Made by a program: the position numbers and the translations under genes | The notes under the pieces: generated by a model | Databases searched by the model: none | Told to the model about the DNA's origin: nothing | Seen by the model: only the letters and a program-made list of their open reading frames with translations | Virus record (IMG/VR): IMGVR_UViG_3300046048_000470 | Span: 1 to 57,055 of that record | From: a virus | Direction: 5' to 3' (one strand) | DNA length: 57,055 nucleotides | In this document: positions 1-57,055 of the stretch, in pieces | Layout of the letters: the number at the start of each line of letters is the position of its first letter | Numbering within the stretch: position 1 is the stretch's first letter

Positions 1-127
1 GCGGCGACGACCAGAACCTACTGGCAACCGGGGTTAACGGCCAACCGACGTTATTTTCTCGGGCCAGGCCTTGAACCTCAACGCCGCCGAACCACGGTGA
101 GGCGCATCCCACCGGTAAACCGTGATC
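1..127. repeat. Terminal direct repeat, left copy (circular closure)
   Basis: Bases 1-127 are identical to 56929-57055. An exact terminal overlap of 127 bases is what a de Bruijn assembler using k=127 leaves on a circular contig, so I read it as an assembly overlap proving a circular or circularly permuted genome, not as a biological terminal repeat. The overlap includes the end of the gene at 34-336. A true short direct terminal repeat cannot be excluded from sequence alone. Confidence 0.9.
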
Positions 128-336
128 TCGATCTCGGTGGCGCCATCCCAGCCCTCGGCCACCTGAATGGCATGATTCCAACTCACGTTGTCAGCGTTCC
201 GCCAGCGCTTGCATTCCCGATCGATCGCTGCGACCAGTGCGTCCCGAGCCTTGCCCTGGTACTCGCTTGGCATTTCCCACGCTGCCCGCTCGACGTCGTC
301 GATCGAGACCCTGAAATTCATGTGTCGTGTAGCCAT
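34..336 (-). CDS. Hypothetical protein (100 aa)
   Basis: I do not recognise this protein. It starts ATGGCTACACGACAC (MATRHMNFRV) with an AAAGGAG ribosome site 11 bases upstream. The N-terminal two thirds look helical and the C-terminus beta-rich (a TEIEITVYRW stretch). No metal or catalytic motif is visible. It is the last minus-strand gene before the contig junction. Its TAA stop lies in the sequence TTAACCCCGGTTGCC, also found in the two duplicated leaderless promoters, and a 13-bp hairpin (56911-56940) follows across the junction as a likely terminator. Its first 12 bases match those of the gene at 39699-39953. Confidence 0.8.
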   Translation of the reverse strand: MATRHMNFRVSIDDVERAAWEMPSEYQGKARDALVAAIDRECKRWRNADNVSWNHAIQVAEGWDGATEIEITVYRWDAPHRGSAALRFKAWPEKITSVGR

Positions 337-366
337 CTCGCTTTGCTCCTTTGGTTAGGTGATTCG

Positions 367-423
367 TCGAGGGCCGGGAATCGAACCCGGGCACGCGTGT
401 ACCGCGTGTGGCCTACCCCCCGA
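367..423 (-). ncRNA. tRNA-like remnant (T-arm and acceptor-like stem, no D or anticodon arm)
   Basis: On the minus strand, 390-374 forms a canonical T-arm (CCGGG-TTCGATT-CCCGG), followed directly by a 7-base strand (373-367, CCCTCGA) that pairs with 423-417 (TCGGGGG) with one G-U. Only 26 bases separate the 5' strand from the T-arm, occupied by a 6-bp hairpin, so there is no room for both D and anticodon arms and no CCA end. It lies between two minus-strand genes. It may be a decayed tRNA, a tRNA-mimic hairpin, or chance: the 5' strand is part of a C/G-rich element that recurs elsewhere. Confidence 0.3.
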
Positions 424-430
424 GGGGTGA
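413..430. repeat. 18-bp C6/G4 element, copy 1
   Basis: CTACCCCCCGAGGGGTGA sits immediately after the stop codon of the gene at 431-694. An identical 18-mer is at 7747-7764 and a 17/18 match at 52887-52904. All three are intergenic, in the same orientation relative to the minus-strand genes. ACCCC/GGGGT can form a 5-bp hairpin. Function unknown; candidates are a terminator part, a translational element or a protein-binding site. Confidence 0.6.
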
Positions 431-694
431 TCAGCCAACGGCATCGACCTCGACGACGATCGCCTGGACACCGCCGGCCAGGACAACCGAGCCGGGATCG
501 ACCTCGAACGACTCGGCGCTGTAGGCCGACAGCCAGAAACCTTCCGGGTCAGAGCGGATCAGGAGCCGGGCGCCGGCCTCGACCATGACACCGTGACGGC
601 CGATCGTGTCGACGTCGTGGCCTGCCGCGTCGAGTAGGAGGATCTCGTTGCCGATGATCCGTGCGGTGGTCGGGTGTCCAACGCCGTTGTTCAT
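431..694 (-). CDS. Hypothetical protein (87 aa), divergent from the regulator gene
   Basis: The start at 694 (MNNGVGHPTT) is chosen for the GGAG site 8 bases upstream; earlier in-frame starts lack one. The protein is small and beta-rich, with repeated short hydrophobic strands (EILLLDA, GVMVEAG, ARLLI, VVLAGG, AIVVEV) suggesting a compact barrel. I do not recognise the family. It is transcribed leftward from the intergenic region shared with the rightward helix-turn-helix gene at 824, a position like that of a first gene beside a repressor. Its leader (699-717) matches the leader of that gene at 18 of 19 bases in inverted orientation. Confidence 0.7.
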   Translation of the reverse strand: MNNGVGHPTTARIIGNEILLLDAAGHDVDTIGRHGVMVEAGARLLIRSDPEGFWLSAYSAESFEVDPGSVVLAGGVQAIVVEVDAVG

Positions 695-725
695 GTCGTG
701 CTCCTCGGTTGCTGGCTTGAACCAA

Positions 726-754
726 AACGTAGCACCCCAACACCCGAATCGTAA
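726..754 (-). promoter_or_regulatory. Leftward promoter of the divergent pair
   Basis: On the minus strand TTACGA (754-749), a 17-base spacer and TACGTT (731-726) form a plausible sigma-70-type promoter for the gene at 431-694, with a predicted start about 25 bases upstream of its ATG. It lies back-to-back with the rightward promoter at 762-790. Confidence 0.5.
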
Positions 755-761
755 ACCATGG

Positions 762-790
762 TTGCCGATTATTCTCACACGGTGTAAGGT
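762..790 (+). promoter_or_regulatory. Rightward promoter of the regulator gene, with ACACGGTGT palindrome
   Basis: TTGCCG (762-767), a 17-base spacer and TAAGGT (785-790). The 9-bp palindrome ACACGGTGT ends the spacer and runs into the -10 box. The same TTGCC -35 and (T)CAC(A/G)CGGTGT-T/TA-AGGT arrangement occurs at the leaderless promoters at 24384-24413, 41546-41575 and 56562-56591, suggesting a shared operator. The predicted start at about 797 gives a roughly 27-base leader containing AAGGAG. Confidence 0.65.
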
Positions 791-823
791 CGAGGCAAGC
801 CAGCAACCAAGGAGCCAGCAACC

Positions 824-2107
824 ATGAGCAACACACCGGACACCAGCAAACTCACCGAAGCCAGCATCGACCTACTCCGCAAAATCGTCATCAACTCCAA
901 GAACAACGGCGGCGACTTCGGATTCTTCGACGAACTCGACTTCGACACCGACCAGGCTGCAGCGGCAGCCAAGGGCAACCTGGCCGACCTCATCAAAAAG
1001 GGATTCGTCCAGTCATGGGAGGGACATCTTGAGCCAGTCGAATTCCACTTCTCGGATTGGTACGACTGGGCCGAGGGCACCGAAGCCAGCATCGACCTAC
1101 TCCGCGACGTCTACGCCGACCGTAAGCCCGGCTGGGTCGATGCTGAGAAGCACATGATCGCCCACATCGAATTCACCGAGCGCCGCCTAGGCGGCGCCCT
1201 CGCACGCAACGAGTCAGGGCATCCAGAGGCAGCCGACCTTGCCGCTGCACGCGGGACCCTGGCCGATCACCAGGCCGGCATCGTTCCACCTATGGGATGG
1301 TCGGTCGAGTCGACCGAAACGAACGCCCTGGTGGTCACCATCGACGGTTTCGGTGTCTACGCGGTTCGGACCGTCGAGCGGGTCGACGCTCTCTCTAACC
1401 GCCCCAGGTTCAGCATCTTCGCCGATGTCCTCGAAGCGGTCGCGGCCGACGCCTGCGAGCAGCCGTATCCGCAGCTCCCGACCGTCGCCCTGGTCGCCAT
1501 GGCAGGCGATTTCCTCGACGGAGCCGACGACCTCGAACGGTCGGCCGCCAGCAAGGGTCCTGCAGGGAGGGGGCCGGCGATGACGTCAACGGTGCAAACA
1601 ATCGGACAGCGAATCAAGGAAGAGAGGCTGAAGGCTGGGCTAACCCAGCGGGCGCTGGCTGTCAAGGTCGAAGTTGGAGTGCCACACATCTCAAAAATTG
1701 AGGCAGGTCGAGAGAGTCCGAGTGACGAACTACTGGAGCGCATGGCGGAGGCCTTCGGCGTCGACGCTGGCGAGCTAATGCTTGTAGCTCGCCGTATTCC
1801 GGATGCGGTACTGGACAAGCTTGCTGCCGACCCGGTCGACGCTCTTGAGTTCCTGCAAGAGAGTTGTCAAAGACCACGAGAGGAATACGGGCAATCCCGT
1901 CGAGTTCCCAGTGGTGCCGAGCCAGCCGAGGAGATCCCCACCAGCGCAGCGGCCGACGCACGGATCGAGCTGGCCGCCCTCCGTCAGACCCTCATCCATC
2001 TCAAAGCACAGCAGGAGCTGATCACCGAGGCGACCAACGGTGCTCTGGCCAAGGTCGAAACCTTGACCCTGCTGCTCTCCGGTCCCCAACTCAGCTTGTT
2101 CGACTGA
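824..2107 (+). CDS. Helix-turn-helix transcription regulator, candidate repressor (427 aa, mosaic)
   Basis: This is the only large rightward gene. Residues about 259-318 form a clear Xre/cI-type helix-turn-helix (IGQRIKEERLKAGLTQRALA... ISKIEAGRESPSDELLERMAEAFGV). The N-terminal 250 residues are not a recognised effector domain and look assembled from parts: residues 10-19 and 85-94 are encoded by an exact 28-bp repeat (853-880, 1078-1105). An in-frame ATG at 1580 with a GGGAGG site 9 bases upstream could give a 175-aa helix-turn-helix product. It is divergent from 431-694, has its own promoter, and ends at a perfect terminator hairpin. I infer a repressor of the leftward leaderless promoters; no protease-type cleavage domain is visible. 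Confidence 0.8.
   Translation: MSNTPDTSKLTEASIDLLRKIVINSKNNGGDFGFFDELDFDTDQAAAAAKGNLADLIKKGFVQSWEGHLEPVEFHFSDWYDWAEGTEASIDLLRDVYADRKPGWVDAEKHMIAHIEFTERRLGGALARNESGHPEAADLAAARGTLADHQAGIVPPMGWSVESTETNALVVTIDGFGVYAVRTVERVDALSNRPRFSIFADVLEAVAADACEQPYPQLPTVALVAMAGDFLDGADDLERSAASKGPAGRGPAMTSTVQTIGQRIKEERLKAGLTQRALAVKVEVGVPHISKIEAGRESPSDELLERMAEAFGVDAGELMLVARRIPDAVLDKLAADPVDALEFLQESCQRPREEYGQSRRVPSGAEPAEEIPTSAAADARIELAALRQTLIHLKAQQELITEATNGALAKVETLTLLLSGPQLSLFD
853..1105 (+). repeat. 28-bp exact direct repeat inside the regulator gene
   Basis: The 28 bases at 853-880 recur at 1078-1105, 225 bp (75 codons) apart in the same frame, encoding TEASIDLLR twice. Surrounding sequence is not similar, so this is a local duplication or recombination scar rather than a long tandem repeat. 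Confidence 0.85.
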
Positions 2108-2120
2108 GCCCGAGCAGATC

Positions 2121-2156
2121 GAGGGCGCCCCGACCAGCGACAGTCGGGGCGCCCTC
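2121..2156. terminator. Bidirectional terminator hairpin between convergent genes
   Basis: A perfect 14-bp stem (GAGGGCGCCCCGAC with its complement) and an 8-base loop lie between the convergent genes 824-2107 and 2204-2536. It has no U-tract, as is common in high-GC actinobacterial replicons. Unlike the hairpins between same-strand genes it has no mismatch, consistent with use on both strands. Confidence 0.75.
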
Positions 2157-2203
2157 TGCGCGTCCGAGAACGGACGCCACACACGACCGAACCGGAGCGT
2201 CCT

Positions 2204-2536
2204 TTAGTAGCCGAACGACAAGGTGGATACGTCCTCGACCGGGCGGGCCGCGCCAGACGTCCACCGGACCCACAGCACGTACTCGCCTTCGGCCGCCAGC
2301 TCGATGTCGGAACCAGCCGCGCCGACCGTCGGAGATAACGCCTCGACCTTCCCCGTCGACGACGACCACGAACCCAGCCACGAACCAGCGACCCATGAGC
2401 CGTCAGGGTCAGGGTCGGTGTTCCCCGACGTCGTCAGGAACTCGACAGATGCCGCGGTCGGGTCGGCCTGGCTGATCAGAGTCGCCCGAACCGTCTGCCG
2501 TGATCCTGGATTGATCCCGTGCACCGGTCGAGTCAT
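2204..2536 (-). CDS. Small virion-associated protein candidate (110 aa)
   Basis: The start at 2536 (MTRPVHGINP) is preceded by AGGA; the upstream tail-fibre-like gene ends at 2547. The protein is threonine/serine-rich and beta-rich (RATLISQADP, EYVLWVRWTS), resembling small beta-sandwich proteins that often follow tail-fibre genes in actinophages. No signal peptide or membrane segment. It is the last leftward gene before the terminator shared with the regulator gene. Role in the tail tip is inferred from position only. Confidence 0.65.
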   Translation of the reverse strand: MTRPVHGINPGSRQTVRATLISQADPTAASVEFLTTSGNTDPDPDGSWVAGSWLGSWSSSTGKVEALSPTVGAAGSDIELAAEGEYVLWVRWTSGAARPVEDVSTLSFGY

Positions 2537-2546
2537 GGCCCGCATC

Positions 2547-4025
2547 CTAGCTGTCGGTGCCAGAGCGAACGTTGTGGACCCTGTTGGCCAGCTCTGACCG
2601 TCCGGCCCTGTTCGCCAGCTCCGAGCGTGCAACCCGGTTCCGGACCGCTATGAGGACACCAACGAACGGGATCGTGACCGTTGCAGCATCGACCGCGCCG
2701 ATGGTGTCGGCCAGGGCAACGAACAGGGCCATCGCGACGGCCGCCTGGTCGGTCATGCCCATGGACTCAGCGGCTATGACCTGGAGCCCGAGCGACACGC
2801 CGGCAGCATCGGCGCAGTCGAGCAGGTCGGCTATGACCGCCTGGTGCCCGACCGAGACCGTCACAGCATCTGTGACACCGAGCAGGTCGGCCTCGTCGAC
2901 CGTCGGCGCCGCTGACGTTTGAGCATCGGCCACATCCGACATGCCAACGTTGTCGGCCAGAGCCACAGCTAGGCCCATGGTGATTGTCACTGCGTCAGTC
3001 AGGCCAACCGATTCCGCGACGACGGCCGCCTGGTCGAGGGCCACCGCGACGGCGTCAGTGACACCGAGCAACTCGGCTGCAGAGACCACCCCGCCCATCG
3101 CTGCCGTCACTGAGCCGGTCAGGCCGAACGATTCCGCCTCGACCGCTCCCAAGCCCATGGCCACAGCCACGGCATCTGTGACACCGACCGGATCGGATTC
3201 GTCGACAATCCCACCGATAACGACCGCCGCCGAGTCAGACAACCCGACCGATTCGGCCTCGCCGCCGACCAGGTCCATCACAGCGGTCACGGCATCTGTG
3301 ACACCGAGCGACTCGGTTTCGTCCTGAGTGAGATCAGCTCCGCCGCCCTCGGTCCACTCGATCCCGATGATCTGCCCGGAGTATTTCGTCCCGCCACCGC
3401 TGAAACCGATGGTCACACCGGTCGCCGTGTTCGTGGTCGATTCGAGGACCTTCATCGGTGACCCGACCGAGTCGTTGTCGTGGACATCGGCGAAACCGCT
3501 CGGGTTCGCATCCCACGACGACAGACCCGCGTCGCAAACCCACGCGCCGATGATCATCTGGTGAGCCGACGGCGCCCCCGAGAACGTGACCGTGATCGGC
3601 TCGCCACCACTGGTATTCGTGGCCGACTGGACCACGGTCCCGTCGAACCCGGTCCCCGTCCACGCCGTCAAAGACAGCGCGTAGTAGAACTGATTCGTGC
3701 CGTTGTTCCGGCCGTCGATCGTGACCTGGATCGTCTCGTTGTCGGTCAGAACAGACGAGACCCACACAGCCAGTTGAGAAGCGAACGAAGCACCGGCCGC
3801 CGTGTTGATCGACGTCGCGACGACCTTCGTCCACGTGATCGTGTTCGTCGACGCGTTGTCGTCGATGTCGAACAGGGCACCGAGCCCCTGGCTGTGGGAA
3901 TCGTCTCGGGTCGCCAGACCAACAGCGACGATCCGGTCACCGGCCAGGAACGCCGACGACTGGCTGTAGGTCTGGCTCGCGGACAGCCCTGAGTTGCCGA
4001 TGGCTTCAGCTACAACGGTCGCCAC
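2547..4025 (-). CDS. Minor tail or tail-fibre protein with degenerate repeats (492 aa)
   Basis: The GTG start at 4025 follows GAAAGA. Residues 1-230 form a beta-sandwich-like domain rich in S/T/G (for example TFSGAPSAHQMIIGAWV) as seen in phage tail and appendage proteins. Residues about 232-445 are roughly eleven degenerate repeats of about 19-22 residues around a core like SVGLTDAVTVAMG, alternating acidic/aliphatic strands and predicted to make an elongated stalk. The C-terminus is basic (RNRVARSELANRAGRSELANR). A receptor-interaction role is inferred. It lies with 4069-4596 far from the main tail genes by coordinate but just upstream of them on the circle. Confidence 0.75.
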   Translation of the reverse strand: MATVVAEAIGNSGLSASQTYSQSSAFLAGDRIVAVGLATRDDSHSQGLGALFDIDDNASTNTITWTKVVATSINTAAGASFASQLAVWVSSVLTDNETIQVTIDGRNNGTNQFYYALSLTAWTGTGFDGTVVQSATNTSGGEPITVTFSGAPSAHQMIIGAWVCDAGLSSWDANPSGFADVHDNDSVGSPMKVLESTTNTATGVTIGFSGGGTKYSGQIIGIEWTEGGGADLTQDETESLGVTDAVTAVMDLVGGEAESVGLSDSAAVVIGGIVDESDPVGVTDAVAVAMGLGAVEAESFGLTGSVTAAMGGVVSAAELLGVTDAVAVALDQAAVVAESVGLTDAVTITMGLAVALADNVGMSDVADAQTSAAPTVDEADLLGVTDAVTVSVGHQAVIADLLDCADAAGVSLGLQVIAAESMGMTDQAAVAMALFVALADTIGAVDAATVTIPFVGVLIAVRNRVARSELANRAGRSELANRVHNVRSGTDS

Positions 4026-4068
4026 AATTCGGTCTTTCGGTAGAGCCGGTCAAACCAACGCGGGACAG

Positions 4069-4596
4069 CTACGCGCCTAGCAAATCATGGGTCCAAGTGA
4101 CCGTCAGGGTGTCGTCAGCTTGCTTGTCTTTCGCCGTGAACACAGCACGAGCGACCGTGTCAGCAGCAGAACCGGCAGCGTCAGTGATCGCAATGTTCGT
4201 CAACGCCACCTCAGTGATCGCACCGTTGGTAGCGGTCCCCGCAGCCCAGGTGACAACGTAAGTGATCCGCCTCGATGAACCGTTGAGCGCAGACCCTGGT
4301 TCAGCGTCGAGCGCCTGAGCCGACCCGGAAATGTAGGTTCCGATCGCCGCTCCAGCACCAGTCTTCGCTGCCGCGGTGACACCGGAACCCAACCGCATCC
4401 CGGTCGGAGCCCCAGGCGCTGCGGCGATACCGGCGCCAAGTTCCCCGTACACCTGGTCACCGACTTGTGTGATGAGGTTCCGGACGATCTCACAGTCGAG
4501 CAGCTCGCCGTCGCGATGCAGCTCGACACGGACGAGACCTTTCAACCGAGCGGTGTCAAGGAAAGGATCAACGGGAGGTAGCAGCAGTTCGGCCAT
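4069..4596 (-). CDS. Tail-associated structural protein (175 aa)
   Basis: The C-terminal half (GAITEVALTNIAI...VARAVF...DTLTVTWTHDLLG) matches a layout common in siphophage minor tail or baseplate-fibre proteins, which pair an 'EV-L-N' strand with a final 'D-L-V-W' strand. The N-terminal half holds a GLVRVELHRDGELLDCEIVRNLIT segment and an A/G/S-rich middle. No signal peptide. Immediately upstream of the repeat-bearing 492-aa tail protein. I am fairly sure it is a virion protein and unsure of the exact place. Confidence 0.7.
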   Translation of the reverse strand: MAELLLPPVDPFLDTARLKGLVRVELHRDGELLDCEIVRNLITQVGDQVYGELGAGIAAAPGAPTGMRLGSGVTAAAKTGAGAAIGTYISGSAQALDAEPGSALNGSSRRITYVVTWAAGTATNGAITEVALTNIAITDAAGSAADTVARAVFTAKDKQADDTLTVTWTHDLLGA

Positions 4597-4662
4597 GCCA
4601 GAGACGCTAGCCCGACCGTGAGCCCTGGCGCGGTGTGCGCGGTACCCGGCTACCGTCTCAGG

Positions 4663-4830
4663 ATGGCCACAAGGGACCCAGTGCCGAGCAGATGGCCGAC
4701 CGTTGCCGTCGACGTCGCCCGCCGAATAGCACCGTGGCCAGACCTCGAAACGGTCGAGCCTGGCGCCGCGGTCAGAGAAGCACTAGCCGGGACCGCCCGG
4801 CCTGTAGCTCTCCGACGCCCCGCCAGCTAG
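4663..4830 (+). CDS. Possible small rightward gene (55 aa)
   Basis: ATG at 4663 is preceded 6 bases upstream by TACCGT (a TANNNT -10 box), the same spacing as the leaderless leftward genes, but no good -35 is visible. The reading frame has phage-like codon choice, and its TAG meets the stop of the opposite gene 4827-5330 exactly, within AGCTAGCT. It fills an otherwise empty 230-bp gap. The product (MATRDPVPSRW...) is unrecognised. It could equally be non-coding spacer. Confidence 0.35.
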   Translation: MATRDPVPSRWPTVAVDVARRIAPWPDLETVEPGAAVREALAGTARPVALRRPAS

Positions 4831-5330
4831 CTTTCGCAGCCGACACCAGACTTGCCGCCTTCGTCGAGCTTGAACGGGTCAACTGCAGCATCAACGAGGT
4901 AAACGGGACCCTTGACGCCAGTCGAGCCATCCCAACAGTTCATGGCGTCACCTGCAACGTTCGGTAGGCATGGCGACTTGTAGGCAGGATGGCAGTTCGA
5001 GACCGTCGTAGCGGTGACCGCCGTCGTCATACTCGTTGATGCCATCGGGATCCGCTCCTCGATCGAGGTACAGCCCGGATCGCCCAGCCCGAGGAACGGC
5101 AACGTCATCGCTCCGCCGACCGCCGGGCCGCAATCCGCTGCCGCTACCCCCGGGCCCGCGGGCGCCTGAGTCGACACTGTCTCAGCGCCGGTCAGACGAA
5201 TCGACGACTCGGCCGGCTCGATCGACCGGATGAGCATCACCACTCCCACGAGGACCACAACAGCGACCAGGAGGACCAGCCACCGCCGAGCCGGGCCAGA
5301 GATTGCAGAGTCAGTCGTCATGCGCGCCAT
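4827..5330 (-). CDS. Membrane-anchored protein with Excalibur-like cysteine domain (167 aa)
   Basis: Residues 17-34 (LVLLVAVVVLVGVVMLI) form one transmembrane or signal-anchor helix after a basic N-terminus. The C-terminal 55 residues hold Cys-His-Pro-Ala-Tyr...Cys-Leu-Pro...Asn-Cys, then DPFKLDEGGKSGVGCES, resembling the calcium-binding Excalibur-type domain (DPYRLDGDGDGIGCE) of actinobacterial surface proteins and secreted nucleases, with the acidic loop altered. Expected outside the membrane. Start could be 5330 or 5321; neither has a clear ribosome site. It lies among virion genes, so a cell-surface role late in infection is possible. Confidence 0.7.
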   Translation of the reverse strand: MARMTTDSAISGPARRWLVLLVAVVVLVGVVMLIRSIEPAESSIRLTGAETVSTQAPAGPGVAAADCGPAVGGAMTLPFLGLGDPGCTSIEERIPMASTSMTTAVTATTVSNCHPAYKSPCLPNVAGDAMNCWDGSTGVKGPVYLVDAAVDPFKLDEGGKSGVGCES

Positions 5331-5357
5331 GTTAGTCAGCGGCGAACGATCCGCTGG

Positions 5358-5474
5358 CTAACCCGACCGAGGAGCGATCTCGACCGGACTGGCGCCCGTC
5401 GGCGTTGAGGGCGTGCCTGGCAGACCGACGATTCTGCCCAGCGCCGCCCAGACGGGCGAGTCAAGCGACGCCAA
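5358..5474 (-). CDS. Possible tiny protein (38 aa)
   Basis: A TTG start at 5474 has TACGAT (TANNNT) 5 bases upstream, similar to the leaderless genes. The product, MASLDSPVWAALGRIVGL plus a P/T/S-rich tail, has one amphipathic segment. It fills the gap between the small gene at 5494 and the membrane protein at 5330. Weakly supported. Confidence 0.3.
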   Translation of the reverse strand: MASLDSPVWAALGRIVGLPGTPSTPTGASPVEIAPRSG

Positions 5475-5493
5475 CGAGGATCGTAGCCGACCG

Positions 5494-5655
5494 TCAGCTG
5501 TCGTTCTTGGCCGCCGTGTGATCAGCGATCCCCTGAGCCCGAGCCCGAGCCTCGACCCCGGTCCTGGCGTCACCGTCCCGAGACTGAGCCGCCCGGTCAG
5601 CGACGGCCTGCTGCTGGCTATTCGGGTACGTCGTGCCCTTCGAGAAAATTCCCAT
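5494..5655 (-). CDS. Small conserved-looking phage protein (53 aa)
   Basis: ATG at 5655 gives MGIFSKGTTYPNSQQQ followed by an alanine/arginine-rich helical stretch ending in DHTAAKNDS. TAGCAT lies 6 bases upstream, compatible with a leaderless transcript. It directly follows the minor capsid gene. The pattern of a short MG-F-G start with a charged helix is common for small proteins in actinophage head modules. Function unknown. Confidence 0.6.
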   Translation of the reverse strand: MGIFSKGTTYPNSQQQAVADRAAQSRDGDARTGVEARARAQGIADHTAAKNDS

Positions 5656-5727
5656 CGGCCCATGCTATGCCACCTGCCGGCGCCGTCGCCCCACCTGGTT
5701 GCACGAACCCGCCGGCAGGCCGAACGG

Positions 5728-7737
5728 CTACGGGCCAGGGTCGAGGTATCCAGCGGTCTGAGCCGTCAACCGGATCCGTTCATGAAGCTCGAACGGATTC
5801 AACTGCCCAGTCGGGTCGATGTCGGGAGGGACCAACTCACGGAGCCGGTCCATCGCCCCACGGAAACCAGGGCCAGGCGTCGCGCCCTCGAACTCGACCG
5901 CACGAGCAGCGTCCTCGATCCGTTCCAGCTCGTCCACGAAATCCAGTGGATCCATCTCCCACGCCCCAGGCCGACCGGACTTCGGGCGCGGCAGGATCCT
6001 GGCCGCGTAGTCATGCGCAGCATCGGCCTGGACCCTGGCCACATGCCCCGCGGCATCGTCGACATCGACACCGAACAGGCGCGTCAAGTCGTAGCCCTCC
6101 AGCTGATACTCCGCCGGCAGCAGATTCGCCGGATCCGCGTACCGCGGTACCCGACCCGACGCGAGCGACCTAAGCCCGTCCTCCTGGAGCCAACGATCGG
6201 TCAGCCAATCCATCGCTTCGGAATCGGTCAGGTCAAGGTTCGTCTTCCGGCGGACCTGATCAGCCACCGTGTCCGGCCGGTAATTCAAGTCGTCGACGAA
6301 CCGTTTCCGAACTCTGGCGTCGCCGGCGTCGTCGAGTTGTTCCAAAAAGTCGTAGCCCGAATCGGTCCGGACCTGCCGCACCCGACCCGACGCGTCAACC
6401 TTCCGTTCCAACCGCGCCGGCCTCGTCATCACATCAAGATCGTTCTCGGCCAACCAGCCGCCCAAGTCGTCGGCCTCGCGACGGGCCGCCGCCCGAATGT
6501 CAGCCTTGACCTGCTTGGCCAGCACCCGCCCATGACGCAACTGGTCCTCGGAGACACGCCACCGCTGCAGAACATCGGCAGGGACCCTGCCGCCCTTGCT
6601 GGTGGCGCCCTGGCGCTCGACCTCGAACGCCTGGGCGACCTTCTCCCTAGCTTCGAGCCTGGCTCTCTCGATCGCTCGACGACGACGTGCGTTGTCAGCC
6701 GTCACCTGCTGGCGACCCGAGAGACCACCAGAGCGCCTCTCTCCCGCTGTTGGCCGTGCCCTCCGCTCCCTTCGGGGCCGACGGCCGCCAGGCGAGCCCC
6801 CAGGGCCTCCACGTGAGCCCCCGCGGCGTGCTGCCAGCTCACGCTCGAACGCTGCCTGATCGGAACGCTGCGGTGCTGTAGTGACCGAACGTTCCGACGG
6901 TGCATCAGACAGATCCATGGCCGACAGATCCGGCCGAGGAGAAAACGCTCGACGACACGCTGGGTGCGAAAGGGGCCAATCGTTAGCGGTGCGACTGTCG
7001 ACAATCATGCCGTTGGCCAACTGCGAATCATGATGAGCTGTGAGCCCGCACAGCGCGCCGTCGAGGATCTCGAAGATCTCGATCCCCGCGGCTCTCGACG
7101 TATTCAGCGTGCCAGCGTTGTAGGCCTGCGCCGTTTTCGTGCGCATCGCCATTTCTGCGTACTCGCCGAAGCTGTGCCGCGACCCGTCGCGGTAGGTGAT
7201 CGCACCGATCCCGCGCCCTCGGAACTCACGCTCAAGGGACCGCTTCAGGTCCCTGGCTGATTGAGCTGCCGAGTCGCCAGCGGTCAGTTTCGTTGCGGCG
7301 ATCTGCCGGGAGACCCGACGGACGAACGCTTTCGCGTCTTCGTCGACGTGAGCGGTCGCGGTGAGCATGTCGCTGTAGGTGTCCCGAGCGAGCGCCTGGA
7401 CGGCCGCCCGATGCGGGGCGGTGAATGAGAACTCTTGCACCGCGAGCCTGGAACCGGCCGCGTACAGCTCAGCGAACCGTTCGCCCTGGACGTACCGGCC
7501 GGTCTGCTGCAGCGCGTCGTCGAGGACGAACGCTGCCTGATCCCGCAGCTCCCCGAGGCGGGCCGCTTGCGCTTCTAGCCGTGTCGTGACGTACGGCTTC
7601 GACGGATTGGAGAGCACTCCGAGCATCTGCTGCTGGACGTGGGCCAACCGGCGGTCGATCTCAGCTGACCCGTTCCGCCAGATCGCTATGACTTCGTCGA
7701 GGTATGGATCGTCGTCGAGCCCAGGACGGAACGGCAT
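5728..7737 (-). CDS. Phage minor capsid protein (669 aa, min_cap2-like)
   Basis: Residues about 110-270 carry the signature of phage minor capsid protein 2: ITYRDGSRHSFGEYAEMAMRT, then NTSRAAGIEIFEILDGALCGLTAHHD... and a C/H-bearing WPLSHPACRRAFSPRPD end. Such proteins sit at the portal vertex or inside the head. A low-complexity R/G/P linker (about 300-345) precedes a basic, largely helical C-terminal 320 residues unlike the family, which may be an extra internal-head or ejected domain. It follows the connector genes, as in many siphophages. The 18-bp CTACCCCCCGAGGGGTGA element lies 10 bases before the start. Confidence 0.8.
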   Translation of the reverse strand: MPFRPGLDDDPYLDEVIAIWRNGSAEIDRRLAHVQQQMLGVLSNPSKPYVTTRLEAQAARLGELRDQAAFVLDDALQQTGRYVQGERFAELYAAGSRLAVQEFSFTAPHRAAVQALARDTYSDMLTATAHVDEDAKAFVRRVSRQIAATKLTAGDSAAQSARDLKRSLEREFRGRGIGAITYRDGSRHSFGEYAEMAMRTKTAQAYNAGTLNTSRAAGIEIFEILDGALCGLTAHHDSQLANGMIVDSRTANDWPLSHPACRRAFSPRPDLSAMDLSDAPSERSVTTAPQRSDQAAFERELAARRGGSRGGPGGSPGGRRPRRERRARPTAGERRSGGLSGRQQVTADNARRRRAIERARLEAREKVAQAFEVERQGATSKGGRVPADVLQRWRVSEDQLRHGRVLAKQVKADIRAAARREADDLGGWLAENDLDVMTRPARLERKVDASGRVRQVRTDSGYDFLEQLDDAGDARVRKRFVDDLNYRPDTVADQVRRKTNLDLTDSEAMDWLTDRWLQEDGLRSLASGRVPRYADPANLLPAEYQLEGYDLTRLFGVDVDDAAGHVARVQADAAHDYAARILPRPKSGRPGAWEMDPLDFVDELERIEDAARAVEFEGATPGPGFRGAMDRLRELVPPDIDPTGQLNPFELHERIRLTAQTAGYLDPGP

Positions 7738-7746
7738 CCGCCCAAC

Positions 7747-7764
7747 CTACCCCCCGAGGGGTGA
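7747..7764. repeat. 18-bp C6/G4 element, copy 2
   Basis: Exact copy of the element at 413-430, here 10 bases upstream of the minor capsid gene start. On the minus strand it ends GGGGGGTAGG, which might also serve as an unusual ribosome-binding sequence. Confidence 0.55.
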
Positions 7765-7822
7765 CCGCCCCGTTTCGTGGCGACGTCGGACGTTCCGCCC
7801 GATCTGGTACTGGATCATGGCC

Positions 7823-8047
7823 TCATGGCCCGGAGTCGACGCTGCCGACGGGCAGCTGGTCGGCGACGTCGCCGACGGGCAGCCGGTCGGCCCGTAGGCG
7901 CTCCATCAGATCTATCTGCTGATTGAGCCGGGCCCGCGCCTGACGCCAATCAGCCAGATAGAGCTCGATCGACTCGACCCCCGCGTTTCTCGCGTAGCCC
8001 TTCCCGATCTGGGTCCGATGGCGGACCACGCTGGCGATCTCATCCAT
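7823..8047 (-). CDS. Head-module hypothetical protein (74 aa)
   Basis: The start at 8047 (MDEIASVVRHRT) avoids long overlap with the preceding gene, which ends at 8064. The protein is helical and charged, with SIELYLADWRQARARLNQQIDLMERLRA likely a coiled coil. The C-terminus is a short acidic/valine repeat (LPVGDVADQLPVGSVDSG), encoded by a near-repeat of about 24 bases. Located between connector candidates and the minor capsid gene. Function unknown; a head-assembly role is inferred from position. Confidence 0.6.
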   Translation of the reverse strand: MDEIASVVRHRTQIGKGYARNAGVESIELYLADWRQARARLNQQIDLMERLRADRLPVGDVADQLPVGSVDSGP

Positions 8048-8063
8048 GGCCAGCGACCCGCTA

Positions 8064-8435
8064 TCAGCCGGCAGCACGGCGGTTCGTCGTCGACGTCGAG
8101 AAAAACACCGTCGCAGCTGACGAATTGCCGGCCGCCTCGTCAAACAACGCCTGCGTCGCACCATTCAACGAGATCCCCTGAGCGGTCACGTAGCCCACGA
8201 GCTTCGCTATCTGCGCCTCGGTCGCCTCAATGTTTTTCGAGTGATCCGACGCACGGCCACCGGCCCGGGTCGACACGGCCTCACCGGCCAGAGTCGCCAA
8301 CCGTTGAGACAGGAACTCGATGGCGACACCGTAAGCAGAACCGAGCCGCTCGATCGCCTCATCAAACGCCGGTTCGTCGTAGGCGGTCCCGAACCAACGA
8401 GACACCAGCGCCCGATCTGCAGGAGTCCCCGACAT
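8064..8435 (-). CDS. Head-tail connector candidate (123 aa)
   Basis: Helical protein (MSGTPADRALVSRWFG...) with about five predicted helices and a Ser/Thr-rich tail. It directly follows 8439-8876 with 3 bases between, downstream of the major capsid gene where gp6/gp15-type adaptor proteins occur. No motif fixes the family, so the connector role is inferred from order and size. Confidence 0.55.
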   Translation of the reverse strand: MSGTPADRALVSRWFGTAYDEPAFDEAIERLGSAYGVAIEFLSQRLATLAGEAVSTRAGGRASDHSKNIEATEAQIAKLVGYVTAQGISLNGATQALFDEAAGNSSAATVFFSTSTTNRRAAG

Positions 8436-8438
8436 CGG

Positions 8439-8876
8439 TCAGTCTCCGGACTGGCTTGCGGCCGCTTCGATATCGCCGAGCGCAGCCAATGTCTTCTCGA
8501 CGTGGTCGAGGACACCGGTCCGGCGTTTCCCTTCGTTCTCCATCGCCGCAGCGAAATGCGCTGCGTCGGCCCGCTCGACCAGCGAATGCCCATCGATCCA
8601 AGCGATCACCGCGGGCACGGTCTGCTGAGCGTCGTACTCCGCCATCCGCTCCCTACGTATCTCCTCGGGAGTCGGGCCGGTCACCTCGTCCGGGTCGTCG
8701 GAGTAGCCGACCAGGTGCTCCACCGAAATGAACGGTAGCCATGCCTCAGGGACGATCTCGCCCTTCTCGAAGGTCAGGGTCCGCTGGTGCTGGAACGACG
8801 TCGTCCCGTCAGCGTTATCGGTCCGCTTCCCCGCGTGGGCAGTGATCCGTGTCCTGGCTTTCATCTTCTGAGTCAT
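8439..8876 (-). CDS. Head-module protein after capsid (145 aa)
   Basis: MTQKMKARTRITAHAGKRTD begins a basic, beta-rich N-terminus (SFQHQRTLTFEKGEIVP), then an acidic EE-rich helical middle. It lies 21 bases after the capsid gene. Proteins here are often small capsid-associated or connector components. I do not recognise the family; a virion-assembly role is inferred. Confidence 0.6.
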   Translation of the reverse strand: MTQKMKARTRITAHAGKRTDNADGTTSFQHQRTLTFEKGEIVPEAWLPFISVEHLVGYSDDPDEVTGPTPEEIRRERMAEYDAQQTVPAVIAWIDGHSLVERADAAHFAAAMENEGKRRTGVLDHVEKTLAALGDIEAAASQSGD

Positions 8877-8897
8877 GGCTACCGATTCGCTTTCGGG

Positions 8898-9941
8898 TCA
8901 GACGGTCAAGCAGGCCGTCACATCGGGGTTCGTCAGCAACGGTACACCGATGGCGTCAACCACAAGTTCTACCTTGGCCGGGTTGACCTTGGTGGTCACG
9001 TAGGCGACCGGGCCGGGCCGATCGTCTGCTGCCAGCTCGATGCCGAGATCGACGACGGCGGGGGTGCCGTACACGGTGGTACCCACAACGTCGTTCTTCG
9101 GGACAAAGACCCACTTGCCGTCAGTGATCACCTTCCGTGTCGCAGCGCCCCAGGGCTTCACCTGAGCGTCGATGATGACGACCTCGGGGAAGTCGTTGTC
9201 GGCCCGGACCTCGTTGGCAGCGGCCACGCTGAGCGTGTCGAGCACACGGACCGTCGGAGAAGCGTTCCGTACCTGATCGGTCGCCTTGTATTCCCTCCAG
9301 GTATCCCGGTTCGTCAGGACAACCAGGTCCTGCGGGCCAAGGCCTTCCTCGTCCTGGAGCGTGTCGAGCATCGCCTCCTCGTCAGTCATCGGCACAGCGT
9401 TGGCCGTGTCTGACCAGACAGTGCCAACCGTGGTTTCACGGCCAGCTACCCGCTGTGAATCGAGGACCAGGTTCATCTGCTGATCAGTGATCGTCGAGGT
9501 GCCGTTCATGAGCAGATCGCCCATGACGACCCACATCCGATTGAAGATCGCCCGGATACCCCTGCGGATGTCCTGCTGAGCGGTCAGGCCGACGTCCTCC
9601 GGTGAAAACTCCGCGCCGGCCGCGGCCAACTGCCGGGCCATGAGGATGTCAAACTCGCGTTGGATGTACTCGATCGAGATCGGAGGCATTTCGCCTCGGG
9701 CGATCGTCCGACCGGGCCGGGTACCCAACCGGGCAGGTACGTCCCAAGTACGGAACGGAGCCGACTCGGTGTAGGTCTGAGTCGTGCCGCGATCCCACTT
9801 GAAGTCAGTGGAATCGACGGTCTGCGCGGGGAACCAGTTGTTCAACCGCGGCATGTTCTGTGGTCGGTCCTCGTCAGCGAGAATCAACCGTGCGAGCCCG
9901 GTCAGTAGCACCGGGTCGAAGGCGTCGAAAAGTCCAGCCAT
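8898..9941 (-). CDS. Major capsid protein, lambda gpE-like (347 aa)
   Basis: Length and features fit the lambda gpE capsid family (HK97 fold): an N-terminal LNNWFPAQTVDSTDFKWDRG segment, then RLGTRPGRTIARGEMPPISIEYIQREFDILMARQLAAAG with the hydrophobic spine helix, and a C-terminal strand region (GIPLLTNPDVTACLTV). It follows a scaffold-like protein and a gpD-like decoration protein in the standard order, which supports the call. Start ATGGCTGG at 9941 is the first in frame and leaves 15 bases after the decoration gene. Confidence 0.92.
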   Translation of the reverse strand: MAGLFDAFDPVLLTGLARLILADEDRPQNMPRLNNWFPAQTVDSTDFKWDRGTTQTYTESAPFRTWDVPARLGTRPGRTIARGEMPPISIEYIQREFDILMARQLAAAGAEFSPEDVGLTAQQDIRRGIRAIFNRMWVVMGDLLMNGTSTITDQQMNLVLDSQRVAGRETTVGTVWSDTANAVPMTDEEAMLDTLQDEEGLGPQDLVVLTNRDTWREYKATDQVRNASPTVRVLDTLSVAAANEVRADNDFPEVVIIDAQVKPWGAATRKVITDGKWVFVPKNDVVGTTVYGTPAVVDLGIELAADDRPGPVAYVTTKVNPAKVELVVDAIGVPLLTNPDVTACLTV

Positions 9942-9956
9942 GTGTAGTCAGCCTCC

Positions 9957-10427
9957 TCAGGCGTAATCGTCCATCGCGAGGAAGCCCGTAGGCAGGTCCG
10001 CGACTTCGACGGGGTTGGCAGTGGTTCCGTCTTCGAGGAGAAGACCAGGCATGTTGGCGACGATGACCTGCAGAGCCAAGCCGGCGGGGATGACCGCGCA
10101 CACGGTGTCGGTCGCGATGGCCAGACCGGTGAACTCGTCACGGCGGACACGGCCACCGGACAGGATCACACCGTCGGCAGTGCCGAGACCTTCACCGACC
10201 GTGTCGTCTTCGACGTACGCTCCCCACTTGCCGTCATTGGCACCGGAGTCGTATTTCGCGACGAGCAGGCCAGGCTTCAAGTACCCGTCGGGGTAGTGGG
10301 TTCCGAGGATGAAACCAGCGATCAAGCACTGAGCCGAAACGGCCTGCGCGAGAGCTTCCTGGTCGGGACGGAACAGCCAGATGAGATCATCCTGGCTGAA
10401 CGTCGTGAGGGTTTGGACTAGGTCCAT
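9957..10427 (-). CDS. Head decoration protein, gpD-like (156 aa)
   Basis: Residues 37-95 (FILGTHYPDGYLKPGLLVAKYD... WGAYVEDDTVGEGLGTADGVIL) match the beta-strand and glycine pattern of lambda gpD-type trimeric decoration proteins, which cap the capsid lattice's three-fold sites. Size and position directly upstream of the capsid gene agree. The final ADLPTGFLAMDDYA is extra relative to lambda. A strand-swapped trimer is inferred from family knowledge. Confidence 0.85.
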   Translation of the reverse strand: MDLVQTLTTFSQDDLIWLFRPDQEALAQAVSAQCLIAGFILGTHYPDGYLKPGLLVAKYDSGANDGKWGAYVEDDTVGEGLGTADGVILSGGRVRRDEFTGLAIATDTVCAVIPAGLALQVIVANMPGLLLEDGTTANPVEVADLPTGFLAMDDYA

Positions 10428-10480
10428 TGAACGCTCCCAAAGTTTGGGGTGGCTAGATGACTAGCCGGCGCGTCCGATGG

Positions 10481-11230
10481 TCAGCTCGACTCGGGAGCCT
10501 TCCAGACCGGGCCTCCACCCGCTGGGCGGGCGACCTTGGTCTTCTGTGCGTCCAGCATCTTCTGCGCCCGCTCCATTGGAGTCAGGGGCTTCTGCTGCTG
10601 GTTCCGTTGCCCCACCGGGATACCACCCGAAGGCGCTCCAGGGGGAGGAGTCTGCTGGCCTGCGCCGTTCGCACCGACCGAACCCGTGAACAGCTGCGGC
10701 AGCGATGCACGCAGCTGGCCGATAGCCCACGACACCGGATCGGCTTCGCCGTCGGGCGCCTGCAGGGCATGGGTAACCGCGAGATCAAGAATCGGACCCA
10801 CCGCCGACGGGTCGCAGCCCGCCGCCGAGACGTTGCCCTCAGCGTCGACGACCGGAGCAACCAGAGCAGTCTGCAGGCGGTTCCGGAGACGTTCCGTCTC
10901 CAGCTCGGCTTTCAGCTGCGTTTGGGTTGCTTCTGCAGCGGCCAGCGCGTCGGCCTGCCGTTGCAGTTCGGTCTTCTCCGCTTCGGTGCGGTCGTTGTGT
11001 GCCTTGATGATCTTCGCTGCCTCATCGAGCGAAACGCCCAACTCCTCAGCGAGTTGTTTCTTCGCGGCTGCAGCGCCGGCCTTCTTGCCGGCGATGTCTC
11101 GGGCATTGAGATCGTCCTGAGTGAACTTCGGGCCGTCGCCCTTACCGCCAGCACCAGGCCCCGCGGGGGGTGGTGGGATGACTGGTGGTGTTCCCTCTGG
11201 GATCTCTCCGCCTTCGGCTTCTGCGCCCAT
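10481..11230 (-). CDS. Capsid scaffolding protein (249 aa)
   Basis: Proline/glycine-rich N-terminus, a long central coiled coil (about 45-120: AAKKQLAEELGVSLDEAAKI... QRQADALAAAEATQTQLKAE) and a basic tail (MERAQKMLDAQKTKVARPAGG): the standard architecture of phage scaffold proteins, which guide procapsid assembly and are then released. It precedes the decoration and capsid genes. GAGG lies just upstream of the ATG. No protease domain is seen in this gene or nearby. Confidence 0.85.
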   Translation of the reverse strand: MGAEAEGGEIPEGTPPVIPPPPAGPGAGGKGDGPKFTQDDLNARDIAGKKAGAAAAKKQLAEELGVSLDEAAKIIKAHNDRTEAEKTELQRQADALAAAEATQTQLKAELETERLRNRLQTALVAPVVDAEGNVSAAGCDPSAVGPILDLAVTHALQAPDGEADPVSWAIGQLRASLPQLFTGSVGANGAGQQTPPPGAPSGGIPVGQRNQQQKPLTPMERAQKMLDAQKTKVARPAGGGPVWKAPESS

Positions 11231-11318
11231 TCGTCCTCATCGGTTCAATCGATGTTCCCCACAGTTCAAGCGCCGTGGTCGCGTCCCCTGGATTGCGCCC
11301 CAGGTGGCGTCAGAACGG

Positions 11319-11346
11319 AGCATACCGCGCGCAGAAGGACGCGAGT
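11319..11346 (-). promoter_or_regulatory. Possible promoter of the capsid operon
   Basis: In the 135-bp gap between the 72-aa gene and the scaffold gene the minus strand reads TATGCT (11324-11319), a strong TANNNT -10 box. No convincing -35 lies 16-18 bases upstream. A short CCTGG/CCAGG hairpin follows in the leader. Late structural genes would be expected to need such a promoter. Confidence 0.35.
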
Positions 11347-11365
11347 AGTGACGCGCACGCGACGG

Positions 11366-11584
11366 TCAGTAGCTGCAGATCTCGCAGCCGGCCGCCGGCC
11401 GCCACGAAATCGTAAGCCACTCGTCTACTTCCGCGCCGTCGACGAGCAGCCCCTGGCCGAGCCAGGCTACGACTTCATCATCTGACCAGCCCGACGGCGC
11501 CGGCGTCACATGAACGCAGATCTGGCTATCGCCGATCTCTTCGGTACGCTCGACCGCCCCGGTCTCGTCGTGAATGATCAGCAC
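11366..11584 (-). CDS. Hypothetical protein between portal and scaffold (72 aa)
   Basis: The GTG start at 11584 is chosen because AAGGGGG lies about 10 bases upstream; the longer TTG start lacks a site. The product is small and acidic with two Cys near the end (AAGCEICSY). Mixed alpha/beta (LIIHDETGAVERTEE... QICVHVTPAPSGWSDDEVVAWL). Not recognised. Its place inside the head module suggests a virion or assembly accessory, without direct evidence. Confidence 0.6.
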   Translation of the reverse strand: MLIIHDETGAVERTEEIGDSQICVHVTPAPSGWSDDEVVAWLGQGLLVDGAEVDEWLTISWRPAAGCEICSY

Positions 11585-11631
11585 GTTCAAGCCCCCTTGG
11601 CTCGGCCACAAGCACGAACCGTCACGACTCG

Positions 11632-13590
11632 CTAACCAAGCAGACCAGCGCCGATATCAGCACCAACGGTCGGTGCCGGCGCCCCGCCGTCTTCGCCCTC
11701 CGGCGCACCAGCGTCACCTCGGTCAGCAAGCTCGGCATCGGAGTACCCGAGGAACCTGCCCGCCAACGCCGGTTGCTCCGTCGCTGCGTTGATCAGGTCA
11801 GCCTCAGCCGCCATCGTCGCCCGGATCCTCATCAGTTCCGTCTTCGCGTCCTCGACCGGGACACCGAGAGCGACAAGCATCGCTATCGCTGTTTCCTGGC
11901 TGATCGCCTTCGACCTCAACAGCTCTGTGATGATCTGAGTCCACGTCTGCAGATCCTGGGGCATGAACGTGCCCAACTCGATCGACGCGTCGAACACCTC
12001 GGTGCTGCCACCAAGGGTCTCGTCCTGCTCCTGAATAGCGATCCTCTGAACCTGCTTGAGCAGCAACGCGTGTTTCCGGTCCCGAGACAACCGGGCCAAC
12101 AGCACCGCCTGTTGGAACGGAGTGAACGACAACAACAGCGAGATCCCAGACGGGACCTCCGAAGCGTCGACACGGCCGATCAGGCCATCAGGGACCGACA
12201 GGGCAACCGTCGCCTGAGACCGTTTCCGGTCCGCGTATTCGCCAAGCGCAACCAGAGCAGCACCCATATCGACCTTCGTCACCGCGCCTTTCTCCGACAG
12301 GCGCACACCGTCGCCAGGAGCGACGTCGACCTTCCCATCAGCCCCACCGGGGGTGCCCTGCATGCCCGACAGGCCGAGCAGCGGCCGAGCCGCCCACACG
12401 GCCGCCAGCGCTTCCTCACCGTCCGCCGCGGCGATCTCGTCCAGAACCTGCATGACTCTGACCAGAGGCGGCCGGCCGAAGTGGTTCGTCGAGCTGGGGG
12501 TATGAGGGACATGAACCAGCGGGATGAAATCGAGCCCGATCGGGAGCCGATTCCAGGTGATCACCTCACCGTCAGGCTGGAGCGGGTCAACCAAGTCAGT
12601 CCGGTACACCGCGTTTTCGTTGGGTCCGTCGACCAGCTCGAAACTGTCAGCCGGGAACGTCTCCTCTGTGACGACACACACGCTCGTATGAACGTCGCCC
12701 TCACCGTGGTACAAGGGCGCAGAGATCGAGATACCAGCCCCAGCCGCGGCCGCGAGACCTTGAGCTTCCTCGATCGGGACCAGCTCGTAGGTGATCCGCT
12801 TGACGAACTCCTCCTCTTTCGCTTCCGGGTCGTCGAGCTTGTCGAGCGGACGAGAGAGGACATTCCAAACCAGGTCGACCCTGGTCGGGAAATCCCCTGG
12901 TTGCGTGTCGTCAAGGCGGGGCATGTAAACGTCCGGCTCGAAGATGTCGACCCGGGGCCGCCGCGCCCGCCGGTCCCAGCCGAGCCGGTAGACACCGGAA
13001 CCGAGCGGGACGATGTTCTCCCGTTCGTTCTCCGTCATCAGATCGACCAGCATCGCCTTATCAGCCCAATCACGAAGCCAGTCCTGCCGAGCCTTCGCCA
13101 ACGGGACACGAAGCCGTTTCAGTTCCCACGCTTCGAGCTGCTCGCGGGCCCGCAGCTCCCACGCCGCGACCGACGCCTCGTACGTTTCCTTCCGGAACGC
13201 CTGGACCGTCGGGTGATCGTTCCCGCCCTCCGATGGTGGGGCCGGCTCCGGGTCGATCTCGGGCTCCGACGGGACCGCTTCGCCTGCCTGGTCGACAACG
13301 ATCGTCTGCTCTTCGCCGAGCACGCCGGCAGCGATCCGTTCGACGAACACAGCCGGGTCGCCGAACTCCCGCCACTCGTCGGCCTTGTCCGGATTCCGTT
13401 CGTCTTCGGCCAGATGCCACCGGGCCGTGTTGTCCATCAGCGCCCGCAACACGTGGTAGGCGTTGACCCGTCGTGCGTTCTGACCGGTCAGGTACTTCGG
13501 GGCGGCTAGAGCTTCGTTGCCGTCGCCCTGCATGATCGGCCGAGTCGCAAGCGGCGCCCACATGTCCTGAATAAATTCGGTCTCCGGCAT
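11632..13590 (-). CDS. Portal protein (652 aa)
   Basis: Large acidic protein before scaffold and capsid, with the portal-family pattern of a wing/stem region (TRVDLVWNVLSRPLDKL... ITYELVPIEEAQ), a conserved 'N-F-G-P-L-V-R-V...D' helix region (STNHFGRPPLVRVMQVLDEIAAADGEEALAAV), a long stem/crown helix (FTPFQQAVLLARLSRDRKHALLLKQVQRIA) and a C-terminal region of paired helices (SKAISQETAIAMLVALGVP). Residues about 105-125 are a P/E-rich insert. It forms the dodecameric DNA gate and terminase dock. Two hairpins lie just upstream of it. Confidence 0.85.
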   Translation of the reverse strand: MPETEFIQDMWAPLATRPIMQGDGNEALAAPKYLTGQNARRVNAYHVLRALMDNTARWHLAEDERNPDKADEWREFGDPAVFVERIAAGVLGEEQTIVVDQAGEAVPSEPEIDPEPAPPSEGGNDHPTVQAFRKETYEASVAAWELRAREQLEAWELKRLRVPLAKARQDWLRDWADKAMLVDLMTENERENIVPLGSGVYRLGWDRRARRPRVDIFEPDVYMPRLDDTQPGDFPTRVDLVWNVLSRPLDKLDDPEAKEEEFVKRITYELVPIEEAQGLAAAAGAGISISAPLYHGEGDVHTSVCVVTEETFPADSFELVDGPNENAVYRTDLVDPLQPDGEVITWNRLPIGLDFIPLVHVPHTPSSTNHFGRPPLVRVMQVLDEIAAADGEEALAAVWAARPLLGLSGMQGTPGGADGKVDVAPGDGVRLSEKGAVTKVDMGAALVALGEYADRKRSQATVALSVPDGLIGRVDASEVPSGISLLLSFTPFQQAVLLARLSRDRKHALLLKQVQRIAIQEQDETLGGSTEVFDASIELGTFMPQDLQTWTQIITELLRSKAISQETAIAMLVALGVPVEDAKTELMRIRATMAAEADLINAATEQPALAGRFLGYSDAELADRGDAGAPEGEDGGAPAPTVGADIGAGLLG

Positions 13591-13617
13591 GAACCCGAGA
13601 CTACAACGGGCCAGGAG

Positions 13618-13660
13618 ACGGGACGCCTGCCAGGGCGGTTATAGCTGGCAGACGTCCCGT
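13618..13660 (-). terminator. Hairpin upstream of portal (16-bp stem)
   Basis: Arms 13618-13633 and 13645-13660 pair over 16 bp with an 11-base loop. The single C-A mismatch on the plus strand is a G-U pair in minus-strand RNA, so the structure fits leftward transcription. No U-tract follows. Probably a terminator or processing site between 13728-14144 and the portal gene. Confidence 0.6.
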
Positions 13661-13671
13661 AGCCCCCGAAG

Positions 13672-13708
13672 GTGGACGCCCCTACAAGGTGGGGGTAGGG
13701 ACGCCCAC
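13672..13708 (-). terminator. Second hairpin upstream of portal (14-bp stem)
   Basis: Arms 13672-13685 and 13695-13708 pair over 14 bp with a 9-base loop. Two plus-strand mismatches (C-A and A-C) are both G-U pairs in minus-strand RNA. It lies 11 bases from the preceding hairpin; tandem hairpins suggest strong attenuation before the late head genes. Confidence 0.55.
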
Positions 13709-13727
13709 ACCGCAGACCCTACCGCTG

Positions 13728-14144
13728 TTACGGGCGCCGGTTGATCGAGCGAGTGGGAGGACCGGGAGGAAGGTCCGAACGGGACGCGCCGAGCCGGGCC
13801 AGTTCTTCGTCGATCGTCCCGAGCGACGACGGCGGCCGGAACGTGGCCGCCTCGTTGGCACGGTGCTGCCGTTCCGGCTCGGTCGAGGGCGCCACCAGGA
13901 TCGCTGCCAGGTCCGTAGCCCGTTGTGTCACGGCCTTGTCGATCTCGGCGATGTCGCCGCCGACGAACACCGCGTGAGCGAGAAGGATCCACAAGCCGAG
14001 CGCAGCGTTCAGCGCCGCCAACGTCGTGTCGTCGATGTCGACCGTGCCGCTGGCAACCAGGCCGTTACCGGTCGCGAGCACCGTCGCGTACAGCAGCGAC
14101 CGCGCCCGGACCAGACGAGACAGGTACACGGTCGCTGATGTCAT
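13728..14144 (-). CDS. Hypothetical protein with one hydrophobic segment (138 aa)
   Basis: Residues about 45-65 (LNAALGLWILLAHAVFVGGDI) are hydrophobic enough for a membrane helix; the N-terminus is helical and the C-terminus is a polar, proline-rich tail (SDLPPGPPTRSINRRP). ATGA-type overlap with 14141-14704. Not recognised. It lies between small membrane proteins and the portal gene, so a lysis or head-module role is possible but unsupported. Confidence 0.6.
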   Translation of the reverse strand: MTSATVYLSRLVRARSLLYATVLATGNGLVASGTVDIDDTTLAALNAALGLWILLAHAVFVGGDIAEIDKAVTQRATDLAAILVAPSTEPERQHRANEAATFRPPSSLGTIDEELARLGASRSDLPPGPPTRSINRRP

Positions 14145-14704
14145 TCCCCGACGCTACTAGACGTAGGCAGATCCCAAAGGAACTCCCTGGCCTCGGCCGT
14201 AGTAGCTCGCACATCGGCTTCAAGATCCCGCGGGGCGGCTTGCTTGTGGCCTTCGGTGCCGTCCTGGTCGACGTCGGATTTGGGTGACCATCCCAGATCG
14301 GCCCGGAGCCGCTCCGCACGCTTGGCCATCTCATCAGCATCGGCGTAGAGCCGTTTCGATTCACGACGGGCATCTGCAGCCTCGGCCGCCAACGTCTCGT
14401 GTTCATCGTATTTCGCCTGCCGGAGCGAATCGATCCGCCGTTGCTCTTCCGCTTCGATCTCAGTAAAGACCAGGGCCAGGCGAGCAAGGTCAGACGCCGA
14501 CGGGAACCATTTGATCGTGACCGCAGCCATGCTGCCCGGATCGAATTGGAGACTGACCGATTTCGCCTTTGCCGGGTCGATGCCGAGAAGCTCGCAGATC
14601 GGCGCCCCGACGTCACGGCCGAGTACCGGCCTGGATTGCTCCCACCGTTGTAGCGGTCGATCCTCCGCCGGTTCGGACGCGGTGGTTTCTGTGTCGCTGT
14701 TCAT
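14141..14704 (-). CDS. Coiled-coil hypothetical protein (187 aa)
   Basis: Residues about 75-140 are a charged coiled coil (FTEIEAEEQRRIDSLRQAKYDEHE... DEMAKRAERLRADLGW). The N-terminus is acidic and disordered. It overlaps 13728-14144 by 4 bases, so the two are probably translationally coupled. No enzymatic motif. Unknown function. Confidence 0.65.
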   Translation of the reverse strand: MNSDTETTASEPAEDRPLQRWEQSRPVLGRDVGAPICELLGIDPAKAKSVSLQFDPGSMAAVTIKWFPSASDLARLALVFTEIEAEEQRRIDSLRQAKYDEHETLAAEAADARRESKRLYADADEMAKRAERLRADLGWSPKSDVDQDGTEGHKQAAPRDLEADVRATTAEAREFLWDLPTSSSVGE

Positions 14705-14722
14705 CCGGCCAGCGTAGAGCCG

Positions 14723-14917
14723 TCAGGTGTTCCGAACAGCCTCGACGAAATCAGCGAACCGGAGCGACGGGTCAACGACCTCCGAGACCGCCACCAGCCA
14801 AGCAGCGTGAGTCAACGCCTCGACCGGAGTCATAACCAGGTTCGGGAACAACACCACGACAGCTTCGCCCTGACTGCCGACCATCTGCCTGTTACTCGGA
14901 TCGATCTCTGCAGCCAT
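14723..14917 (-). CDS. Hypothetical protein (64 aa)
   Basis: MAAEIDPSNRQMVGSQGEAVVVLFPNLVMTP begins a compact mixed fold ending in ADFVEAVRNT. It has a clear ATG 11 bases after the preceding gene's stop. Not recognised; soluble, no signal peptide. Confidence 0.65.
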   Translation of the reverse strand: MAAEIDPSNRQMVGSQGEAVVVLFPNLVMTPVEALTHAAWLVAVSEVVDPSLRFADFVEAVRNT

Positions 14918-14927
14918 AGACGTGAGG

Positions 14928-15452
14928 CTACCGGCCAGGCCGGAACGGAGCCGACTCGATATCGACCATGAACCGCTGCCCGTCGACCTCGACCGTGACC
15001 GTCGAGAACATCACACACCGGCGGTCGTCGAGCGGGTACGTCCTCCCCTGGCCAGCGCCGAACGTCCACGGGTTCACCTGCTCGGCTCCTAACGGTTCAA
15101 CGTCAAGCCCTTCCGACTCGAACGACTGGGAAGCCCTGAGCAACCAGTCTTTCGGGACAGTACCCCCCTCGGGGTCGAGGGGTTCGCAGCGGAGCCGGTC
15201 GTTCCATCGCACCGAATCCGGTGCCCGCCAGTAAGTCACCGTCGACGCCATCAGCAGGACCTGGTCCTCGACGTCAGTCTTCTCGAACTCGATCGAGCTG
15301 TACTGGAACACGTCAGCTGTCGTCAACGCTGGAGTCGTCGCCGCTATCCACGCGTCCCACACCTTCGTCGCCCCGTAGGCCAGGAGGAGGAACACGACAA
15401 CGATCGGCCAATTCTCCTTCGCTATCAACCACACGTGCCTGTTCCGGTCCAT
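14928..15452 (-). CDS. Membrane-anchored hypothetical protein (174 aa)
   Basis: Residues 14-35 (NWPIVVVFLLLAYGATKVWDAWI) form one N-terminal membrane helix, leaving a soluble, beta-rich C-terminal domain of about 135 residues. Three bases separate it from the two-helix protein at 15456-15695. With that neighbour it forms a small membrane cassette between the lysis-side genes and the portal, and could be a spanin- or lysis-regulator-like protein; no family match is visible. Confidence 0.65.
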   Translation of the reverse strand: MDRNRHVWLIAKENWPIVVVFLLLAYGATKVWDAWIAATTPALTTADVFQYSSIEFEKTDVEDQVLLMASTVTYWRAPDSVRWNDRLRCEPLDPEGGTVPKDWLLRASQSFESEGLDVEPLGAEQVNPWTFGAGQGRTYPLDDRRCVMFSTVTVEVDGQRFMVDIESAPFRPGR

Positions 15453-15455
15453 CCC

Positions 15456-15695
15456 TCAGCCCTTCCTTGGGAGGATGCCGCGGAGCTTCGGGTCGATACC
15501 GAAACCGAGAGCAACGATCCCTATGATCACTTCCCGGTCAACAGGGACACCGAGGATCTGGCCTGATACGACCACGACCACGAGAGCGACCAACGCCACA
15601 AGCTGCGCAGTCTGGACCAGATTCTGACCGGCAGTGTCGGACGGGATCGGGACCTCTGCCGGCGGTCGGGCCGGGTCGTCGTTCTCCCCGGTCAT
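15456..15695 (-). CDS. Small membrane protein, holin candidate (79 aa)
   Basis: The start at 15695 (MTGENDDPARPP) has GGAAGG 7 bases upstream; an ATG at 15701 is too close to that site. A polar N-terminus precedes two hydrophobic stretches (LVQTAQLVALVALVVVVVSGQILGV and VIIGIVALGFGI) and a basic tail (DPKLRGILPRKG), fitting a class II-type holin. The amidase gene is 5.6 kb away, so the assignment rests on size, topology and the absence of a better candidate beside the endolysin. Confidence 0.5.
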   Translation of the reverse strand: MTGENDDPARPPAEVPIPSDTAGQNLVQTAQLVALVALVVVVVSGQILGVPVDREVIIGIVALGFGIDPKLRGILPRKG

Positions 15696-15711
15696 CCGCA
15701 TCCCTTCCTGT

Positions 15712-15822
15712 TTAGTGCCGGGCCGGTCTGTGTGAGCCGAGCCAGTACAGCAAATCCCGCAGCGTCCATCCTGCAGCCAGGCCGACGATGCCGATCATGA
15801 ACTCTCTCGTCAGTTCGTTCAT
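15712..15822 (-). CDS. Tiny membrane protein (36 aa)
   Basis: MNELTREFMIGIVGLAAGWTL begins a single amphipathic/transmembrane helix followed by a basic tail. AGGA lies 10 bases before the ATG at 15822. A longer version starting at 15882 is possible, since TAGCCT sits 6 bases before an ATG at 15886 in the leaderless pattern. It precedes the holin candidate and may be a second lysis-associated membrane peptide. Confidence 0.5.
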   Translation of the reverse strand: MNELTREFMIGIVGLAAGWTLRDLLYWLGSHRPARH

Positions 15823-15901
15823 CGCGGTTCTGTCCTGTCGTCCATGAGTGAGAACGTAGCCCTTCTGCCAGCGGGAATGCATCCATGCGGGCAGGCTACG
15901 C

Positions 15902-15924
15902 GTTCGGCCGGTCTCCGGCCGAAC
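15902..15924. promoter_or_regulatory. 10-bp perfect inverted repeat upstream of a possible start site
   Basis: GTTCGGCCGG and CCGGCCGAAC separated by TCT. It lies 3 bases upstream of the TAGCCT box on the minus strand and could be an operator or a tight hairpin. Confidence 0.45.
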
Positions 15925-16023
15925 CCCCGGTAGAGCCAAATCACTACCCAACAGGCCGAGCCTCTGACCAGGAGTTATTTAACATCCCCCACGCGCGGGT
16001 AACCGACTCCCGTCGACCTCGAC

Positions 16024-16047
16024 CGTCTACCCCGCGAGGGGTAGACG
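16024..16047. terminator. Hairpin (10-bp perfect stem)
   Basis: CGTCTACCCC and GGGGTAGACG around a GCGA tetraloop. It resembles the 18-bp C/G-rich intergenic elements in its CTACCCC/GGGGTAG core. It lies 4 bases from the next hairpin in the gene-free region. Confidence 0.5.
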
Positions 16048-16051
16048 CGGA

Positions 16052-16090
16052 GAAGGCCAGCGAGGCGCCGCCGCACCCTCACTGGCCTTC
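16052..16090 (-). terminator. Hairpin downstream of 16165-16776 (13-bp stem)
   Basis: Arms 16052-16064 and 16078-16090, loop 13 bases. The one plus-strand C-A mismatch is G-U in minus-strand RNA. Probable terminator of the long ATGA-coupled operon that ends at 16165. No U-tract. Confidence 0.6.
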
Positions 16091-16164
16091 AGCCTTGTTT
16101 CCCAACAAACCAGATGCCCCGTATCCGCAGCTAACGAGAAGGGGGCCGACCGGCAACAGGGATA

Positions 16165-16776
16165 CTACTCGCTCCGGTCGACCTCGATCCAAGCGGCGAC
16201 CGTGGCAGCTTCCCAAACCGTTGTCGTGTGGACCTTCCCGACCGGTACCGGAGCACGGTGCGGGGCCTGCGACAAGCGGCGACGTAGTTCGTTTTTCGTG
16301 ATCGCCATCAATTCGGCGACTTCGCCGGAATCGAGCGGGTCGACGATCACCTCGACTCCCAACTGTTCAGCGAGATAGTGAACGGCTTCGCGGGCCCCGG
16401 TACCGGTCGGGGCGAACGCTGCAGCCACAGCGAAATCTGAGCCGGCGCACATGCGTGCGAGTGCTGTCGACACCTCGGCGTCTGTCTCGGCCAGGTACCG
16501 CTCATACAGGTCGGTTGATCTGGCGATGCAGGTGGTTCGTGCCAGTTCGGCGGTCCATTTCGAGAAGCGGATCAGGTCAGGGGCCGAGATCTCGGTGGCG
16601 TACCGTTCGAGCGCGGCGAACCATTCGCTGTATGAGCCGACCTGGTAGACAGCGTTGCCGCAGTGCGGGCAGACGCACTGGCCGATCTCCTGGGCTGTTT
16701 GGGTTGCTGGTCCGGACCAAGAGCAGCGGGTCCCGTAGGTCCAGCGTTCGGCTGGGTCTGGTTTGCGTGTGATCAC
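16165..16776 (-). CDS. Hypothetical protein with N-terminal zinc ribbon (203 aa)
   Basis: A GTG start at 16776 overlaps the previous gene's TGA, with AGGA about 9 bases upstream. Near the N-terminus C17 lies before a CVCPHCG knuckle (CxxC), a half-site zinc ribbon. The middle is helical (EWFAALERYATEISAPDLIRF... YERYLAETDAEVSTALARMC). The C-terminus (SGEVAELMAITKNELRRRLSQAP... VWEAATVAAWIEVDRSE) looks like an excisionase-type winged-helix DNA-binding segment. Possibly a DNA-binding regulator; not assigned to a family. Confidence 0.65.
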   Translation of the reverse strand: MITRKPDPAERWTYGTRCSWSGPATQTAQEIGQCVCPHCGNAVYQVGSYSEWFAALERYATEISAPDLIRFSKWTAELARTTCIARSTDLYERYLAETDAEVSTALARMCAGSDFAVAAAFAPTGTGAREAVHYLAEQLGVEVIVDPLDSGEVAELMAITKNELRRRLSQAPHRAPVPVGKVHTTTVWEAATVAAWIEVDRSE

Positions 16777-17156
16777 TGGAGTTTCCTCGGGTTTTTGTTG
16801 TCGGGAAATCGCGCGCGGGTCGCCGCGCGGCAGTCCGCGCATGGGGTTGCGGCGACCGCTGGGTTGTCTTCTGTCGTGTAGGGGGAGCCGTAGGGGATAG
16901 TTGGGATGGCCGCGGTGCATTGGGGGCAGATGGCGTAGTCGTCGAATTGGTCGGTGTCGTGTGGGTCGAGGCGCATTCGTTCGCCTTCGATCGGGTAGGG
17001 GGTTGCGGTGTCGATGGCGTGGATGTTGAGGCGGTGGAGTTTGGATGCGAGTGTGATCGCGGCGCCTGCGAGGTCGAGTAGGGCGCTGGCTAGGGCTGTC
17101 GCTGGTTTTCGTGTGGGGGTGTTGGGGTCGAGGACGAACGCGATGCTGTCGGTCAT
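16773..17156 (-). CDS. Hypothetical zinc-binding protein (127 aa)
   Basis: The start at 17156 overlaps the WhiB gene's end by ATGA. Residues 77-110 carry CPQC...CADC, a four-cysteine zinc site. The N-terminal half is a hydrophobic helix-turn-helix pair (ALASALLDLAGAAITLASKLHRL). Part of the tightly coupled block; not recognised. Confidence 0.65.
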   Translation of the reverse strand: MTDSIAFVLDPNTPTRKPATALASALLDLAGAAITLASKLHRLNIHAIDTATPYPIEGERMRLDPHDTDQFDDYAICPQCTAAIPTIPYGSPYTTEDNPAVAATPCADCRAATRARFPDNKNPRKLQ

Positions 17157-17389
17157 GTGCTGGCTTTCTGTTTCATTCGGATCGGGCGACGTTCTTTTTC
17201 TGTGCTGCCTCCCCAGATCCCGAAGCGTTCCCCGGTCGCGAGTGCTTCGTTGAAGCATTCGGTTCGGACGGTGCAACCGGCGCAGATAGCTTTCGGGTAG
17301 GAGATGTTGCCGCCCTGGTCGGGGAAGAACACGGAGCGGTCTGCTCCCCTGCAGTTGGCCTGCCGGCGCCAGTCGTCGCTGGTGGTCAT
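17153..17389 (-). CDS. WhiB-family iron-sulfur transcription factor (78 aa)
   Basis: Canonical WhiB layout: C13, then C36-x2-C39-x5-C45 as the four [4Fe-4S] ligands, followed by the GIWGG turn (57-61) and a basic tail (KERRPIRMKQK). WhiB proteins bind the primary sigma factor's region 4 and reprogramme transcription; phage versions can inhibit the host copy. Among the smallest members. It is coupled by ATGA overlaps on both sides. The family marks an actinobacterial host. A second, fused WhiB domain is at 27212-28657. Confidence 0.93.
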   Translation of the reverse strand: MTTSDDWRRQANCRGADRSVFFPDQGGNISYPKAICAGCTVRTECFNEALATGERFGIWGGSTEKERRPIRMKQKAST

Positions 17390-17766
17390 GGCAGCTTGGC
17401 CGTGTCGAAGACCGATACCGGTTCGGGCCAGTTGTGGCTGCCGTCGTGTCCTGCCGGCAGGTTGCAGTTGATCCCGGCCGACTCCCAGCCGCAACCGGCG
17501 CGGCCGTAGGGGAAGATCGAGGATGCCGTAGTTGGGCCGAGCACGGACACAAGGGGAGTGCCGGCCGTAGCCGATGCCCATGCCGCGAACTCGGCTGCTG
17601 TGTCAGCCAGGGCCGCGGCTACGGCCTCGTCGAGGACCAGGCCGGTCTCGTCGGCCAGATCCGCGAGGACTTCGGCCCTGTCGTCTTCCTCCCACCGGCA
17701 GAGGAACCAGCTCAGCAGGATGGTGTCAACTCGGCTGAAACCGATCGTGTGGCCTCGCGTAGTCAT
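17386..17766 (-). CDS. Hypothetical protein with CxH-type C-terminus (126 aa)
   Basis: An N-terminal helical region (TIGFSRVDTILLSWFLCRWEEDDRAEVLADLADETG) is followed by GCGWESAGINCNLPAGHDGSHNW, a two-Cys/two-His motif (C-x8-C-x5-H-x3-H) typical of a small zinc-stabilised actinophage domain. Overlaps both neighbours by 4 bases. Function unknown. Confidence 0.65.
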   Translation of the reverse strand: MTTRGHTIGFSRVDTILLSWFLCRWEEDDRAEVLADLADETGLVLDEAVAAALADTAAEFAAWASATAGTPLVSVLGPTTASSIFPYGRAGCGWESAGINCNLPAGHDGSHNWPEPVSVFDTAKLP

Positions 17767-18482
17767 CTGCTGGTGCCTGGTTGTAGGGCCTGTTCGGCTT
17801 CTTCTTTGAGCCGCGTCTGTTCTTTGATCCATGGCTCGAAGAGTCGATCTCGCCAGTAGCCGGCAGCTTCCCGCCAGTCGTCCGCCTCCAGGTCCCAGTT
17901 CCCACCTCCAGCGTTCGCTATGAGCGCCCATGCTGTCTCAATCACGTTGGAGGCGTCGCCCCAGGTGTAGTCATCGCCGGGGAGCGGGGCGCCGTCGGCA
18001 TCATCGATCACGGAATCGGCGACCATCAGGGTGTAGCCGGTCGAACTTGCGGAGTCTTTGTGCCAGGACAGTGGACTGTCCGGGTAGGTCGGTTCGCCAG
18101 GAACCTGGCCGGTCGACGGGTGATCGCCTCGTAGTTCTTCGACGTCGTCGACGTTCCATGAGCCTTCGACGGCCGGACCGTTGTTGTTGAACACCTTCGG
18201 GTTCCGTCGGTTCTGCCAGCATTTGACTCCGGTGGCTTCGCTACGGTCGATCCACTCGTCTGGGTCGTCGGTGAGCGGGGTCAGGTTCTCGTAGTTCAGG
18301 AGCCGGTTCAGGGCCTCGATCGTCAACGACATCGACCCGCCGCTGTGCTGGTAGCCGGCGGTGATCGCCTCGATCGCCTGGACGATCGAGTTGTGTATCG
18401 CCTCGTCGGCCTCGTCGTGGTCTGGGTTGCGTCGAGCTAGAAGGTCTAGCTCTCGGGCAGCGTGAGCTGCTCGGTTGGTCAT
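17763..18482 (-). CDS. Chimeric early protein carrying a tail-tube-like segment (239 aa)
   Basis: Three modules. Residues 1-50: small helical part. Residues 51-110: a module recurrent in actinophages (LTPLTDDPDEWIDRS... WQNRRNPKVF), starting with an in-frame Met. Residues 123-156: 24 of 31 residues identical to residues 68-98 of the tail tube protein at 52914-53384 (TGQV-GE-TYPD--LSW-KDSASST-Y-LMV). The C-terminus (ETAWALIANAGGGNWDLEADDWREAAGYWRDR) is the usual end of the recurrent module, so the tail segment looks inserted into it. Coupled by ATGA to its neighbours. Function unknown. Confidence 0.75.
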   Translation of the reverse strand: MTNRAAHAARELDLLARRNPDHDEADEAIHNSIVQAIEAITAGYQHSGGSMSLTIEALNRLLNYENLTPLTDDPDEWIDRSEATGVKCWQNRRNPKVFNNNGPAVEGSWNVDDVEELRGDHPSTGQVPGEPTYPDSPLSWHKDSASSTGYTLMVADSVIDDADGAPLPGDDYTWGDASNVIETAWALIANAGGGNWDLEADDWREAAGYWRDRLFEPWIKEQTRLKEEAEQALQPGTSR

Positions 18483-18766
18483 CGTGTGATCTCCAGTCGT
18501 ATGGAAGGGAACTTGCGGAGCGCTGCGATCATCTGGACCAGATCGGTGATCTCACCGGACAAGTCGGGACGGTCCTCGGCCAGACTCCCTAGGATCCATA
18601 AGCGGTCTTCCAGGCATCTCACTGAGTTTTGGTGCAGCACCTCGGGCATGCCGTCGTTCGGGTCTTCGCCGTCCGACAACCATCGAGCTGTGTCCAGGCT
18701 GAACCCGCCGGTCGGCAGATCCGGGGCAGGTTCGGGTACTGCGGTCCACTCGAATGATCGGCTCAT
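18479..18766 (-). CDS. Hypothetical protein (95 aa)
   Basis: Acidic, mostly helical protein (NSVRCLEDRLWILGSLAED, GEITDLVQMIAALRKF). Overlaps the genes on both sides by ATGA. No motif recognised. Confidence 0.65.
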   Translation of the reverse strand: MSRSFEWTAVPEPAPDLPTGGFSLDTARWLSDGEDPNDGMPEVLHQNSVRCLEDRLWILGSLAEDRPDLSGEITDLVQMIAALRKFPSIRLEITR

Positions 18767-19152
18767 CGGTCACTGCATTCGGTGCAACGGAATGGCCCGT
18801 CAGTGTCGTCGCATTCATGGCATGAGATCGGGTTGCCGATCGATGACGCCACAGCCGAAATTATGGCTTCGGCTGCAACCGCTCTTTCTCGCCATTTGGA
18901 TTCTGAGTCGCTGGCCGCCGCCGTCAGGGTCTTTAGTTTGTCGTTCTCAACGAGCAGCTTCTCTAGTTGCGCTGCAACGATCTGGCCTGCCATCGAGACT
19001 CGCAAATCGTAAATCTGTTTGAGTACGGCATAGGGCAGGCCACAGTTCGGGCATGGTCCGCCGTTCCTAAATGATCTGGCCAGTCTGACTGTTTCCAGTC
19101 CGCATGCAGGGCATTCCAGTTTGCTGTCCGAGGGATTTGGTACTCGGCTCAT
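18763..19152 (-). CDS. Double zinc-ribbon coiled-coil protein (129 aa)
   Basis: CPAC (14-17) and CPNC (34-37) form an N-terminal zinc ribbon; CHEC and CTEC near the end form a second. Between them is a coiled coil (AGQIVAAQLEKLLVENDKLKTL). Likely a nucleic-acid- or protein-binding adaptor. Part of the ATGA-coupled block. Confidence 0.7.
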   Translation of the reverse strand: MSRVPNPSDSKLECPACGLETVRLARSFRNGGPCPNCGLPYAVLKQIYDLRVSMAGQIVAAQLEKLLVENDKLKTLTAAASDSESKWRERAVAAEAIISAVASSIGNPISCHECDDTDGPFRCTECSDR

Positions 19153-19784
19153 CGTTCGTCCTTCCTGGCCGATGGCGGCCGAGGGTTGATGTTCTGTGCC
19201 AGCCGGCGAGCGCCCACCGAGCGGAGTAGCCGGCCGACCGCACGACGGAACCGCTGCCGGGTCGGGCGGGGCCGGCCCATGAAGTCATGGATCTCGTCGT
19301 AGAGCATCCGATCGTCGTAGAGCGCTCGATCGGCGTTGAAGCCTCCGATCTGTGTGATGCGCCTCGACCGTGTCGGCTCGAAGCCGAGCGATATCACTGT
19401 TGCTTCGCGGTGCTCCTCTTCTGCGTCAGCTGGTGTCCGGTGGCAGTAGGCACAGCCGAGCGACACCGGGGTATGCCCGTCGCCTGGGTAGTGCGAGTCA
19501 ATGGAATCGCCGCAAAAGCAGACGAAGTCGTGACCCCCCGGGGGGCAGAGAGGCGGTTCGTTGGTCATGGTTGCTGCGCTCCCAGCTCGGTCAGAGCGGC
19601 TCTTACCCATGCCGCGGACAGGATCGGGGCCGTGGCCCACGATCTCAGGTTGAGCGGTCTCGGCCGTTGATTTGATCAGCCTCTCTGCTGCCTGTTCTGT
19701 CAGGTGGTCGGTTACCTCGTTCGGCATCGACACGAAGTAGACGGGTTTACCTTCGGTATTCGCATTTGCTTGGCATTTGGACAT
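19149..19784 (-). CDS. Hypothetical protein with His/Cys cluster (211 aa)
   Basis: Residues about 78-115 hold CPPGGHDFVCFCGDSIDSHYPGDGHTPVSLGCAYCH, a Cys/His cluster able to bind zinc. The N-terminal 72 residues are a separate helical part; an in-frame ATG (MTNEPPLCPP) at 19568 with GGGAG upstream could start the zinc part alone, so this may be another fused pair. The C-terminus is very basic (RPRPTRQRFRRAVGRLLRSVGARRL), suggesting nucleic-acid binding. Confidence 0.65.
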   Translation of the reverse strand: MSKCQANANTEGKPVYFVSMPNEVTDHLTEQAAERLIKSTAETAQPEIVGHGPDPVRGMGKSRSDRAGSAATMTNEPPLCPPGGHDFVCFCGDSIDSHYPGDGHTPVSLGCAYCHRTPADAEEEHREATVISLGFEPTRSRRITQIGGFNADRALYDDRMLYDEIHDFMGRPRPTRQRFRRAVGRLLRSVGARRLAQNINPRPPSARKDER

Positions 19785-19818
19785 CGTCGCTGATTCCTTT
19801 GTCGCTGACTTGTGGTCG

Positions 19819-20190
19819 TTACGGGGTCCATATGGGTGGATCGGCTGGTTTGCGTAGGTGTTCTTTGTTGCGGATCCGTCTTTCCATCGACCCTAGAACA
19901 CCTTGGACTTTGCCCATATCGGTAGCTGCAGCAGCTATAGCGTCAGCTAGAACTGTCGTGTATTCGTCGACGTATTCGGATGTCTGATAGGTGTCTCCCC
20001 GCAAGAAATGCGGGGCGGGCATCGTCAACCAATGTTCGAGCCCGAGCCGGTACAAATCGAATCCGCCGACTTGTGGATGCTGTTGGTTCGTCTGGACCGA
20101 CCACGACGACTGGACCCCTTGAGCATGCAGCTGTTCAGCCACCCACCGGAGAGGCATTACCGAAGGTGGGGAGCTGCCGGCGCCGGTCAC
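19819..20190 (-). CDS. Hypothetical protein (123 aa)
   Basis: Mixed alpha/beta (VMPLRWVAEQLHAQGVQSSW... VDEYTTVLADAIAAAATDMGKVQGVLGSMERRIRNKEH). Overlaps the beta-sandwich protein gene upstream by 4 bases. Not recognised. Confidence 0.6.
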   Translation of the reverse strand: MTGAGSSPPSVMPLRWVAEQLHAQGVQSSWSVQTNQQHPQVGGFDLYRLGLEHWLTMPAPHFLRGDTYQTSEYVDEYTTVLADAIAAAATDMGKVQGVLGSMERRIRNKEHLRKPADPPIWTP

Positions 20191-21299
20191 GCGACTGGCC
20201 TGACTGTGAGATCCCTGATCGTCACTGTCGAGTGAGGCGGAACCTTGCCTCTCGGTTCAATGTCGATGCCAGCGAAATTCCAGCCGTGGCCCGGCAGGTC
20301 GCCTGCCGTCTCGTCGCGGCTGTCTTCCATAGCGATGCCGTCCACGTCGACGGCTACCTCGTTGTTGAGGAACAAGCGAGCCCAACCGGACGGGCCCGCG
20401 ACGTCGGGGTGTGACGCCTCCAGGCGGACGTTCCACGCTGTCCGCGGCTCGACGCGCCACGAAGGGTCAACCATCCATTCCGTCGAGCCAGGATCGAAGT
20501 ATGAGCGGCTGTGGACCTCCGTCGAGTGAGGCGACCTCGCGACCCAAAGCTCACGGTGCAGATGGTCCATCGCCTCGATGTCGCCGCCGTCAGCGTCAGG
20601 GTGGAGGACCCGCAGCCCGAACCTGGCGCCGCCTTCTGCCGTGTGATCGTTCCACATGACGACAGCTATCCCAGATTTAGATTCAGAACGGCCGTTCCAC
20701 GAGACCACGGTCGCGAGCCGCACGTACTCGGGCAGTTCGCCGACATCTCCGGCGGAATCGAAACGGACACCGAAGCTGACCGACACGACCTGAGCCGGAT
20801 TGGGTAACTGGCCGACGATCTTGGTTGCTGCCGGGCGGGCGCCATCGCCCGGGTCGAGGTTGACAATCAAATCCGGTGCGTCGCCGATTGGATCACGGCC
20901 AGCGCCGACGGCCAGCCACGCCGGCGATCCTGAGCTGACAATCCGCTGGAGTGAGCCCGGCGCTCTCAGGAACCCGTACATGCCGTTCCCGATCGCTGTT
21001 CCGACGTCGCCGAAATCGACCTGACCGACTGGCCAACCAGGCCGGGGCATCATCAGCACCGGGGCCGGCAGGACAGGAGGATCCGAGGTTTCATCAGCGA
21101 CACCGGCCTGGCGTCGCAGCTCGACGACCTCGGCTGCCAGTTCCGCCACTTCCTCCGCCAGTCGAGCGGATTCCCGCTCAGCCCGAGATGCACGATCCTC
21201 AGCGTCTTCGGCCTCTTGTCGGTAGCCGTCGCGTTCCGCCGTGATCGCTTCGATCCCGATCGTGAGCGCCTCGATAGCGTCGCTGATCTGTTCTCTCAT
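20187..21299 (-). CDS. Coiled-coil protein with carbohydrate-type beta-sandwich domain (370 aa)
   Basis: Residues 1-70 are a heptad coiled coil (ISDAIEALTIGIEAITAERDG... ESARLAEEVAELAAEVVELRRQ). Residues about 140-370 look like a concanavalin-A-like beta sandwich of the kind in polysaccharide-lyase or LamG proteins (SVSFGVRFDS... GIAVVMWND... GLRVLHPD... WMVDPSW... WARLFLNNEVAVDVDGI). Overlaps the amidase gene by ATGA, suggesting a wall or capsule role (binding or depolymerase). The same layout recurs at 35871-37049. Catalytic residues cannot be assigned. Confidence 0.65.
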   Translation of the reverse strand: MREQISDAIEALTIGIEAITAERDGYRQEAEDAEDRASRAERESARLAEEVAELAAEVVELRRQAGVADETSDPPVLPAPVLMMPRPGWPVGQVDFGDVGTAIGNGMYGFLRAPGSLQRIVSSGSPAWLAVGAGRDPIGDAPDLIVNLDPGDGARPAATKIVGQLPNPAQVVSVSFGVRFDSAGDVGELPEYVRLATVVSWNGRSESKSGIAVVMWNDHTAEGGARFGLRVLHPDADGGDIEAMDHLHRELWVARSPHSTEVHSRSYFDPGSTEWMVDPSWRVEPRTAWNVRLEASHPDVAGPSGWARLFLNNEVAVDVDGIAMEDSRDETAGDLPGHGWNFAGIDIEPRGKVPPHSTVTIRDLTVRPVA

Positions 21300-22210
21300 G
21301 CAGCACCGGTTTTCTGTGCATGGATGACCAGCTGCCACCGGATGTAATCCATGGTCGGGCCTGGAGAGTTCCACGGGTCGGCAGCAGCGCCCTCGGGAGG
21401 AGCCCCGTATTTCTTGTTGATCAGATCCCGCATCCACGAAGCGACAGAGTCTGAATAGTCGCCAGGGCCTAGCAGCGACTCGTACATCGCGAACAGATCA
21501 GCTCGCATCTGCGCTTCGCCTGGCCAAGAAGAAATGTTTGTTCCGATTGTCATATCAGGGGCCTCCAACAAGTAGTTGATCATCTCGAAATATTCCGCCC
21601 ACGGGAACCCATCCCCCGGGTCGTACCGGCGGCCAGGGTCTAGCTCGCCGTGGCCGACGAACCCAGGGATCCTGTCGTGGTATTCGTCTGCCGTGATCCG
21701 ACGTCGCGGCGTGTCGATCCCGACCGTGGACCGGAGCCAAAGGATCGCGTCGGCCGCTGCCAGCGCGTGTTTCGCGATCAGGAGCGACGCCAACCGTTTG
21801 TGTGACCCGATCAGGCGCGGCCAATCTCCGGCCTTCACAGCGCAAGCCAGACCAATCGAGTGACGGTTGCCGCCCGTGCCCTCATGGTGCATCTGCCAAC
21901 CGTACGAACCGGCCCTGATGACCCTGGCAGCGTCTGAGACCGTGTGATAGCTGCCAGGGTCCGGGCGGGTCAGCATCCACGAGACGACGCCTTCAGCGCC
22001 CGAGTACGGGGCCGTGAAATCGGTGTTGTTCTCCGCGGTGTGCTCAACGAAACAACCGGAGACCGTGGCCTTCCGGCTGACGTAGAACTGCGGGTAGTTC
22101 GGCTTCTTCGGTCCTGACGTCGCCATGGCCAAGGGCATGCTCAACGGCAGATGGTGAGCCAGGCCGTCGAGGGTCTGCAGCTCGAAGGGGTCGAGGATCA
22201 CCGTTGTCAT
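21296..22210 (-). CDS. N-acetylmuramoyl-L-alanine amidase, endolysin (304 aa)
   Basis: Amidase_2-type fold: zinc ligand His at 57 in CFVEHTAENN, YHTVSD (89-93), WQMHHEG-GGNRHSIGLACA (105-123), and HGELDPGRRYDPGDGFPW (187-204), where a DPG motif with upstream His completes the site. It cuts the amide bond between muramic acid and the stem peptide to release progeny. The C-terminal 80 residues may be the wall-binding part. The holin candidate lies separately at 15456. Start at 22210 overlaps the previous gene by ATGA. Confidence 0.85.
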   Translation of the reverse strand: MTTVILDPFELQTLDGLAHHLPLSMPLAMATSGPKKPNYPQFYVSRKATVSGCFVEHTAENNTDFTAPYSGAEGVVSWMLTRPDPGSYHTVSDAARVIRAGSYGWQMHHEGTGGNRHSIGLACAVKAGDWPRLIGSHKRLASLLIAKHALAAADAILWLRSTVGIDTPRRRITADEYHDRIPGFVGHGELDPGRRYDPGDGFPWAEYFEMINYLLEAPDMTIGTNISSWPGEAQMRADLFAMYESLLGPGDYSDSVASWMRDLINKKYGAPPEGAAADPWNSPGPTMDYIRWQLVIHAQKTGAA

Positions 22211-22929
22211 GCTTCGACCAGCTCCAGGAACGACTCGGCCTCGATACCGACACCGGAACCGAGCGCCGGCAGCTCCGGGCCGCGAAGCTGATACCGGCCG
22301 TCGGGGCCTCTGACGACCTGATCGGTGAGCCACTGCAACCGGTTCAGGCGGTCAGTCAGATCGACGTGGCTGATACCGAGAACCGACTGGAGACGGTCGG
22401 CTGAGCTGGGCCGCTCCCACAACTCACGAAGGATCGGGTCGACCTCGCCGCGGATCGTGCATTCTCGTTTCAGGTCACCCTGGAGCTGGGCGACTTGCTG
22501 CCGAAGCATCGCTGCATCTTGTGTCGACCGTCGCAGCGTCGACGTCTCGAACTCCAACCGTCGCCGCAACGCCTCGTAACGGTGGGCGGGGACCGAGTCC
22601 GTTGAGATCACCGCGTGTGCCGTGGTGATCGACTCGGGAGCCGTCGGCCTGCCGGCGTTACGGACCATCGGCATCGTCGATGTAGGCGCCTTGATCGAGG
22701 GCGGCCGGATGATCCGATGCTGCCCAGTGACCGGAGCCATGACAGCGCTCCTCGGAACCGACGTCGCTGTTGTCCTCTTCTGCGCGGCTCTCCTCTCCGC
22801 CCGGGCCTTAGCTGTCCGTCGTGAATCGAAATCAGACGCTGCGTTCAGGCCTGCCACCGCTACAAATCCTGCTACCGCGACCGCGCCTATCAGTGCGATA
22901 TCGGACGACACTGCTACTAGTTCGAGCAT
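22207..22929 (-). CDS. Membrane-anchored coiled-coil protein (240 aa)
   Basis: Residues 8-30 (SSDIALIGAVAVAGFVAVAGL) are an N-terminal membrane helix. A basic, Ala/Arg-rich linker follows, then a coiled coil (about 120-160: LRRRLEFETSTLRRSTQDAAMLRQQVAQLQGDLKRE) and a C-terminal segment like a winged helix (ADRLQSVLGISHVDLTDRLNRLQWLTDQVVRGPDGRYQL). A membrane-tethered helix-turn-helix-like protein next to the endolysin is unusual. It could be spanin-like or regulatory; unresolved. Confidence 0.6.
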   Translation of the reverse strand: MLELVAVSSDIALIGAVAVAGFVAVAGLNAASDFDSRRTAKARAERRAAQKRTTATSVPRSAVMAPVTGQHRIIRPPSIKAPTSTMPMVRNAGRPTAPESITTAHAVISTDSVPAHRYEALRRRLEFETSTLRRSTQDAAMLRQQVAQLQGDLKRECTIRGEVDPILRELWERPSSADRLQSVLGISHVDLTDRLNRLQWLTDQVVRGPDGRYQLRGPELPALGSGVGIEAESFLELVEA

Positions 22930-23789
22930 TGCGTTACCTCACTTGTTGGGGTTGATGAATGGACAACTCTCGGGCCAGACGCCGAATGTTCCCAGGTGCC
23001 CGACAGGTCGACCCACCGAGGCGGGGACACTTCCAGGTCGAAGACCATGATCAACTCATGTGGGATCATCGGGGCCGCCCCTGGCCGAAGATGGTTCATC
23101 TTCAGTCTCGGGGTGACGACCGGCAGTGCGTAGTCGAGCCTGAACCCTGCAGCCTCAGCAGCTTCGATCCACCAGCTCGGCGCGTAGACACGTTTCCGGT
23201 CGACGTTGAAATCAGAGACGTTCAGGATGAGCCGGCGCGGGCCCGGGTCGAGAACGAACGCGGCGAGGCGGAGCCAACGCTGGTGGAACAACCAGAATTT
23301 CGGTCCCCACTTCATCGCAGCTGACGATCCCCGCGACGGCGGACGGCCGAGCGACACCGCGTAGCTCGACCTCCCCGTCGGGTCGGCTCCGACCCCATAG
23401 CAGAGCTTGCAGCCCTCAGCCGGGACGTCTCGGCCTGCCTTACAGCTTGGGCACGGTGGACCGAGATAGCAGTCACCGAACCGGTTCCCGTACGTCGTCG
23501 AGGTGACAATCGCTCCGATCCGGGGCGGGTAGGCGGTCGGGTCGAGCGCGTCGCCCTTGCGGACGTTGGGATTCATGCTCGCCCATTCGCCCTCCAGCTC
23601 GATACCGGCCCATTCAGAGCGCCGGAGAATCAGATCGAGTTTCTCTCCAGTGCCGGCGAACGGGTCGACGATGACCCGCTCGACCGGTTGCGGGTCGTCA
23701 TGCAGGATCCGGTCCAGCTCGGCCAGGATCGAATCGGAGAACTTGCAAGGATGGTGCTGTTCCCCTGCAGCGGTCAGACGCCCAGCCAT
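22917..23789 (-). CDS. DNA methyltransferase-like protein with altered catalytic motif (290 aa)
   Basis: DPFAGTG (42-48) is the AdoMet-binding motif I. The catalytic motif IV, (D/S)PPY in active N4-cytosine or N6-adenine enzymes and TSPPYGNR in related actinophage proteins, here reads TSTTYGNRF (96-104), losing both prolines. A four-cysteine zinc knuckle (CPSCKAGRDVPAEGCKLCYG) follows as in the relatives. It may be an inactive or retuned enzyme, perhaps still binding DNA and AdoMet. The start at 23789 is preceded by GGGAG; GTG at 23804 overlaps more of the gene before it. Confidence 0.75.
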   Translation of the reverse strand: MAGRLTAAGEQHHPCKFSDSILAELDRILHDDPQPVERVIVDPFAGTGEKLDLILRRSEWAGIELEGEWASMNPNVRKGDALDPTAYPPRIGAIVTSTTYGNRFGDCYLGPPCPSCKAGRDVPAEGCKLCYGVGADPTGRSSYAVSLGRPPSRGSSAAMKWGPKFWLFHQRWLRLAAFVLDPGPRRLILNVSDFNVDRKRVYAPSWWIEAAEAAGFRLDYALPVVTPRLKMNHLRPGAAPMIPHELIMVFDLEVSPPRWVDLSGTWEHSASGPRVVHSSTPTSEVTQCSN

Positions 23790-23956
23790 CAGCCGATCTC
23801 CCACGGGTCGAAGGTGTCACGGATGAACCGGCGGATCTCGGGCCAGGCCGTCCACCCGATGACGGCAGCGACGATCAGGCGAGCCGGGCCAGAAGCCCGA
23901 AGCGACTCGTTGGCCCGCTCGGCCGCGTAGAGCAATACCAGGTAGATCTCGGTCAT
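23789..23956 (-). CDS. Small membrane-associated protein (55 aa)
   Basis: MTEIYLVLLYAAERANES starts a protein with a central hydrophobic stretch (ARLIVAAVIGWTAWPEI) and a charged tail. It overlaps the gene before it by ATGA and the methyltransferase by TGATG, so the three are translationally coupled. Not recognised. Confidence 0.65.
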   Translation of the reverse strand: MTEIYLVLLYAAERANESLRASGPARLIVAAVIGWTAWPEIRRFIRDTFDPWEIG

Positions 23957-24063
23957 TCTTCCTCGTCACAGTTTCGGCAGACCCAATGGTCAAACCGTTC
24001 GAGCGGGCGCGAACAGATCCAGCAGGCCCCGTAGCGGAGCCTGCTGGCTAGATCAGAAGGCAT
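23953..24063 (-). CDS. Tiny zinc-ribbon protein (36 aa)
   Basis: MPSDLASRLRYGACWICSRP continues to VCRNCDEEE. Two CxxC pairs spaced 14 residues apart form a minimal zinc ribbon. Coupled by ATGA overlap to the next gene and overlapping the previous one by 11 bases. Confidence 0.7.
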   Translation of the reverse strand: MPSDLASRLRYGACWICSRPLERFDHWVCRNCDEEE

Positions 24064-24376
24064 CGTCGGGGCGGATGTCCAGACGGGCTTCTAGCTCATT
24101 CATGAGCCGCTCACTGATCGAGTCGGCCAGGGTCACCAGGTGCTCCGGGTAGCCACGGCCTCGGGACAGCTCCAACGCCTGGAACGCACGGAGCAACGGG
24201 AGCGAGCCGAACTCGGCCAGGGCGTAGTCAGGATGATTGGGATTCTCTGGGGCGTCGTGCCGGAAACTGCGTGTCTCCCACATGAGCACGGCCTGCGCCG
24301 TCTCCGCGAGCACTCGCTCCGCTTCGGTGTCGCATGCCTCGACCAAGGGGATGAGGATCATTGGTGCTGTAGCCAT
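24053..24376 (-). CDS. Hypothetical protein from a leaderless promoter (107 aa)
   Basis: The ATG at 24376 lies 7 bases after a TAGGGT -10 box (promoter at 24384-24413), so the mRNA probably starts at or next to the initiation codon. Helical protein (VEACDTEAERVLAETAQAVLMWE... LPLLRAFQALELSRGRGYPEHL). It begins a separate transcript right after terminase. Its first bases are ATGGCTACA, shared with other leaderless genes. Function unknown. Confidence 0.75.
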   Translation of the reverse strand: MATAPMILIPLVEACDTEAERVLAETAQAVLMWETRSFRHDAPENPNHPDYALAEFGSLPLLRAFQALELSRGRGYPEHLVTLADSISERLMNELEARLDIRPDDAF

Positions 24377-24383
24377 GAACGGG

Positions 24384-24413
24384 ACCCTAACACCGTGTGA
24401 TGTTGGGAGGCAA
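24384..24413 (-). promoter_or_regulatory. Leaderless promoter with ACACGGTGT palindrome
   Basis: Minus strand: TTGCCT (24413-24408), an 18-base spacer ending in TCACACGGTGT, and TAGGGT (24389-24384), 7 bases before the ATG at 24376. Shares -35, spacer end and -10 with the promoters at 762-790, 41546-41575 and 56562-56591. Confidence 0.65.
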
Positions 24414-24427
24414 CGTCTGGTTTGTGG

Positions 24428-26029
24428 TCAGGGTCGAGCGCCGACCATTTCACCGACCGAGAATATGGATTGCATGCCCCATTCCTGCGGCTTCAGCCAC
24501 GCGACACCGTAAACGAACGCGTCGAGCCGGTCAGGGGAATCGCCGTCGCCCTCGTAGGTCGTCATCTGCTTACGCAGCTTCGGTGCACCGGTCGGGTCAG
24601 CGATGCGGATCATCCCGCGATTCGGGTCGTCGGGCATCTCCCTGTCGGACAGGACAGCTACCGGCTCGATCCGTGCACGCTTCTTCGTTGAAGCCCAAAC
24701 AGGGAAGATGTCGACGTTGACGCCGGCAGCGGACAGAGTCTCAGTCACCAGCGTGTGACCGTTGTTGTACTCGGCCACGACACAGATCCCAGGCCGGTCG
24801 TCTGGTTTCGATCGGACACCGACGATGTCAGGGGTCGAGTACGCGGTCCCCGCCCATTTCGTCACAGCGTCAGAGACGACTTTCGACCACTTCGACGGAT
24901 GTGCTCGAAGTGACAGGTCTTCGAGCATGTAGACGCGGCCGTCTCGGGCCAAGCCCATGACCATGATCCCGCACTCATCGCCGTCGCCAGCGCCGACAGA
25001 CGGGTCGACCGCTACAACGACCTGATCGAGCCCTCCAGCCCGCACACGCCATTCGAGAGGACCGTCGGCGCATACCATCGCCTCGGCCGCTTCGAGCGTC
25101 CAGAACGCCCCCAGGGACGCCCCTAGCAGCTTCCCGAGGACCTCCTGGTCCCAGATCCTGGTTCCCTTGAGCGGCATGACCGTGTTCGCAATGAACGACT
25201 CGGCCAGGTGCTCGACGTTGGCGAACGTGCTCATGTTCGACACGACCGTCGATGGCTGATCGTGGATCCCAGGGCCAGGGTTCGACAGGTCGAGCGGGTC
25301 ATCGTTCTGGAGGAGCCGGACCGCCTTCGGCGTAGTCGTCGCGACGATCCTCGGTGTCCACGTACCACCGTCGTCCTCGCGGAGCGCCATCATCATGTTC
25401 GTCCACGTCGTATCCGGCGCCGCTGGTGAACGGTCAGCGTCAGTGAACGTGGCCAGCTCGTCACACCAAGCGATGTGGCCGTTGAAACCTCGGAGCCTGC
25501 GAGGCGAATCGGAGCCGTAGCCCTTCAGGTAGGCGCCGTTGCTCAGATAGAGCTCCACCGTCGACCGGTTCCACTTGAGCACGCTCCCAGGTGGCAGGAT
25601 CGGGAGCAGGGTCTGCTCGACCATCGTCGTCCGCACATCGTCGAGGGTCTGCCCGACCAGCGCCACAAACGGTGTCTCCGTCCACACCCGACCGAGAACC
25701 ATCTCCTTGACCGCTTCAGCCCCGGTTCTCGTCTTCCCCGAGCCTCGGCCGCCCATGAGAAGCCATACCGTCCAGTCGACCCGATCGGAGAAGCTCCCAG
25801 GGGTGCCCGGGATCAGCTGTTCTGGCCGGGCCGCGCCTTCTCGCCACTCGGCCGATGAGACCTCGATCGACAGGCCCCGCAACGCCTCTTCGACGTCGGC
25901 GCACAAATCCGGGTGCATGACCCTGAACGCCTCGAACGCCTCGGGGTCATGCACCTGGGTTTCAGCGAGGAACGCCAACCGGTCGCGGAGTTCGTCGTCT
26001 TCGGCCAGTTCAGCCAGCGTGACGATCAT
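24428..26029 (-). CDS. Terminase large subunit (533 aa)
   Basis: Walker A GGRGSGKT (93-100), Walker B HIAWCDE (D190-E191), and a C-terminal RNase-H-like nuclease with VVAVDPSVGAGDGDECGIMVMG and a late acidic DRLDAFVYGVAW. It is the motor and nuclease that cuts and packages DNA through the portal. Length is typical. Overlaps the small subunit by ATGA. It is separated from the portal gene by about 11 kb of other genes. I cannot decide cos versus headful packaging from sequence. Confidence 0.93.
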   Translation of the reverse strand: MIVTLAELAEDDELRDRLAFLAETQVHDPEAFEAFRVMHPDLCADVEEALRGLSIEVSSAEWREGAARPEQLIPGTPGSFSDRVDWTVWLLMGGRGSGKTRTGAEAVKEMVLGRVWTETPFVALVGQTLDDVRTTMVEQTLLPILPPGSVLKWNRSTVELYLSNGAYLKGYGSDSPRRLRGFNGHIAWCDELATFTDADRSPAAPDTTWTNMMMALREDDGGTWTPRIVATTTPKAVRLLQNDDPLDLSNPGPGIHDQPSTVVSNMSTFANVEHLAESFIANTVMPLKGTRIWDQEVLGKLLGASLGAFWTLEAAEAMVCADGPLEWRVRAGGLDQVVVAVDPSVGAGDGDECGIMVMGLARDGRVYMLEDLSLRAHPSKWSKVVSDAVTKWAGTAYSTPDIVGVRSKPDDRPGICVVAEYNNGHTLVTETLSAAGVNVDIFPVWASTKKRARIEPVAVLSDREMPDDPNRGMIRIADPTGAPKLRKQMTTYEGDGDSPDRLDAFVYGVAWLKPQEWGMQSIFSVGEMVGARP

Positions 26030-26709
26030 TGCCCGTTCGATTCTTGGACCTCGATCGGTGGACGCCGCAACGCCTGGATCCCGAGGAGGGCTTTCTTTGC
26101 CGTCGCTATCTTCGTCGCGGTGTCATCAGACCTGCCGTGCTTGCCCTCCAACGCCGCGACCACGCCCTTCGAGGGCGGAGCGCCGCCCTCACCGAAATTC
26201 AGGTTGTTCTGAGTGAGCCGAACCACCTTGTCGGGATGCGGGATACCGACCAACCGGTCAGCGACCTGCACCGACCGCTCGACGACTTGGGAGAGAGCGA
26301 GCAGATCAGAGGCATCGACCTGGACACGCCCGGCCTTCACATCGGCCCGGTACCGGTCGAGCATTTCGTCGAGGACCTCGGCTGCTTTGCCGGCTAGCAC
26401 ACCCGAAGCGTTGGCCTGCTGCAGTCTGGCCTCACGCCATTCGCGGCGCTCGATGTTGCCCTGCCGGCGCTGGTTGGCCCGCTCGTTAGATTTCGCTTCG
26501 GCCTTGAACAGCTGCGGGCCGTAGACCTTCCGCCATGCCTTGAGCCACCGTGACACCGTCCCCGTTGAGACGTTCGCCAGCTCCGCGGCATCGTCGTATG
26601 TCCCCCCAGCAAGAAACGAGCAGAACGCGATCCACCGCTCTGGTTTCCAGCCGTCTGGCATCGGCCCGTCCGGCGCCGGAGGATCGGGCCATTCCTGTCG
26701 GTCAGTCAA
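26026..26709 (-). CDS. Terminase small subunit (227 aa)
   Basis: N-terminal helix-turn-helix (AELANVSTGTVSRWLKAWRKVYG, about 41-63) for pac/cos recognition, a basic coiled-coil middle (AEAKSNERANQRRQGNIERREWREARLQQ) for oligomerisation, and a C-terminal PDKVVRLTQNNLNFGEGG segment. Directly coupled to the large subunit. The apparent start is a TTG at 26709 only 2 bases after a 17-bp hairpin and without a ribosome site; ATG at 26661 is the alternative. The hairpin may control its translation. Confidence 0.8.
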   Translation of the reverse strand: MTDRQEWPDPPAPDGPMPDGWKPERWIAFCSFLAGGTYDDAAELANVSTGTVSRWLKAWRKVYGPQLFKAEAKSNERANQRRQGNIERREWREARLQQANASGVLAGKAAEVLDEMLDRYRADVKAGRVQVDASDLLALSQVVERSVQVADRLVGIPHPDKVVRLTQNNLNFGEGGAPPSKGVVAALEGKHGRSDDTATKIATAKKALLGIQALRRPPIEVQESNGQ

Positions 26710-26711
26710 TT

Positions 26712-26760
26712 GGTCACCGCGCGCATCGTCAGCCCAGTGTGGCCGATACGCGCGGTGACC
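26712..26760 (-). terminator. 17-bp hairpin abutting the terminase small subunit start
   Basis: Arms 26712-26728 and 26744-26760 with a 15-base loop. The one plus-strand C-A mismatch is G-U in minus-strand RNA. It is either a terminator for the upstream operon or a translational control element for terminase. No U-tract. Confidence 0.65.
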
Positions 26761-26772
26761 GACGATTAGCGT

Positions 26773-26877
26773 CTACCGGGCGGCGATCCTGGCCCCGACC
26801 AGCAGCACAACACCGATACCGACACCGGCGACGGTCGCAGCCACAATCAGGATCGGGTAGGAACCGCAGCGCCTCAT
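26773..26877 (-). CDS. Tiny membrane protein (34 aa)
   Basis: MRRCGSYPILIVAATVAGVG continues to VVLLVGARIAAR: one transmembrane helix with basic ends. Coupled by ATGA to 26874-27215. Last gene before the terminase hairpin. Similar in size to the one-helix protein at 30422-30526. Confidence 0.65.
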   Translation of the reverse strand: MRRCGSYPILIVAATVAGVGIGVVLLVGARIAAR

Positions 26878-27215
26878 CCTTCGTCGGGAGACACCGCTCG
26901 GGCCGGGATAGCTGGCCCTCTGTCATTCTCCGGCGTCAGCGCTGCTATCAGCGCATCGGTGTTGGTCAGCGCCGCCGCTGCCAGAGCGACACCCATCGGG
27001 CCGTAGGCGTCGCCCAGGCCTTCCAGCGAGCCGGTCAGATGAGCGCTTGTCACTGCGTCCATCTTGGACCGTGCGGCCAGGTCATCGTCGAGGACCTGGC
27101 CGATAGCTTCGACGACGGCAGTGACCTGGCCGCCCATCTCAGACAGAGCGGACCGCAAATGGAGAAGATCGGCCAGGGCGGCCGTGATCTGAGTGTGAAC
27201 CGATGCGGAGATCAT
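26874..27215 (-). CDS. Hypothetical helical protein (113 aa)
   Basis: Predicted four-helix protein (ITAALADLLHLRSALSEMGGQVTAVVEAIGQVLDD... VALAAAALTNTDALIAAL) resembling the N-terminal helices of the two beta-sandwich proteins. Coupled by ATGA to the WhiB-fusion gene. Unknown function. Confidence 0.6.
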   Translation of the reverse strand: MISASVHTQITAALADLLHLRSALSEMGGQVTAVVEAIGQVLDDDLAARSKMDAVTSAHLTGSLEGLGDAYGPMGVALAAAALTNTDALIAALTPENDRGPAIPARAVSPDEG

Positions 27216-28657
27216 GACGACGTCGCAGCGCCAGACTTCGTCGGTGTGATCTTCGTGGCCTCGATCCCAGCCGAACCCAGATGCTTGACCAGGGCCTTCT
27301 GCAAGGCCTCATGGATCGTGTTGCCCCAGTCGAGATGCTCCCGACCGAGAGTGAACGTCAACGACCACGACCCAGTCGTTGCCAAGTCGCGTGCGACGGC
27401 TTCTTCGGTGGCATCGTCGAGGGTCTGCCCTTTCTTCATCGCCCTGCAGATGTCCTGCGTCTGGTTGGTGGTCAAACCTTCCGCTTCGGCCCGATCGAGG
27501 ACAGCCAAACGGTCGCCGGTCTCAGGCAAATCCGCGGCGTATCGGTAGTGCGACCATGACAACGTCGGCCGGACACCATCAGCCCGCTCCGCGAGCGGGA
27601 TCCGAGCGCAGACACCCATGTAGTTCGACAGGGTCTTTGGATCCTGCACCAGGGCCTGATCGACGAACTGCCAGAACCGGTCGCCGTAGTGCTTCTCCGC
27701 CCAGTTGCCCCAGTCGCCAAGCCAGAACCGATCCGACGAATTGACCCGCTGCGCGTAGACGCCGATCCGGGCGACGGTCTCCGCGTCCGGCTTCAAGCCT
27801 TCGAGGTTGAGCCGGCGATGCTCGAAGATCTCGCCGGACGGGTCGACCGGTTCCGTGCTCTCCCATGCCCGATGAACGGCCGCCAGCTCCTCGTCGGTCA
27901 GGGTCTCCGCTGACTCTTCGCCCTCATCGGCTGATTCCGCCGGGCCGTCGCCGCCGCAGTACTCACAAGTGGGGCCATCGGCGGTCTCCGTCTGCCAGGC
28001 GTCACCGCAGCCAGGGCAATCGGCTGAGTCGGCCAGGTCACCGTCGATGTCGTCGTTCCCGTCGTCGCTGACCGGAGCTATCTCTGTCACTGTTCCCATA
28101 TCGAAGAGCCTTTCGTGTGTGGTCGTAAGCTCATCGCCCACGCTACCCCCCGGGGGGTCGGACTTGGATCTTCCACGCCGACCGTGGTCCTGTTTCTCGG
28201 CCTTGCAAGCCAAGCAACGACAACCCCGGTTGTAGGTCGACACCTTCCCGCATGTCGCGTCCGGTCCGTTCCAATCGACAGGGTGTCGGCCTTGAGGAAC
28301 CGTCGAACCGCAACGCCAGCAATCCCGCTGCGGTTCGATCGGGGCCGGCCGAGGGTCGACACCGGTCCACCGCCGGACCTCGGCCAGTTCACGCTCAACG
28401 ATCCGATCCCACACCGCCGCGGGGACAGCCGCACGAACAGCAGACAGCCACTGCCGTCGAGCGCCGCCAGAACCGCCAAATATGCCATCCGGTATTCGGG
28501 CCTCGACCGCTTCGTCCAAACAGACCGCAGCGACCTCGCACCTCGCACAAACCGTTTTCGCTGCCTTGCCCTGATTGTCTGGGGCGCCGGCCTCCGGGAA
28601 CCACAGATCCGTGTCCTCACCGCGACACAGCGCGTCTATGTCCCAGCGGTCGGCCAT
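27212..28657 (-). CDS. WhiB domain fused to zinc ribbons and a ParB-like domain (481 aa)
   Basis: Residues 1-75: WhiB (C11, C37-x2-C40-x5-C46, GIFGG 58-62 in place of GVWGG). Residues about 113-155: zinc module (CWRCG... C... GCRCLACK), typical of actinophage WhiB tails. An in-frame Met at 187 (28099) with GAAAGG upstream could start the rest alone. Residues about 200-225: CPGCG...CEYCGGDG ribbon. C-terminal 230 residues: a ParB/KorB-like helical DNA-binding region (WLGDWGNWAEKHYGDRFWQFV... LSNYMGV... LSWSHYRYAADLP... AEAEGLTTNQTQDICR). Probably redox-responsive DNA-binding. The ribbon is encoded within a 95-bp exact repeat shared with 30523-31293. Confidence 0.8.
   Translation of the reverse strand: MADRWDIDALCRGEDTDLWFPEAGAPDNQGKAAKTVCARCEVAAVCLDEAVEARIPDGIFGGSGGARRQWLSAVRAAVPAAVWDRIVERELAEVRRWTGVDPRPAPIEPQRDCWRCGSTVPQGRHPVDWNGPDATCGKVSTYNRGCRCLACKAEKQDHGRRGRSKSDPPGGSVGDELTTTHERLFDMGTVTEIAPVSDDGNDDIDGDLADSADCPGCGDAWQTETADGPTCEYCGGDGPAESADEGEESAETLTDEELAAVHRAWESTEPVDPSGEIFEHRRLNLEGLKPDAETVARIGVYAQRVNSSDRFWLGDWGNWAEKHYGDRFWQFVDQALVQDPKTLSNYMGVCARIPLAERADGVRPTLSWSHYRYAADLPETGDRLAVLDRAEAEGLTTNQTQDICRAMKKGQTLDDATEEAVARDLATTGSWSLTFTLGREHLDWGNTIHEALQKALVKHLGSAGIEATKITPTKSGAATSS
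27940..28034. repeat. 95-bp exact direct repeat, copy 1
   Basis: Identical to 30642-30736. It encodes ADSADCPGCGDAWQTETADG and the following CEYCGGDGP zinc ribbon in the same frame in two different proteins. Flanking sequence encoding the AETLTDEELAAxHRA segment is also similar but diverged, so the exact identity suggests recent gene conversion or duplication. Confidence 0.9.
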
Positions 28658-28693
28658 CCTGCGCCCCAGTGTGGGGCACAGAACAGCCGACAA

Positions 28694-28900
28694 TCAGACT
28701 TGGCCGATGCCTTCAGCGCAGCCGGGACACAGATCCTTGCCCTTCTGGTGCACCCAACCAGACGATCTGGCCTTCGCCCGAGCCCCGGGCCGGTCAACCG
28801 ACAGACCGCTGACGCCTTCGATCCAACCGAAGCACCTGTCTGTGTCAGCGCCGACCGAAGCGCCGTCACAGTGGACATCGCTCTGCACCGAAACGCTCAC
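28694..28900 (-). CDS. Small zinc-binding protein (68 aa)
   Basis: HC (10-11), C23 and the C-terminal CPGC (59-62) give Cys/His ligands; the core GWIEGVSGLSVDRPGARAKARSSGWVHQKGKDLCPGCAEG resembles the short actinophage zinc proteins that follow replication genes. Coupled by ATGA to 28897-29214. Confidence 0.7.
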   Translation of the reverse strand: MSVSVQSDVHCDGASVGADTDRCFGWIEGVSGLSVDRPGARAKARSSGWVHQKGKDLCPGCAEGIGQV

Positions 28901-29214
28901 AGCCGTCTCACCTGGTACCCCTGCAGCTCCCTAGGTTTGTGACCGAAAAAGCCCTCGTCTTCGTCCGGACCGATGCGCCAGAAGGTGCCCGTTTTCCCGA
29001 TCGGGCGCAGCGGGTGATCTGGGTTCTGCCTTGCCACCGGACCTTCGACGTAGGCGACCAGATCCGCCTTCGACGAGAACACCGCTGTCGGGTAGGCCGG
29101 ATTCTCATCGGGATGATCCAGGTTGAGCACCTGGACCACGAGGACCCACACCGTTTCCGGACAGTCGACCGCGTGGGATCCGAGCATGTCGCACGACTCG
29201 CACGGCCGCCTCAT
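28897..29214 (-). CDS. Hypothetical protein with N-terminal CxxC (105 aa)
   Basis: MRRPCESCDMLGSHAVDC carries a possible three-Cys/His zinc knuckle; the rest is a mixed alpha/beta domain (VWVLVVQVLNLDHPDENPAYPTAVFSSKADLVAYVEG) with a final FWRIGPDEDEGFFGHKPRELQGYQV. Coupled to genes on both sides by ATGA. Not recognised. Confidence 0.65.
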   Translation of the reverse strand: MRRPCESCDMLGSHAVDCPETVWVLVVQVLNLDHPDENPAYPTAVFSSKADLVAYVEGPVARQNPDHPLRPIGKTGTFWRIGPDEDEGFFGHKPRELQGYQVRRL

Positions 29215-29414
29215 AGCCGCGCCGTCCTGGTCATCGCCCAGCAGCGCCGCTCGATCTCTTCGATGTGGAACCGTTTACGTCGAGCAGCAGCATCGATGAA
29301 CATCTGATGGACCTCGCCAGCATCGAACGATGCGAAGCCCGCCGCCATCTCCATTTCTGCGTTCATCGCCGCTTGCAGAGCCGCAGCGAGACCTTTCGAG
29401 CCGTGATCATCCAT
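29211..29414 (-). CDS. Hypothetical helical protein (67 aa)
   Basis: MDDHGSKGLAAALQAAMNAE begins a charged all-helical protein (FIDAAARRKRFHIEEIERRCW). The start at 29414 overlaps the end of the lipoprotein gene in another frame. Unknown. Confidence 0.6.
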   Translation of the reverse strand: MDDHGSKGLAAALQAAMNAEMEMAAGFASFDAGEVHQMFIDAAARRKRFHIEEIERRCWAMTRTARL

Positions 29415-29739
29415 CGGTGCAACCAATCTCGATCATCCGACGGTCGGCCGCTTCCATGTATGCCGTCGCCCACTCCATGGCCTCGATGTTGCCGCTATCG
29501 GCATGGCGCTGGTGGTGGCCCCACGATCGGTCAAATGACGCCTGCAGCTCTGAACAATCCGATTCCATCTGGATCGAAGCATGTACTGCCCCGCTCCCGA
29601 CTGGCACCGACGTTACCGAGGTATCAACTGCCGGCGCTGGATCTACCACGTTTTCCCCTCGGTCTTCTTGGCACCCGAGAACAGCGACAACCATCGCCGC
29701 GGCAGCCACAGCTTTCCGACCTTCTGATTTGATCGACAT
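29407..29739 (-). CDS. Phage lipoprotein (110 aa)
   Basis: N-terminal basic residues, a hydrophobic stretch (AVAAAAMVVAVLGC) and a lipobox ending at Cys23 make a signal peptidase II site, so the mature protein should be lipid-anchored outside the membrane. The mature part has two Cys (DCSELQASFD... MIEIGC) likely disulfide-bonded around a helical YMEAADRRM core, a pattern seen in other actinophage lipoproteins. Expressed among early genes: superinfection exclusion is a reasonable inference, not shown. Confidence 0.75.
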   Translation of the reverse strand: MSIKSEGRKAVAAAAMVVAVLGCQEDRGENVVDPAPAVDTSVTSVPVGSGAVHASIQMESDCSELQASFDRSWGHHQRHADSGNIEAMEWATAYMEAADRRMIEIGCTDG

Positions 29740-30422
29740 CAGAGACCCCTTCCGGCCTTGTAGCTCTTCGAGTGAGGGCAGTCGACGAAGTGTGACAGCC
29801 AGATCGGTTGATCCGGCGCCGGCGCTTCACCATCGGCCAGGACACGAACCACGAGCCGCCCCTGGCCGTCGACATCGCCAGCACCAGCCTCGAACAAGGC
29901 AAGCTCGGTAGACGCCAGCTGGATCCTCCCGGCCTTCCCGTTGTCGTCGAACTCGGTCGGCGCCCCGGCCTCGCGGTCGCCCTGGAGCGGGATCGACTTC
30001 CCGGCTTCTGTGGTCGCCCACACCATCGGCCGGCCGCAAGCGCTGCAGGATCGGATCTTGCTGTCCATCAGTGGAATCTCTCCATGTCGGTACCCGGACA
30101 AACCCAGCTCTCGGGCCTCCGGGGTGTGGTCAGTGACGTACAGATGGCACGGGGAGCACAACCACCGCCAGGTAGCGACGTTGAGCATGAACCCGACGCC
30201 TCGGCCTTGCGCGTGGTGGCATTCCGCAGCCAAGCCAGCGCAGCCGGCCGGCAGCATCCCTTCCGCCTGGCAGCGCTCTACTGCCGCCATCGGGCGCAGC
30301 GCGGCGTAGTACCGGTCTCGGTCGCTGGTCTTCTTCGACCTCGGAGCGATCCGCTTCTTCGATCGACCCGGGCCCGCGCCCCGGGCCATCGGCTTCTTCC
30401 GCACGATCGGTGATCGTTTCAT
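29739..30422 (-). CDS. HNH endonuclease-like protein fused to a zinc-ribbon protein (227 aa)
   Basis: Residues 1-118: basic N-terminus (KRSPIVRKKPMARGAGPGRSKKR), then an HNH-like core (C61...ECHHAQGRGVGFMLNVATWRWLCSPCHLYV...), with His pair and CxxC-H metal site. Residues 119-227: a second module starting at an in-frame Met (30068, GGAG upstream), CSACGRPMVWATTEAGKSIPL... HFVDCPHSKSY, which elsewhere stands alone as a small zinc protein. One of several in-frame accretions in this genome. HNH activity could serve recombination or packaging. Confidence 0.7.
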   Translation of the reverse strand: MKRSPIVRKKPMARGAGPGRSKKRIAPRSKKTSDRDRYYAALRPMAAVERCQAEGMLPAGCAGLAAECHHAQGRGVGFMLNVATWRWLCSPCHLYVTDHTPEARELGLSGYRHGEIPLMDSKIRSCSACGRPMVWATTEAGKSIPLQGDREAGAPTEFDDNGKAGRIQLASTELALFEAGAGDVDGQGRLVVRVLADGEAPAPDQPIWLSHFVDCPHSKSYKAGRGL

Positions 30423-30526
30423 CAGCGCCCGACCCCGAAAAATATAATAAGCAGGGCAGTGACGGCCACGACCACGGTCATGAAGACGACAAGAAAGACG
30501 ATCGGCTCGGCAACTTTGGGTTTCAT
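30422..30526 (-). CDS. Tiny membrane protein (34 aa)
   Basis: MKPKVAEPIVFLVVFMTVVV continues to AVTALLIIFFGVGR: one transmembrane helix. Its TGA overlaps the ATG of the HNH gene (TGATG) and its start overlaps the previous stop (ATGA). Unknown function. Confidence 0.7.
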   Translation of the reverse strand: MKPKVAEPIVFLVVFMTVVVAVTALLIIFFGVGR

Positions 30527-31293
30527 TCGGCACCGCCGAACCCCAACCGGGCCCAATACGCCCGATGAGCGGCCGCCAGCTCCTCATCAGTCAAGGTCTC
30601 CGCTGACTGACCCTGACTCGCATCGGCGAAGCCGGTTATGACCGGGCCGTCGCCGCCGCAGTACTCACAAGTGGGGCCATCGGCGGTCTCCGTCTGCCAG
30701 GCGTCACCGCAGCCAGGGCAATCGGCTGAGTCGGCCGGGCATTGCTCCTCGACCGGCTCCGGAACGTTCGGAACGTTCCCCTGCTGCTCGTAGACCAGCG
30801 CCGCCAGATCAGCGCACGCCGCGACTAGACCGTTCATGTCGAGATCGAGGACCTGTCTCGACCGGGCCAGATCAGCAAGCCGATCGTTCACGTTCACCAT
30901 CGCCCGCTCGACCGCTGACACGAACTCGGGAGCCGACGGCGCCTCGGCCGGTTCGATCGACCAAAGGGTCTGGAGATCAACGTTTCTGATCAGCTCCCCC
31001 TGTTCGGCCAGATCTAGGAGCCCAGCCTTCTGCGATTCGGCCGCCGCTAGCCGCCTGTGTTCCTTCCAAACCGGGCGCCATTCCACCTCACCTGGGCTAA
31101 CCATCTCCCACGTGAGCATGTACAGCCCGTCTGGGACGGCCTCGACCATCGCAGCGCCACACGGACAGAGCCCGTCACCAGGCCGAGGGTGCTTGTAGGC
31201 GCCAGTCCAACGCGATGAGTGGCCGAGCCCTTCGCCTGTCGGGCAGACGTACTTCGTGTACGGCTCCAGAGCCGTCGGTTCATTCGTAGCCAT
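30523..31293 (-). CDS. Hypothetical protein with duplicated zinc-ribbon module (256 aa)
   Basis: The start at 31293 (MATNEPTALEPY) has GGAAGGGG upstream. Residues 1-60 contain a Cys knuckle (C17, CPCG 43-46); the middle is helical. The C-terminal 70 residues repeat the CPGCG...CEYCGGDG ribbon and SAETLTDEELAAAHRA tail of the WhiB-fusion protein, part of it in an exact 95-bp repeat. It shares the bases ATGGCTACGAA with 41591-41854. Role unknown; the shared module suggests a common partner or nucleic acid. Confidence 0.7.
   Translation of the reverse strand: MATNEPTALEPYTKYVCPTGEGLGHSSRWTGAYKHPRPGDGLCPCGAAMVEAVPDGLYMLTWEMVSPGEVEWRPVWKEHRRLAAAESQKAGLLDLAEQGELIRNVDLQTLWSIEPAEAPSAPEFVSAVERAMVNVNDRLADLARSRQVLDLDMNGLVAACADLAALVYEQQGNVPNVPEPVEEQCPADSADCPGCGDAWQTETADGPTCEYCGGDGPVITGFADASQGQSAETLTDEELAAAHRAYWARLGFGGAE
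30642..30736. repeat. 95-bp exact direct repeat, copy 2
   Basis: Identical to 27940-28034, 2,702 bp away in the same orientation and frame. Confidence 0.9.
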
Positions 31294-31313
31294 CGTTTCC
31301 CCTTCCAAGGGAT

Positions 31314-31460
31314 TCACTTGCGGAGCCGGCCCCACAACGGGTACCGGCCTTCCATGTCCGCCAGATACGCAACCCGGTCAGGGTGACCCCGATACCGGAA
31401 CTGCCACTGCCGGACCTCGCCAATCGCCCACGCCACAACACCGATCCATAGAAGTGTCAT
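31314..31460 (-). CDS. Small protein with N-terminal hydrophobic helix (48 aa)
   Basis: MTLLWIGVVAWAIGEVRQWQ begins with a short membrane helix, followed by a basic, aromatic cytoplasmic part (RYRGHPDRVAYLADMEGRY). ATGA overlap with 31457-32227. Not recognised. Confidence 0.65.
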   Translation of the reverse strand: MTLLWIGVVAWAIGEVRQWQFRYRGHPDRVAYLADMEGRYPLWGRLRK

Positions 31461-32227
31461 GACGCCTCCGGACCGGCAGGGCCGGCCTTCCAGGCGTTGA
31501 ACTCATCACAGCGGCACAGAGGGCACGGGTAGACGCCTGAGCCGTCGCGGGCCGAGACCCAACCAGATTGGCAACGACCAGACTTGCAAGCCTTCAAGCC
31601 ACCAGGGCCAGGTTCCGGCAGACCTTCGAGTGCCTTACGGATCGCCGCCTCTCGGATCTGCCGCGCCCGCCAATTCGTGCAGCCCTCACCGCAACCCCGA
31701 GCGCCCTCGAAAGCACGCTGACGATGATCGTGTTTCGGGCGACCCAACGGCCTACCCGTATCCGGGTCGAGCACCGGGTCGACAGCTGCCAGCGACGTCG
31801 ACCGGTCATGCCGATTGATCGCCAGGCCACCTTCGAGCATCGCCCTCGCCCCAGGCGACACCTTGCCCAACTCCACCAGCACCGTGCTGTAGGCCTCCAG
31901 GAACTCACGCCGGGGCCGAGCAAACGACGTCGGCCGAACGCCACGCGGTTCCTCCGGCGCCGGCGACGGGCCGGAGCCGACAGCACGAACGTGGTCGTTC
32001 AGCGCCGCCGCGGTCGGAAACGCCCGAGGATTCTTGACCGACTTCGCCCACGACTCGAAGACGTCATCGACAATCTCGATCGGCATCCAATCGAGCGACA
32101 TCGTGCGGTTGATCAACCGGGCCGTTGTCTCGATGTCGTCATCGGTAGCGAACAGCCCAATCGATGGCTTGATATCCCGCAGCCAGTCACGAATCACCAG
32201 CCGCCGCGCTTCGAGCTTGTCACTCAT
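31457..32227 (-). CDS. Putative helicase-loader or replication accessory protein (256 aa)
   Basis: Directly follows and overlaps the winged-helix initiator gene by ATGA, the place of lambda P or DnaI-type loaders. Residues 1-90 are helical (RDWLRDIKPSIGLFATDDDIETTARLINRT... VFESWAKSVKNPRAFPTAAALNDHV). The C-terminal 50 residues carry CKSGRCQSGWVSARDGSGVYPCPLC, a four-Cys zinc ribbon seen in phage replication accessory proteins. No Walker motif, so it is not an AAA+ loader; it would act by binding host DnaB-type helicase. Inference from position. Confidence 0.6.
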   Translation of the reverse strand: MSDKLEARRLVIRDWLRDIKPSIGLFATDDDIETTARLINRTMSLDWMPIEIVDDVFESWAKSVKNPRAFPTAAALNDHVRAVGSGPSPAPEEPRGVRPTSFARPRREFLEAYSTVLVELGKVSPGARAMLEGGLAINRHDRSTSLAAVDPVLDPDTGRPLGRPKHDHRQRAFEGARGCGEGCTNWRARQIREAAIRKALEGLPEPGPGGLKACKSGRCQSGWVSARDGSGVYPCPLCRCDEFNAWKAGPAGPEAS

Positions 32228-33312
32228 CCCGCCTGCCCTTCCACCATCGCCTCGGCCGCCTCACGCGAGTGGCCTTCCTCCATCAGAAACAGAATCGCGT
32301 GCTCATGCCCCGCGACCCGCCGGCGCTCGGCCTCTTCCGCCTCCGCCCGATGCTTCGCCTCACGCCGAGCCCGGATCTCCGCAACCGCGGGATCTACCGG
32401 GGCCGCCGCACGGGCCTTCTTCGGGCCAGGCCACCAACCAGCGACCATGCTCGGACTGATCGGCCCCGCGTACTCGTCATGCTTCGAGTTGATGAACGTC
32501 GACGCGTGAGGCAACGGAGCTTCCTCGATCGGGAGCGAGTGATGCGTCGACCACCGGCGGCGAAGCTCGGCCATGCGGTCACGCCGCTCGGTGAGGATGG
32601 CGACGGTCAGGTGCTCCCGCTGCAGAGCTTTCTTCCACGCTCGCAGCGCGGTCTTCCGCGGTCCCTTGCGGACATCGTTCGGGTAGTGCTCCCACCAGTC
32701 AGCGAACAAGGCCTCAGCGCCGCGGTCTTCGGCGTCGGTTTGGTGACGTCGTTCGGCAGCTGACTCGATCCCGCCGTCTGGTGAGTCGACGACGAACAGC
32801 GTCGGATCGGCGCCCCCCGCTTGCGGGGGGTTGGGGGGTTCATTTCCTTCTTCTCTAGTTCTTCTACTTCTTAAGGGCTGAGTTTCGCCTGGTGACAGGG
32901 CCTGAGCCGTCGCGATATCGCGGCGACCCGTCGCGATATCCCCGACCTGCGTTGGCGATTTCGCGACGGCTCCGGACCCTGCTCGGCGATTTCGCGACGG
33001 CCGTTCTGGAGGGTCCGGGAGCTTGTCATGGTTGATCTCCAGGGTGACGATGCCGCCCGGCTCGCGGTCGACTATCTCCACCACGCCAGCCTCTACCAGG
33101 CGCTTGACCGCTCGGTAGACGCCGTCTTTGCTCAGCCCGGTCTTATCTGCCAGCTTCTGGTAGGTCAGCCGGCATTCGCCGAACTCGCCGCCGAAGTAAT
33201 CGATGCCGCCAACGAAGTGGATCTGCTGCAGCACGATCGCCCCAACAGGGTTGAAGTGCCGAACCAGTGTCGGCCCCACAGCTATGAACTCTTCCGGGAT
33301 CAGCGCGCTCAT
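32224..33312 (-). CDS. Replication initiator, winged-helix replisome organizer (362 aa)
   Basis: Residues about 40-85 form a winged helix-turn-helix (LTYQKLADKTGLSKDGVYRAVKRLVEAGVVEIV) typical of phage replisome organizers and lambda O-like initiators. A disordered linker (about 95-180) contains the iterons at DNA level. The C-terminal part (ADWWEHYPNDVRKGPRKTALRAWKKAL... AEAEEAERRRVAGHEHAILFLMEEGHSREAAEAMVEG) matches the C-terminal region of phage replication proteins that contact a loader or helicase. Binding of its own linker-encoded iterons is inferred by analogy with lambda. Confidence 0.8.
   Translation of the reverse strand: MSALIPEEFIAVGPTLVRHFNPVGAIVLQQIHFVGGIDYFGGEFGECRLTYQKLADKTGLSKDGVYRAVKRLVEAGVVEIVDREPGGIVTLEINHDKLPDPPERPSRNRRAGSGAVAKSPTQVGDIATGRRDIATAQALSPGETQPLRSRRTREEGNEPPNPPQAGGADPTLFVVDSPDGGIESAAERRHQTDAEDRGAEALFADWWEHYPNDVRKGPRKTALRAWKKALQREHLTVAILTERRDRMAELRRRWSTHHSLPIEEAPLPHASTFINSKHDEYAGPISPSMVAGWWPGPKKARAAAPVDPAVAEIRARREAKHRAEAEEAERRRVAGHEHAILFLMEEGHSREAAEAMVEGQAG
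32811..33000. other. Predicted origin of replication inside the initiator gene
   Basis: Four copies of CCGTCGCGA(A/T)ATC: two direct (32907-32919, 32928-32940) and two inverted (32957-32969, 32988-33000). The inverted pair are 31 bp apart and so translated in different frames, showing the DNA rather than the protein is conserved. Beside them is a pyrimidine- and AT-rich block (32841-32874) unlike the surrounding GC-rich DNA, next to a 7-bp C/G hairpin (32813-32830) and a TTGGGGGGTT run. Iterons plus a low-stability strand-biased block within the initiator gene is the lambda ori plan. Confidence 0.7.
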
Positions 33313-33548
33313 CGCGTCAGCCAGGCGTCGACCTCGGCCTGCCACCTGCGGATAGTGGCAGGCTTGACGCCGAACCATTCCGCTGCCTCTTCCGCCGTGT
33401 GCGGAGCGTCGACGTACTGGCCGTCGACCACCTTCTGCCCGGCCGAGCCGCAGGCAATCAGCAGTGCTTTGGCTTGTGGCGAAACGCCCGGGTCGAACAG
33501 AATCAACGTCGGGTCGACCGTCGCCCCCCGGGGGGTTGATCGTTGCAT
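33309..33548 (-). CDS. Small helix-turn-helix protein (79 aa)
   Basis: C-terminal AEEAAEWFGVKPATIRRWQAEVDAWL is a MerR/excisionase- or terminase-small-like helix-turn-helix. The start at 33548 has GAAAGG 7 bases upstream; the site lies in one arm of an 8-bp inverted repeat (33550-33557 / 33570-33577), so translation may be blocked by the hairpin. ATGA overlap with the initiator gene suggests it sets initiator translation too. A regulator of replication onset is a reasonable inference. Confidence 0.7.
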   Translation of the reverse strand: MQRSTPRGATVDPTLILFDPGVSPQAKALLIACGSAGQKVVDGQYVDAPHTAEEAAEWFGVKPATIRRWQAEVDAWLTR

Positions 33549-33549
33549 T

Positions 33550-33624
33550 TGGTGCCTTTCTTTGTCAGTAGGCACCAGAAACGATCGGTTCGAGCGTTTC
33601 CGCCCGTTAGAATCTCTGGTGCCT
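33550..33624 (-). promoter_or_regulatory. Alternative-pairing leader (three copies of an 8-base arm)
   Basis: In leftward RNA the order is AGGCACCA (33624-33617), TGGTGCCT (33577-33570), AGGCACCA (33557-33550). The middle arm can pair with either outer arm. Pairing with the downstream copy hides the GAAAGG ribosome site of 33309-33548; pairing upstream frees it. This is the layout of an RNA switch. Confidence 0.5.
33585..33613 (+). promoter_or_regulatory. Rightward promoter for a small RNA
   Basis: TCGGTT (33585-33590), a 17-base spacer and TAGAAT (33608-33613), a good TANNNT box, on the plus strand. It points into a 100-bp unit with two perfect hairpins and a terminal T-run, with no rightward gene downstream. 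Confidence 0.5.
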
Positions 33625-33713
33625 GAGTTATGTTTCGTGGAGGCCTGGAAGCCTCCACAAGTTCGCAGTGTAGGCCCGGTCTGGTTTCTCCAGACCGGGC
33701 CTCACTCGTTTTT
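33618..33713 (+). ncRNA. Candidate plus-strand small regulatory RNA (about 95 nt)
   Basis: From the predicted start just after the TAGAAT box the RNA would contain GGUGCCUGAGUUAUG, a perfect 8-bp hairpin (33637-33644 / 33651-33658), then a perfect 13-bp stem with a UUUCU loop (33672-33684 / 33690-33702) and, after 6 bases, UUUUU (33709-33713). Promoter, hairpins and U-run are consistent only on the plus strand, against all neighbouring genes. Its 5' end can pair with the ribosome site of 33309-33548. No coding sequence of note. Expression is untested. Confidence 0.55.
33672..33713 (+). terminator. Intrinsic terminator of the plus-strand RNA
   Basis: 13-bp perfect GC-rich stem, 5-base loop, then CACTCG and TTTTT. 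It is the only hairpin in the genome that I found followed by a clear T-run, and the run is on the plus strand. Confidence 0.6.
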
Positions 33714-34003
33714 CAGGTGGTGTCGGCCCGCAGCACCGACATCTCTAGGTCAGCGCCGAACGGGGTACGCCCGGTCACCCGGAACCGCATCGACGCCATG
33801 ATCTCGTCAACGTCTTCGCCTCGGGCAGGCATGAAATGCTCGGCCGCGTACTCTTCGAGCCAACGCCGAACCGACCGGTACCCGCCGGCCACAGTGTCCA
33901 TGTGGGGAGATTCGGCGGGCATCCCGATCCACACCTCCCGGTTGATCCGCGAAGTGAACATCGAAGCGCAGTGCTCCCACTCCCTCACCCACTGGACGGT
34001 CAC
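33713..34003 (-). CDS. Hypothetical protein (96 aa)
   Basis: Mixed fold; MTVQWVREWEHCASMFTSRI, then a helical GYRSVRRWLEEYAAEHF and a C-terminal strand pair (RFRVTGRTPFGADLEMSVLRA). Overlaps the gene upstream by ATGA. Its stop is at the T-run of the plus-strand terminator. Unknown. Confidence 0.6.
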   Translation of the reverse strand: MTVQWVREWEHCASMFTSRINREVWIGMPAESPHMDTVAGGYRSVRRWLEEYAAEHFMPARGEDVDEIMASMRFRVTGRTPFGADLEMSVLRADTT

Positions 34004-34218
34004 TGCCCGGCCACTTCGCTGGCCAGTTTCGACAGCAGGTCACCAGGTGCATGGCAGCACCCGAGGCACAGACCTACAACGCCGATCGTTCGCGCTGAAC
34101 CAACAGCGACATGGCCACGAGCGGCGACACAAGGGCTGTCAGCGGCAGCGAGATCTTCCACCGTGTACCCGCCCCCGCGTTCTGGCGTGTACCCGCAGCC
34201 TGGCATCAGACCGGTCAC
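34000..34218 (-). CDS. Small cysteine-rich protein (72 aa)
   Basis: Cys residues at 8 and 30 and a CLGCCH cluster (51-56) can form a zinc site. Contains GGGYTVEDLAAADSPCVAARGHVAVGSARTIGVVGLCLGCCHAPGDLL. ATGA-coupled on both sides. Not recognised. Confidence 0.6.
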   Translation of the reverse strand: MTGLMPGCGYTPERGGGYTVEDLAAADSPCVAARGHVAVGSARTIGVVGLCLGCCHAPGDLLSKLASEVAGQ

Positions 34219-34814
34219 TGCTCGAACATCCCGAACTCCACCGTGAGCACGTCGCCTTCGGTGTCGGGTCGTGCCCGCTCGGCCGAGGGTGGTGGCATGA
34301 CCAAGCTCAACCGCCAGTCGTCGGAGATCATGACATTCTCAGGATTGTGTCGGTACTCCGCCAGCCCCGCGTCTCGCAGCATCGAACCGACCAACCACGC
34401 TTGAGACCACAAGCAACCAGCACGGTCGAGCAGCCGGGCCAAGGTGACGTGCTTGCCTTGAGCGTCGAGGACCGACGCCGCGACGATCACCTTCGCAGCA
34501 GAATCGAACGCGCCCCCGAACTCCACCGCAGCGACCGCTTTCTCAGCCTGTTCGACCCACCGCCGGTACCAATCCGACGAACGGGTCGACCGGTAGAAAC
34601 CGCCATCGCCGAAGTAGACGATCCCAGCCTCGACCAGCGGCCGCGACGCCATGTACACCTCGGAGCCTCCCATCCCGCTGAGCGCTTCGACATCGAGCGA
34701 TTTGATCGGCCCGTCTGACGCGACGACGACCGACGCGACGATGCCCGACGCGGGCCCGTACTCGGCGACCATTGCCGGGTCGACCTCGATCACCTGGTTA
34801 GTGTTGTGAGTCAT
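34215..34814 (-). CDS. Hypothetical protein, possibly winged-helix (199 aa)
   Basis: The start at 34814 (MTHNTNQVIEVD) has AAAGGA upstream. The N-terminal 90 residues (GPASGIVASVVVASDGPI... VEALSGMGGSEVYMASRPLVEAGIVYFGDGGFYRSTRSSDWYRRWVE) and a later segment (HVTLARLLDRAGCLWSQAWLVGSMLRDAGLAEYR) both read like winged helix-turn-helix domains. Possibly a DNA-binding early regulator. First gene after a strong hairpin, so it probably starts a transcript. Confidence 0.6.
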   Translation of the reverse strand: MTHNTNQVIEVDPAMVAEYGPASGIVASVVVASDGPIKSLDVEALSGMGGSEVYMASRPLVEAGIVYFGDGGFYRSTRSSDWYRRWVEQAEKAVAAVEFGGAFDSAAKVIVAASVLDAQGKHVTLARLLDRAGCLWSQAWLVGSMLRDAGLAEYRHNPENVMISDDWRLSLVMPPPSAERARPDTEGDVLTVEFGMFEQ

Positions 34815-34844
34815 TGCTCTGTTTCCTTTCCATGGGTGGTTTGG

Positions 34845-34890
34845 GAGACGAGCACGGCAGCGCCCCGACTTGGGGCGCTGCTCGCGTCTC
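34845..34890 (-). terminator. Compound hairpin after 34889-35305
   Basis: An inner 9-bp stem CAGCGCCCC/GGGGCGCTG (extended by one pair on the minus strand) and an outer GAGACG/CGTCTC stem flank an internal loop. It follows the stop at 34889 on the minus strand and separates two transcripts. Confidence 0.55.
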
Positions 34891-35305
34891 AACTGATTTT
34901 CACCGCGGGATGTTCTGCGGTCGGTTCGGAATCCGCTGACACCGGCACCGCCGGCCAGTCGACCAGCCAATCGGTAGCGCCAGCGTCTGCTTTCTGACGC
35001 CACTGCCGAGCCGTGACCCTGGCGTCAAGCGCCGACGACCGGAGATCGTCGAGATACCAATGCCCGGGGTTGAGCCCGTGAACGATCAGGTCATCGGCCA
35101 ATTCGTCGCGGAACACCGCGTCACGAATGCTGTTGTCGGCCTGGGCCGAGTAGAACGCCTGCTCTGCCTTGTCGGCAGGAACAGACGCCCTGAGCTGCTC
35201 GACCCTTCTGCGTGGAAGGATCGAGCGTGCCAGATCCACAATGGATCCGGCGGAGACAGCTGCCATGGTTGAGACAGCCAGGATGATCAGACCGAGATCG
35301 GTCAC
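34889..35305 (-). CDS. Membrane-anchored hypothetical protein (138 aa)
   Basis: Residues 4-24 (LGLIILAVSTMAAVSAGSIVDL) form an N-terminal hydrophobic helix, then a basic helical region (RRRVEQLRASVPADKAEQAF) and a soluble tail. Coupled by ATGA to the resolvase-like gene. Unknown. Confidence 0.6.
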   Translation of the reverse strand: MTDLGLIILAVSTMAAVSAGSIVDLARSILPRRRVEQLRASVPADKAEQAFYSAQADNSIRDAVFRDELADDLIVHGLNPGHWYLDDLRSSALDARVTARQWRQKADAGATDWLVDWPAVPVSADSEPTAEHPAVKIS

Positions 35306-35874
35306 TTCGTTTGCCTTTCAGGTTGATTCGGTCGCACCGGCAGAGCGAAGTCTTTCAGCGCGGCCATGTGTGTTTTTGGTAGCCGGCCGAGCGGGTGTGG
35401 ACGACCGAGCGCTTCCATCACAAAGCAATACCCGGCCAACGCGTCGGCCTCGTCATCAGTCTGGAATGTCAGACCAGTACGGACCGCTATCGACGACACG
35501 ACCAGCGGCTTCGCCGCCGATCCGTTCCCCGTCGCGAACTTCTTGACTTTCCCGATCGGGACATGGCCACACGCCAAGCCGAGACGTCGAGCTTCCCGGA
35601 ATATGACACCGTGGACCGCGCCCAGCTGATGGGCGCGGTTCGCTTGTGCGTAGGCGGGCGATTCGACGAACACGACGGGCGGGCCGAGCCCGAGCGACCA
35701 GAGAATGTCGACAACTTCGACGAACCCCTGCTCGATCTCTTCGAGCTTCTGCCCGAAATCGTCGACCGTCTTCGCTACCCGGACCTCCCACAGCTTCCAC
35801 GGTCTCGTCTGGCCGACGATGTGGAGCTTCCGCTCCCCCGGATCGATGAACATCGCCGGCCCGAGATCGGTCAT
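35302..35874 (-). CDS. RuvC-like Holliday junction resolvase (190 aa)
   Basis: RNase-H-like acidic residues in order: D11 in MFIDPGE, VVFVESPAY (E about 70), and TDDEADALAGY near 140, with the conserved KKFATGNGSAAKPLV segment between. It should cut branched DNA from recombination or replication before packaging. Grouped with ERF and Gam-like genes as a recombination set. MTDLGPAMFIDPG at the start differs from the usual D-x-S-TG first motif, so the first catalytic Asp is tentative. Confidence 0.75.
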   Translation of the reverse strand: MTDLGPAMFIDPGERKLHIVGQTRPWKLWEVRVAKTVDDFGQKLEEIEQGFVEVVDILWSLGLGPPVVFVESPAYAQANRAHQLGAVHGVIFREARRLGLACGHVPIGKVKKFATGNGSAAKPLVVSSIAVRTGLTFQTDDEADALAGYCFVMEALGRPHPLGRLPKTHMAALKDFALPVRPNQPERQTK

Positions 35875-37049
35875 CCCGGAGCGACCTCCCCGGCCCAGAC
35901 CTTCAAGTCTCCGAAGTCCTGGACCATGGCCCGCTCGGGATTGTCTGGCACGTAACTGGCGTCACCCACCGGACCGCCAGCGAACGTATGCCACGGGAGC
36001 CACAACGAGAACCCCTCACCGAGCCCGTCGTTCATCGGCTGATCAACCCACCGGAACCCTTCGAGCATCTGGATCTGGTCCCATTCGGGATCTCCGACAA
36101 CGCGGGCCCAGACCTTGACCCAACCGTCAGCGACGCCAGGGGTGCCGTAGTCGAGCGCCACCCTGAACTCGATCGGGACAGCCGGCGCTAAAGCCCACCG
36201 GTCGAAGTAAGCGGTCGCTGTGTACCCGTCGGTGTACTCCGGGCTGTCGACCCGGGCCGGGACCACAACGCCGGCATCGTTCAACTGCCAGCCGGTCACC
36301 TCGTCAGCGTGAGGCGAACCGGTCCGCCATACCAAGGTCATCCGGTCATCGCCCGGGACATCTGGGTCGGTCCAGTTCCACAACCCAGCCCGGATCAGGC
36401 AGAACCGATTCGAGATCTGACCGCCGGCAGGGAACTCCCCGGCGTTGCCCCACACGTAATGACCGAGGGCCGGCCCTTTCGCCGTCCGCCAGCCGTCTGC
36501 TGCTGGCGTGTGGAGCTGCCGGACAAATCCGAACGTGACGGTCTTCATCCGAGGCATGAAAACGTACGGGCGGGCCTCGGCCGTTGACCCGCTCTCCGCG
36601 TGAGCTTCGTCGCTGACGACCCGGATGGCAGGCCTCCCGTCTGGCATCAGAACCGACGTCAGACGGGCCGTGCCCCTCGACCTCATTTGGCTTGGGCCAT
36701 TCCCTTCGGTCAGGGGTTGACCGGTCGGGCCGACGATCAGGTTCGCGGTCGATGGCCCGAAGTAGTCGCCTGCAGGGCAGATGTCGACGCCCGGTGCTGG
36801 CAGGTTGACCGGCCCTGAATACATCGGTGCCGGCTCCGGGCCAGCACCGCCCTCGGGGTCGAGGGCCGCGAGCAACGCCATCAGTTTGCCCTCTGCTGCT
36901 CCGCCGGAATCAGCGAGCGAAGTCAGGTGGCCTGCCATGGCGACCAGGCCGGCCGTCAGGGTGTCGTAAACCGCTCCGGCCGCCGTCAAATTCGATCGGA
37001 CCTCTTCCAGGTCCGCGAGGACCTCGTTGATTTGTTCAGCTGTCGTCAT
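35871..37049 (-). CDS. Coiled-coil protein with carbohydrate-type beta-sandwich domain, second copy (392 aa)
   Basis: Residues 1-65 helical coiled coil (AEQINEVLADLEEVRSNLTAAGAVYDTLTAGL... LMALLAALDPEGG). Residues about 85-390 are a beta sandwich like polysaccharide-lyase/ConA-type proteins (RLTSVLMPDGRPAIRVVSDE... TVTFGFVRQLH... MTLVWRTG... IEFRVALDYG... VKVWARVVGDPEWDQIQ... SLWLPWH). Same two-part layout as 20187-21299. Its place between ERF and RuvC genes is odd for a virion protein. Substrate unknown; binding or cutting host surface glycan is an inference. Confidence 0.65.
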   Translation of the reverse strand: MTTAEQINEVLADLEEVRSNLTAAGAVYDTLTAGLVAMAGHLTSLADSGGAAEGKLMALLAALDPEGGAGPEPAPMYSGPVNLPAPGVDICPAGDYFGPSTANLIVGPTGQPLTEGNGPSQMRSRGTARLTSVLMPDGRPAIRVVSDEAHAESGSTAEARPYVFMPRMKTVTFGFVRQLHTPAADGWRTAKGPALGHYVWGNAGEFPAGGQISNRFCLIRAGLWNWTDPDVPGDDRMTLVWRTGSPHADEVTGWQLNDAGVVVPARVDSPEYTDGYTATAYFDRWALAPAVPIEFRVALDYGTPGVADGWVKVWARVVGDPEWDQIQMLEGFRWVDQPMNDGLGEGFSLWLPWHTFAGGPVGDASYVPDNPERAMVQDFGDLKVWAGEVAPG

Positions 37050-38362
37050 TTCGCTTGCTCCTCTTCACCCGTTATTTCGAGAATGTCGGCCATCAGATCC
37101 GCGGCTTCCTCAGCCCGCTCGTCCGAGATCGAGTCGATCGGCCAAAGGTCGGCCTTCGTCATCCGAACGGTCACCTTCGCGGCGTCATCCGGGCCGAGCC
37201 CGAGGAACACACGGTGCATGTCCTGCCTTGCACCTACCGGTGTCGGGTCACCAGCCAGGCCAGTTGCCTCTGTGGCGCTCTCCGACGGTTCCGGCGGGAC
37301 ATCCGGGCCAGGAGACGGCTCAGGTGCCGGGGCGGGGCCAGTGTGACGCCGTCCTCGGGTCGGGCCGGCAGCGTTGTTGGCCTTCATGTCAGCGATGACC
37401 GCCAGCTCCTTACGGGCCGCGGCCAACGCCGACGCCGACACCATCGCCGAGAGCCGACCCTTCGAGCTGTCATCAGGGTCGACCAGCCACAACGCCGACG
37501 CGCCGTCACTGTCGTCGACGGTGATCGAGGCGAGCGCGTTCTTGGCCACAACACGGAGGTTCTCCGGGAGCGCTTTGATAGCGCCGATAAGCGCGTCACG
37601 CTCCGACTTGTGTTCGGCCTCGTCTCGGAATCCGTAGCGGATATGCCACGGCTCATCCGGTTCCGCCGCCGGCCCAGCCGAAGCGGTCGATTCCCGCTGC
37701 CCGGCATCGTTGGATTCGAGATCCATCCGAGAGTCGTCAAACGGGATACACAGCAGCATCGTCAGCGCGTACTTCAGCGCGTAGCTGTAGGACGCTCCGA
37801 TGGTGTAGGCGCTCATCCCCGAGGCGTGAGAGAACACTCGGATACGGACGCTCGACGCGTCCACGGCCGACATGAGAATGACGGCCAGTTCAAGCTCCGA
37901 CACCTCTTCGCTCTTCCCGAACGCCTTCAACACGACCGGTGTCCGCTTCATCGGCGACGGGATCAGAGCAATCCGAGCGTGGACCAGAGCGGGCTGTACC
38001 GCCGAGATCACAGCGTCAGCAGACCGGTAGTTCCACTTCCCCGCCTTCGGGACGTTGTGGAGCCCGTCTTTCCCGACCGCGCCGACCGCGGCCATGGCCT
38101 CGACCATCGCCCCGACGATCGCTACCCCACCGTTCACGCCAGGCGTCAACTCCGGCTCATGGCTCCACACCTCCGGCGCCGGAGCCGCCGGCAGGTTGGC
38201 TTCCAACGCGGCCCTACTCGCGATCGCCTCGGCCAGAAGCGCGTCGGCCTGGATTGCTTTGGCCTCCAAGTCGCCGATGACACCGAGAAGCCGCAGCTCC
38301 TCATCGCTGCCCGTCACTGTTTCTTCGTCCGGTTCCCCGAACGGATGTGGTCCGTCACTCAT
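37046..38362 (-). CDS. ERF-family single-strand annealing protein (438 aa)
   Basis: Residues about 65-215 match ERF: 'N-x-A-I-V-x-A-M' (NGGVAIVGAMVEAMAAVGAVGKDG), KWNYRSADAVISAVQPALVHARIALIPSP, and the signature GASYSYALKYALTMLLCIPFDDSRMD. The acidic C-terminal half (about 230-438) is disordered, with a second helical segment near the end. ERF anneals complementary strands and can circularise phage DNA. Grouped with Gam-like and RuvC-like genes. N-terminal 60 residues form an extra coiled coil. Confidence 0.85.
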   Translation of the reverse strand: MSDGPHPFGEPDEETVTGSDEELRLLGVIGDLEAKAIQADALLAEAIASRAALEANLPAAPAPEVWSHEPELTPGVNGGVAIVGAMVEAMAAVGAVGKDGLHNVPKAGKWNYRSADAVISAVQPALVHARIALIPSPMKRTPVVLKAFGKSEEVSELELAVILMSAVDASSVRIRVFSHASGMSAYTIGASYSYALKYALTMLLCIPFDDSRMDLESNDAGQRESTASAGPAAEPDEPWHIRYGFRDEAEHKSERDALIGAIKALPENLRVVAKNALASITVDDSDGASALWLVDPDDSSKGRLSAMVSASALAAARKELAVIADMKANNAAGPTRGRRHTGPAPAPEPSPGPDVPPEPSESATEATGLAGDPTPVGARQDMHRVFLGLGPDDAAKVTVRMTKADLWPIDSISDERAEEAADLMADILEITGEEEQAK

Positions 38363-38691
38363 GATCTCATCTCGTTTCCGTCAGCGTCGTAGTACTCGAC
38401 CAAGCACTCGGGCTCGATCGCTTCGAGAGCAAACTCCCATGCTTCGTCAGCGAGTTGACGCGCTGTCTGGCCAGGCGCCAGCGGGATCCGATCCGACTCG
38501 TGTTCGACGGGATTCGCTGCGTCGCCGGCTTGTGCCCGGAGCACGTAGAAGACAGCGCCAGGCGGTGGCATTGCCTCCGGCAGGTCGTCACTCACTGGCG
38601 GATAGCCCGGCCCCGATGTTCGACAGCCCGAGTGAGCATCGGATCCGCATCGAGCGCACGAAGCGACATCGGTCTTCTCTGGCTCACTCAT
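38359..38691 (-). CDS. Hypothetical protein with N-terminal zinc knuckle (110 aa)
   Basis: CARCGSDAHSGC (12-23) gives C-x2-C...H-x2-C, a zinc-knuckle-like motif. The rest is a small alpha/beta domain (AVFYVLRAQAG... LADEAWEFALEAIEPECLVEYYDADG). ATGA-overlaps the ERF gene. Unknown; perhaps an ERF partner. Confidence 0.6.
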   Translation of the reverse strand: MSEPEKTDVASCARCGSDAHSGCRTSGPGYPPVSDDLPEAMPPPGAVFYVLRAQAGDAANPVEHESDRIPLAPGQTARQLADEAWEFALEAIEPECLVEYYDADGNEMRS

Positions 38692-39052
38692 CTGTGCCCC
38701 CGTTCCCGTCGAGTCCCGACCGGATCTGTTCAGCTGCCGCATCAGAGACCGCCGCGGCGCCGGCCCCTATCAGCCCCTCGGCAACCGGCAACGCTGAATC
38801 GGCCGGCAGGATCAACTTGATCTCTGCCTCTTCGTCAGTTCGGTTCCATCGGCCCTTGACCGTGACAATCACGACCGGTCTCCATGTCTGCTTGTCGGCA
38901 GAGTCGAGCGCCGCTGACGACTCTGAGACAACCTGGCTGACAAGCAACGGCAGATCCCACGGTTCGACCGCTAACTCCGGTGTCAGGCCCGGCTTGTCGG
39001 CCTTGACCTCCCACGATTCCGTTGTGCGCCTGGTCCGCTTCCGACGGGTCAT
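38684..39052 (-). CDS. Hypothetical protein (122 aa)
   Basis: The start at 39052 (MTRRKRTRRTTE) overlaps the Gam-like gene by ATGA. A basic N-terminus, then a beta strand (WRPVVIVTVKGRWNRTDEEAEIKLILP) and an Ala-rich helix. Between Gam-like and ERF genes, so possibly a recombination accessory (single-strand DNA-binding-like size), without a recognisable OB fold. Confidence 0.6.
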   Translation of the reverse strand: MTRRKRTRRTTESWEVKADKPGLTPELAVEPWDLPLLVSQVVSESSAALDSADKQTWRPVVIVTVKGRWNRTDEEAEIKLILPADSALPVAEGLIGAGAAAVSDAAAEQIRSGLDGNGGTDE

Positions 39053-39702
39053 CGCTGTACCCAATGCGACCCCGGCTTGACCTTGCCCGACAGCAGCTCG
39101 ACGTCGACCGGCTCGCCCGTATCTTTCCAGACCAACCGCACCGGCGAGCCAGGCTCCGGACGGGCATCGTCTCCATCGACGTTCGCGACCATCTGTGCGA
39201 GCGCCCCGGCAGCGAACGCGTCCGGTTGGGGGACAAACACCTTCTCCACCAAGCCCTCGTCGACCTCGGCCAGGACGTCGCGCAGCTGCTCTTCCCAACC
39301 GTCGCCGTCGGCCACGGCCAGCGCCCAGCCCCCGTATCGGGTCCGGTACGACCCCGACGGCAGCGACACCGAAGCGGTCCCGCGGTGGAAGGCCTTATGC
39401 CACCCTCGGAGCGCTGCCAGGTGCCACTCGTACGCCCGTTGGTGTTTCGCCGCTGCCTCTTTACGCCGATCGTTGAGTGCCTTCAGCGCACGCTTGTAGC
39501 GGACGTCTTCGGCCTCGGCCGCGGCCTTGACCGCTAGGCCTCGGCGAACGTGCCAGTCGGCCCGGTCATCGGCCGACGCCTGATCGCCGGCGACCTCGGC
39601 GAAGCGGCCATCGCTCTCTGACTCGTAGTACCCGGCATCGAGATCCATCGGCTCATCGCCGTAGACCTCCAGCAGTTCTTCCGCTGAAATCCTGTCTGTC
39701 AT
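39049..39702 (-). CDS. Gam-like host nuclease inhibitor (217 aa)
   Basis: The central region is a long helical pair (AVKAAAEAEDVRYKRALKALNDRRKEAAAKHQRAYEWHLAALRG) followed by a short beta hairpin (ASVSLPSGSYRTRYGGWAL), the layout of the Gam/Gp157 family that binds DNA ends and blocks RecBCD or AddAB-type nucleases. The C-terminal 90 residues (VRLVWKDTGEPVDVELLSGKVKPGS) are less typical. Its place beside ERF supports it. GGAGG precedes the start. Confidence 0.7.
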   Translation of the reverse strand: MTDRISAEELLEVYGDEPMDLDAGYYESESDGRFAEVAGDQASADDRADWHVRRGLAVKAAAEAEDVRYKRALKALNDRRKEAAAKHQRAYEWHLAALRGWHKAFHRGTASVSLPSGSYRTRYGGWALAVADGDGWEEQLRDVLAEVDEGLVEKVFVPQPDAFAAGALAQMVANVDGDDARPEPGSPVRLVWKDTGEPVDVELLSGKVKPGSHWVQR

Positions 39703-39953
39703 CCTTCTACCTCCCAATCTGTTAGTGATCCGTTGTCGAAAGCGAGATCGTCGAACTGGACGATCTCGGCCAGGTCAGCCTCGTAGCCGTCGGCGAAACC
39801 TTCCGGAACCTCGAACTCCGCCGTGAACCGGCCCGTGAACCGGACCGTGACCCTCTTCGTCGGTTCGTCTTCGCTCGGCTCCCAGGCGTTCTGGTAGCCG
39901 AACTCGACGCCGTCGCCGTCTACCCATACACCGTCGCTGTTTCGTGTAGCCAT
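39699..39953 (-). CDS. Small acidic beta-rich protein (84 aa)
   Basis: Starts ATGGCTACACGA (MATRNSDGVW) with AGGAGG upstream. Acidic (VDGDGVEFGYQ... FADGYEADLAEIVQFDDLAFDNG) with one strand RVTVRFTGRFTAEFEVP. Size and charge recall DNA-mimic anti-restriction proteins, but no family match is evident. ATGA-coupled to the Gam-like gene and the first gene after a terminator hairpin. Confidence 0.6.
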   Translation of the reverse strand: MATRNSDGVWVDGDGVEFGYQNAWEPSEDEPTKRVTVRFTGRFTAEFEVPEGFADGYEADLAEIVQFDDLAFDNGSLTDWEVEG

Positions 39954-39987
39954 TGATGTGGTCCCTCCTGATTTGGTGTCACACCGT

Positions 39988-40020
39988 GAGCCCCGCCGGC
40001 TCGCTGTACCGGCGGGGCTC
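39988..40020 (-). terminator. Terminator hairpin after the helicase gene (12-bp perfect stem)
   Basis: GAGCCCCGCCGG and CCGGCGGGGCTC around a 9-base loop, 31 bases after the helicase stop at 40051 on the minus strand. No U-tract. Confidence 0.65.
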
Positions 40021-40050
40021 CCGCTGCCTCCAAAGGGGAGAAGGGGAGGG

Positions 40051-41538
40051 CTACCCCTTGGAGACGGGACCGGCCGCAGCCGGGACCTTGCCAGCCAGAT
40101 CGACAAGCGTGTCATCAAGGCATGTCTTCGCTCGGCTCGCCGCGACATACATCAACCGCAACTCAGCCGTTTCGACGTCGGCGCCGCGAGGGAAATCGTC
40201 GAGCAGCCGGACCGATGGCCACTCGCCACCCTTCGACTTGTGAGCGGTCGAGCAGACGACGTCAGCCTGATGGATGTTCCGTGGCTGGATCGTGTCGGCC
40301 AGCATCGCTTTCAGCTTCCGGCCGCCGTACTGGTCGACCAGGTTGACCATGACCTTGAGATCTCTGCCGCCCGGGTCGTGCTCGACGTAATCGAGGACCT
40401 GGCCCCAGTCGTCGAAGCATGCAAGCTCGGGATGGTCCGACCGGCGCCCATCGACCAGTTTCTGCGCCTCGCCAGCAAACCACTCGATCTGCCCGGTACC
40501 GCCCTGGATAGCGACCCGCTTACCGTCGTCCATCTGCCCGAGGGCCGAAGCGACAACAGCGCCATTGGTCCGCCCCAGAATGCAATCAGGGTTCGCCACG
40601 CGCTCGCCGACTGTGCCCGGCTTACCCGCACCGGTCACCTTGACGCCGGCCCCGAGCCGGTCGAGGACCAGGTTCGCCCGTTCAGCGATCTCCGGCCCGA
40701 AACGGAACGACTGGGTCAGCTGGCACCGCTGGTCAACCTTGGCTTGCGCCAAAGCGTCAACCGCGCCAGCCCACTCGTAGATGGCCTGCTGCCGGTCGCC
40801 GACGTAGATCAACTGAGCATGGCCTTGGCCCTCGACCACGGACCGCATGACATCGCTAGCGTCCTGGGCCTCGTCAAACATGATGACGTCAGCATCGATG
40901 TACGGATCTCGTTGAGACCACATCTTCAGGTAGTGGCCGTGCTCGAACCGGAACAGGCCGTCTCGCGGATCCTGCAGATCACGCCAGATCGTCTCGGCCA
41001 GGGTCAGAATCCGGGGTGCGAGCTTGTCGTGGTTCTCCCACTCGCCTGGAGCGTCTATTCCGGGCATCCGGTAGACGTGCCGGTACCCGAGCGACGGGTC
41101 AGCGGTCTGGCAGAACCGGCCAACGGTCGCGACCGCTGCGGTCGCCAACGCCGTCGGCCAGATCTCCTTCGTTTCCTCACCAAGGTCGACGATCACTGGG
41201 GTGTCGAGATCGAGCTTGAGGGCTTGAGCGAGCTGACGGGCCGACAACCGGCGGCTGTCGTTCAACCGTTGCTTGTATTCCTTGCCGACGGCCTGAAACG
41301 CCAGGCCGTGAGCGGTCGAGCAGCGAACGTTACGGGGGAAACTGCCCTTCGAGTCGTCAACGATTTTCCGGTTGAAAGCGACGTACTGGAGAGTCTTCTG
41401 CCGCATCGCTTCAGCGATGAGTCGGAGCGTGCTCGTCTTCCCCGCTCCCGCTAGCGCCTCGATAGCCATGCTGCGACCGGTCGATGCCAGGTCGACCGCA
41501 TGGGCCTGTTCGTCGGTGGGATCAAAGTCTGTAGCCAT
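40051..41538 (-). CDS. UvrD/Rep-type SF1 helicase (495 aa)
   Basis: Walker A ALAGAGKTST (28-37), MFDEAQDASD (motif II), VGDRQQAIYEWAGA (motif III), LTQSFRFGPEIA (motif IV), VCSTAHKSKGGEWPSV (motif V) and LRLMYVAASRAKTCL (motif VI) in order. A 3'-5' superfamily 1A motor of compact size, lacking the long 1B/2B inserts of cellular UvrD. It probably supports replication or recombination. The ATG at 41538 lies 7 bases after a TAAGGT -10, so the mRNA is probably leaderless; the promoter lies in a duplicated 70-bp cassette. Confidence 0.88.
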   Translation of the reverse strand: MATDFDPTDEQAHAVDLASTGRSMAIEALAGAGKTSTLRLIAEAMRQKTLQYVAFNRKIVDDSKGSFPRNVRCSTAHGLAFQAVGKEYKQRLNDSRRLSARQLAQALKLDLDTPVIVDLGEETKEIWPTALATAAVATVGRFCQTADPSLGYRHVYRMPGIDAPGEWENHDKLAPRILTLAETIWRDLQDPRDGLFRFEHGHYLKMWSQRDPYIDADVIMFDEAQDASDVMRSVVEGQGHAQLIYVGDRQQAIYEWAGAVDALAQAKVDQRCQLTQSFRFGPEIAERANLVLDRLGAGVKVTGAGKPGTVGERVANPDCILGRTNGAVVASALGQMDDGKRVAIQGGTGQIEWFAGEAQKLVDGRRSDHPELACFDDWGQVLDYVEHDPGGRDLKVMVNLVDQYGGRKLKAMLADTIQPRNIHQADVVCSTAHKSKGGEWPSVRLLDDFPRGADVETAELRLMYVAASRAKTCLDDTLVDLAGKVPAAAGPVSKG

Positions 41539-41594
41539 AACCACGACCTTACACCGCGTGAACCCCAACCGGCAACCGGGGTTAACGATTTCAG
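41525..41594. repeat. 70-bp exact repeat, copy 1 (promoter cassette)
   Basis: Identical to 56541-56610. It covers the first 14 bases of the helicase gene, its leaderless promoter, an AACCCC/GGGGTT inverted repeat around the -35 box and the last codons of the gene before it. Confidence 0.95.
41546..41575 (-). promoter_or_regulatory. Leaderless promoter of the helicase gene
   Basis: Minus strand: TTGCCG (41575-41570), an 18-base spacer ending TCACGCGGTG, and TAAGGT (41551-41546), then 7 bases to the ATG at 41538. The -35 box is flanked by AACCCC and GGGGTT, a candidate operator. Identical sequence lies before 56147-56554. Confidence 0.7.
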
Positions 41595-41854
41595 GTTGTG
41601 GCTGAGTGAGGGCCAGACGAGTCGGGTACCGGGGCCAGGAGATCCGCCACTATCCCCCTAGTCGTCACGCTCGGCAGCTTCGGGCGCTTGATCCCCGCAG
41701 CCCGAGACGACGCGGTCGCCGCCGCCAACCACTGGTCGTCAGTCCACGCCGACACCTGACCTGCCGACACCCCAATCGACCGGGCATACCGGGCGATGTG
41801 ACCGGCCTTGTTCGCCCGGCCTTCTGCCTCGAAATCACGTTCGTTCGTAGCCAT
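41591..41854 (-). CDS. Small helix-turn-helix-like protein (87 aa)
   Basis: ATG at 41854 lies 6 bases after TAACGT, so probably leaderless. Residues about 20-55 (HIARYARSIGVSAGQVSAWTDDQWLAAATASSRAAG) look like a helix-turn-helix-type segment; the C-terminus is proline-rich. It ends inside the helicase promoter cassette, so it and the helicase are regulated as neighbours. Unknown function, possible early regulator. Confidence 0.65.
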   Translation of the reverse strand: MATNERDFEAEGRANKAGHIARYARSIGVSAGQVSAWTDDQWLAAATASSRAAGIKRPKLPSVTTRGIVADLLAPVPDSSGPHSATT

Positions 41855-41860
41855 CACACC

Positions 41861-41888
41861 ACGTTAGCGACCGGTCAGTCAGACACAA
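41861..41888 (-). promoter_or_regulatory. Leaderless promoter of 41591-41854
   Basis: Minus strand: TTGTGT (41888-41883), a 16-base spacer and TAACGT (41866-41861), 6 bases before ATG 41854. It lacks the ACACGGTGT palindrome of the other promoters. Confidence 0.45.
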
Positions 41889-42120
41889 GCGGGCCGAAAG
41901 CTACCGGTTGGTCGCCGGACCAGTACAGAACCCTGGTCCCGCGCACCACAGCCGCGGCGGGTACAGAGTCCAGCATCGGCATCGGCCGACCCGAAACGAC
42001 GTAGATCCGGGTCGAGCCAGTCGTCACCTCAATGTTCTGGACGGTCCCAATCAGGAATTGGCCCGATGGTGTCTCGGTCTGGACTCTGCCCTGAATGGCT
42101 TTAGCCAACGACGTCCTCAT
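41875..42120 (-). CDS. Small tail-module protein (81 aa)
   Basis: Beta-rich (QFLIGTVQNIEVTTGSTRIYVVSGRPMPMLDSVPAAAVVRGTRVLYWSGDQPVAFGPL), resembling an OB/SH3-like barrel as in baseplate or tail-tip proteins. The start at 42120 follows the minor tail gene's stop by 4 bases. Tail-tip role inferred from position. Confidence 0.6.
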   Translation of the reverse strand: MRTSLAKAIQGRVQTETPSGQFLIGTVQNIEVTTGSTRIYVVSGRPMPMLDSVPAAAVVRGTRVLYWSGDQPVAFGPLVSD

Positions 42121-42124
42121 GCCG

Positions 42125-43873
42125 TCACAGTAGCTCGACCGACCATGACGAGATCGACGGAGCCGACGACCCCTGAACACCGCCGATCGAATGCATCCCA
42201 GCGAACGCACCGACACGGCGCGTGTCGGTCACGCCAAGCACCTCGGTGCCTTCCCACTCGACCGAGATCGTCGAGCCTTCGCATGCCAGCACAAGAGACC
42301 GATTCGACGGATCCTGACCGGTCGAATACGCAGCCAGTTCAGTGACCTTCGCGCCGGCCTGCCACATCTCCAACCGGATCCGACCCGACGCGTCGACCAC
42401 CGCTGCGTAGCAGTCGAACTGCCCCGACGACCGACCCGCCGGCCCGATCCACTTGCCAGCAGGGACAGCACCGATCTGCGAGTAGACAACGAAATCGGTT
42501 GAACACAAAGGCGTGTTCCAGACCGCCAGCGAAGGTGTCCCGTTGTGCCTGTTGATCGCGGCGCTGTCGTAGATCGCCCACGAGTAAGCAAGCTCGGTCC
42601 ACCTCGGCGAACCAGGCGCATCTTCCAAGTCTTCGAGGTTCTGGTTCGCACGATCGAACGGATCCGACGCGGCAGAGACGCACACCAAACCAGGGTCAGC
42701 CGGGTCGCCGTAACCGATCTGGGGATCCCACACCCCGCGCAGCGTGACCTGCTGCAGCGAACCAGCGTCGATCGGGAGCGCCCCGATCGAGCGGACCCGG
42801 TACAGGCCGTCGGCCCCGAGACCGTCGAGCCACAACGCCACCATGTCCCCGACCCGCATAGCCGGATTCGGTGCGATCTCGATATCGACGAGGGCCGGGC
42901 CGACACCGATCCGGCGCAACCGTGCGTATCCGGCGGTCACCATCTGCGACGGTGAACCAACATGATCCCAGGTCACCGACTCGATTGAGACCTCACCAGG
43001 GCCACCGTAGAAACCGTCCGAACCTGGGTCGGTGTCCCACACCGGGACCGTGAAACTCGATCCGGGCACGAGCAGACCGCCACCCGAGACAAGCACCCCC
43101 TGGGGGGTACGGGTCGACCAGCGCCGAGACCCACTATCGACCGGTAGGCCCCCGCCTTCGACACCGTAGATCCACTGCTCTCCCGCTGATTCAGTTGTCG
43201 GGGGAACCTGCTGCGACAGGATCCGGCCGTCCTCATCAGCGGTCAACTCATGACCCACAGAGCCGAGCAGGATCTGGACTAGCTCACTGATCGGCCGCCC
43301 AGCCGGGAAACTCCCAGCCGCCGGCATCGTCCATCCCGTCTCCGTCAAATCGAAGTCGTCGAGAACGATCGACAGGAGCCTGCCCACAACAGTTTCCACA
43401 AGTTCGCCGTCATCCCAAGGGAACTGGTCGACCAGGTTCGCCCGGATCGGTCGGCCAGGGTCGACAAGGCGCAACTCGATCGGTTCCACGACACCCCGAC
43501 GGTACGTCGCGACCGCTTCGTCGACCAGCAGCGTCGCCTGAGTCCACAGATTCCCGAGGAGCCCCGCACGGATACGGACGAAGTTGCCCGATTCTGGATG
43601 CAACAGCGACCCCGCTCCGTCTGGCACCAACGACACGTCACCGGCCGCGACCCGCAGCGTCATCGTCCGCGACAAAGTCCGGACCGGGTCGAGATCCAAC
43701 GGTGTCCCCCCCGCTGCCCAACGGACAACGCCATTGACGGCATCCGCGTCGCTGGTGGTGGCCAGCAGAGCGCCGGTCGAGTCGACCAGCTCAACAGTCC
43801 GCTCTGTCTCCAAGCTCTGACCGGAACCAATCAGCCCAGTCGCCGCGGTCGTGTAGTCAGTGAACCGGCTCAT
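42125..43873 (-). CDS. Minor tail protein, Gp37-like with LamG-type C-terminus (582 aa)
   Basis: The N-terminal part (residues 1-380) has repeated strand-loop units and a baseplate-hub-like region (ISELVQILLGSVGHELTADEDGRILSQQVPP... VDIEIAPNPAMRVGDMVALW), as in siphovirus Gp37-like minor tail proteins. The C-terminal 170 residues (DPFDRANQNLEDLEDAPGSPRWTEL... DCYAAVVDASGRIRLEMWQAG... ISVEWEGTEVL) look like a LamG/ConA lectin fold for receptor binding. ATGA-coupled to the 1,210-aa tail protein. Confidence 0.75.
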   Translation of the reverse strand: MSRFTDYTTAATGLIGSGQSLETERTVELVDSTGALLATTSDADAVNGVVRWAAGGTPLDLDPVRTLSRTMTLRVAAGDVSLVPDGAGSLLHPESGNFVRIRAGLLGNLWTQATLLVDEAVATYRRGVVEPIELRLVDPGRPIRANLVDQFPWDDGELVETVVGRLLSIVLDDFDLTETGWTMPAAGSFPAGRPISELVQILLGSVGHELTADEDGRILSQQVPPTTESAGEQWIYGVEGGGLPVDSGSRRWSTRTPQGVLVSGGGLLVPGSSFTVPVWDTDPGSDGFYGGPGEVSIESVTWDHVGSPSQMVTAGYARLRRIGVGPALVDIEIAPNPAMRVGDMVALWLDGLGADGLYRVRSIGALPIDAGSLQQVTLRGVWDPQIGYGDPADPGLVCVSAASDPFDRANQNLEDLEDAPGSPRWTELAYSWAIYDSAAINRHNGTPSLAVWNTPLCSTDFVVYSQIGAVPAGKWIGPAGRSSGQFDCYAAVVDASGRIRLEMWQAGAKVTELAAYSTGQDPSNRSLVLACEGSTISVEWEGTEVLGVTDTRRVGAFAGMHSIGGVQGSSAPSISSWSVELL

Positions 43874-46800
43874 TCGGCGACCTCTACCAACGTGAACGAA
43901 TGCTCGAACGCGTCACGGAGACCGGTCGACTCTGCAGCGGTCGGCCGCCACCTCTGCAGCTGCCGCTGCCGATCCGAGGAGAGCCGCATCAGCCACGCTT
44001 CCCCGAGGATCCCGACGACACGGATCGTCAACCCCGAGAAGATGACGGCCTCGACCGCCAGACGCTCCGCTTTCGATCTGGTCCGCAACGTCATCGTCAT
44101 CACCTTGCCGAGCCGTTCCCCGGATGTGACCAGCCCCCCGCCCGGCTCGAAAGCAGCCACAGACGGAACCGGGTCGATCTCGCTGATAGCGGACACCTCG
44201 ACCTGAGTCGACAACGCCGGATCGGATGGGACCACGAACAACCAAGCCACCGGAGTCGTGTCGACACCTGCCGTGCCGATCTGGTCCGGGGCCGATGTCT
44301 CCGTCATCGCTCCATCGTCGAACGCAACGGCATAGGACACCGTTTCAGCGGCCGGAGCGTAGACATCGTCGAGATCATTCGACGACGACGGAGTGACAAC
44401 GAACGGAGATCCCTCGGTCAGCTCCCACGTCGCGCCGCCATCCGTCGACCGTTCGAGCCATGCCCTCGACACCGCCGCCGGGGCCACCGCAGCGACGGTC
44501 ACAGCACCGGTCGCCGGCCCGTAGACCGGTTCTGTTCCCGACTGGTCAGGTGTTGTCGCTGGCGCCCCGGAAACGTCGAAGTTGTCGACCGACCAGGCCG
44601 ACGCGACCAGCAGACTCGACGTGATCGACGACCACGCACGCACCGCTACCGTGCACGCACCTCGGCCGAGAGGCGCCGCGGTGAGCGACAACGACCGGAC
44701 CAGCGACCCTGGCACCCGACCCGACCCGAAAACGATCTCCCCGGTAGCCGGGCCGAGCGGATCAGCCGGCGCCGTCGCCGCATCAGGATCCTGGCTCGAT
44801 CCCTGCACAACCAGAACCTCGTAGTAGGTCTGAGCGAAACCGCCGGCAGACGAGTAATCCCAGGTGATCGGGTCGCCAGGATCATCAGGGCCGACCACGT
44901 TCGAGACGACCGGGCCGCCTTCCTCGTAGCGGACCGTCACGCGTGCCCAGTAGATCCGATGGTTCGACAACGCGGGATGCCGTGAGCTGGAGATCAGAGC
45001 GATCCCGAAACGGTCGTAGTCGTTCAACGATGTTCCGTCGGCCAGGGTCGTCCAGAAGTTCGAGACGACCGTCGTCACGCCGCCCCCAGACTGTGGCGTG
45101 TACCCGACCTGCTGCTCTGCGGCCAGGTGGACCCCGCCGCCAGAGTCGATGCCGACCAGGGCCGCCCGAAGCTGGTTCGGGACCGACGACGAATGAGCGA
45201 GCTCGATCCGTGCGCCAGTGATCACCGCATCAGCTGGGATGCCGTCCAGGTCTACCTCGACGATCTCGAACATGGAGCCAGCGGCCGAAGCGATATCGAT
45301 CCAGTCGGTTGTACCTTCGTCGTCGATGACCGACCACAACGCCGACCCGGCAGAGGAACCAACGAGCGGCTTCAACGCGACAAGGATCGTCGACCACGCC
45401 TGATCGCCCCCGGTCCACGAAGATGACCCGGCAGATGCCGCTGCCGCAGCGACCGGCGGCGACGAAAACACGCCCATCGTCATAGCGTCGCCCAGAGCCT
45501 CGGCCGCCACGGTGTACCCCGCCGGCGCGGTCCCGGCCGATGGAACACCGATGATCTGAGCCCCTGCTTTGGCCTTCGCCAGAACGGCCAGGACCTTCGC
45601 CCCAGACGTCACCGGTGTGACAGACCCGTAGGTGGCGTTCGAGCCCGACCCGTCTGACACCTCGGAGCCGAGCGCCTCGATCAGGTCGGCCGTGTCAGAC
45701 TTGGACGGATCGAGGACAACGAGCACCGCCGCCCATGAATGGTTCCCGTCATGGTCCGACACTCTGACATCGATGGCCGATCCCGCCGTGTAGCCGCTGA
45801 TCAGATGACGGAACACATGCCACTGCGGTTCGTAGGTGTTGTCCCGAGGGATGTTGAACGACGATTCGAGCGTGAAATCTTCGCCGGCAGACCCGACGAC
45901 GACAGTGTCAACAACCATCCCAGCGCCAGCGACACCAGCGGCCACCTCAGTGATCCCGATCGCTCCGTCGGCCGATGTCATCAGCGACTGGTCGGCGCCG
46001 GCCAGGGCGCCAACGAACTCGACAAGGAGCGACGATCCCGGGAGCGGGCCGCCGGTCACAACTACGTTGTTGAGCCCGACCGTCGACAGCGCCTCAAGCG
46101 CAGTCTCAAGCTGAGCTGCAGTCAGGTTGTACGGCAAATCCGCGGCGGTCTGGCCACCGAAGACCAGCGGAAACGTCCCCGACGTCTTAGTCGACTGGAC
46201 AGACTGGACCTCGTTGACTGGGTCAGTGTTGCTTCCCGACACGGTGATTTCTGCCACGTCGGTCAGAGCGTAAGTCGCGTCGAACTCGACCCGGATTGGC
46301 GCTGTTTGGAGCGGGCCGCCGGTCACAACTACGTCGCCCGGGGCGATGTTCGACAGCGCCTCAAGCGCAGTTTGGATCGTGGCCGCCGACGCGGTATCAG
46401 CTATCGACCCGGTCGTTTGCCCGGAGAAGGTCAGAGTCCGAGATCCTGAACCGCTGAAAGCTGTCAGTAGTTGGACCTCGTTGAGCGCCGCCAAGGCCAC
46501 ATCGCCAGTGGCCAGCGCTGCCGTTGCTGTCTCGTCTGACACAGCAACGAAGACAACCACCGGGACTTCAGACGTCGCGGCCGGTCGGAGCACATCGATC
46601 GCTGCGTACTCGTTGGAGAAGTTGAGCCCAGTCATCGCCGGAGGGTTGAAGCTCCCCGCAGCCTGGTCCTGGAGCATCGCCGAAACCTGCGGATTCCGGT
46701 ATCCGCTGTTCAGCTTCGCGCTGTTCAACACTTCCGGCCAGCCCGACGGAGCGACAGGGATCGTGTACCCCGCTGACACCGCGTCGCCGCCAGCTGTCAT

Positions 46801-47502
46801 GTAGACCGTCGCGCCTTCCACGCTGTTGGTGACAGCTGGCGCGTCCGGGTAGCTGTACCCGAGGACAATCTGGCCCGATGTCCAAGTCGTTATGGCGTAA
46901 GGAGCAGCCGGATCGACCCCGCGCCAGATCTTCATTCGCCCTGACCGGCGCCAGCTCGATCCCCACGTGACCGTCATCGTCCCCGACTCAGAACCAGCCG
47001 CTTGAGCCCAGAACTTCGAGACCTGCGGCCGGTAGTCCGTCACGATCGGATTATGGAAACGTTCGTTCCATGTGAGCGAAAGGCCGGCACAGCCAGGGAC
47101 CGACGGGGCCGATGCCGCGGTCGTGAGTGTGAACACTTCGATTTCGATCAGATCGTCGGCAGCGAGCGCGAACGCTGCCCCATTCCGGTCGACGGTCGGG
47201 ACGTCGAAAGTGATCGTCGTCCCAGCTGGCGTCAACGACCCGCTGAACAGCGCTTCGCCGGACCAGACTTGCGAAACCATCAGCTCGATATCGCCGGCAG
47301 CGGCTACTCCCTCGATCTCAGGGAGGACCAGAACCGACGAATTCATTCCATCAGCGTTCGAGTCGCCACCCTGGTAGGCCGCCGTGTCGATCCCCAAAAT
47401 CGACGGCTCGGTGTAGCCCGACCCGTCGACCGAGAGCGGTTGTGACAGCTCCCCAGGGTGAGCCAGATCAGCGTCTGGGTAGACGGTCGTCGTCGTCGTC
47501 AT
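43870..47502 (-). CDS. Large minor tail protein (1210 aa)
   Basis: Follows the tape measure. Beta-rich throughout. Residues about 335-515 contain two tandem copies of a module found in bacterial surface proteins: (A)TIQTALEALSNIAPGDVVVTGGPLQ... VEFDATYALTDV and QLETALEALSTVGLNNVVVTGGPLPGSSLLVEFVGALAG. Near 900-960 are fibronectin-III-like strands (DPITWDYSSAGGFAQTYYEVLVVQG). The C-terminal region (KVMTMTLRTRSKAERLAVEAVIFSGLTIRVVGILGEAWLM) resembles distal-tail/baseplate ends. Likely the tail-tip or baseplate hub with adhesive extensions. Confidence 0.75.
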   Translation of the reverse strand: MTTTTTVYPDADLAHPGELSQPLSVDGSGYTEPSILGIDTAAYQGGDSNADGMNSSVLVLPEIEGVAAAGDIELMVSQVWSGEALFSGSLTPAGTTITFDVPTVDRNGAAFALAADDLIEIEVFTLTTAASAPSVPGCAGLSLTWNERFHNPIVTDYRPQVSKFWAQAAGSESGTMTVTWGSSWRRSGRMKIWRGVDPAAPYAITTWTSGQIVLGYSYPDAPAVTNSVEGATVYMTAGGDAVSAGYTIPVAPSGWPEVLNSAKLNSGYRNPQVSAMLQDQAAGSFNPPAMTGLNFSNEYAAIDVLRPAATSEVPVVVFVAVSDETATAALATGDVALAALNEVQLLTAFSGSGSRTLTFSGQTTGSIADTASAATIQTALEALSNIAPGDVVVTGGPLQTAPIRVEFDATYALTDVAEITVSGSNTDPVNEVQSVQSTKTSGTFPLVFGGQTAADLPYNLTAAQLETALEALSTVGLNNVVVTGGPLPGSSLLVEFVGALAGADQSLMTSADGAIGITEVAAGVAGAGMVVDTVVVGSAGEDFTLESSFNIPRDNTYEPQWHVFRHLISGYTAGSAIDVRVSDHDGNHSWAAVLVVLDPSKSDTADLIEALGSEVSDGSGSNATYGSVTPVTSGAKVLAVLAKAKAGAQIIGVPSAGTAPAGYTVAAEALGDAMTMGVFSSPPVAAAAASAGSSSWTGGDQAWSTILVALKPLVGSSAGSALWSVIDDEGTTDWIDIASAAGSMFEIVEVDLDGIPADAVITGARIELAHSSSVPNQLRAALVGIDSGGGVHLAAEQQVGYTPQSGGGVTTVVSNFWTTLADGTSLNDYDRFGIALISSSRHPALSNHRIYWARVTVRYEEGGPVVSNVVGPDDPGDPITWDYSSAGGFAQTYYEVLVVQGSSQDPDAATAPADPLGPATGEIVFGSGRVPGSLVRSLSLTAAPLGRGACTVAVRAWSSITSSLLVASAWSVDNFDVSGAPATTPDQSGTEPVYGPATGAVTVAAVAPAAVSRAWLERSTDGGATWELTEGSPFVVTPSSSNDLDDVYAPAAETVSYAVAFDDGAMTETSAPDQIGTAGVDTTPVAWLFVVPSDPALSTQVEVSAISEIDPVPSVAAFEPGGGLVTSGERLGKVMTMTLRTRSKAERLAVEAVIFSGLTIRVVGILGEAWLMRLSSDRQRQLQRWRPTAAESTGLRDAFEHSFTLVEVAE

Positions 47503-47505
47503 GAG

Positions 47506-50500
47506 TCAGCTTCCTACTAGTTGGTTGCCAAGATCTCTGGCGACACGGTCAAGGGCATCGTCGACCTTCCGGCCGACTTCCTCGGCCAGTCTGCTCTCGT
47601 CCATCCCAGGGGCCGCGTTGATCTCGATCGGTATCGCCACATCAAGCCGGACATTCGCACGAGCTGTCAGCACATCAGCCGACCGGCCGACGGTCCCAGT
47701 CACCCCACCGTTGGCGAACACCCCGAGGATCTGACCGACCTGAGAGAACACATCGAGGGCGGGCCCGCGTTTCCCGAGCCCGAGCGGGATGTATGCCTCG
47801 CCCCCGGTTTCCGGTTCAGCAAAGAACCTCCCGACCGGTGCCGCTGAATAGATTTTCGCCTGGCCTGGCCGCTCGATAGTCGTTCCCGCCGGCAGATTGA
47901 ACCCGCCGTCAGCGAACGATCCCCACGGCCTGCCTTGCCCATCCCAGACACCGCCGTCAGCGTTCCGAGTCACAGACCTAGAGACCGTGGTCAACGTCAC
48001 CGTTTTCGAGCGGAACGACCCGAGCCGGTTGATCACGGAATTGATGACACCCGACGCCCTATCGATCGCTCGCAGCTCCGCCGTGTAAGTCCGAGCGTAG
48101 ATCGTCGCGAGCGCACGAGCAGCGTTAGTAGCCGCGATCGCCCGAGCCGGGTCAGCTGTGATCTGAGCGGTGTAGTCAGCAAATTTGTAGGCCGTCAGGA
48201 GCGCTATCAGGCCGATCCGTTCCGCCTTCGCGTTCGACGCGTCAGCGGTCAACTGAGCGGTGTAGTCATCCCCTGCGTAGGCGTCAGCCGCAGCGCCGGC
48301 CTGACCGACCTTCGCCAGAGCGCTGGTGATATCAGCGCCGACGGTCGGTATCGCCTCGATCTGGTCGATCTGGGTCAGCTCCGACCGGATCTCTGACGCG
48401 TCGGCATCGAACGGTGCCGCGTCGATCGAGGCGAGAGCATCGACTTGAGTAGAGTCGACCTCGTCAAGCAAGGCGAGCATCCGTGCCAGCTCAGCGTCAG
48501 CTGACGACGTATCGACCTCGGTGGTCGCCCTCGCTACCCGAGCGTCCCAACCGGTCATGAACGCGTCGAGGTTCTCTCGTGTCGGTCCGCTGTTGTCGTC
48601 CAGCTCGGTCAACGCCCTCGCTACCCGGCCATCCCAACCGCTTATGAACGCGTCGAGCGCTGCCCGCTCATCCGCGGTTTTGTCGACAAGGAGAGCATCG
48701 ACGATGATCTCCCGCTCGATCTTCTTCTGCTCCGACAAATACGCTTCGACGTCTGCTTTCGCCTCGGCAGCGTTGGTGATGATGTTCGCCAGAGTTGTTT
48801 CCGAGACGAGACCCTGCGCCGCTACCAAGTCGAGGATTTCCTGCCGGCTCAAACCAGCAGACGCGCCCAGGTCGAGGAGGGTCAGAACGTTGTTCGCCTG
48901 GATCGCCTGCAACTCATCCGCCGAAGCGCCAGCCGCGGCCTGAGCAACCGTCAGGTCGTACATCGACTGGGTCAGAGCAACGAAGTTCTCTCGGTTCCGT
49001 TCGGAGTCGAACGCCTCCGCCGCAGCGTTGTACGACACCTGAGCTTCAGTCAGCTGCTCCTGGATGAACGCCGCTGCAGCCCGAACGTCGTTCGCGGCCT
49101 CGATCGCTGACTGCAGTTCCGACGTCGCCCCGATCAGATCGTAGGTCGTTCGGATCTGTTCGAGCATCGTGTCGATCTGGCCTTGCGAAGCCGACTCGAC
49201 GTCGTACCAAGCTTCAGCCATCGGCGCTATCACAGAGAGCAGCTCGGCCGAGATCGCCGACAGAGCTTCGCCCCTGGCCTCCAAGTCTTCGCTGAACAGC
49301 GAAGTCAGATCAACCCCTTCCGTGATCGCAGCAAGGTTCTCGATCGACGCTGCCGACACACCGAGCAGATCTGCGTAGTCCGCGATCGTCGGGTTGCCTT
49401 CGAGAAGGTTGTCGATCGTTTCTTTCTGCACATCGTTCGACAGCTTCAGATTCTCGATGTATTCCGCTAGCACGGCCTGGACGTCGAGCAGTTCGGTCGT
49501 CGTGCCCTGCAGCAGAGCGTTGTAGTTGCCGGTCGCGTCCACGGCGCCTTCGACCGCCAACTTCGACACACCCAACTGATCGGCCAAGTACTCGATCCGT
49601 CCGGCGAACCTCGCGGCGTTGTCCTTGTCCAGCTCTTCGTTCAGCTGCTCGACCCGCTCCTGGGCGACCTTCAGATCCCTGTTCTCACCGCCGATCGAGG
49701 TAGCGCCAGCGACAACAGAGTTGAACCAACGCTCAACAAACCCGGAGCCTTCAGCGTCCCGGATCTCCGCGTTGAGTGACGCTATTTCGGCCTCGATCGA
49801 GCTGACCGCCTGAACCGTCGCCGCTGCCTTCTGTTCCGAGACGCCCTCGCTGAGCATCTTCACCAGCGACTCATTTGCTGCGCTCGCGTCTTTCTCGATC
49901 GAGCGTGCCGCCTGAGCTGCCAGCAGGAACGCCGCTCCGAGCGCGACCATCGCCGCCGTCACCGGATTGATGCCAGCGCCGAGCGTGGCCAACGAACCGC
50001 CGAGCCCCGTCGTCGAGCCACGAAGCACCCCGAGAGCGTTCCCGGACAGAGCAGCATTGACAGCCAGCTGACCGAGGCTGGTCGCCGTCGTCAACAGCGA
50101 CCCCCGGGCCAGCAACGCCAGAGCAGCCGCTGCAGCGATCACCGCGGGAGGTAGCAGGTTGATCGCACCGAACACGGTCTCGGTCACCGCCGACAATGCA
50201 GAAAGCACGATCACCAGCGCGTCGACTGCCCCACCAGCGCCAGCGAACGCACCAACGATCTGGAGGGCGCCAACAGCGAGGTTCCCGAGGAACGTCCCTA
50301 GCTGTTTCGCCGCGGGCCCGAGGATCGTCACCAACTGAGTGATCGCGTCTCGGGCCAGGTCGATACCCGAGGCGAACAGGCCGAGCGCTGGCGAACCGAT
50401 AGTGATCGCCAGCGCCGTGAATTGGTTCTTGAGAGTCGAGAGTTTCGCTGCGACGGTCTCCAACCGCTTGTTGTACTCCTCGGCCGCCTGACCGCCGACG

Positions 50501-51537
50501 GTGTAAGCGTTGCTGGCCAGAGCCAACTGTTCCCGCACAAACCCTGAGTTGAGAGCGAGGAGCCGGAGAACTTCCGATGTGCGGAGCCCATCGATCTTTA
50601 GCTCTTTCAGCACGCCAGTGATCGACTTGCCCTGACGGATCGCCTCGCCCAAGCCTTCACCGAACAGGATCAACGCCTCAACCGGATTCGTTCGAGCGAT
50701 CTCAGCAAATTCAGCTGGGAGCAGACCAGCGGTGTCTGCCAGGGTCTGCAGCTCTTTCCCGCCGTTGATCGCAGCATCAGAGATCACTGTGATGATCTTC
50801 GACAGAGCAGAACCGCCGGCCTCGGAACGGATACCCAAGCTGGAGAACGACGACGCCAACGCCAGGATCTCGTCTTCCGCGGCGCCGGCCACGGTGAACG
50901 CCGACGCCAACCGCAGCGAGAAATCGACGATCTGGCTTTCCGTCGTCGCCGAATTGTTGCCCAGCTCGACAATGACGTCGGCGACCTTGCCGATGTTTTT
51001 CGCCCCGCCTCCCGTCACGTTCAGGAACCTGGCGAGCGACTGTGACGCCTCCTCAAACGACAGATCTGTTGTTTCTCCAAGCTGAGCGATTGTCTTCGTG
51101 AACTTGATGATGTCCGGCGCCTTGACACCCAACTGTCCGGCGTTCGCCGCGATGTCAGCGAGGTCGTTCGCCGACGTCGGCATGATCGTCGACAACCCGA
51201 GCAGCTCCGACCGGATCCTCCCCAACTGCGCTGGAGTACCGTCGACCGTCTTCTTCACACCAGCGAACGCGGACTCGAACTGGATCGCCGGACGGAGGAC
51301 CGCTCCGAGCCCGGTCGCCAACAGGCCGACACCGATACCGACACCGGCCAGAACTTTCTGCCCCGTGGTCAGCGACCCGAACGCAGTGTTCATCCGCTGC
51401 AACGACTGAGTGACCCGCTTCTCGGCCGATGTGACCGACCCAGTGAACGCACCTAAGCCGCGTTGTGCCCCCGCCGCGTCGGTTTCGAGCAGGATGCGGA
51501 GCTTCAGCTGGTCGGCCACGCCCCATAGTGCCCCCAC
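47506..51537 (-). CDS. Tape measure protein (1343 aa)
   Basis: The longest gene. N-terminus (ADQLKLRILLETDAAGAQRGLGAFTGSV), then the PhageMin_Tail region (FESAFAGVKKTVDGTPAQLGRIRSELLGLSTIMPTSANDLADIAANAGQLG... GEGLGEAIRQGKSITGVLKELKIDGLRTSEVLRLLAL), two hydrophobic membrane-like segments (about 390-540), and a long helical repeat-rich rest. It sets tail length and is ejected first. GTG at 51537 has GGGGGGG upstream; GTG at 51519 (VADQLKLRI) is an alternative. Roughly 200 nm tail expected from about 1.5 angstrom per residue (family rule). Confidence 0.9.
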   Translation of the reverse strand: MGALWGVADQLKLRILLETDAAGAQRGLGAFTGSVTSAEKRVTQSLQRMNTAFGSLTTGQKVLAGVGIGVGLLATGLGAVLRPAIQFESAFAGVKKTVDGTPAQLGRIRSELLGLSTIMPTSANDLADIAANAGQLGVKAPDIIKFTKTIAQLGETTDLSFEEASQSLARFLNVTGGGAKNIGKVADVIVELGNNSATTESQIVDFSLRLASAFTVAGAAEDEILALASSFSSLGIRSEAGGSALSKIITVISDAAINGGKELQTLADTAGLLPAEFAEIARTNPVEALILFGEGLGEAIRQGKSITGVLKELKIDGLRTSEVLRLLALNSGFVREQLALASNAYTVGGQAAEEYNKRLETVAAKLSTLKNQFTALAITIGSPALGLFASGIDLARDAITQLVTILGPAAKQLGTFLGNLAVGALQIVGAFAGAGGAVDALVIVLSALSAVTETVFGAINLLPPAVIAAAAALALLARGSLLTTATSLGQLAVNAALSGNALGVLRGSTTGLGGSLATLGAGINPVTAAMVALGAAFLLAAQAARSIEKDASAANESLVKMLSEGVSEQKAAATVQAVSSIEAEIASLNAEIRDAEGSGFVERWFNSVVAGATSIGGENRDLKVAQERVEQLNEELDKDNAARFAGRIEYLADQLGVSKLAVEGAVDATGNYNALLQGTTTELLDVQAVLAEYIENLKLSNDVQKETIDNLLEGNPTIADYADLLGVSAASIENLAAITEGVDLTSLFSEDLEARGEALSAISAELLSVIAPMAEAWYDVESASQGQIDTMLEQIRTTYDLIGATSELQSAIEAANDVRAAAAFIQEQLTEAQVSYNAAAEAFDSERNRENFVALTQSMYDLTVAQAAAGASADELQAIQANNVLTLLDLGASAGLSRQEILDLVAAQGLVSETTLANIITNAAEAKADVEAYLSEQKKIEREIIVDALLVDKTADERAALDAFISGWDGRVARALTELDDNSGPTRENLDAFMTGWDARVARATTEVDTSSADAELARMLALLDEVDSTQVDALASIDAAPFDADASEIRSELTQIDQIEAIPTVGADITSALAKVGQAGAAADAYAGDDYTAQLTADASNAKAERIGLIALLTAYKFADYTAQITADPARAIAATNAARALATIYARTYTAELRAIDRASGVINSVINRLGSFRSKTVTLTTVSRSVTRNADGGVWDGQGRPWGSFADGGFNLPAGTTIERPGQAKIYSAAPVGRFFAEPETGGEAYIPLGLGKRGPALDVFSQVGQILGVFANGGVTGTVGRSADVLTARANVRLDVAIPIEINAAPGMDESRLAEEVGRKVDDALDRVARDLGNQLVGS

Positions 51538-51570
51538 GGCGCCCCCCCAGGGCCGTGGTGCGCACCCTAG

Positions 51571-52110
51571 TTACTGGTCGCCGTCGTCCTTCAACGGATC
51601 CCCCGGAGCGCGGTGAGCGACCCGGTACGACGCCCCAGCCTTCTGTTCCTCTTCCGACAGGTCCCGCTCCGCCCGACGACCCACGTCGCAGAACCAGCAG
51701 GTGTGGAGAACCCACTTCCACATGCCCCGTTCCAACTCCCGGTAGTTCTCGTCGAGCACTTCCTTCGGGTGGACATGGCAGTTCGGACACCGGTCGGCCT
51801 GGTCCTCAACAGCGAGGATGTCCTGCGCCAGCTCGGCCGCCAAGTCTTCTGTCGACCAACGATCCCTCACCTCGGAGAAAGGCAGGTTCGACCGTCGAGC
51901 GATCCGCATGATCAACCGGTGAGAGCCCTCCGATTCCAACGCCTGCTTGAACGCCGCGACCTCCGGCTCGATCCCCGCCCACCGGGCCAGCGTGTGAGCA
52001 GTAGCAAGCTCGAAGACCGCCATGGCCCGATCGGGCGGCCCGTAATGGTCGGAGCCGTGCATCGCCGCGTGTTCGGCAGCAGTCGGCGGCCGCGTGCCGC
52101 CTGGCTTCAT
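51571..52110 (-). CDS. Second tail assembly chaperone-like protein with zinc site (179 aa)
   Basis: Occupies the slot between tube and tape measure where GT-type chaperone products sit. Residues about 60-100 helical (KQALESEGSHRLIMRIARRSNLPFSEVRDRWSTEDLAAELAQDILAVED), then CPNCHVH...CWFC, a four-Cys zinc site not usual in such proteins. It overlaps the preceding gene by ATGA; I see no slippery heptamer at the junction, so coupling rather than frameshifting is likely. Confidence 0.65.
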   Translation of the reverse strand: MKPGGTRPPTAAEHAAMHGSDHYGPPDRAMAVFELATAHTLARWAGIEPEVAAFKQALESEGSHRLIMRIARRSNLPFSEVRDRWSTEDLAAELAQDILAVEDQADRCPNCHVHPKEVLDENYRELERGMWKWVLHTCWFCDVGRRAERDLSEEEQKAGASYRVAHRAPGDPLKDDGDQ

Positions 52111-52832
52111 CGGATAGCGCGGCAAGCAGCGAGCGCAGAATCAAACAGCGCACCGCATTCACCCTCGGACCATGGCGGCTCGGCCTCCTGGACCACATCG
52201 CCGTCGTCGTCGAGGACCTCGGGCCGGCCGTCCCAGATCCAGCCGGCCTCTTCAGCCGTCAAGGCCGGCGCCTTCGCGCACGCCGCGACCAACGCCGGCG
52301 GGAACCGATCCGGGTCGTAAGGCAGCACCTCGAAGGGGCGGCCGTGCTTTTTCAGCATCACAGCGTGTGCCTCGATCTGTTCGGGAGAGGCAGGGAACGA
52401 CCGGATCAACCGCGAGTAAGCGACCCGACCGATGTCCTCGAAGACGAACAGGGCCGTGACCGGCGCCGCAGCTGCCTCAGCTAGATGAGCATGCCGTTGG
52501 GCCGCTTCGAGCTTCTTAGCCATCCCCTCATCAGCACCCCGCCCGAACGCCACCGAGAGATTGATCAACTGATTGATCTGCTCGACCGCTGCCCTGGCCT
52601 CGTCCCGAGCGTCCGCCAGTTCCGAATCGAGACAGATCGGCTGCGTGAACCGGGTCGGCTTCTTCAGGCCAAACACCTCAGCCGCGGTCATCTCCCGACC
52701 GTGGATCCCTTCGACCTCGGTCTTCGGGCCTTGCGCCGCCGGCAGTTCGAGCTTCGCGACCCTCTTCGGTGGAGTGACCCGCCCCGCCTTCTTCGCTGCG
52801 GGCTTCTTCGCGGGCTTCTTCGATGCAGCCAT
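52107..52832 (-). CDS. Tail assembly chaperone (241 aa)
   Basis: A lysine/alanine-rich N-terminus (AASKKPAKKPAAKKAG) precedes a conserved chaperone core of actinophages (FVFEDIGRVAYSRLIRSFPASPEQ... FEVLPYDPDRFPPALVAACAKAPALTAEEA... WSEGECGALFDSALAA). It lies between the tail tube and tape measure genes and should bind the tape measure during tail assembly. Start ATGGCTGCA at 52832. Confidence 0.8.
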   Translation of the reverse strand: MAASKKPAKKPAAKKAGRVTPPKRVAKLELPAAQGPKTEVEGIHGREMTAAEVFGLKKPTRFTQPICLDSELADARDEARAAVEQINQLINLSVAFGRGADEGMAKKLEAAQRHAHLAEAAAAPVTALFVFEDIGRVAYSRLIRSFPASPEQIEAHAVMLKKHGRPFEVLPYDPDRFPPALVAACAKAPALTAEEAGWIWDGRPEVLDDDGDVVQEAEPPWSEGECGALFDSALAACRAIR

Positions 52833-52850
52833 CTGGTTTCCCTTGCTGTC

Positions 52851-52882
52851 GCTGGGCCGCCCCCGACTCAGGGCGACCCAGC
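52851..52882 (-). terminator. Hairpin after the tail tube gene (12-bp stem)
   Basis: Arms 52851-52862 and 52871-52882, loop 8. One plus-strand C-A mismatch is G-U in minus-strand RNA. Placed after a highly expressed tube gene, it may lower read-through into the chaperone gene. Confidence 0.6.
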
Positions 52883-52886
52883 CACG

Positions 52887-52904
52887 CTACCCCCCAAGGG
52901 GTGA
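52887..52904. repeat. 18-bp C6/G4 element, copy 3 (17/18)
   Basis: CTACCCCCCAAGGGGTGA, one base different from 413-430 and 7747-7764. It lies 9 bases after the tail tube stop. Confidence 0.55.
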
Positions 52905-52913
52905 CTCCTCGAC

Positions 52914-53384
52914 CTACGCGGCCTGGACGCACTCGTAGGGCACACCGGTATTCATCGTCACGTCGAAGATGTTCGGCGCGTTGCGTGCCTTCCGCCGGTT
53001 CCGGTCAGCGACCAGAACCGGGAATAGCTGGCCCTCCTCACCGGAGCCAAGCCCGTCCTGAGCGATGAAGATGAAAGCGTCGAGATCGACGACCATCAAC
53101 GAGTAGATCGTCGAGCTGGCCGAGTCCTTGTACCACGACAAAACACCGTCGGGGTAGGTCAGCTCGCCGGACACCTGACCGGTGAGCGGACCCGCGTAGC
53201 CGGGAGTCGGGAGCGACGTCGGAGCCGCCTCGAAACCCTGGATATCGACAAGCTCCTCAGCCTGCTTGGTGCCAACCAGATTGGTGCCGGCAGCGATCTC
53301 CGCCTGAGTCGGCGCCGTCGGGGTCGACGGGAGCGTGGTCAACAGGTAGACAGCGATACGGCCGTCGAGCGTAAAGCGTGACAT
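52914..53384 (-). CDS. Major tail (tube) protein (156 aa)
   Basis: Small beta-rich protein directly before the chaperone and tape measure genes. MSRFTLDGRIAVYLLTTLPS begins the tube fold, with a long loop, TGQVSGELTYPDGVLSWYKD (68-87) and a C-terminal NIFDVTMNTGVPYECVQAA strand pair. It should stack as hexamers to form the tail tube. Residues 68-98 recur at 24/31 identity within the unrelated early protein 17763-18482. Confidence 0.8.
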   Translation of the reverse strand: MSRFTLDGRIAVYLLTTLPSTPTAPTQAEIAAGTNLVGTKQAEELVDIQGFEAAPTSLPTPGYAGPLTGQVSGELTYPDGVLSWYKDSASSTIYSLMVVDLDAFIFIAQDGLGSGEEGQLFPVLVADRNRRKARNAPNIFDVTMNTGVPYECVQAA

Positions 53385-53587
53385 CAGGCCTTACCCCCCA
53401 GCACCGGGGCCGGCTTCGGGGCGCCAGCCTTGACCGGCGTGCCCTTCGCGTCGGCGACCTCGGTCCAGCCGTTCCCGACGTACCGGTCGAGAACAACGGA
53501 GTGAACCTCCATAACCTTCTCGCCGTCGTCCCGTTTCACGAAATGCGAGCGGTGTGGCAGCTCGCGAGGATCACTGGTTTCAGTCAT
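53384..53587 (-). CDS. Small tail-module protein (67 aa)
   Basis: MTETSDPRELPHRSHFVKRD continues to a beta strand (VMEVHSVVLDRYVGNGWTEVAD) and a K/P-rich tail. A common small gene between tail terminator and tube. The TAA/TGA end overlaps the tube gene's start by one base. Role unknown. Confidence 0.6.
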   Translation of the reverse strand: MTETSDPRELPHRSHFVKRDDGEKVMEVHSVVLDRYVGNGWTEVADAKGTPVKAGAPKPAPVLGGKA

Positions 53588-53637
53588 GGCAGCATCGTCG
53601 CCCAGGCGTTCGAGGTCGAGCGCGGTGCGGACCGGTA

Positions 53638-54123
53638 TCAGCTGTCCCGGTGCACCCACACATCGACCAGCACACCAGCGTTCGAGTAGCCGCCCTCACC
53701 GAAATTCGGGACCTTCCCGGCCCGTTCCCGCTTCATGACCGAATGGCCAGGGACCGTCAACGCGTGCGTGTAATCCCGAGGATCTGAGTCGGCCCTGTCG
53801 ACAAGGATCCCGTTCGCGACAGCGGCCAGGGCCTGCGCTGCGTCGCGTTGCGGGCCGACCGTCGTCACCTGAAACCGGAGGACCATCGTCCCGTCACGCT
53901 GCCCCGCGTAGCCCTCAGCCGGGAACGCGTCAGGCGAGATCGCGTAGACGATCGCGTACGGAAACGCCTCCCCCGAGTCAGGGTCGACCTGGGACAACGG
54001 ATCAACCGATCCGGCCACGAACGGAGAACCACCGTCACCGACCAGGACACCATCGGGCAGTTCCGCACGGAGCAACGCAACCACGGCATCGGTCACCAAG
54101 GAATCGTCGACACCGCTTGTCAT
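53638..54123 (-). CDS. Tail terminator protein (161 aa)
   Basis: Size and order (after HK97 gp10-like) fit the tail terminator. Pattern: N-terminal helix (DAVVALLRAELPDGVLVGDG), a strand pair with FPYAIVYAISPDAFPAEGYAGQRDGTMVLRFQVTTVG, then AAQALAAVANGILVDRA, and a final VLVDVWVHRDS strand. It caps the tail tube and joins it to the head. ATGA overlap with 54120-54536. Confidence 0.75.
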   Translation of the reverse strand: MTSGVDDSLVTDAVVALLRAELPDGVLVGDGGSPFVAGSVDPLSQVDPDSGEAFPYAIVYAISPDAFPAEGYAGQRDGTMVLRFQVTTVGPQRDAAQALAAVANGILVDRADSDPRDYTHALTVPGHSVMKRERAGKVPNFGEGGYSNAGVLVDVWVHRDS

Positions 54124-54536
54124 GCTGCCCCCAACACCTTCGACACCTCAGCCAGGACCTGGTCTCCGCCCAACTGCAAGATAGCCGGCGCTGACGGGCC
54201 CGCGTAGGGGAACGGAGGCTGATCGAAGACCCGCCCGAGAATGTCCGGCCCAGAAAACCCGTATTCGAGCCTCGCCGCTTGCGGAGCGTTCGACCCGATC
54301 TGGATCGACCAAACCCCACCAGACACGCCGATGACTTGACCGACGATCGACCGCCGGAAATCACCGGTGATCACCCGAGGACCAGGCCTACCGGACGCCT
54401 TGCCCTTCATGATCCCCTCACCCCCAGCAGCGGTCCGCGCCATCGCCCGACCCACCGCCTGCCCGATCCCGCCGTCGAGCCGCTCCAACGCAGATATCAG
54501 CTGCGCAGCCCCAACAACCGACCCGAAAACGACCAT
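54120..54536 (-). CDS. HK97 gp10-like tail completion protein (138 aa)
   Basis: Central motif (MKGKASGRPGPRVITGDFRRSIVGQVIG... IQIGSNAPQAARLEYGF) is the HK97 gp10 signature ('G-P-x-x-TG-L-R-S' and 'Y-A-x-x-x-E-x-G'). The family plugs or completes the head-tail joint. ATGA overlap with the terminator gene; overlaps the previous gene by one base. Confidence 0.82.
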   Translation of the reverse strand: MVVFGSVVGAAQLISALERLDGGIGQAVGRAMARTAAGGEGIMKGKASGRPGPRVITGDFRRSIVGQVIGVSGGVWSIQIGSNAPQAARLEYGFSGPDILGRVFDQPPFPYAGPSAPAILQLGGDQVLAEVSKVLGAA

Positions 54537-54943
54537 CAGGCGCCAGCCGGCCCGGGCACAGTCGAATCGATTTCGAGCTCAAACCGCTGCAGCAGCTCGG
54601 TGCTGCCGGCCAGGACACGAACCACCCGGTACGCGCGGTCCTCAAGCGACCGGTCTCGGACCGACCTCGGGCGGACCACGCACCCGACCGTCACCCCTTC
54701 GGTACCGATCGGCAGGTCGAGATCGAACCGCTCGGTCACCAGCGTCTGCCCACCGTCAGACGCCTGCCGGTCTGCTGCCCTCGGCTCAAGGGCACACCGC
54801 CCGGCGTAGACCGTCTCGCCTGACGGGTACTCGACCGCCATCGTCGCCCGATTCAGGGTCCCCGGGGCGCTGGCCGTCGACTCGTAGATCTGGCAGGTAT
54901 CTAGCAGGTATTGGCGTGCGAGTGATTCCGAGGCGAAAGACAC
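54536..54943 (-). CDS. Head closure / neck protein (135 aa)
   Basis: A GTG start at 54943 (VSFASESLARQYLLDTCQIYES) leaves 7 bases after the previous gene; a TTG at 54979 would add 12 residues overlapping it. The fold looks like a DUF6093-type head closure protein: beta-rich, with 'D-T-C-I-Y', YAGRCALEPRAADRQ and FDLDLPIGTEGVTVGCVVRPRS. Order (adaptor, closure, gp10, terminator) supports it. Confidence 0.7.
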   Translation of the reverse strand: MSFASESLARQYLLDTCQIYESTASAPGTLNRATMAVEYPSGETVYAGRCALEPRAADRQASDGGQTLVTERFDLDLPIGTEGVTVGCVVRPRSVRDRSLEDRAYRVVRVLAGSTELLQRFELEIDSTVPGPAGA

Positions 54944-54950
54944 ACCGTCA

Positions 54951-55301
54951 TCATCGGGCAGCCGCCCGCCGCTGTTCAAGGTGCGCGGCGAGCGCTTCCC
55001 CCGCTGTCTCGCTCATCCCCTTCGACGCGAGCACCCCATCGATCTCTTCGGCGGTCAGCTCGACACCACCAGGGACAGCAACAATCGTTTCAGACGCCAC
55101 GAAATCCACGGCATCGATGTCTGCACGCAACACCAGCTCGAGGAGAGTGCCGGTACCGGTGATCTGGAAGTTCAGGGTCTCGACCGCTGCCGTGATATCC
55201 ACGCTCTCCCCGTTCATCGCCAACCGGATGAACGGCGCCGGATCGTCACCGATCGAGAGACGGACAGGAGCTGCGACGACCGGACCGGGAATTTGCTGCA
55301 T
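54951..55301 (-). CDS. Neck-module protein (116 aa)
   Basis: First gene of the neck and tail operon by direction. Beta strands (PVRLSIGDDPAPFIRLAMNGESVDITAAVETLNFQITG... LLELVLRADIDAVDFVASE) and a charged C-terminal helix. The position is that of an adaptor (gp15-like), but the composition is not typical. Unassigned virion-assembly protein. Confidence 0.6.
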   Translation of the reverse strand: MQQIPGPVVAAPVRLSIGDDPAPFIRLAMNGESVDITAAVETLNFQITGTGTLLELVLRADIDAVDFVASETIVAVPGGVELTAEEIDGVLASKGMSETAGEALAAHLEQRRAAAR

Positions 55302-55309
55302 GACGCGAC

Positions 55310-55359
55310 GATACCCACCACCCTGAGCAAGCCAGCAGGCTTCAGGGTCGGTGGGTATC
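55310..55359. terminator. Long hairpin before the neck genes
   Basis: GATACCCACC pairs with GGTGGGTATC, then after a one-base bulge CCCTGA pairs with TCAGGG; 17 bp in all. It separates the small-gene block from the late neck and tail operon, about 10 bases before its first ATG, so it could be a terminator, attenuator or part of a late-gene control site. Confidence 0.6.
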
Positions 55360-55426
55360 AGTCTTTGAGTGACAGGCCAGCGCCGTTCGATGGCTACAAA
55401 GGTCGGCCGCCGGCCTGCCAGTAACC

Positions 55427-55579
55427 CTAGCTCTTCCGGCCGGTCTCCCCGTACTTCTGCTGCCGGCCGATCGACTTCGACGCGTCCACGGGCGGCCGAT
55501 CGGTAGGAGCGTCCTGCCGTCCGGTGCCGTTGATGTGTGTTTGCGACGGATCGCCGCCGTTGAAAGGTGACTTAGTCAT
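55427..55579 (-). CDS. Small polar protein (50 aa)
   Basis: The start at 55579 (MTKSPFNGGDPS) has AAGGAG upstream. Polar, disordered (THINGTGRQDAPTDRPPVDASKSIGRQQKY). Overlaps the previous gene by ATGA. Not recognised. Confidence 0.6.
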   Translation of the reverse strand: MTKSPFNGGDPSQTHINGTGRQDAPTDRPPVDASKSIGRQQKYGETGRKS

Positions 55580-55851
55580 CTCACTGTTCTCCTTGGTTGA
55601 GGTCTGTTTTTCGCGGCCGATGCGAACCCGGCCAGATCGTCGCCCGCCTGGTGCATGAACGCCCGGGCCGGCCCATGGCAGCGGACAGGCTCGGGCCGGC
55701 CCGAGCCCGCGTCGCGTCGACATTCGATAGCGGTCCACCCGTCTGGGCCGAGGGCGACGACGCCGAGCAGTTCAAGTTCGCCGTTGTGGTCGAGGCGAGC
55801 CAAGCATTCCCGAGTCCCGGCCTCGTCCATCGGCCTGTAGATCCGCATCAT
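55576..55851 (-). CDS. Hypothetical protein (91 aa)
   Basis: The start at 55851 (MMRIYRPMDEAG) has GGAG 8 bases upstream. An alpha/beta core (RECLARLDHNGELELLGVVALGPDGWTAIECRR) and a C-terminal helix (ARAFMHQAGDDLAGFASAAK). A tiny 18-codon reading frame (ATG at 55904) fits the small gap before it and ends in TGATG, and might couple translation. Unknown. Confidence 0.6.
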   Translation of the reverse strand: MMRIYRPMDEAGTRECLARLDHNGELELLGVVALGPDGWTAIECRRDAGSGRPEPVRCHGPARAFMHQAGDDLAGFASAAKNRPQPRRTVR

Positions 55852-55900
55852 CGGAGCAGCTCCAACGATGATGGCCACGTCACCCGGACCTCTGGGCTCT

Positions 55901-56071
55901 TCATGACGATGTTCTCCCCGAGCGGATGTTGTCGCCGGAGTCTCGGCAGGGTCCGCAGCAGTAGACCTGCCCGCGTGTCCCAAAGACGATGTCTGCGGCA
56001 TTGGCTAGCACCTGCTCACCGCAGTGCTTGCACCGGTACTCAGTGACTTCGATTCCGTTGATCTCGACCAT
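55901..56071 (-). CDS. Small zinc-ribbon protein (56 aa)
   Basis: CKHCG (14-18) and CCGPC (38-42) form a zinc ribbon; sequence MVEINGIEVTEYRCKHCGE, then a strand-turn-strand (DIVFGTRGQVY). One of about ten small zinc proteins in this genome. Confidence 0.7.
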   Translation of the reverse strand: MVEINGIEVTEYRCKHCGEQVLANAADIVFGTRGQVYCCGPCRDSGDNIRSGRTSS

Positions 56072-56146
56072 GACGCTGTACTCCTCGATTGTTGGGAAAG
56101 TTGAACCCCCTACCGGCCCGAACCGGTAGGGGAGTGTTGCTGCTTG

Positions 56147-56554
56147 CTACTGCTGGCCTTCGCCGAGACCCGCGAACGGATCCGCTGGCTTCAGCACCGC
56201 GTCGAGCACCTTCTCGGCCTCGATCGTTTTCTCGATCAGCTCGAAGATCCGAGCCCGAGACGACCGGAACAGGCCCGGGTACTCCCCCGCCGGCAGCGTC
56301 GGCTTGCCGGCCTGCAGGTCGCGCATCAGGCCGATACCGGCCCAAATCGCCGGTTGGTTCTCGACGACAAGCATCCGCCGGAGATCCCGCAGAGCGTCGA
56401 GCTTGCTCATCGACTCGTCACGCTCGCTCATCTCCGAAGCGAAACGGTCGAGCGCCCGGCAGAAACTCTGCGCTTTGCGCTCGACCGCTAGAGCCGCGTG
56501 AGGGTTGACGTTGATGTGTGGGTTGCTGTTCGTCCGGTTGAAGTCTGTAGCCAT
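56147..56554 (-). CDS. Hypothetical helical protein from the duplicated leaderless promoter (135 aa)
   Basis: ATG at 56554 lies 7 bases after TAAGGT, in a 70-bp cassette identical to the helicase promoter, including the first 14 coding bases (both start MATDF). The protein is helical (HAALAVERKAQSFCRALDRFASEMSERDESMSKLDALRDLRRM... RARIFELIEKTIEAEKVLDAVL). Probably expressed together with the helicase. Unknown function. Confidence 0.7.
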   Translation of the reverse strand: MATDFNRTNSNPHINVNPHAALAVERKAQSFCRALDRFASEMSERDESMSKLDALRDLRRMLVVENQPAIWAGIGLMRDLQAGKPTLPAGEYPGLFRSSRARIFELIEKTIEAEKVLDAVLKPADPFAGLGEGQQ

Positions 56555-56610
56555 AACCACGACCTTACACCGCGTGAACCCCAACCGGCAACCGGGGTTA
56601 ACGATTTCAG
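56541..56610. repeat. 70-bp exact repeat, copy 2 (promoter cassette)
   Basis: Identical to 41525-41594. Contains the last base(s) of 56607-56879's stop region and the leaderless promoter of 56147-56554. Confidence 0.95.
56562..56591 (-). promoter_or_regulatory. Leaderless promoter of 56147-56554
   Basis: Minus strand: TTGCCG (56591-56586), an 18-base spacer and TAAGGT (56567-56562), 7 bases before ATG 56554. Same sequence as 41546-41575. Confidence 0.7.
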
Positions 56611-56879
56611 TGTTTGGAGAGAAACGAGTCTCCCAACCTGGCCAGAAGCACCGTCTGATATCGCTTACCGAACCCGGCCCGAGAGATCCCCCCGAGCGCC
56701 TCCCGGACTTCGCTCTTGGTCGCGCCGGCCTCGAACGCACGAACGATCAGCTCGATCTGCCCGGCCTTCTCCGCCGCTGCAGCCTCGACCGCAGACGCCA
56801 GGCGGTCCTGCCGTGCCTGCTCTGTCACTCGGAGCGCCGCCAACGTCTCCAGGCGGATTGCTTCCGACACCTCACCCAT
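56607..56879 (-). CDS. Small helix-turn-helix protein (90 aa)
   Basis: Start ATGGGTGAG at 56879 with GAAGGAAG upstream. Helical N-terminus (AIRLETLAALRVTEQARQDRLASAVEAAAAEKA), then IELIVRAFEAGATKSEVREALGGISRAGFGKRY, a resolvase-like helix-turn-helix. It ends in the duplicated promoter cassette, as does the helix-turn-helix gene 41591-41854 at the other copy, so gene pairs and cassette have parallel layouts. Possible early regulator. Confidence 0.7.
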   Translation of the reverse strand: MGEVSEAIRLETLAALRVTEQARQDRLASAVEAAAAEKAGQIELIVRAFEAGATKSEVREALGGISRAGFGKRYQTVLLARLGDSFLSKH

Positions 56880-56910
56880 GGTCTTCCTTCTTTCGTCGCT
56901 GAATGTTGAA

Positions 56911-56940
56911 GGTCGCCGCCGCTATCGAGCGGCGACGACC
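56911..56940 (-). terminator. Hairpin at the contig junction (13-bp stem)
   Basis: Arms 56911-56923 and 56928-56940 around ATCG. The one plus-strand C-A mismatch is G-U in minus-strand RNA. It ends the gene at 34-336 (circularly upstream) and precedes the leader of 56607-56879. Confidence 0.65.
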
Positions 56941-57055
56941 AGAACCTACTGGCAACCGGGGTTAACGGCCAACCGACGTTATTTTCTCGGGCCAGGCCTT
57001 GAACCTCAACGCCGCCGAACCACGGTGAGGCGCATCCCACCGGTAAACCGTGATC
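56929..57055. repeat. Terminal direct repeat, right copy
   Basis: Identical to 1-127; see the left copy. Confidence 0.9.

Follow-up and report, generated by a model that had tools for sequence, protein, structure and literature searches.

A predicted antisense RNA opposite the leader of a replication-initiator operon in a tailed phage genome

The locus lies within a leftward operon of the IMG/VR virus record IMGVR_UViG_3300046048_000470 (57,055 nt), and in the following the window means this whole record. It comprises the gap between a 96-aa ORF and a small gene encoding an HTH protein, the latter followed by the gene of a replication initiator. The features of the leftward operon are the following:

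31457-32227, minus strand: 256-aa ORF, overlapping the stop of the initiator gene, in the position of lambda P
32224-33312, minus strand: O-like replication initiator with a winged HTH (PHROG_270, E 1.4e-16)
32904-33001, minus strand: four iterons, CCGTCGCGATATC(C), inside the initiator gene, at 32906, 32927, 32954 and 32985
33309-33548, minus strand: HTH protein of 79 aa with weak family matches, first gene of the operon opposed to the candidate RNA
33713-34003, minus strand: 96-aa ORF lying further upstream in this operon, with a stop TGA (33715-33713) that touches the T-run of the rightward terminator described below

The HTH gene probably starts at ATG 33548, with the SD sequence AGAAAGG seven bases ahead of it, and not at GTG 33575. 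With this start the gap is approximately 164 nt long, which corrects the 137 bp given in an earlier note on this DNA. The initiator has 362 aa and its start overlaps the stop of the HTH gene (ATGA); its match to PHROG_270 agrees with the earlier description of the adjoining operon as one encoding an HTH protein and an initiator. Neither the 256-aa nor the 96-aa ORF had a family match in PHROGs or Pfam, and for the 96-aa ORF none was CII-like.

The iterons are 13-15-mers, some of them with one- to two-base variation, and two are present in each orientation. Outside the cluster the genome has one further copy, at two mismatches. The cluster is a putative origin. The extremes of the detrended GC skew were at 6.9 and 25.6 kb and none was at 33 kb, giving no support for an origin there. 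Within the gap, the only leftward sigma-70-like -10 was TACACT, a 4/6 match, and no clear leftward -10 was found, which suggests that the sense mRNA probably begins upstream and crosses the gap.

The record has a GC content of 64% and an exact 127-bp direct repeat at its two ends (1-127 identical to 56929-57055). The repeat is probably an assembly overlap and the record a closed and complete circular genome of 56,928 bp. The recognizable genes include those of terminase, major and minor head proteins, tape measure, WhiB, Erf, RuvC and helicase, and nearly all genes are leftward. The best matches of the head protein were with phages of Streptomyces, Gordonia, Arthrobacter and Mycobacterium (26-30% identity), which makes an actinobacterial host likely. 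The Pfam search of the genome detected no integrase, serine recombinase, ParA or ParB. One clear rightward gene (824-2107, plus strand) encodes a protein of 427 aa, a candidate immunity repressor, the middle part of which (residues 264-318) is an XRE helix-turn-helix. The minus-strand gene at 17763-18482 likely serves anti-defence, its product containing a Tad3 domain (PF25185, type I Thoeris inhibitor; E 1.4e-28). The protein of 493 aa encoded at 27212-28693 on the minus strand has an N-terminal WhiB domain and a long C-terminal remainder without assignment.

The rightward features of the gap are the following:

33585-33590, plus strand: TCGGTT, proposed earlier as a -35 element, 2/6 match to TTGACA
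33608-33613, plus strand: -10-like hexamer TAGAAT, 5/6 of TATAAT
33619-33713, plus strand: antisense RNA of approximately 93-95 nt, predicted from the -10-like hexamer and the terminator
33637-33658, plus strand: stem-loop 1, perfect stem of 8 bp with loop CUGGAA
33664-33713, plus strand: intrinsic terminator, a 13-bp stem with AGUG/CACU and CG/CG pairs, followed by T5

Both perfect hairpins reported in the earlier note were present, the one of 8 bp at 33637-33658 and the one of 13 bp at 33672-33702, as was the TTTTT at 33709-33713. Six nucleotides separate the T-run from the 13-bp stem, and the AGUG/CACU and CG/CG pairs lengthen this stem until it is flush with TTTTT. With an energy of -35.2 kcal the terminator was the top T-tailed hairpin of the genome on both strands (the next being -26.6 at 16095), and it was stronger than the best hairpin of each of 100 dinucleotide-preserving 57-kb shuffles (mean best -26.1). 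As a positive control, the same scan found the known lambda oop terminator tO at -16.9 kcal. The earlier statement that this was the only hairpin with a T-run applies to perfect gap hairpins with T5, but not to T-tailed hairpins in general, as weaker ones exist, e.g., at 16052-16095. The gap 15951-16165 contains tandem hairpins at 16024-16090, one of 10 bp and one of 14 bp with one mismatch, followed by the rightward T-rich tail TTGTTTCC; this is the second-best terminator-like site of the genome. A perfect 14-bp hairpin without a T-run, possibly a U-less terminator, is present at 2121-2156, 14 nt past the stop of the rightward gene at 824-2107.

TCGGTT and TAGAAT, separated by a 17-nt spacer, were found where they had been described, and the promoter proposed from them was retained in its -10 part. 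Hexamers of the form TANNNT with 5/6 of TATAAT numbered five at three places on both strands, against 23.7 expected from shuffles, and such -10-like sites appear depleted in the genome. TAGAAT is one of the three on the plus strand in 57 kb, and it is suitably placed for the predicted RNA. As a -35 element, TCGGTT was dropped, its similarity to TTGACA being at about chance level, and a simple sigma-70 scan called no promoter at the candidate RNA. Mycobacterial promoters often have no -35 (PMC12288462), and the host here is inferred to be actinobacterial. The only perfect TATAAT of the genome lies in AAAAATATAATAA at 30438-30450, with overlapping -10-like hexamers on both strands, and this site is close to where a leftward gene starts.

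The RNA would start at G33619 or G33621 and end at 33709-33713. It would thus consist of an 18-nt 5' tail (33619-33636), a stem-loop, a spacer and the terminator, and as a whole it folds at -51.8 kcal. On the strength of the terminator and the rare -10, the rightward RNA is probably made. As stated earlier, no credible rightward gene follows: the rightward ORFs are antisense to genes whose GC by codon position is better and whose starts and stops overlap. That the RNA itself codes for a protein from ATG 33630 was rejected, as the frame has no stop ahead of the terminator.

Comparison with Rfam gave no match above threshold for the window, a result that means little because Rfam has no model recognizing even the OOP of lambda. 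The best sub-threshold match on the plus strand was to ctRNA_pGA1 (RF00236), with 20.7 bits against the gathering cut-off of 45; membership in this family was rejected, the alignment resting on the GC-rich terminator and the U tail.

On the opposite strand, the leader of the leftward mRNA contains three mutually complementary arms:

33538-33556, minus strand: arm 3, GGCACCAAATGCAACGATC, overlapping the SD sequence and the start codon, pairing with arm 2 (structure B)
33570-33586, minus strand: arm 2, GATCGTTTCTGGTGCCT, common to structures A and B
33610-33624, minus strand: arm 1, AGGCACCAGAGATT, pairing with arm 2 (structure A)

Structure A, formed by arms 1 and 2 (-30.4 kcal), has a GAAA-capped inner hairpin and leaves the SD sequence and AUG free, while structure B, formed by arms 2 and 3 (-21.4 kcal), covers the SD sequence and encloses the AUG of the HTH gene. 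The energies of A and B were each beyond those of all 1000 shuffles (1000/1000), and their joint minimum was beyond all 2000 (2000/2000). Scanning the genome for A/B-like pairs by raw energy was not informative, the genome being GC-rich, and composition-corrected z-scores were used instead. The start-site fold at 33548 had a z of -6.0, the most anomalous of 67 gene starts (the next being -3.4), while the lowest z among 400 random windows was -3.9. This anomaly holds independently of any RNA from the opposite strand.

The predicted RNA is complementary to positions 33619-33713 of the leftward mRNA, including the outer half of arm 1. When this footprint was blocked in in silico folding, P(B) was 1.00 in 30 of the 30 leader-end combinations. 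Blocks reaching arm 1 (33624 or lower) favoured B, and those ending at 33625 left A. The free leader was 100% A until its 3' end passed 33540 and thereafter a length-dependent mixture of A and B. Its P(A) ranged from 0 to 1 with the chosen ends, A and B being near balance, and a switch would therefore rely on the order of co-transcriptional folding or on tuning. The modelled openness of the SD sequence (AAGG) was 0.26-0.93 in the free and 0.26 in the blocked leader, a factor of approximately one to three and a half, and the bases of the AUG were in the model often unpaired within an internal loop.

The alternative-pairing leader on the opposite strand, like the corrected start codon and the extended terminator stem, was absent from the earlier note, and it offers a concrete mechanism. 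RNA polymerase would start rightward near 33619 and halt at the intrinsic terminator at 33664-33713. In the free leader, arm 1 would pair with the emerging arm 2, leaving the SD sequence and AUG of the HTH gene open. Antisense RNA bound to 33619-33713 would take arm 1, arm 2 would then pair with arm 3, and the SD sequence and AUG would be hidden. This would reduce translation of the HTH gene and, via the ATGA overlap, also that of the initiator. As its level would follow genome copy number, the RNA could sense dosage and in this way slow initiation at the iterons of the initiator gene.

We thus propose, with moderate confidence, that the locus is a cis-antisense countertranscript RNA of approximately 95 nt which restrains the replication-initiator operon by setting translation of the initiator. 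A countertranscript brake is favoured by the refolding logic, which is that of the pT181 and pSK41 leaders, together with the 18-nt tail, the two stem-loops and the intragenic iterons. The terminator, the rare -10, the three-arm leader, the iterons and the gene order are present in the sequence, and from them we infer transcription, pairing in vivo, the translational effect and the role of the RNA. The earlier suggestion of an RNA of about 95 nt acting on the HTH/initiator operon remains the best-supported reading as regards a rightward RNA with its own terminator opposite the operon, and lapses in its -35 part.

The RNA could also exist and act in the manner of lambda OOP or of a convergent promoter like pO, with polymerases colliding near the origin, as has been shown in lambda, or with RNase III cutting the sense mRNA, and without refolding of the leader. 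The geometry of lambda is shared, i.e., a gene, an antisense RNA and an O-like gene with iterons; in lambda, transcription from pR and the binding of O are tuned by the activity of pO (PMC3985674), replication is little affected by the OOP RNA as such (PMC3985674), and OOP works on cII through RNase III (PMC5869508). However, such action would leave hairpin B at the start codon and the competing arm 1 unexplained, and the RNA overlaps the upstream ORF by approximately one base here compared with 52 for OOP and cII. We consider this explanation rather unlikely.

Quite unlikely is also that the gap contains a leftward feature only, the tandem hairpins terminating or attenuating the leftward operon as a U-less structure ('I-shaped' or clustered-hairpin), with the rightward -10 and T-run accidental or the terminator bidirectional. 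The hairpin begins 11 nt past the stop of the 96-aa gene, U-less hairpins at most 50 bp from stops have been proposed as terminators in mycobacteria (PMC12288462), hairpin clusters have been reported across bacteria (PMC8355165), and this phage has U-less hairpins in other gaps (2121-2156, 16024-16090). Folding of the leader is also stronger on the minus strand (-85 kcal) than on the plus strand (-76 kcal). Nevertheless, a leftward terminator would cut the initiator genes off from the promoter that they are likely to have further upstream, no clear leftward promoter being present in the gap, and the flush T5 exists on the rightward side only.

The repeated motifs of the gap allow a reading at the level of DNA, in which TGGTGCC, present three times (33550, 33571, 33617), and GATCGTT, present twice, would be operators bound by the HTH protein or a repressor controlling the TAGAAT promoter, and the RNA folds by-products of symmetric DNA sites. 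TGGTGCC occurs in three copies in 74 bp compared with nine in 57 kb, one of them directly downstream of TAGAAT, and a small HTH gene lies directly next to the sites, as with the plasmid proteins CopG or CopR. The spacing between GATCGTT and TGGTGCC is, however, unequal (5 and 2 nt), which counts against a single protein footprint because an internal loop of RNA tolerates such a difference and a footprint usually does not; furthermore, the sites coincide exactly with the SD sequence and AUG. As a replacement for the RNA this reading is very unlikely, but the two are compatible and both may hold. That the locus is a product of chance, with neither a functional RNA nor a switch, agrees with a rightward promoter without a -35 but is highly improbable, as the terminator and structures A and B were each beyond all shuffles.

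Close relatives for an analysis of covariation were found in none of the phage, plasmid, viral-contig and genome collections searched. Exact-peptide scans of viral contigs with the initiator, Erf, terminase, capsid and tape measure gave no relative, and that with the helicase picked up two distant contigs, with GC contents of 45% and 58%. The terminase aligned with at most 37% identity, comparison with phages and plasmids at the DNA level gave no similar sequence, and the DNA pattern of the hairpins was absent from the viral contigs scanned. Five other phages with a distantly similar initiator (mycobacteriophages Renaud18 and Beakin, Arthrobacter phage Chickaboom, Pseudomonas phage U7 and coliphage cdtI) had no comparable antisense terminator beside the initiator gene in the region upstream of it. 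As no relative was close enough, no covariance model was built.

In plasmids, antisense control of initiator leaders is textbook knowledge. The literature searched, covered in part, included no phage with an antisense RNA directed at the ribosome site of an initiator leader. Tentatively, the phage might carry a copy-number device of plasmid type, in which an antisense RNA refolds the leader of a lambda O-like operon and shuts down its translation, combining the position of lambda oop with the mechanism of pSK41, and which may control an extrachromosomal prophage. Such a prophage in need of copy control is possible but speculative, the genome being closed and having no detected integrase, serine recombinase or ParAB. 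If correct, a phage antisense RNA wired to the ribosome site of an initiator would join plasmid control with lambda OOP and show a way for a virus to gauge its own copy number. The prediction is narrow, involving two arms, one promoter and one start codon.

Among the plasmid systems, RNAI of pSK41 is an RNA of approximately 83 nt with an unstructured 18-nt 5' tail and two stem-loops, transcribed opposite the rep leader (PMC5703833, review); its binding is predicted to bring about a stem that conceals the ribosome binding site, and the origin is central in rep (PMC5703833). The RNA predicted here from the sequence resembles RNAI of pSK41 and pT181 (approximately 83-87 nt) as an intrinsic-terminated RNA opposite the leader of an initiator operon. 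With pSK41 it shares the 18-nt 5' tail, the two stem-loops and the position of the origin, or here origin-like iterons, within the initiator gene. The competing leader stems, of which the antisense RNA favours the blocking one, are also common to pSK41 and pT181, here in silico with P(B) 1.00. In contrast to both, the start that would be blocked here belongs to the HTH gene, the initiator being affected by coupling, and the replicon is a phage with terminase, capsid and tape measure instead of a RepA_N or Rep_trans plasmid. The initiator also differs from that of pSK41, being O-like with a winged HTH and not RepA_N, and a small HTH gene is first in the operon. No sequence similarity to plasmids was found in the plasmid collection.

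The combination of a small HTH gene, here for a putative DNA-binding protein, with a terminated antisense RNA around an initiator is also known from pMV158 (CopG and RNAII) and pIP501 (CopR and RNAIII), although in pMV158 RNAII lies between copG and repB, whereas the RNA predicted here precedes the HTH gene. Noncoding RNAs of early or replication regions in actinophages are represented by those of the cluster A mycobacteriophages (L5/D29 right-end; RedRock-type RNA-based origins). In the parts of the sources available, these are, unlike the present RNA, Pleft transcripts or parABS-linked, and none is described as an initiator-leader countertranscript.

Like lambda OOP, the predicted RNA is antisense, ends at an intrinsic terminator and has a small early gene on one side and an O-like gene on the other; its transcription leads away from the origin, and the four iterons have the same relative place inside the initiator gene as in lambda O. 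However, the iterons of lambda are all direct while those here are two per orientation. The 52-base overlap of the cII type is also missing, the T-run merely touching the upstream stop at 33713, and the upstream 96-aa ORF has no CII-like match. Unlike OOP, the RNA faces a leader with alternative pairings. By the tests made, the locus belongs to neither the OOP nor the pSK41 class: as proposed it works like the plasmid countertranscripts, and it sits like lambda OOP.
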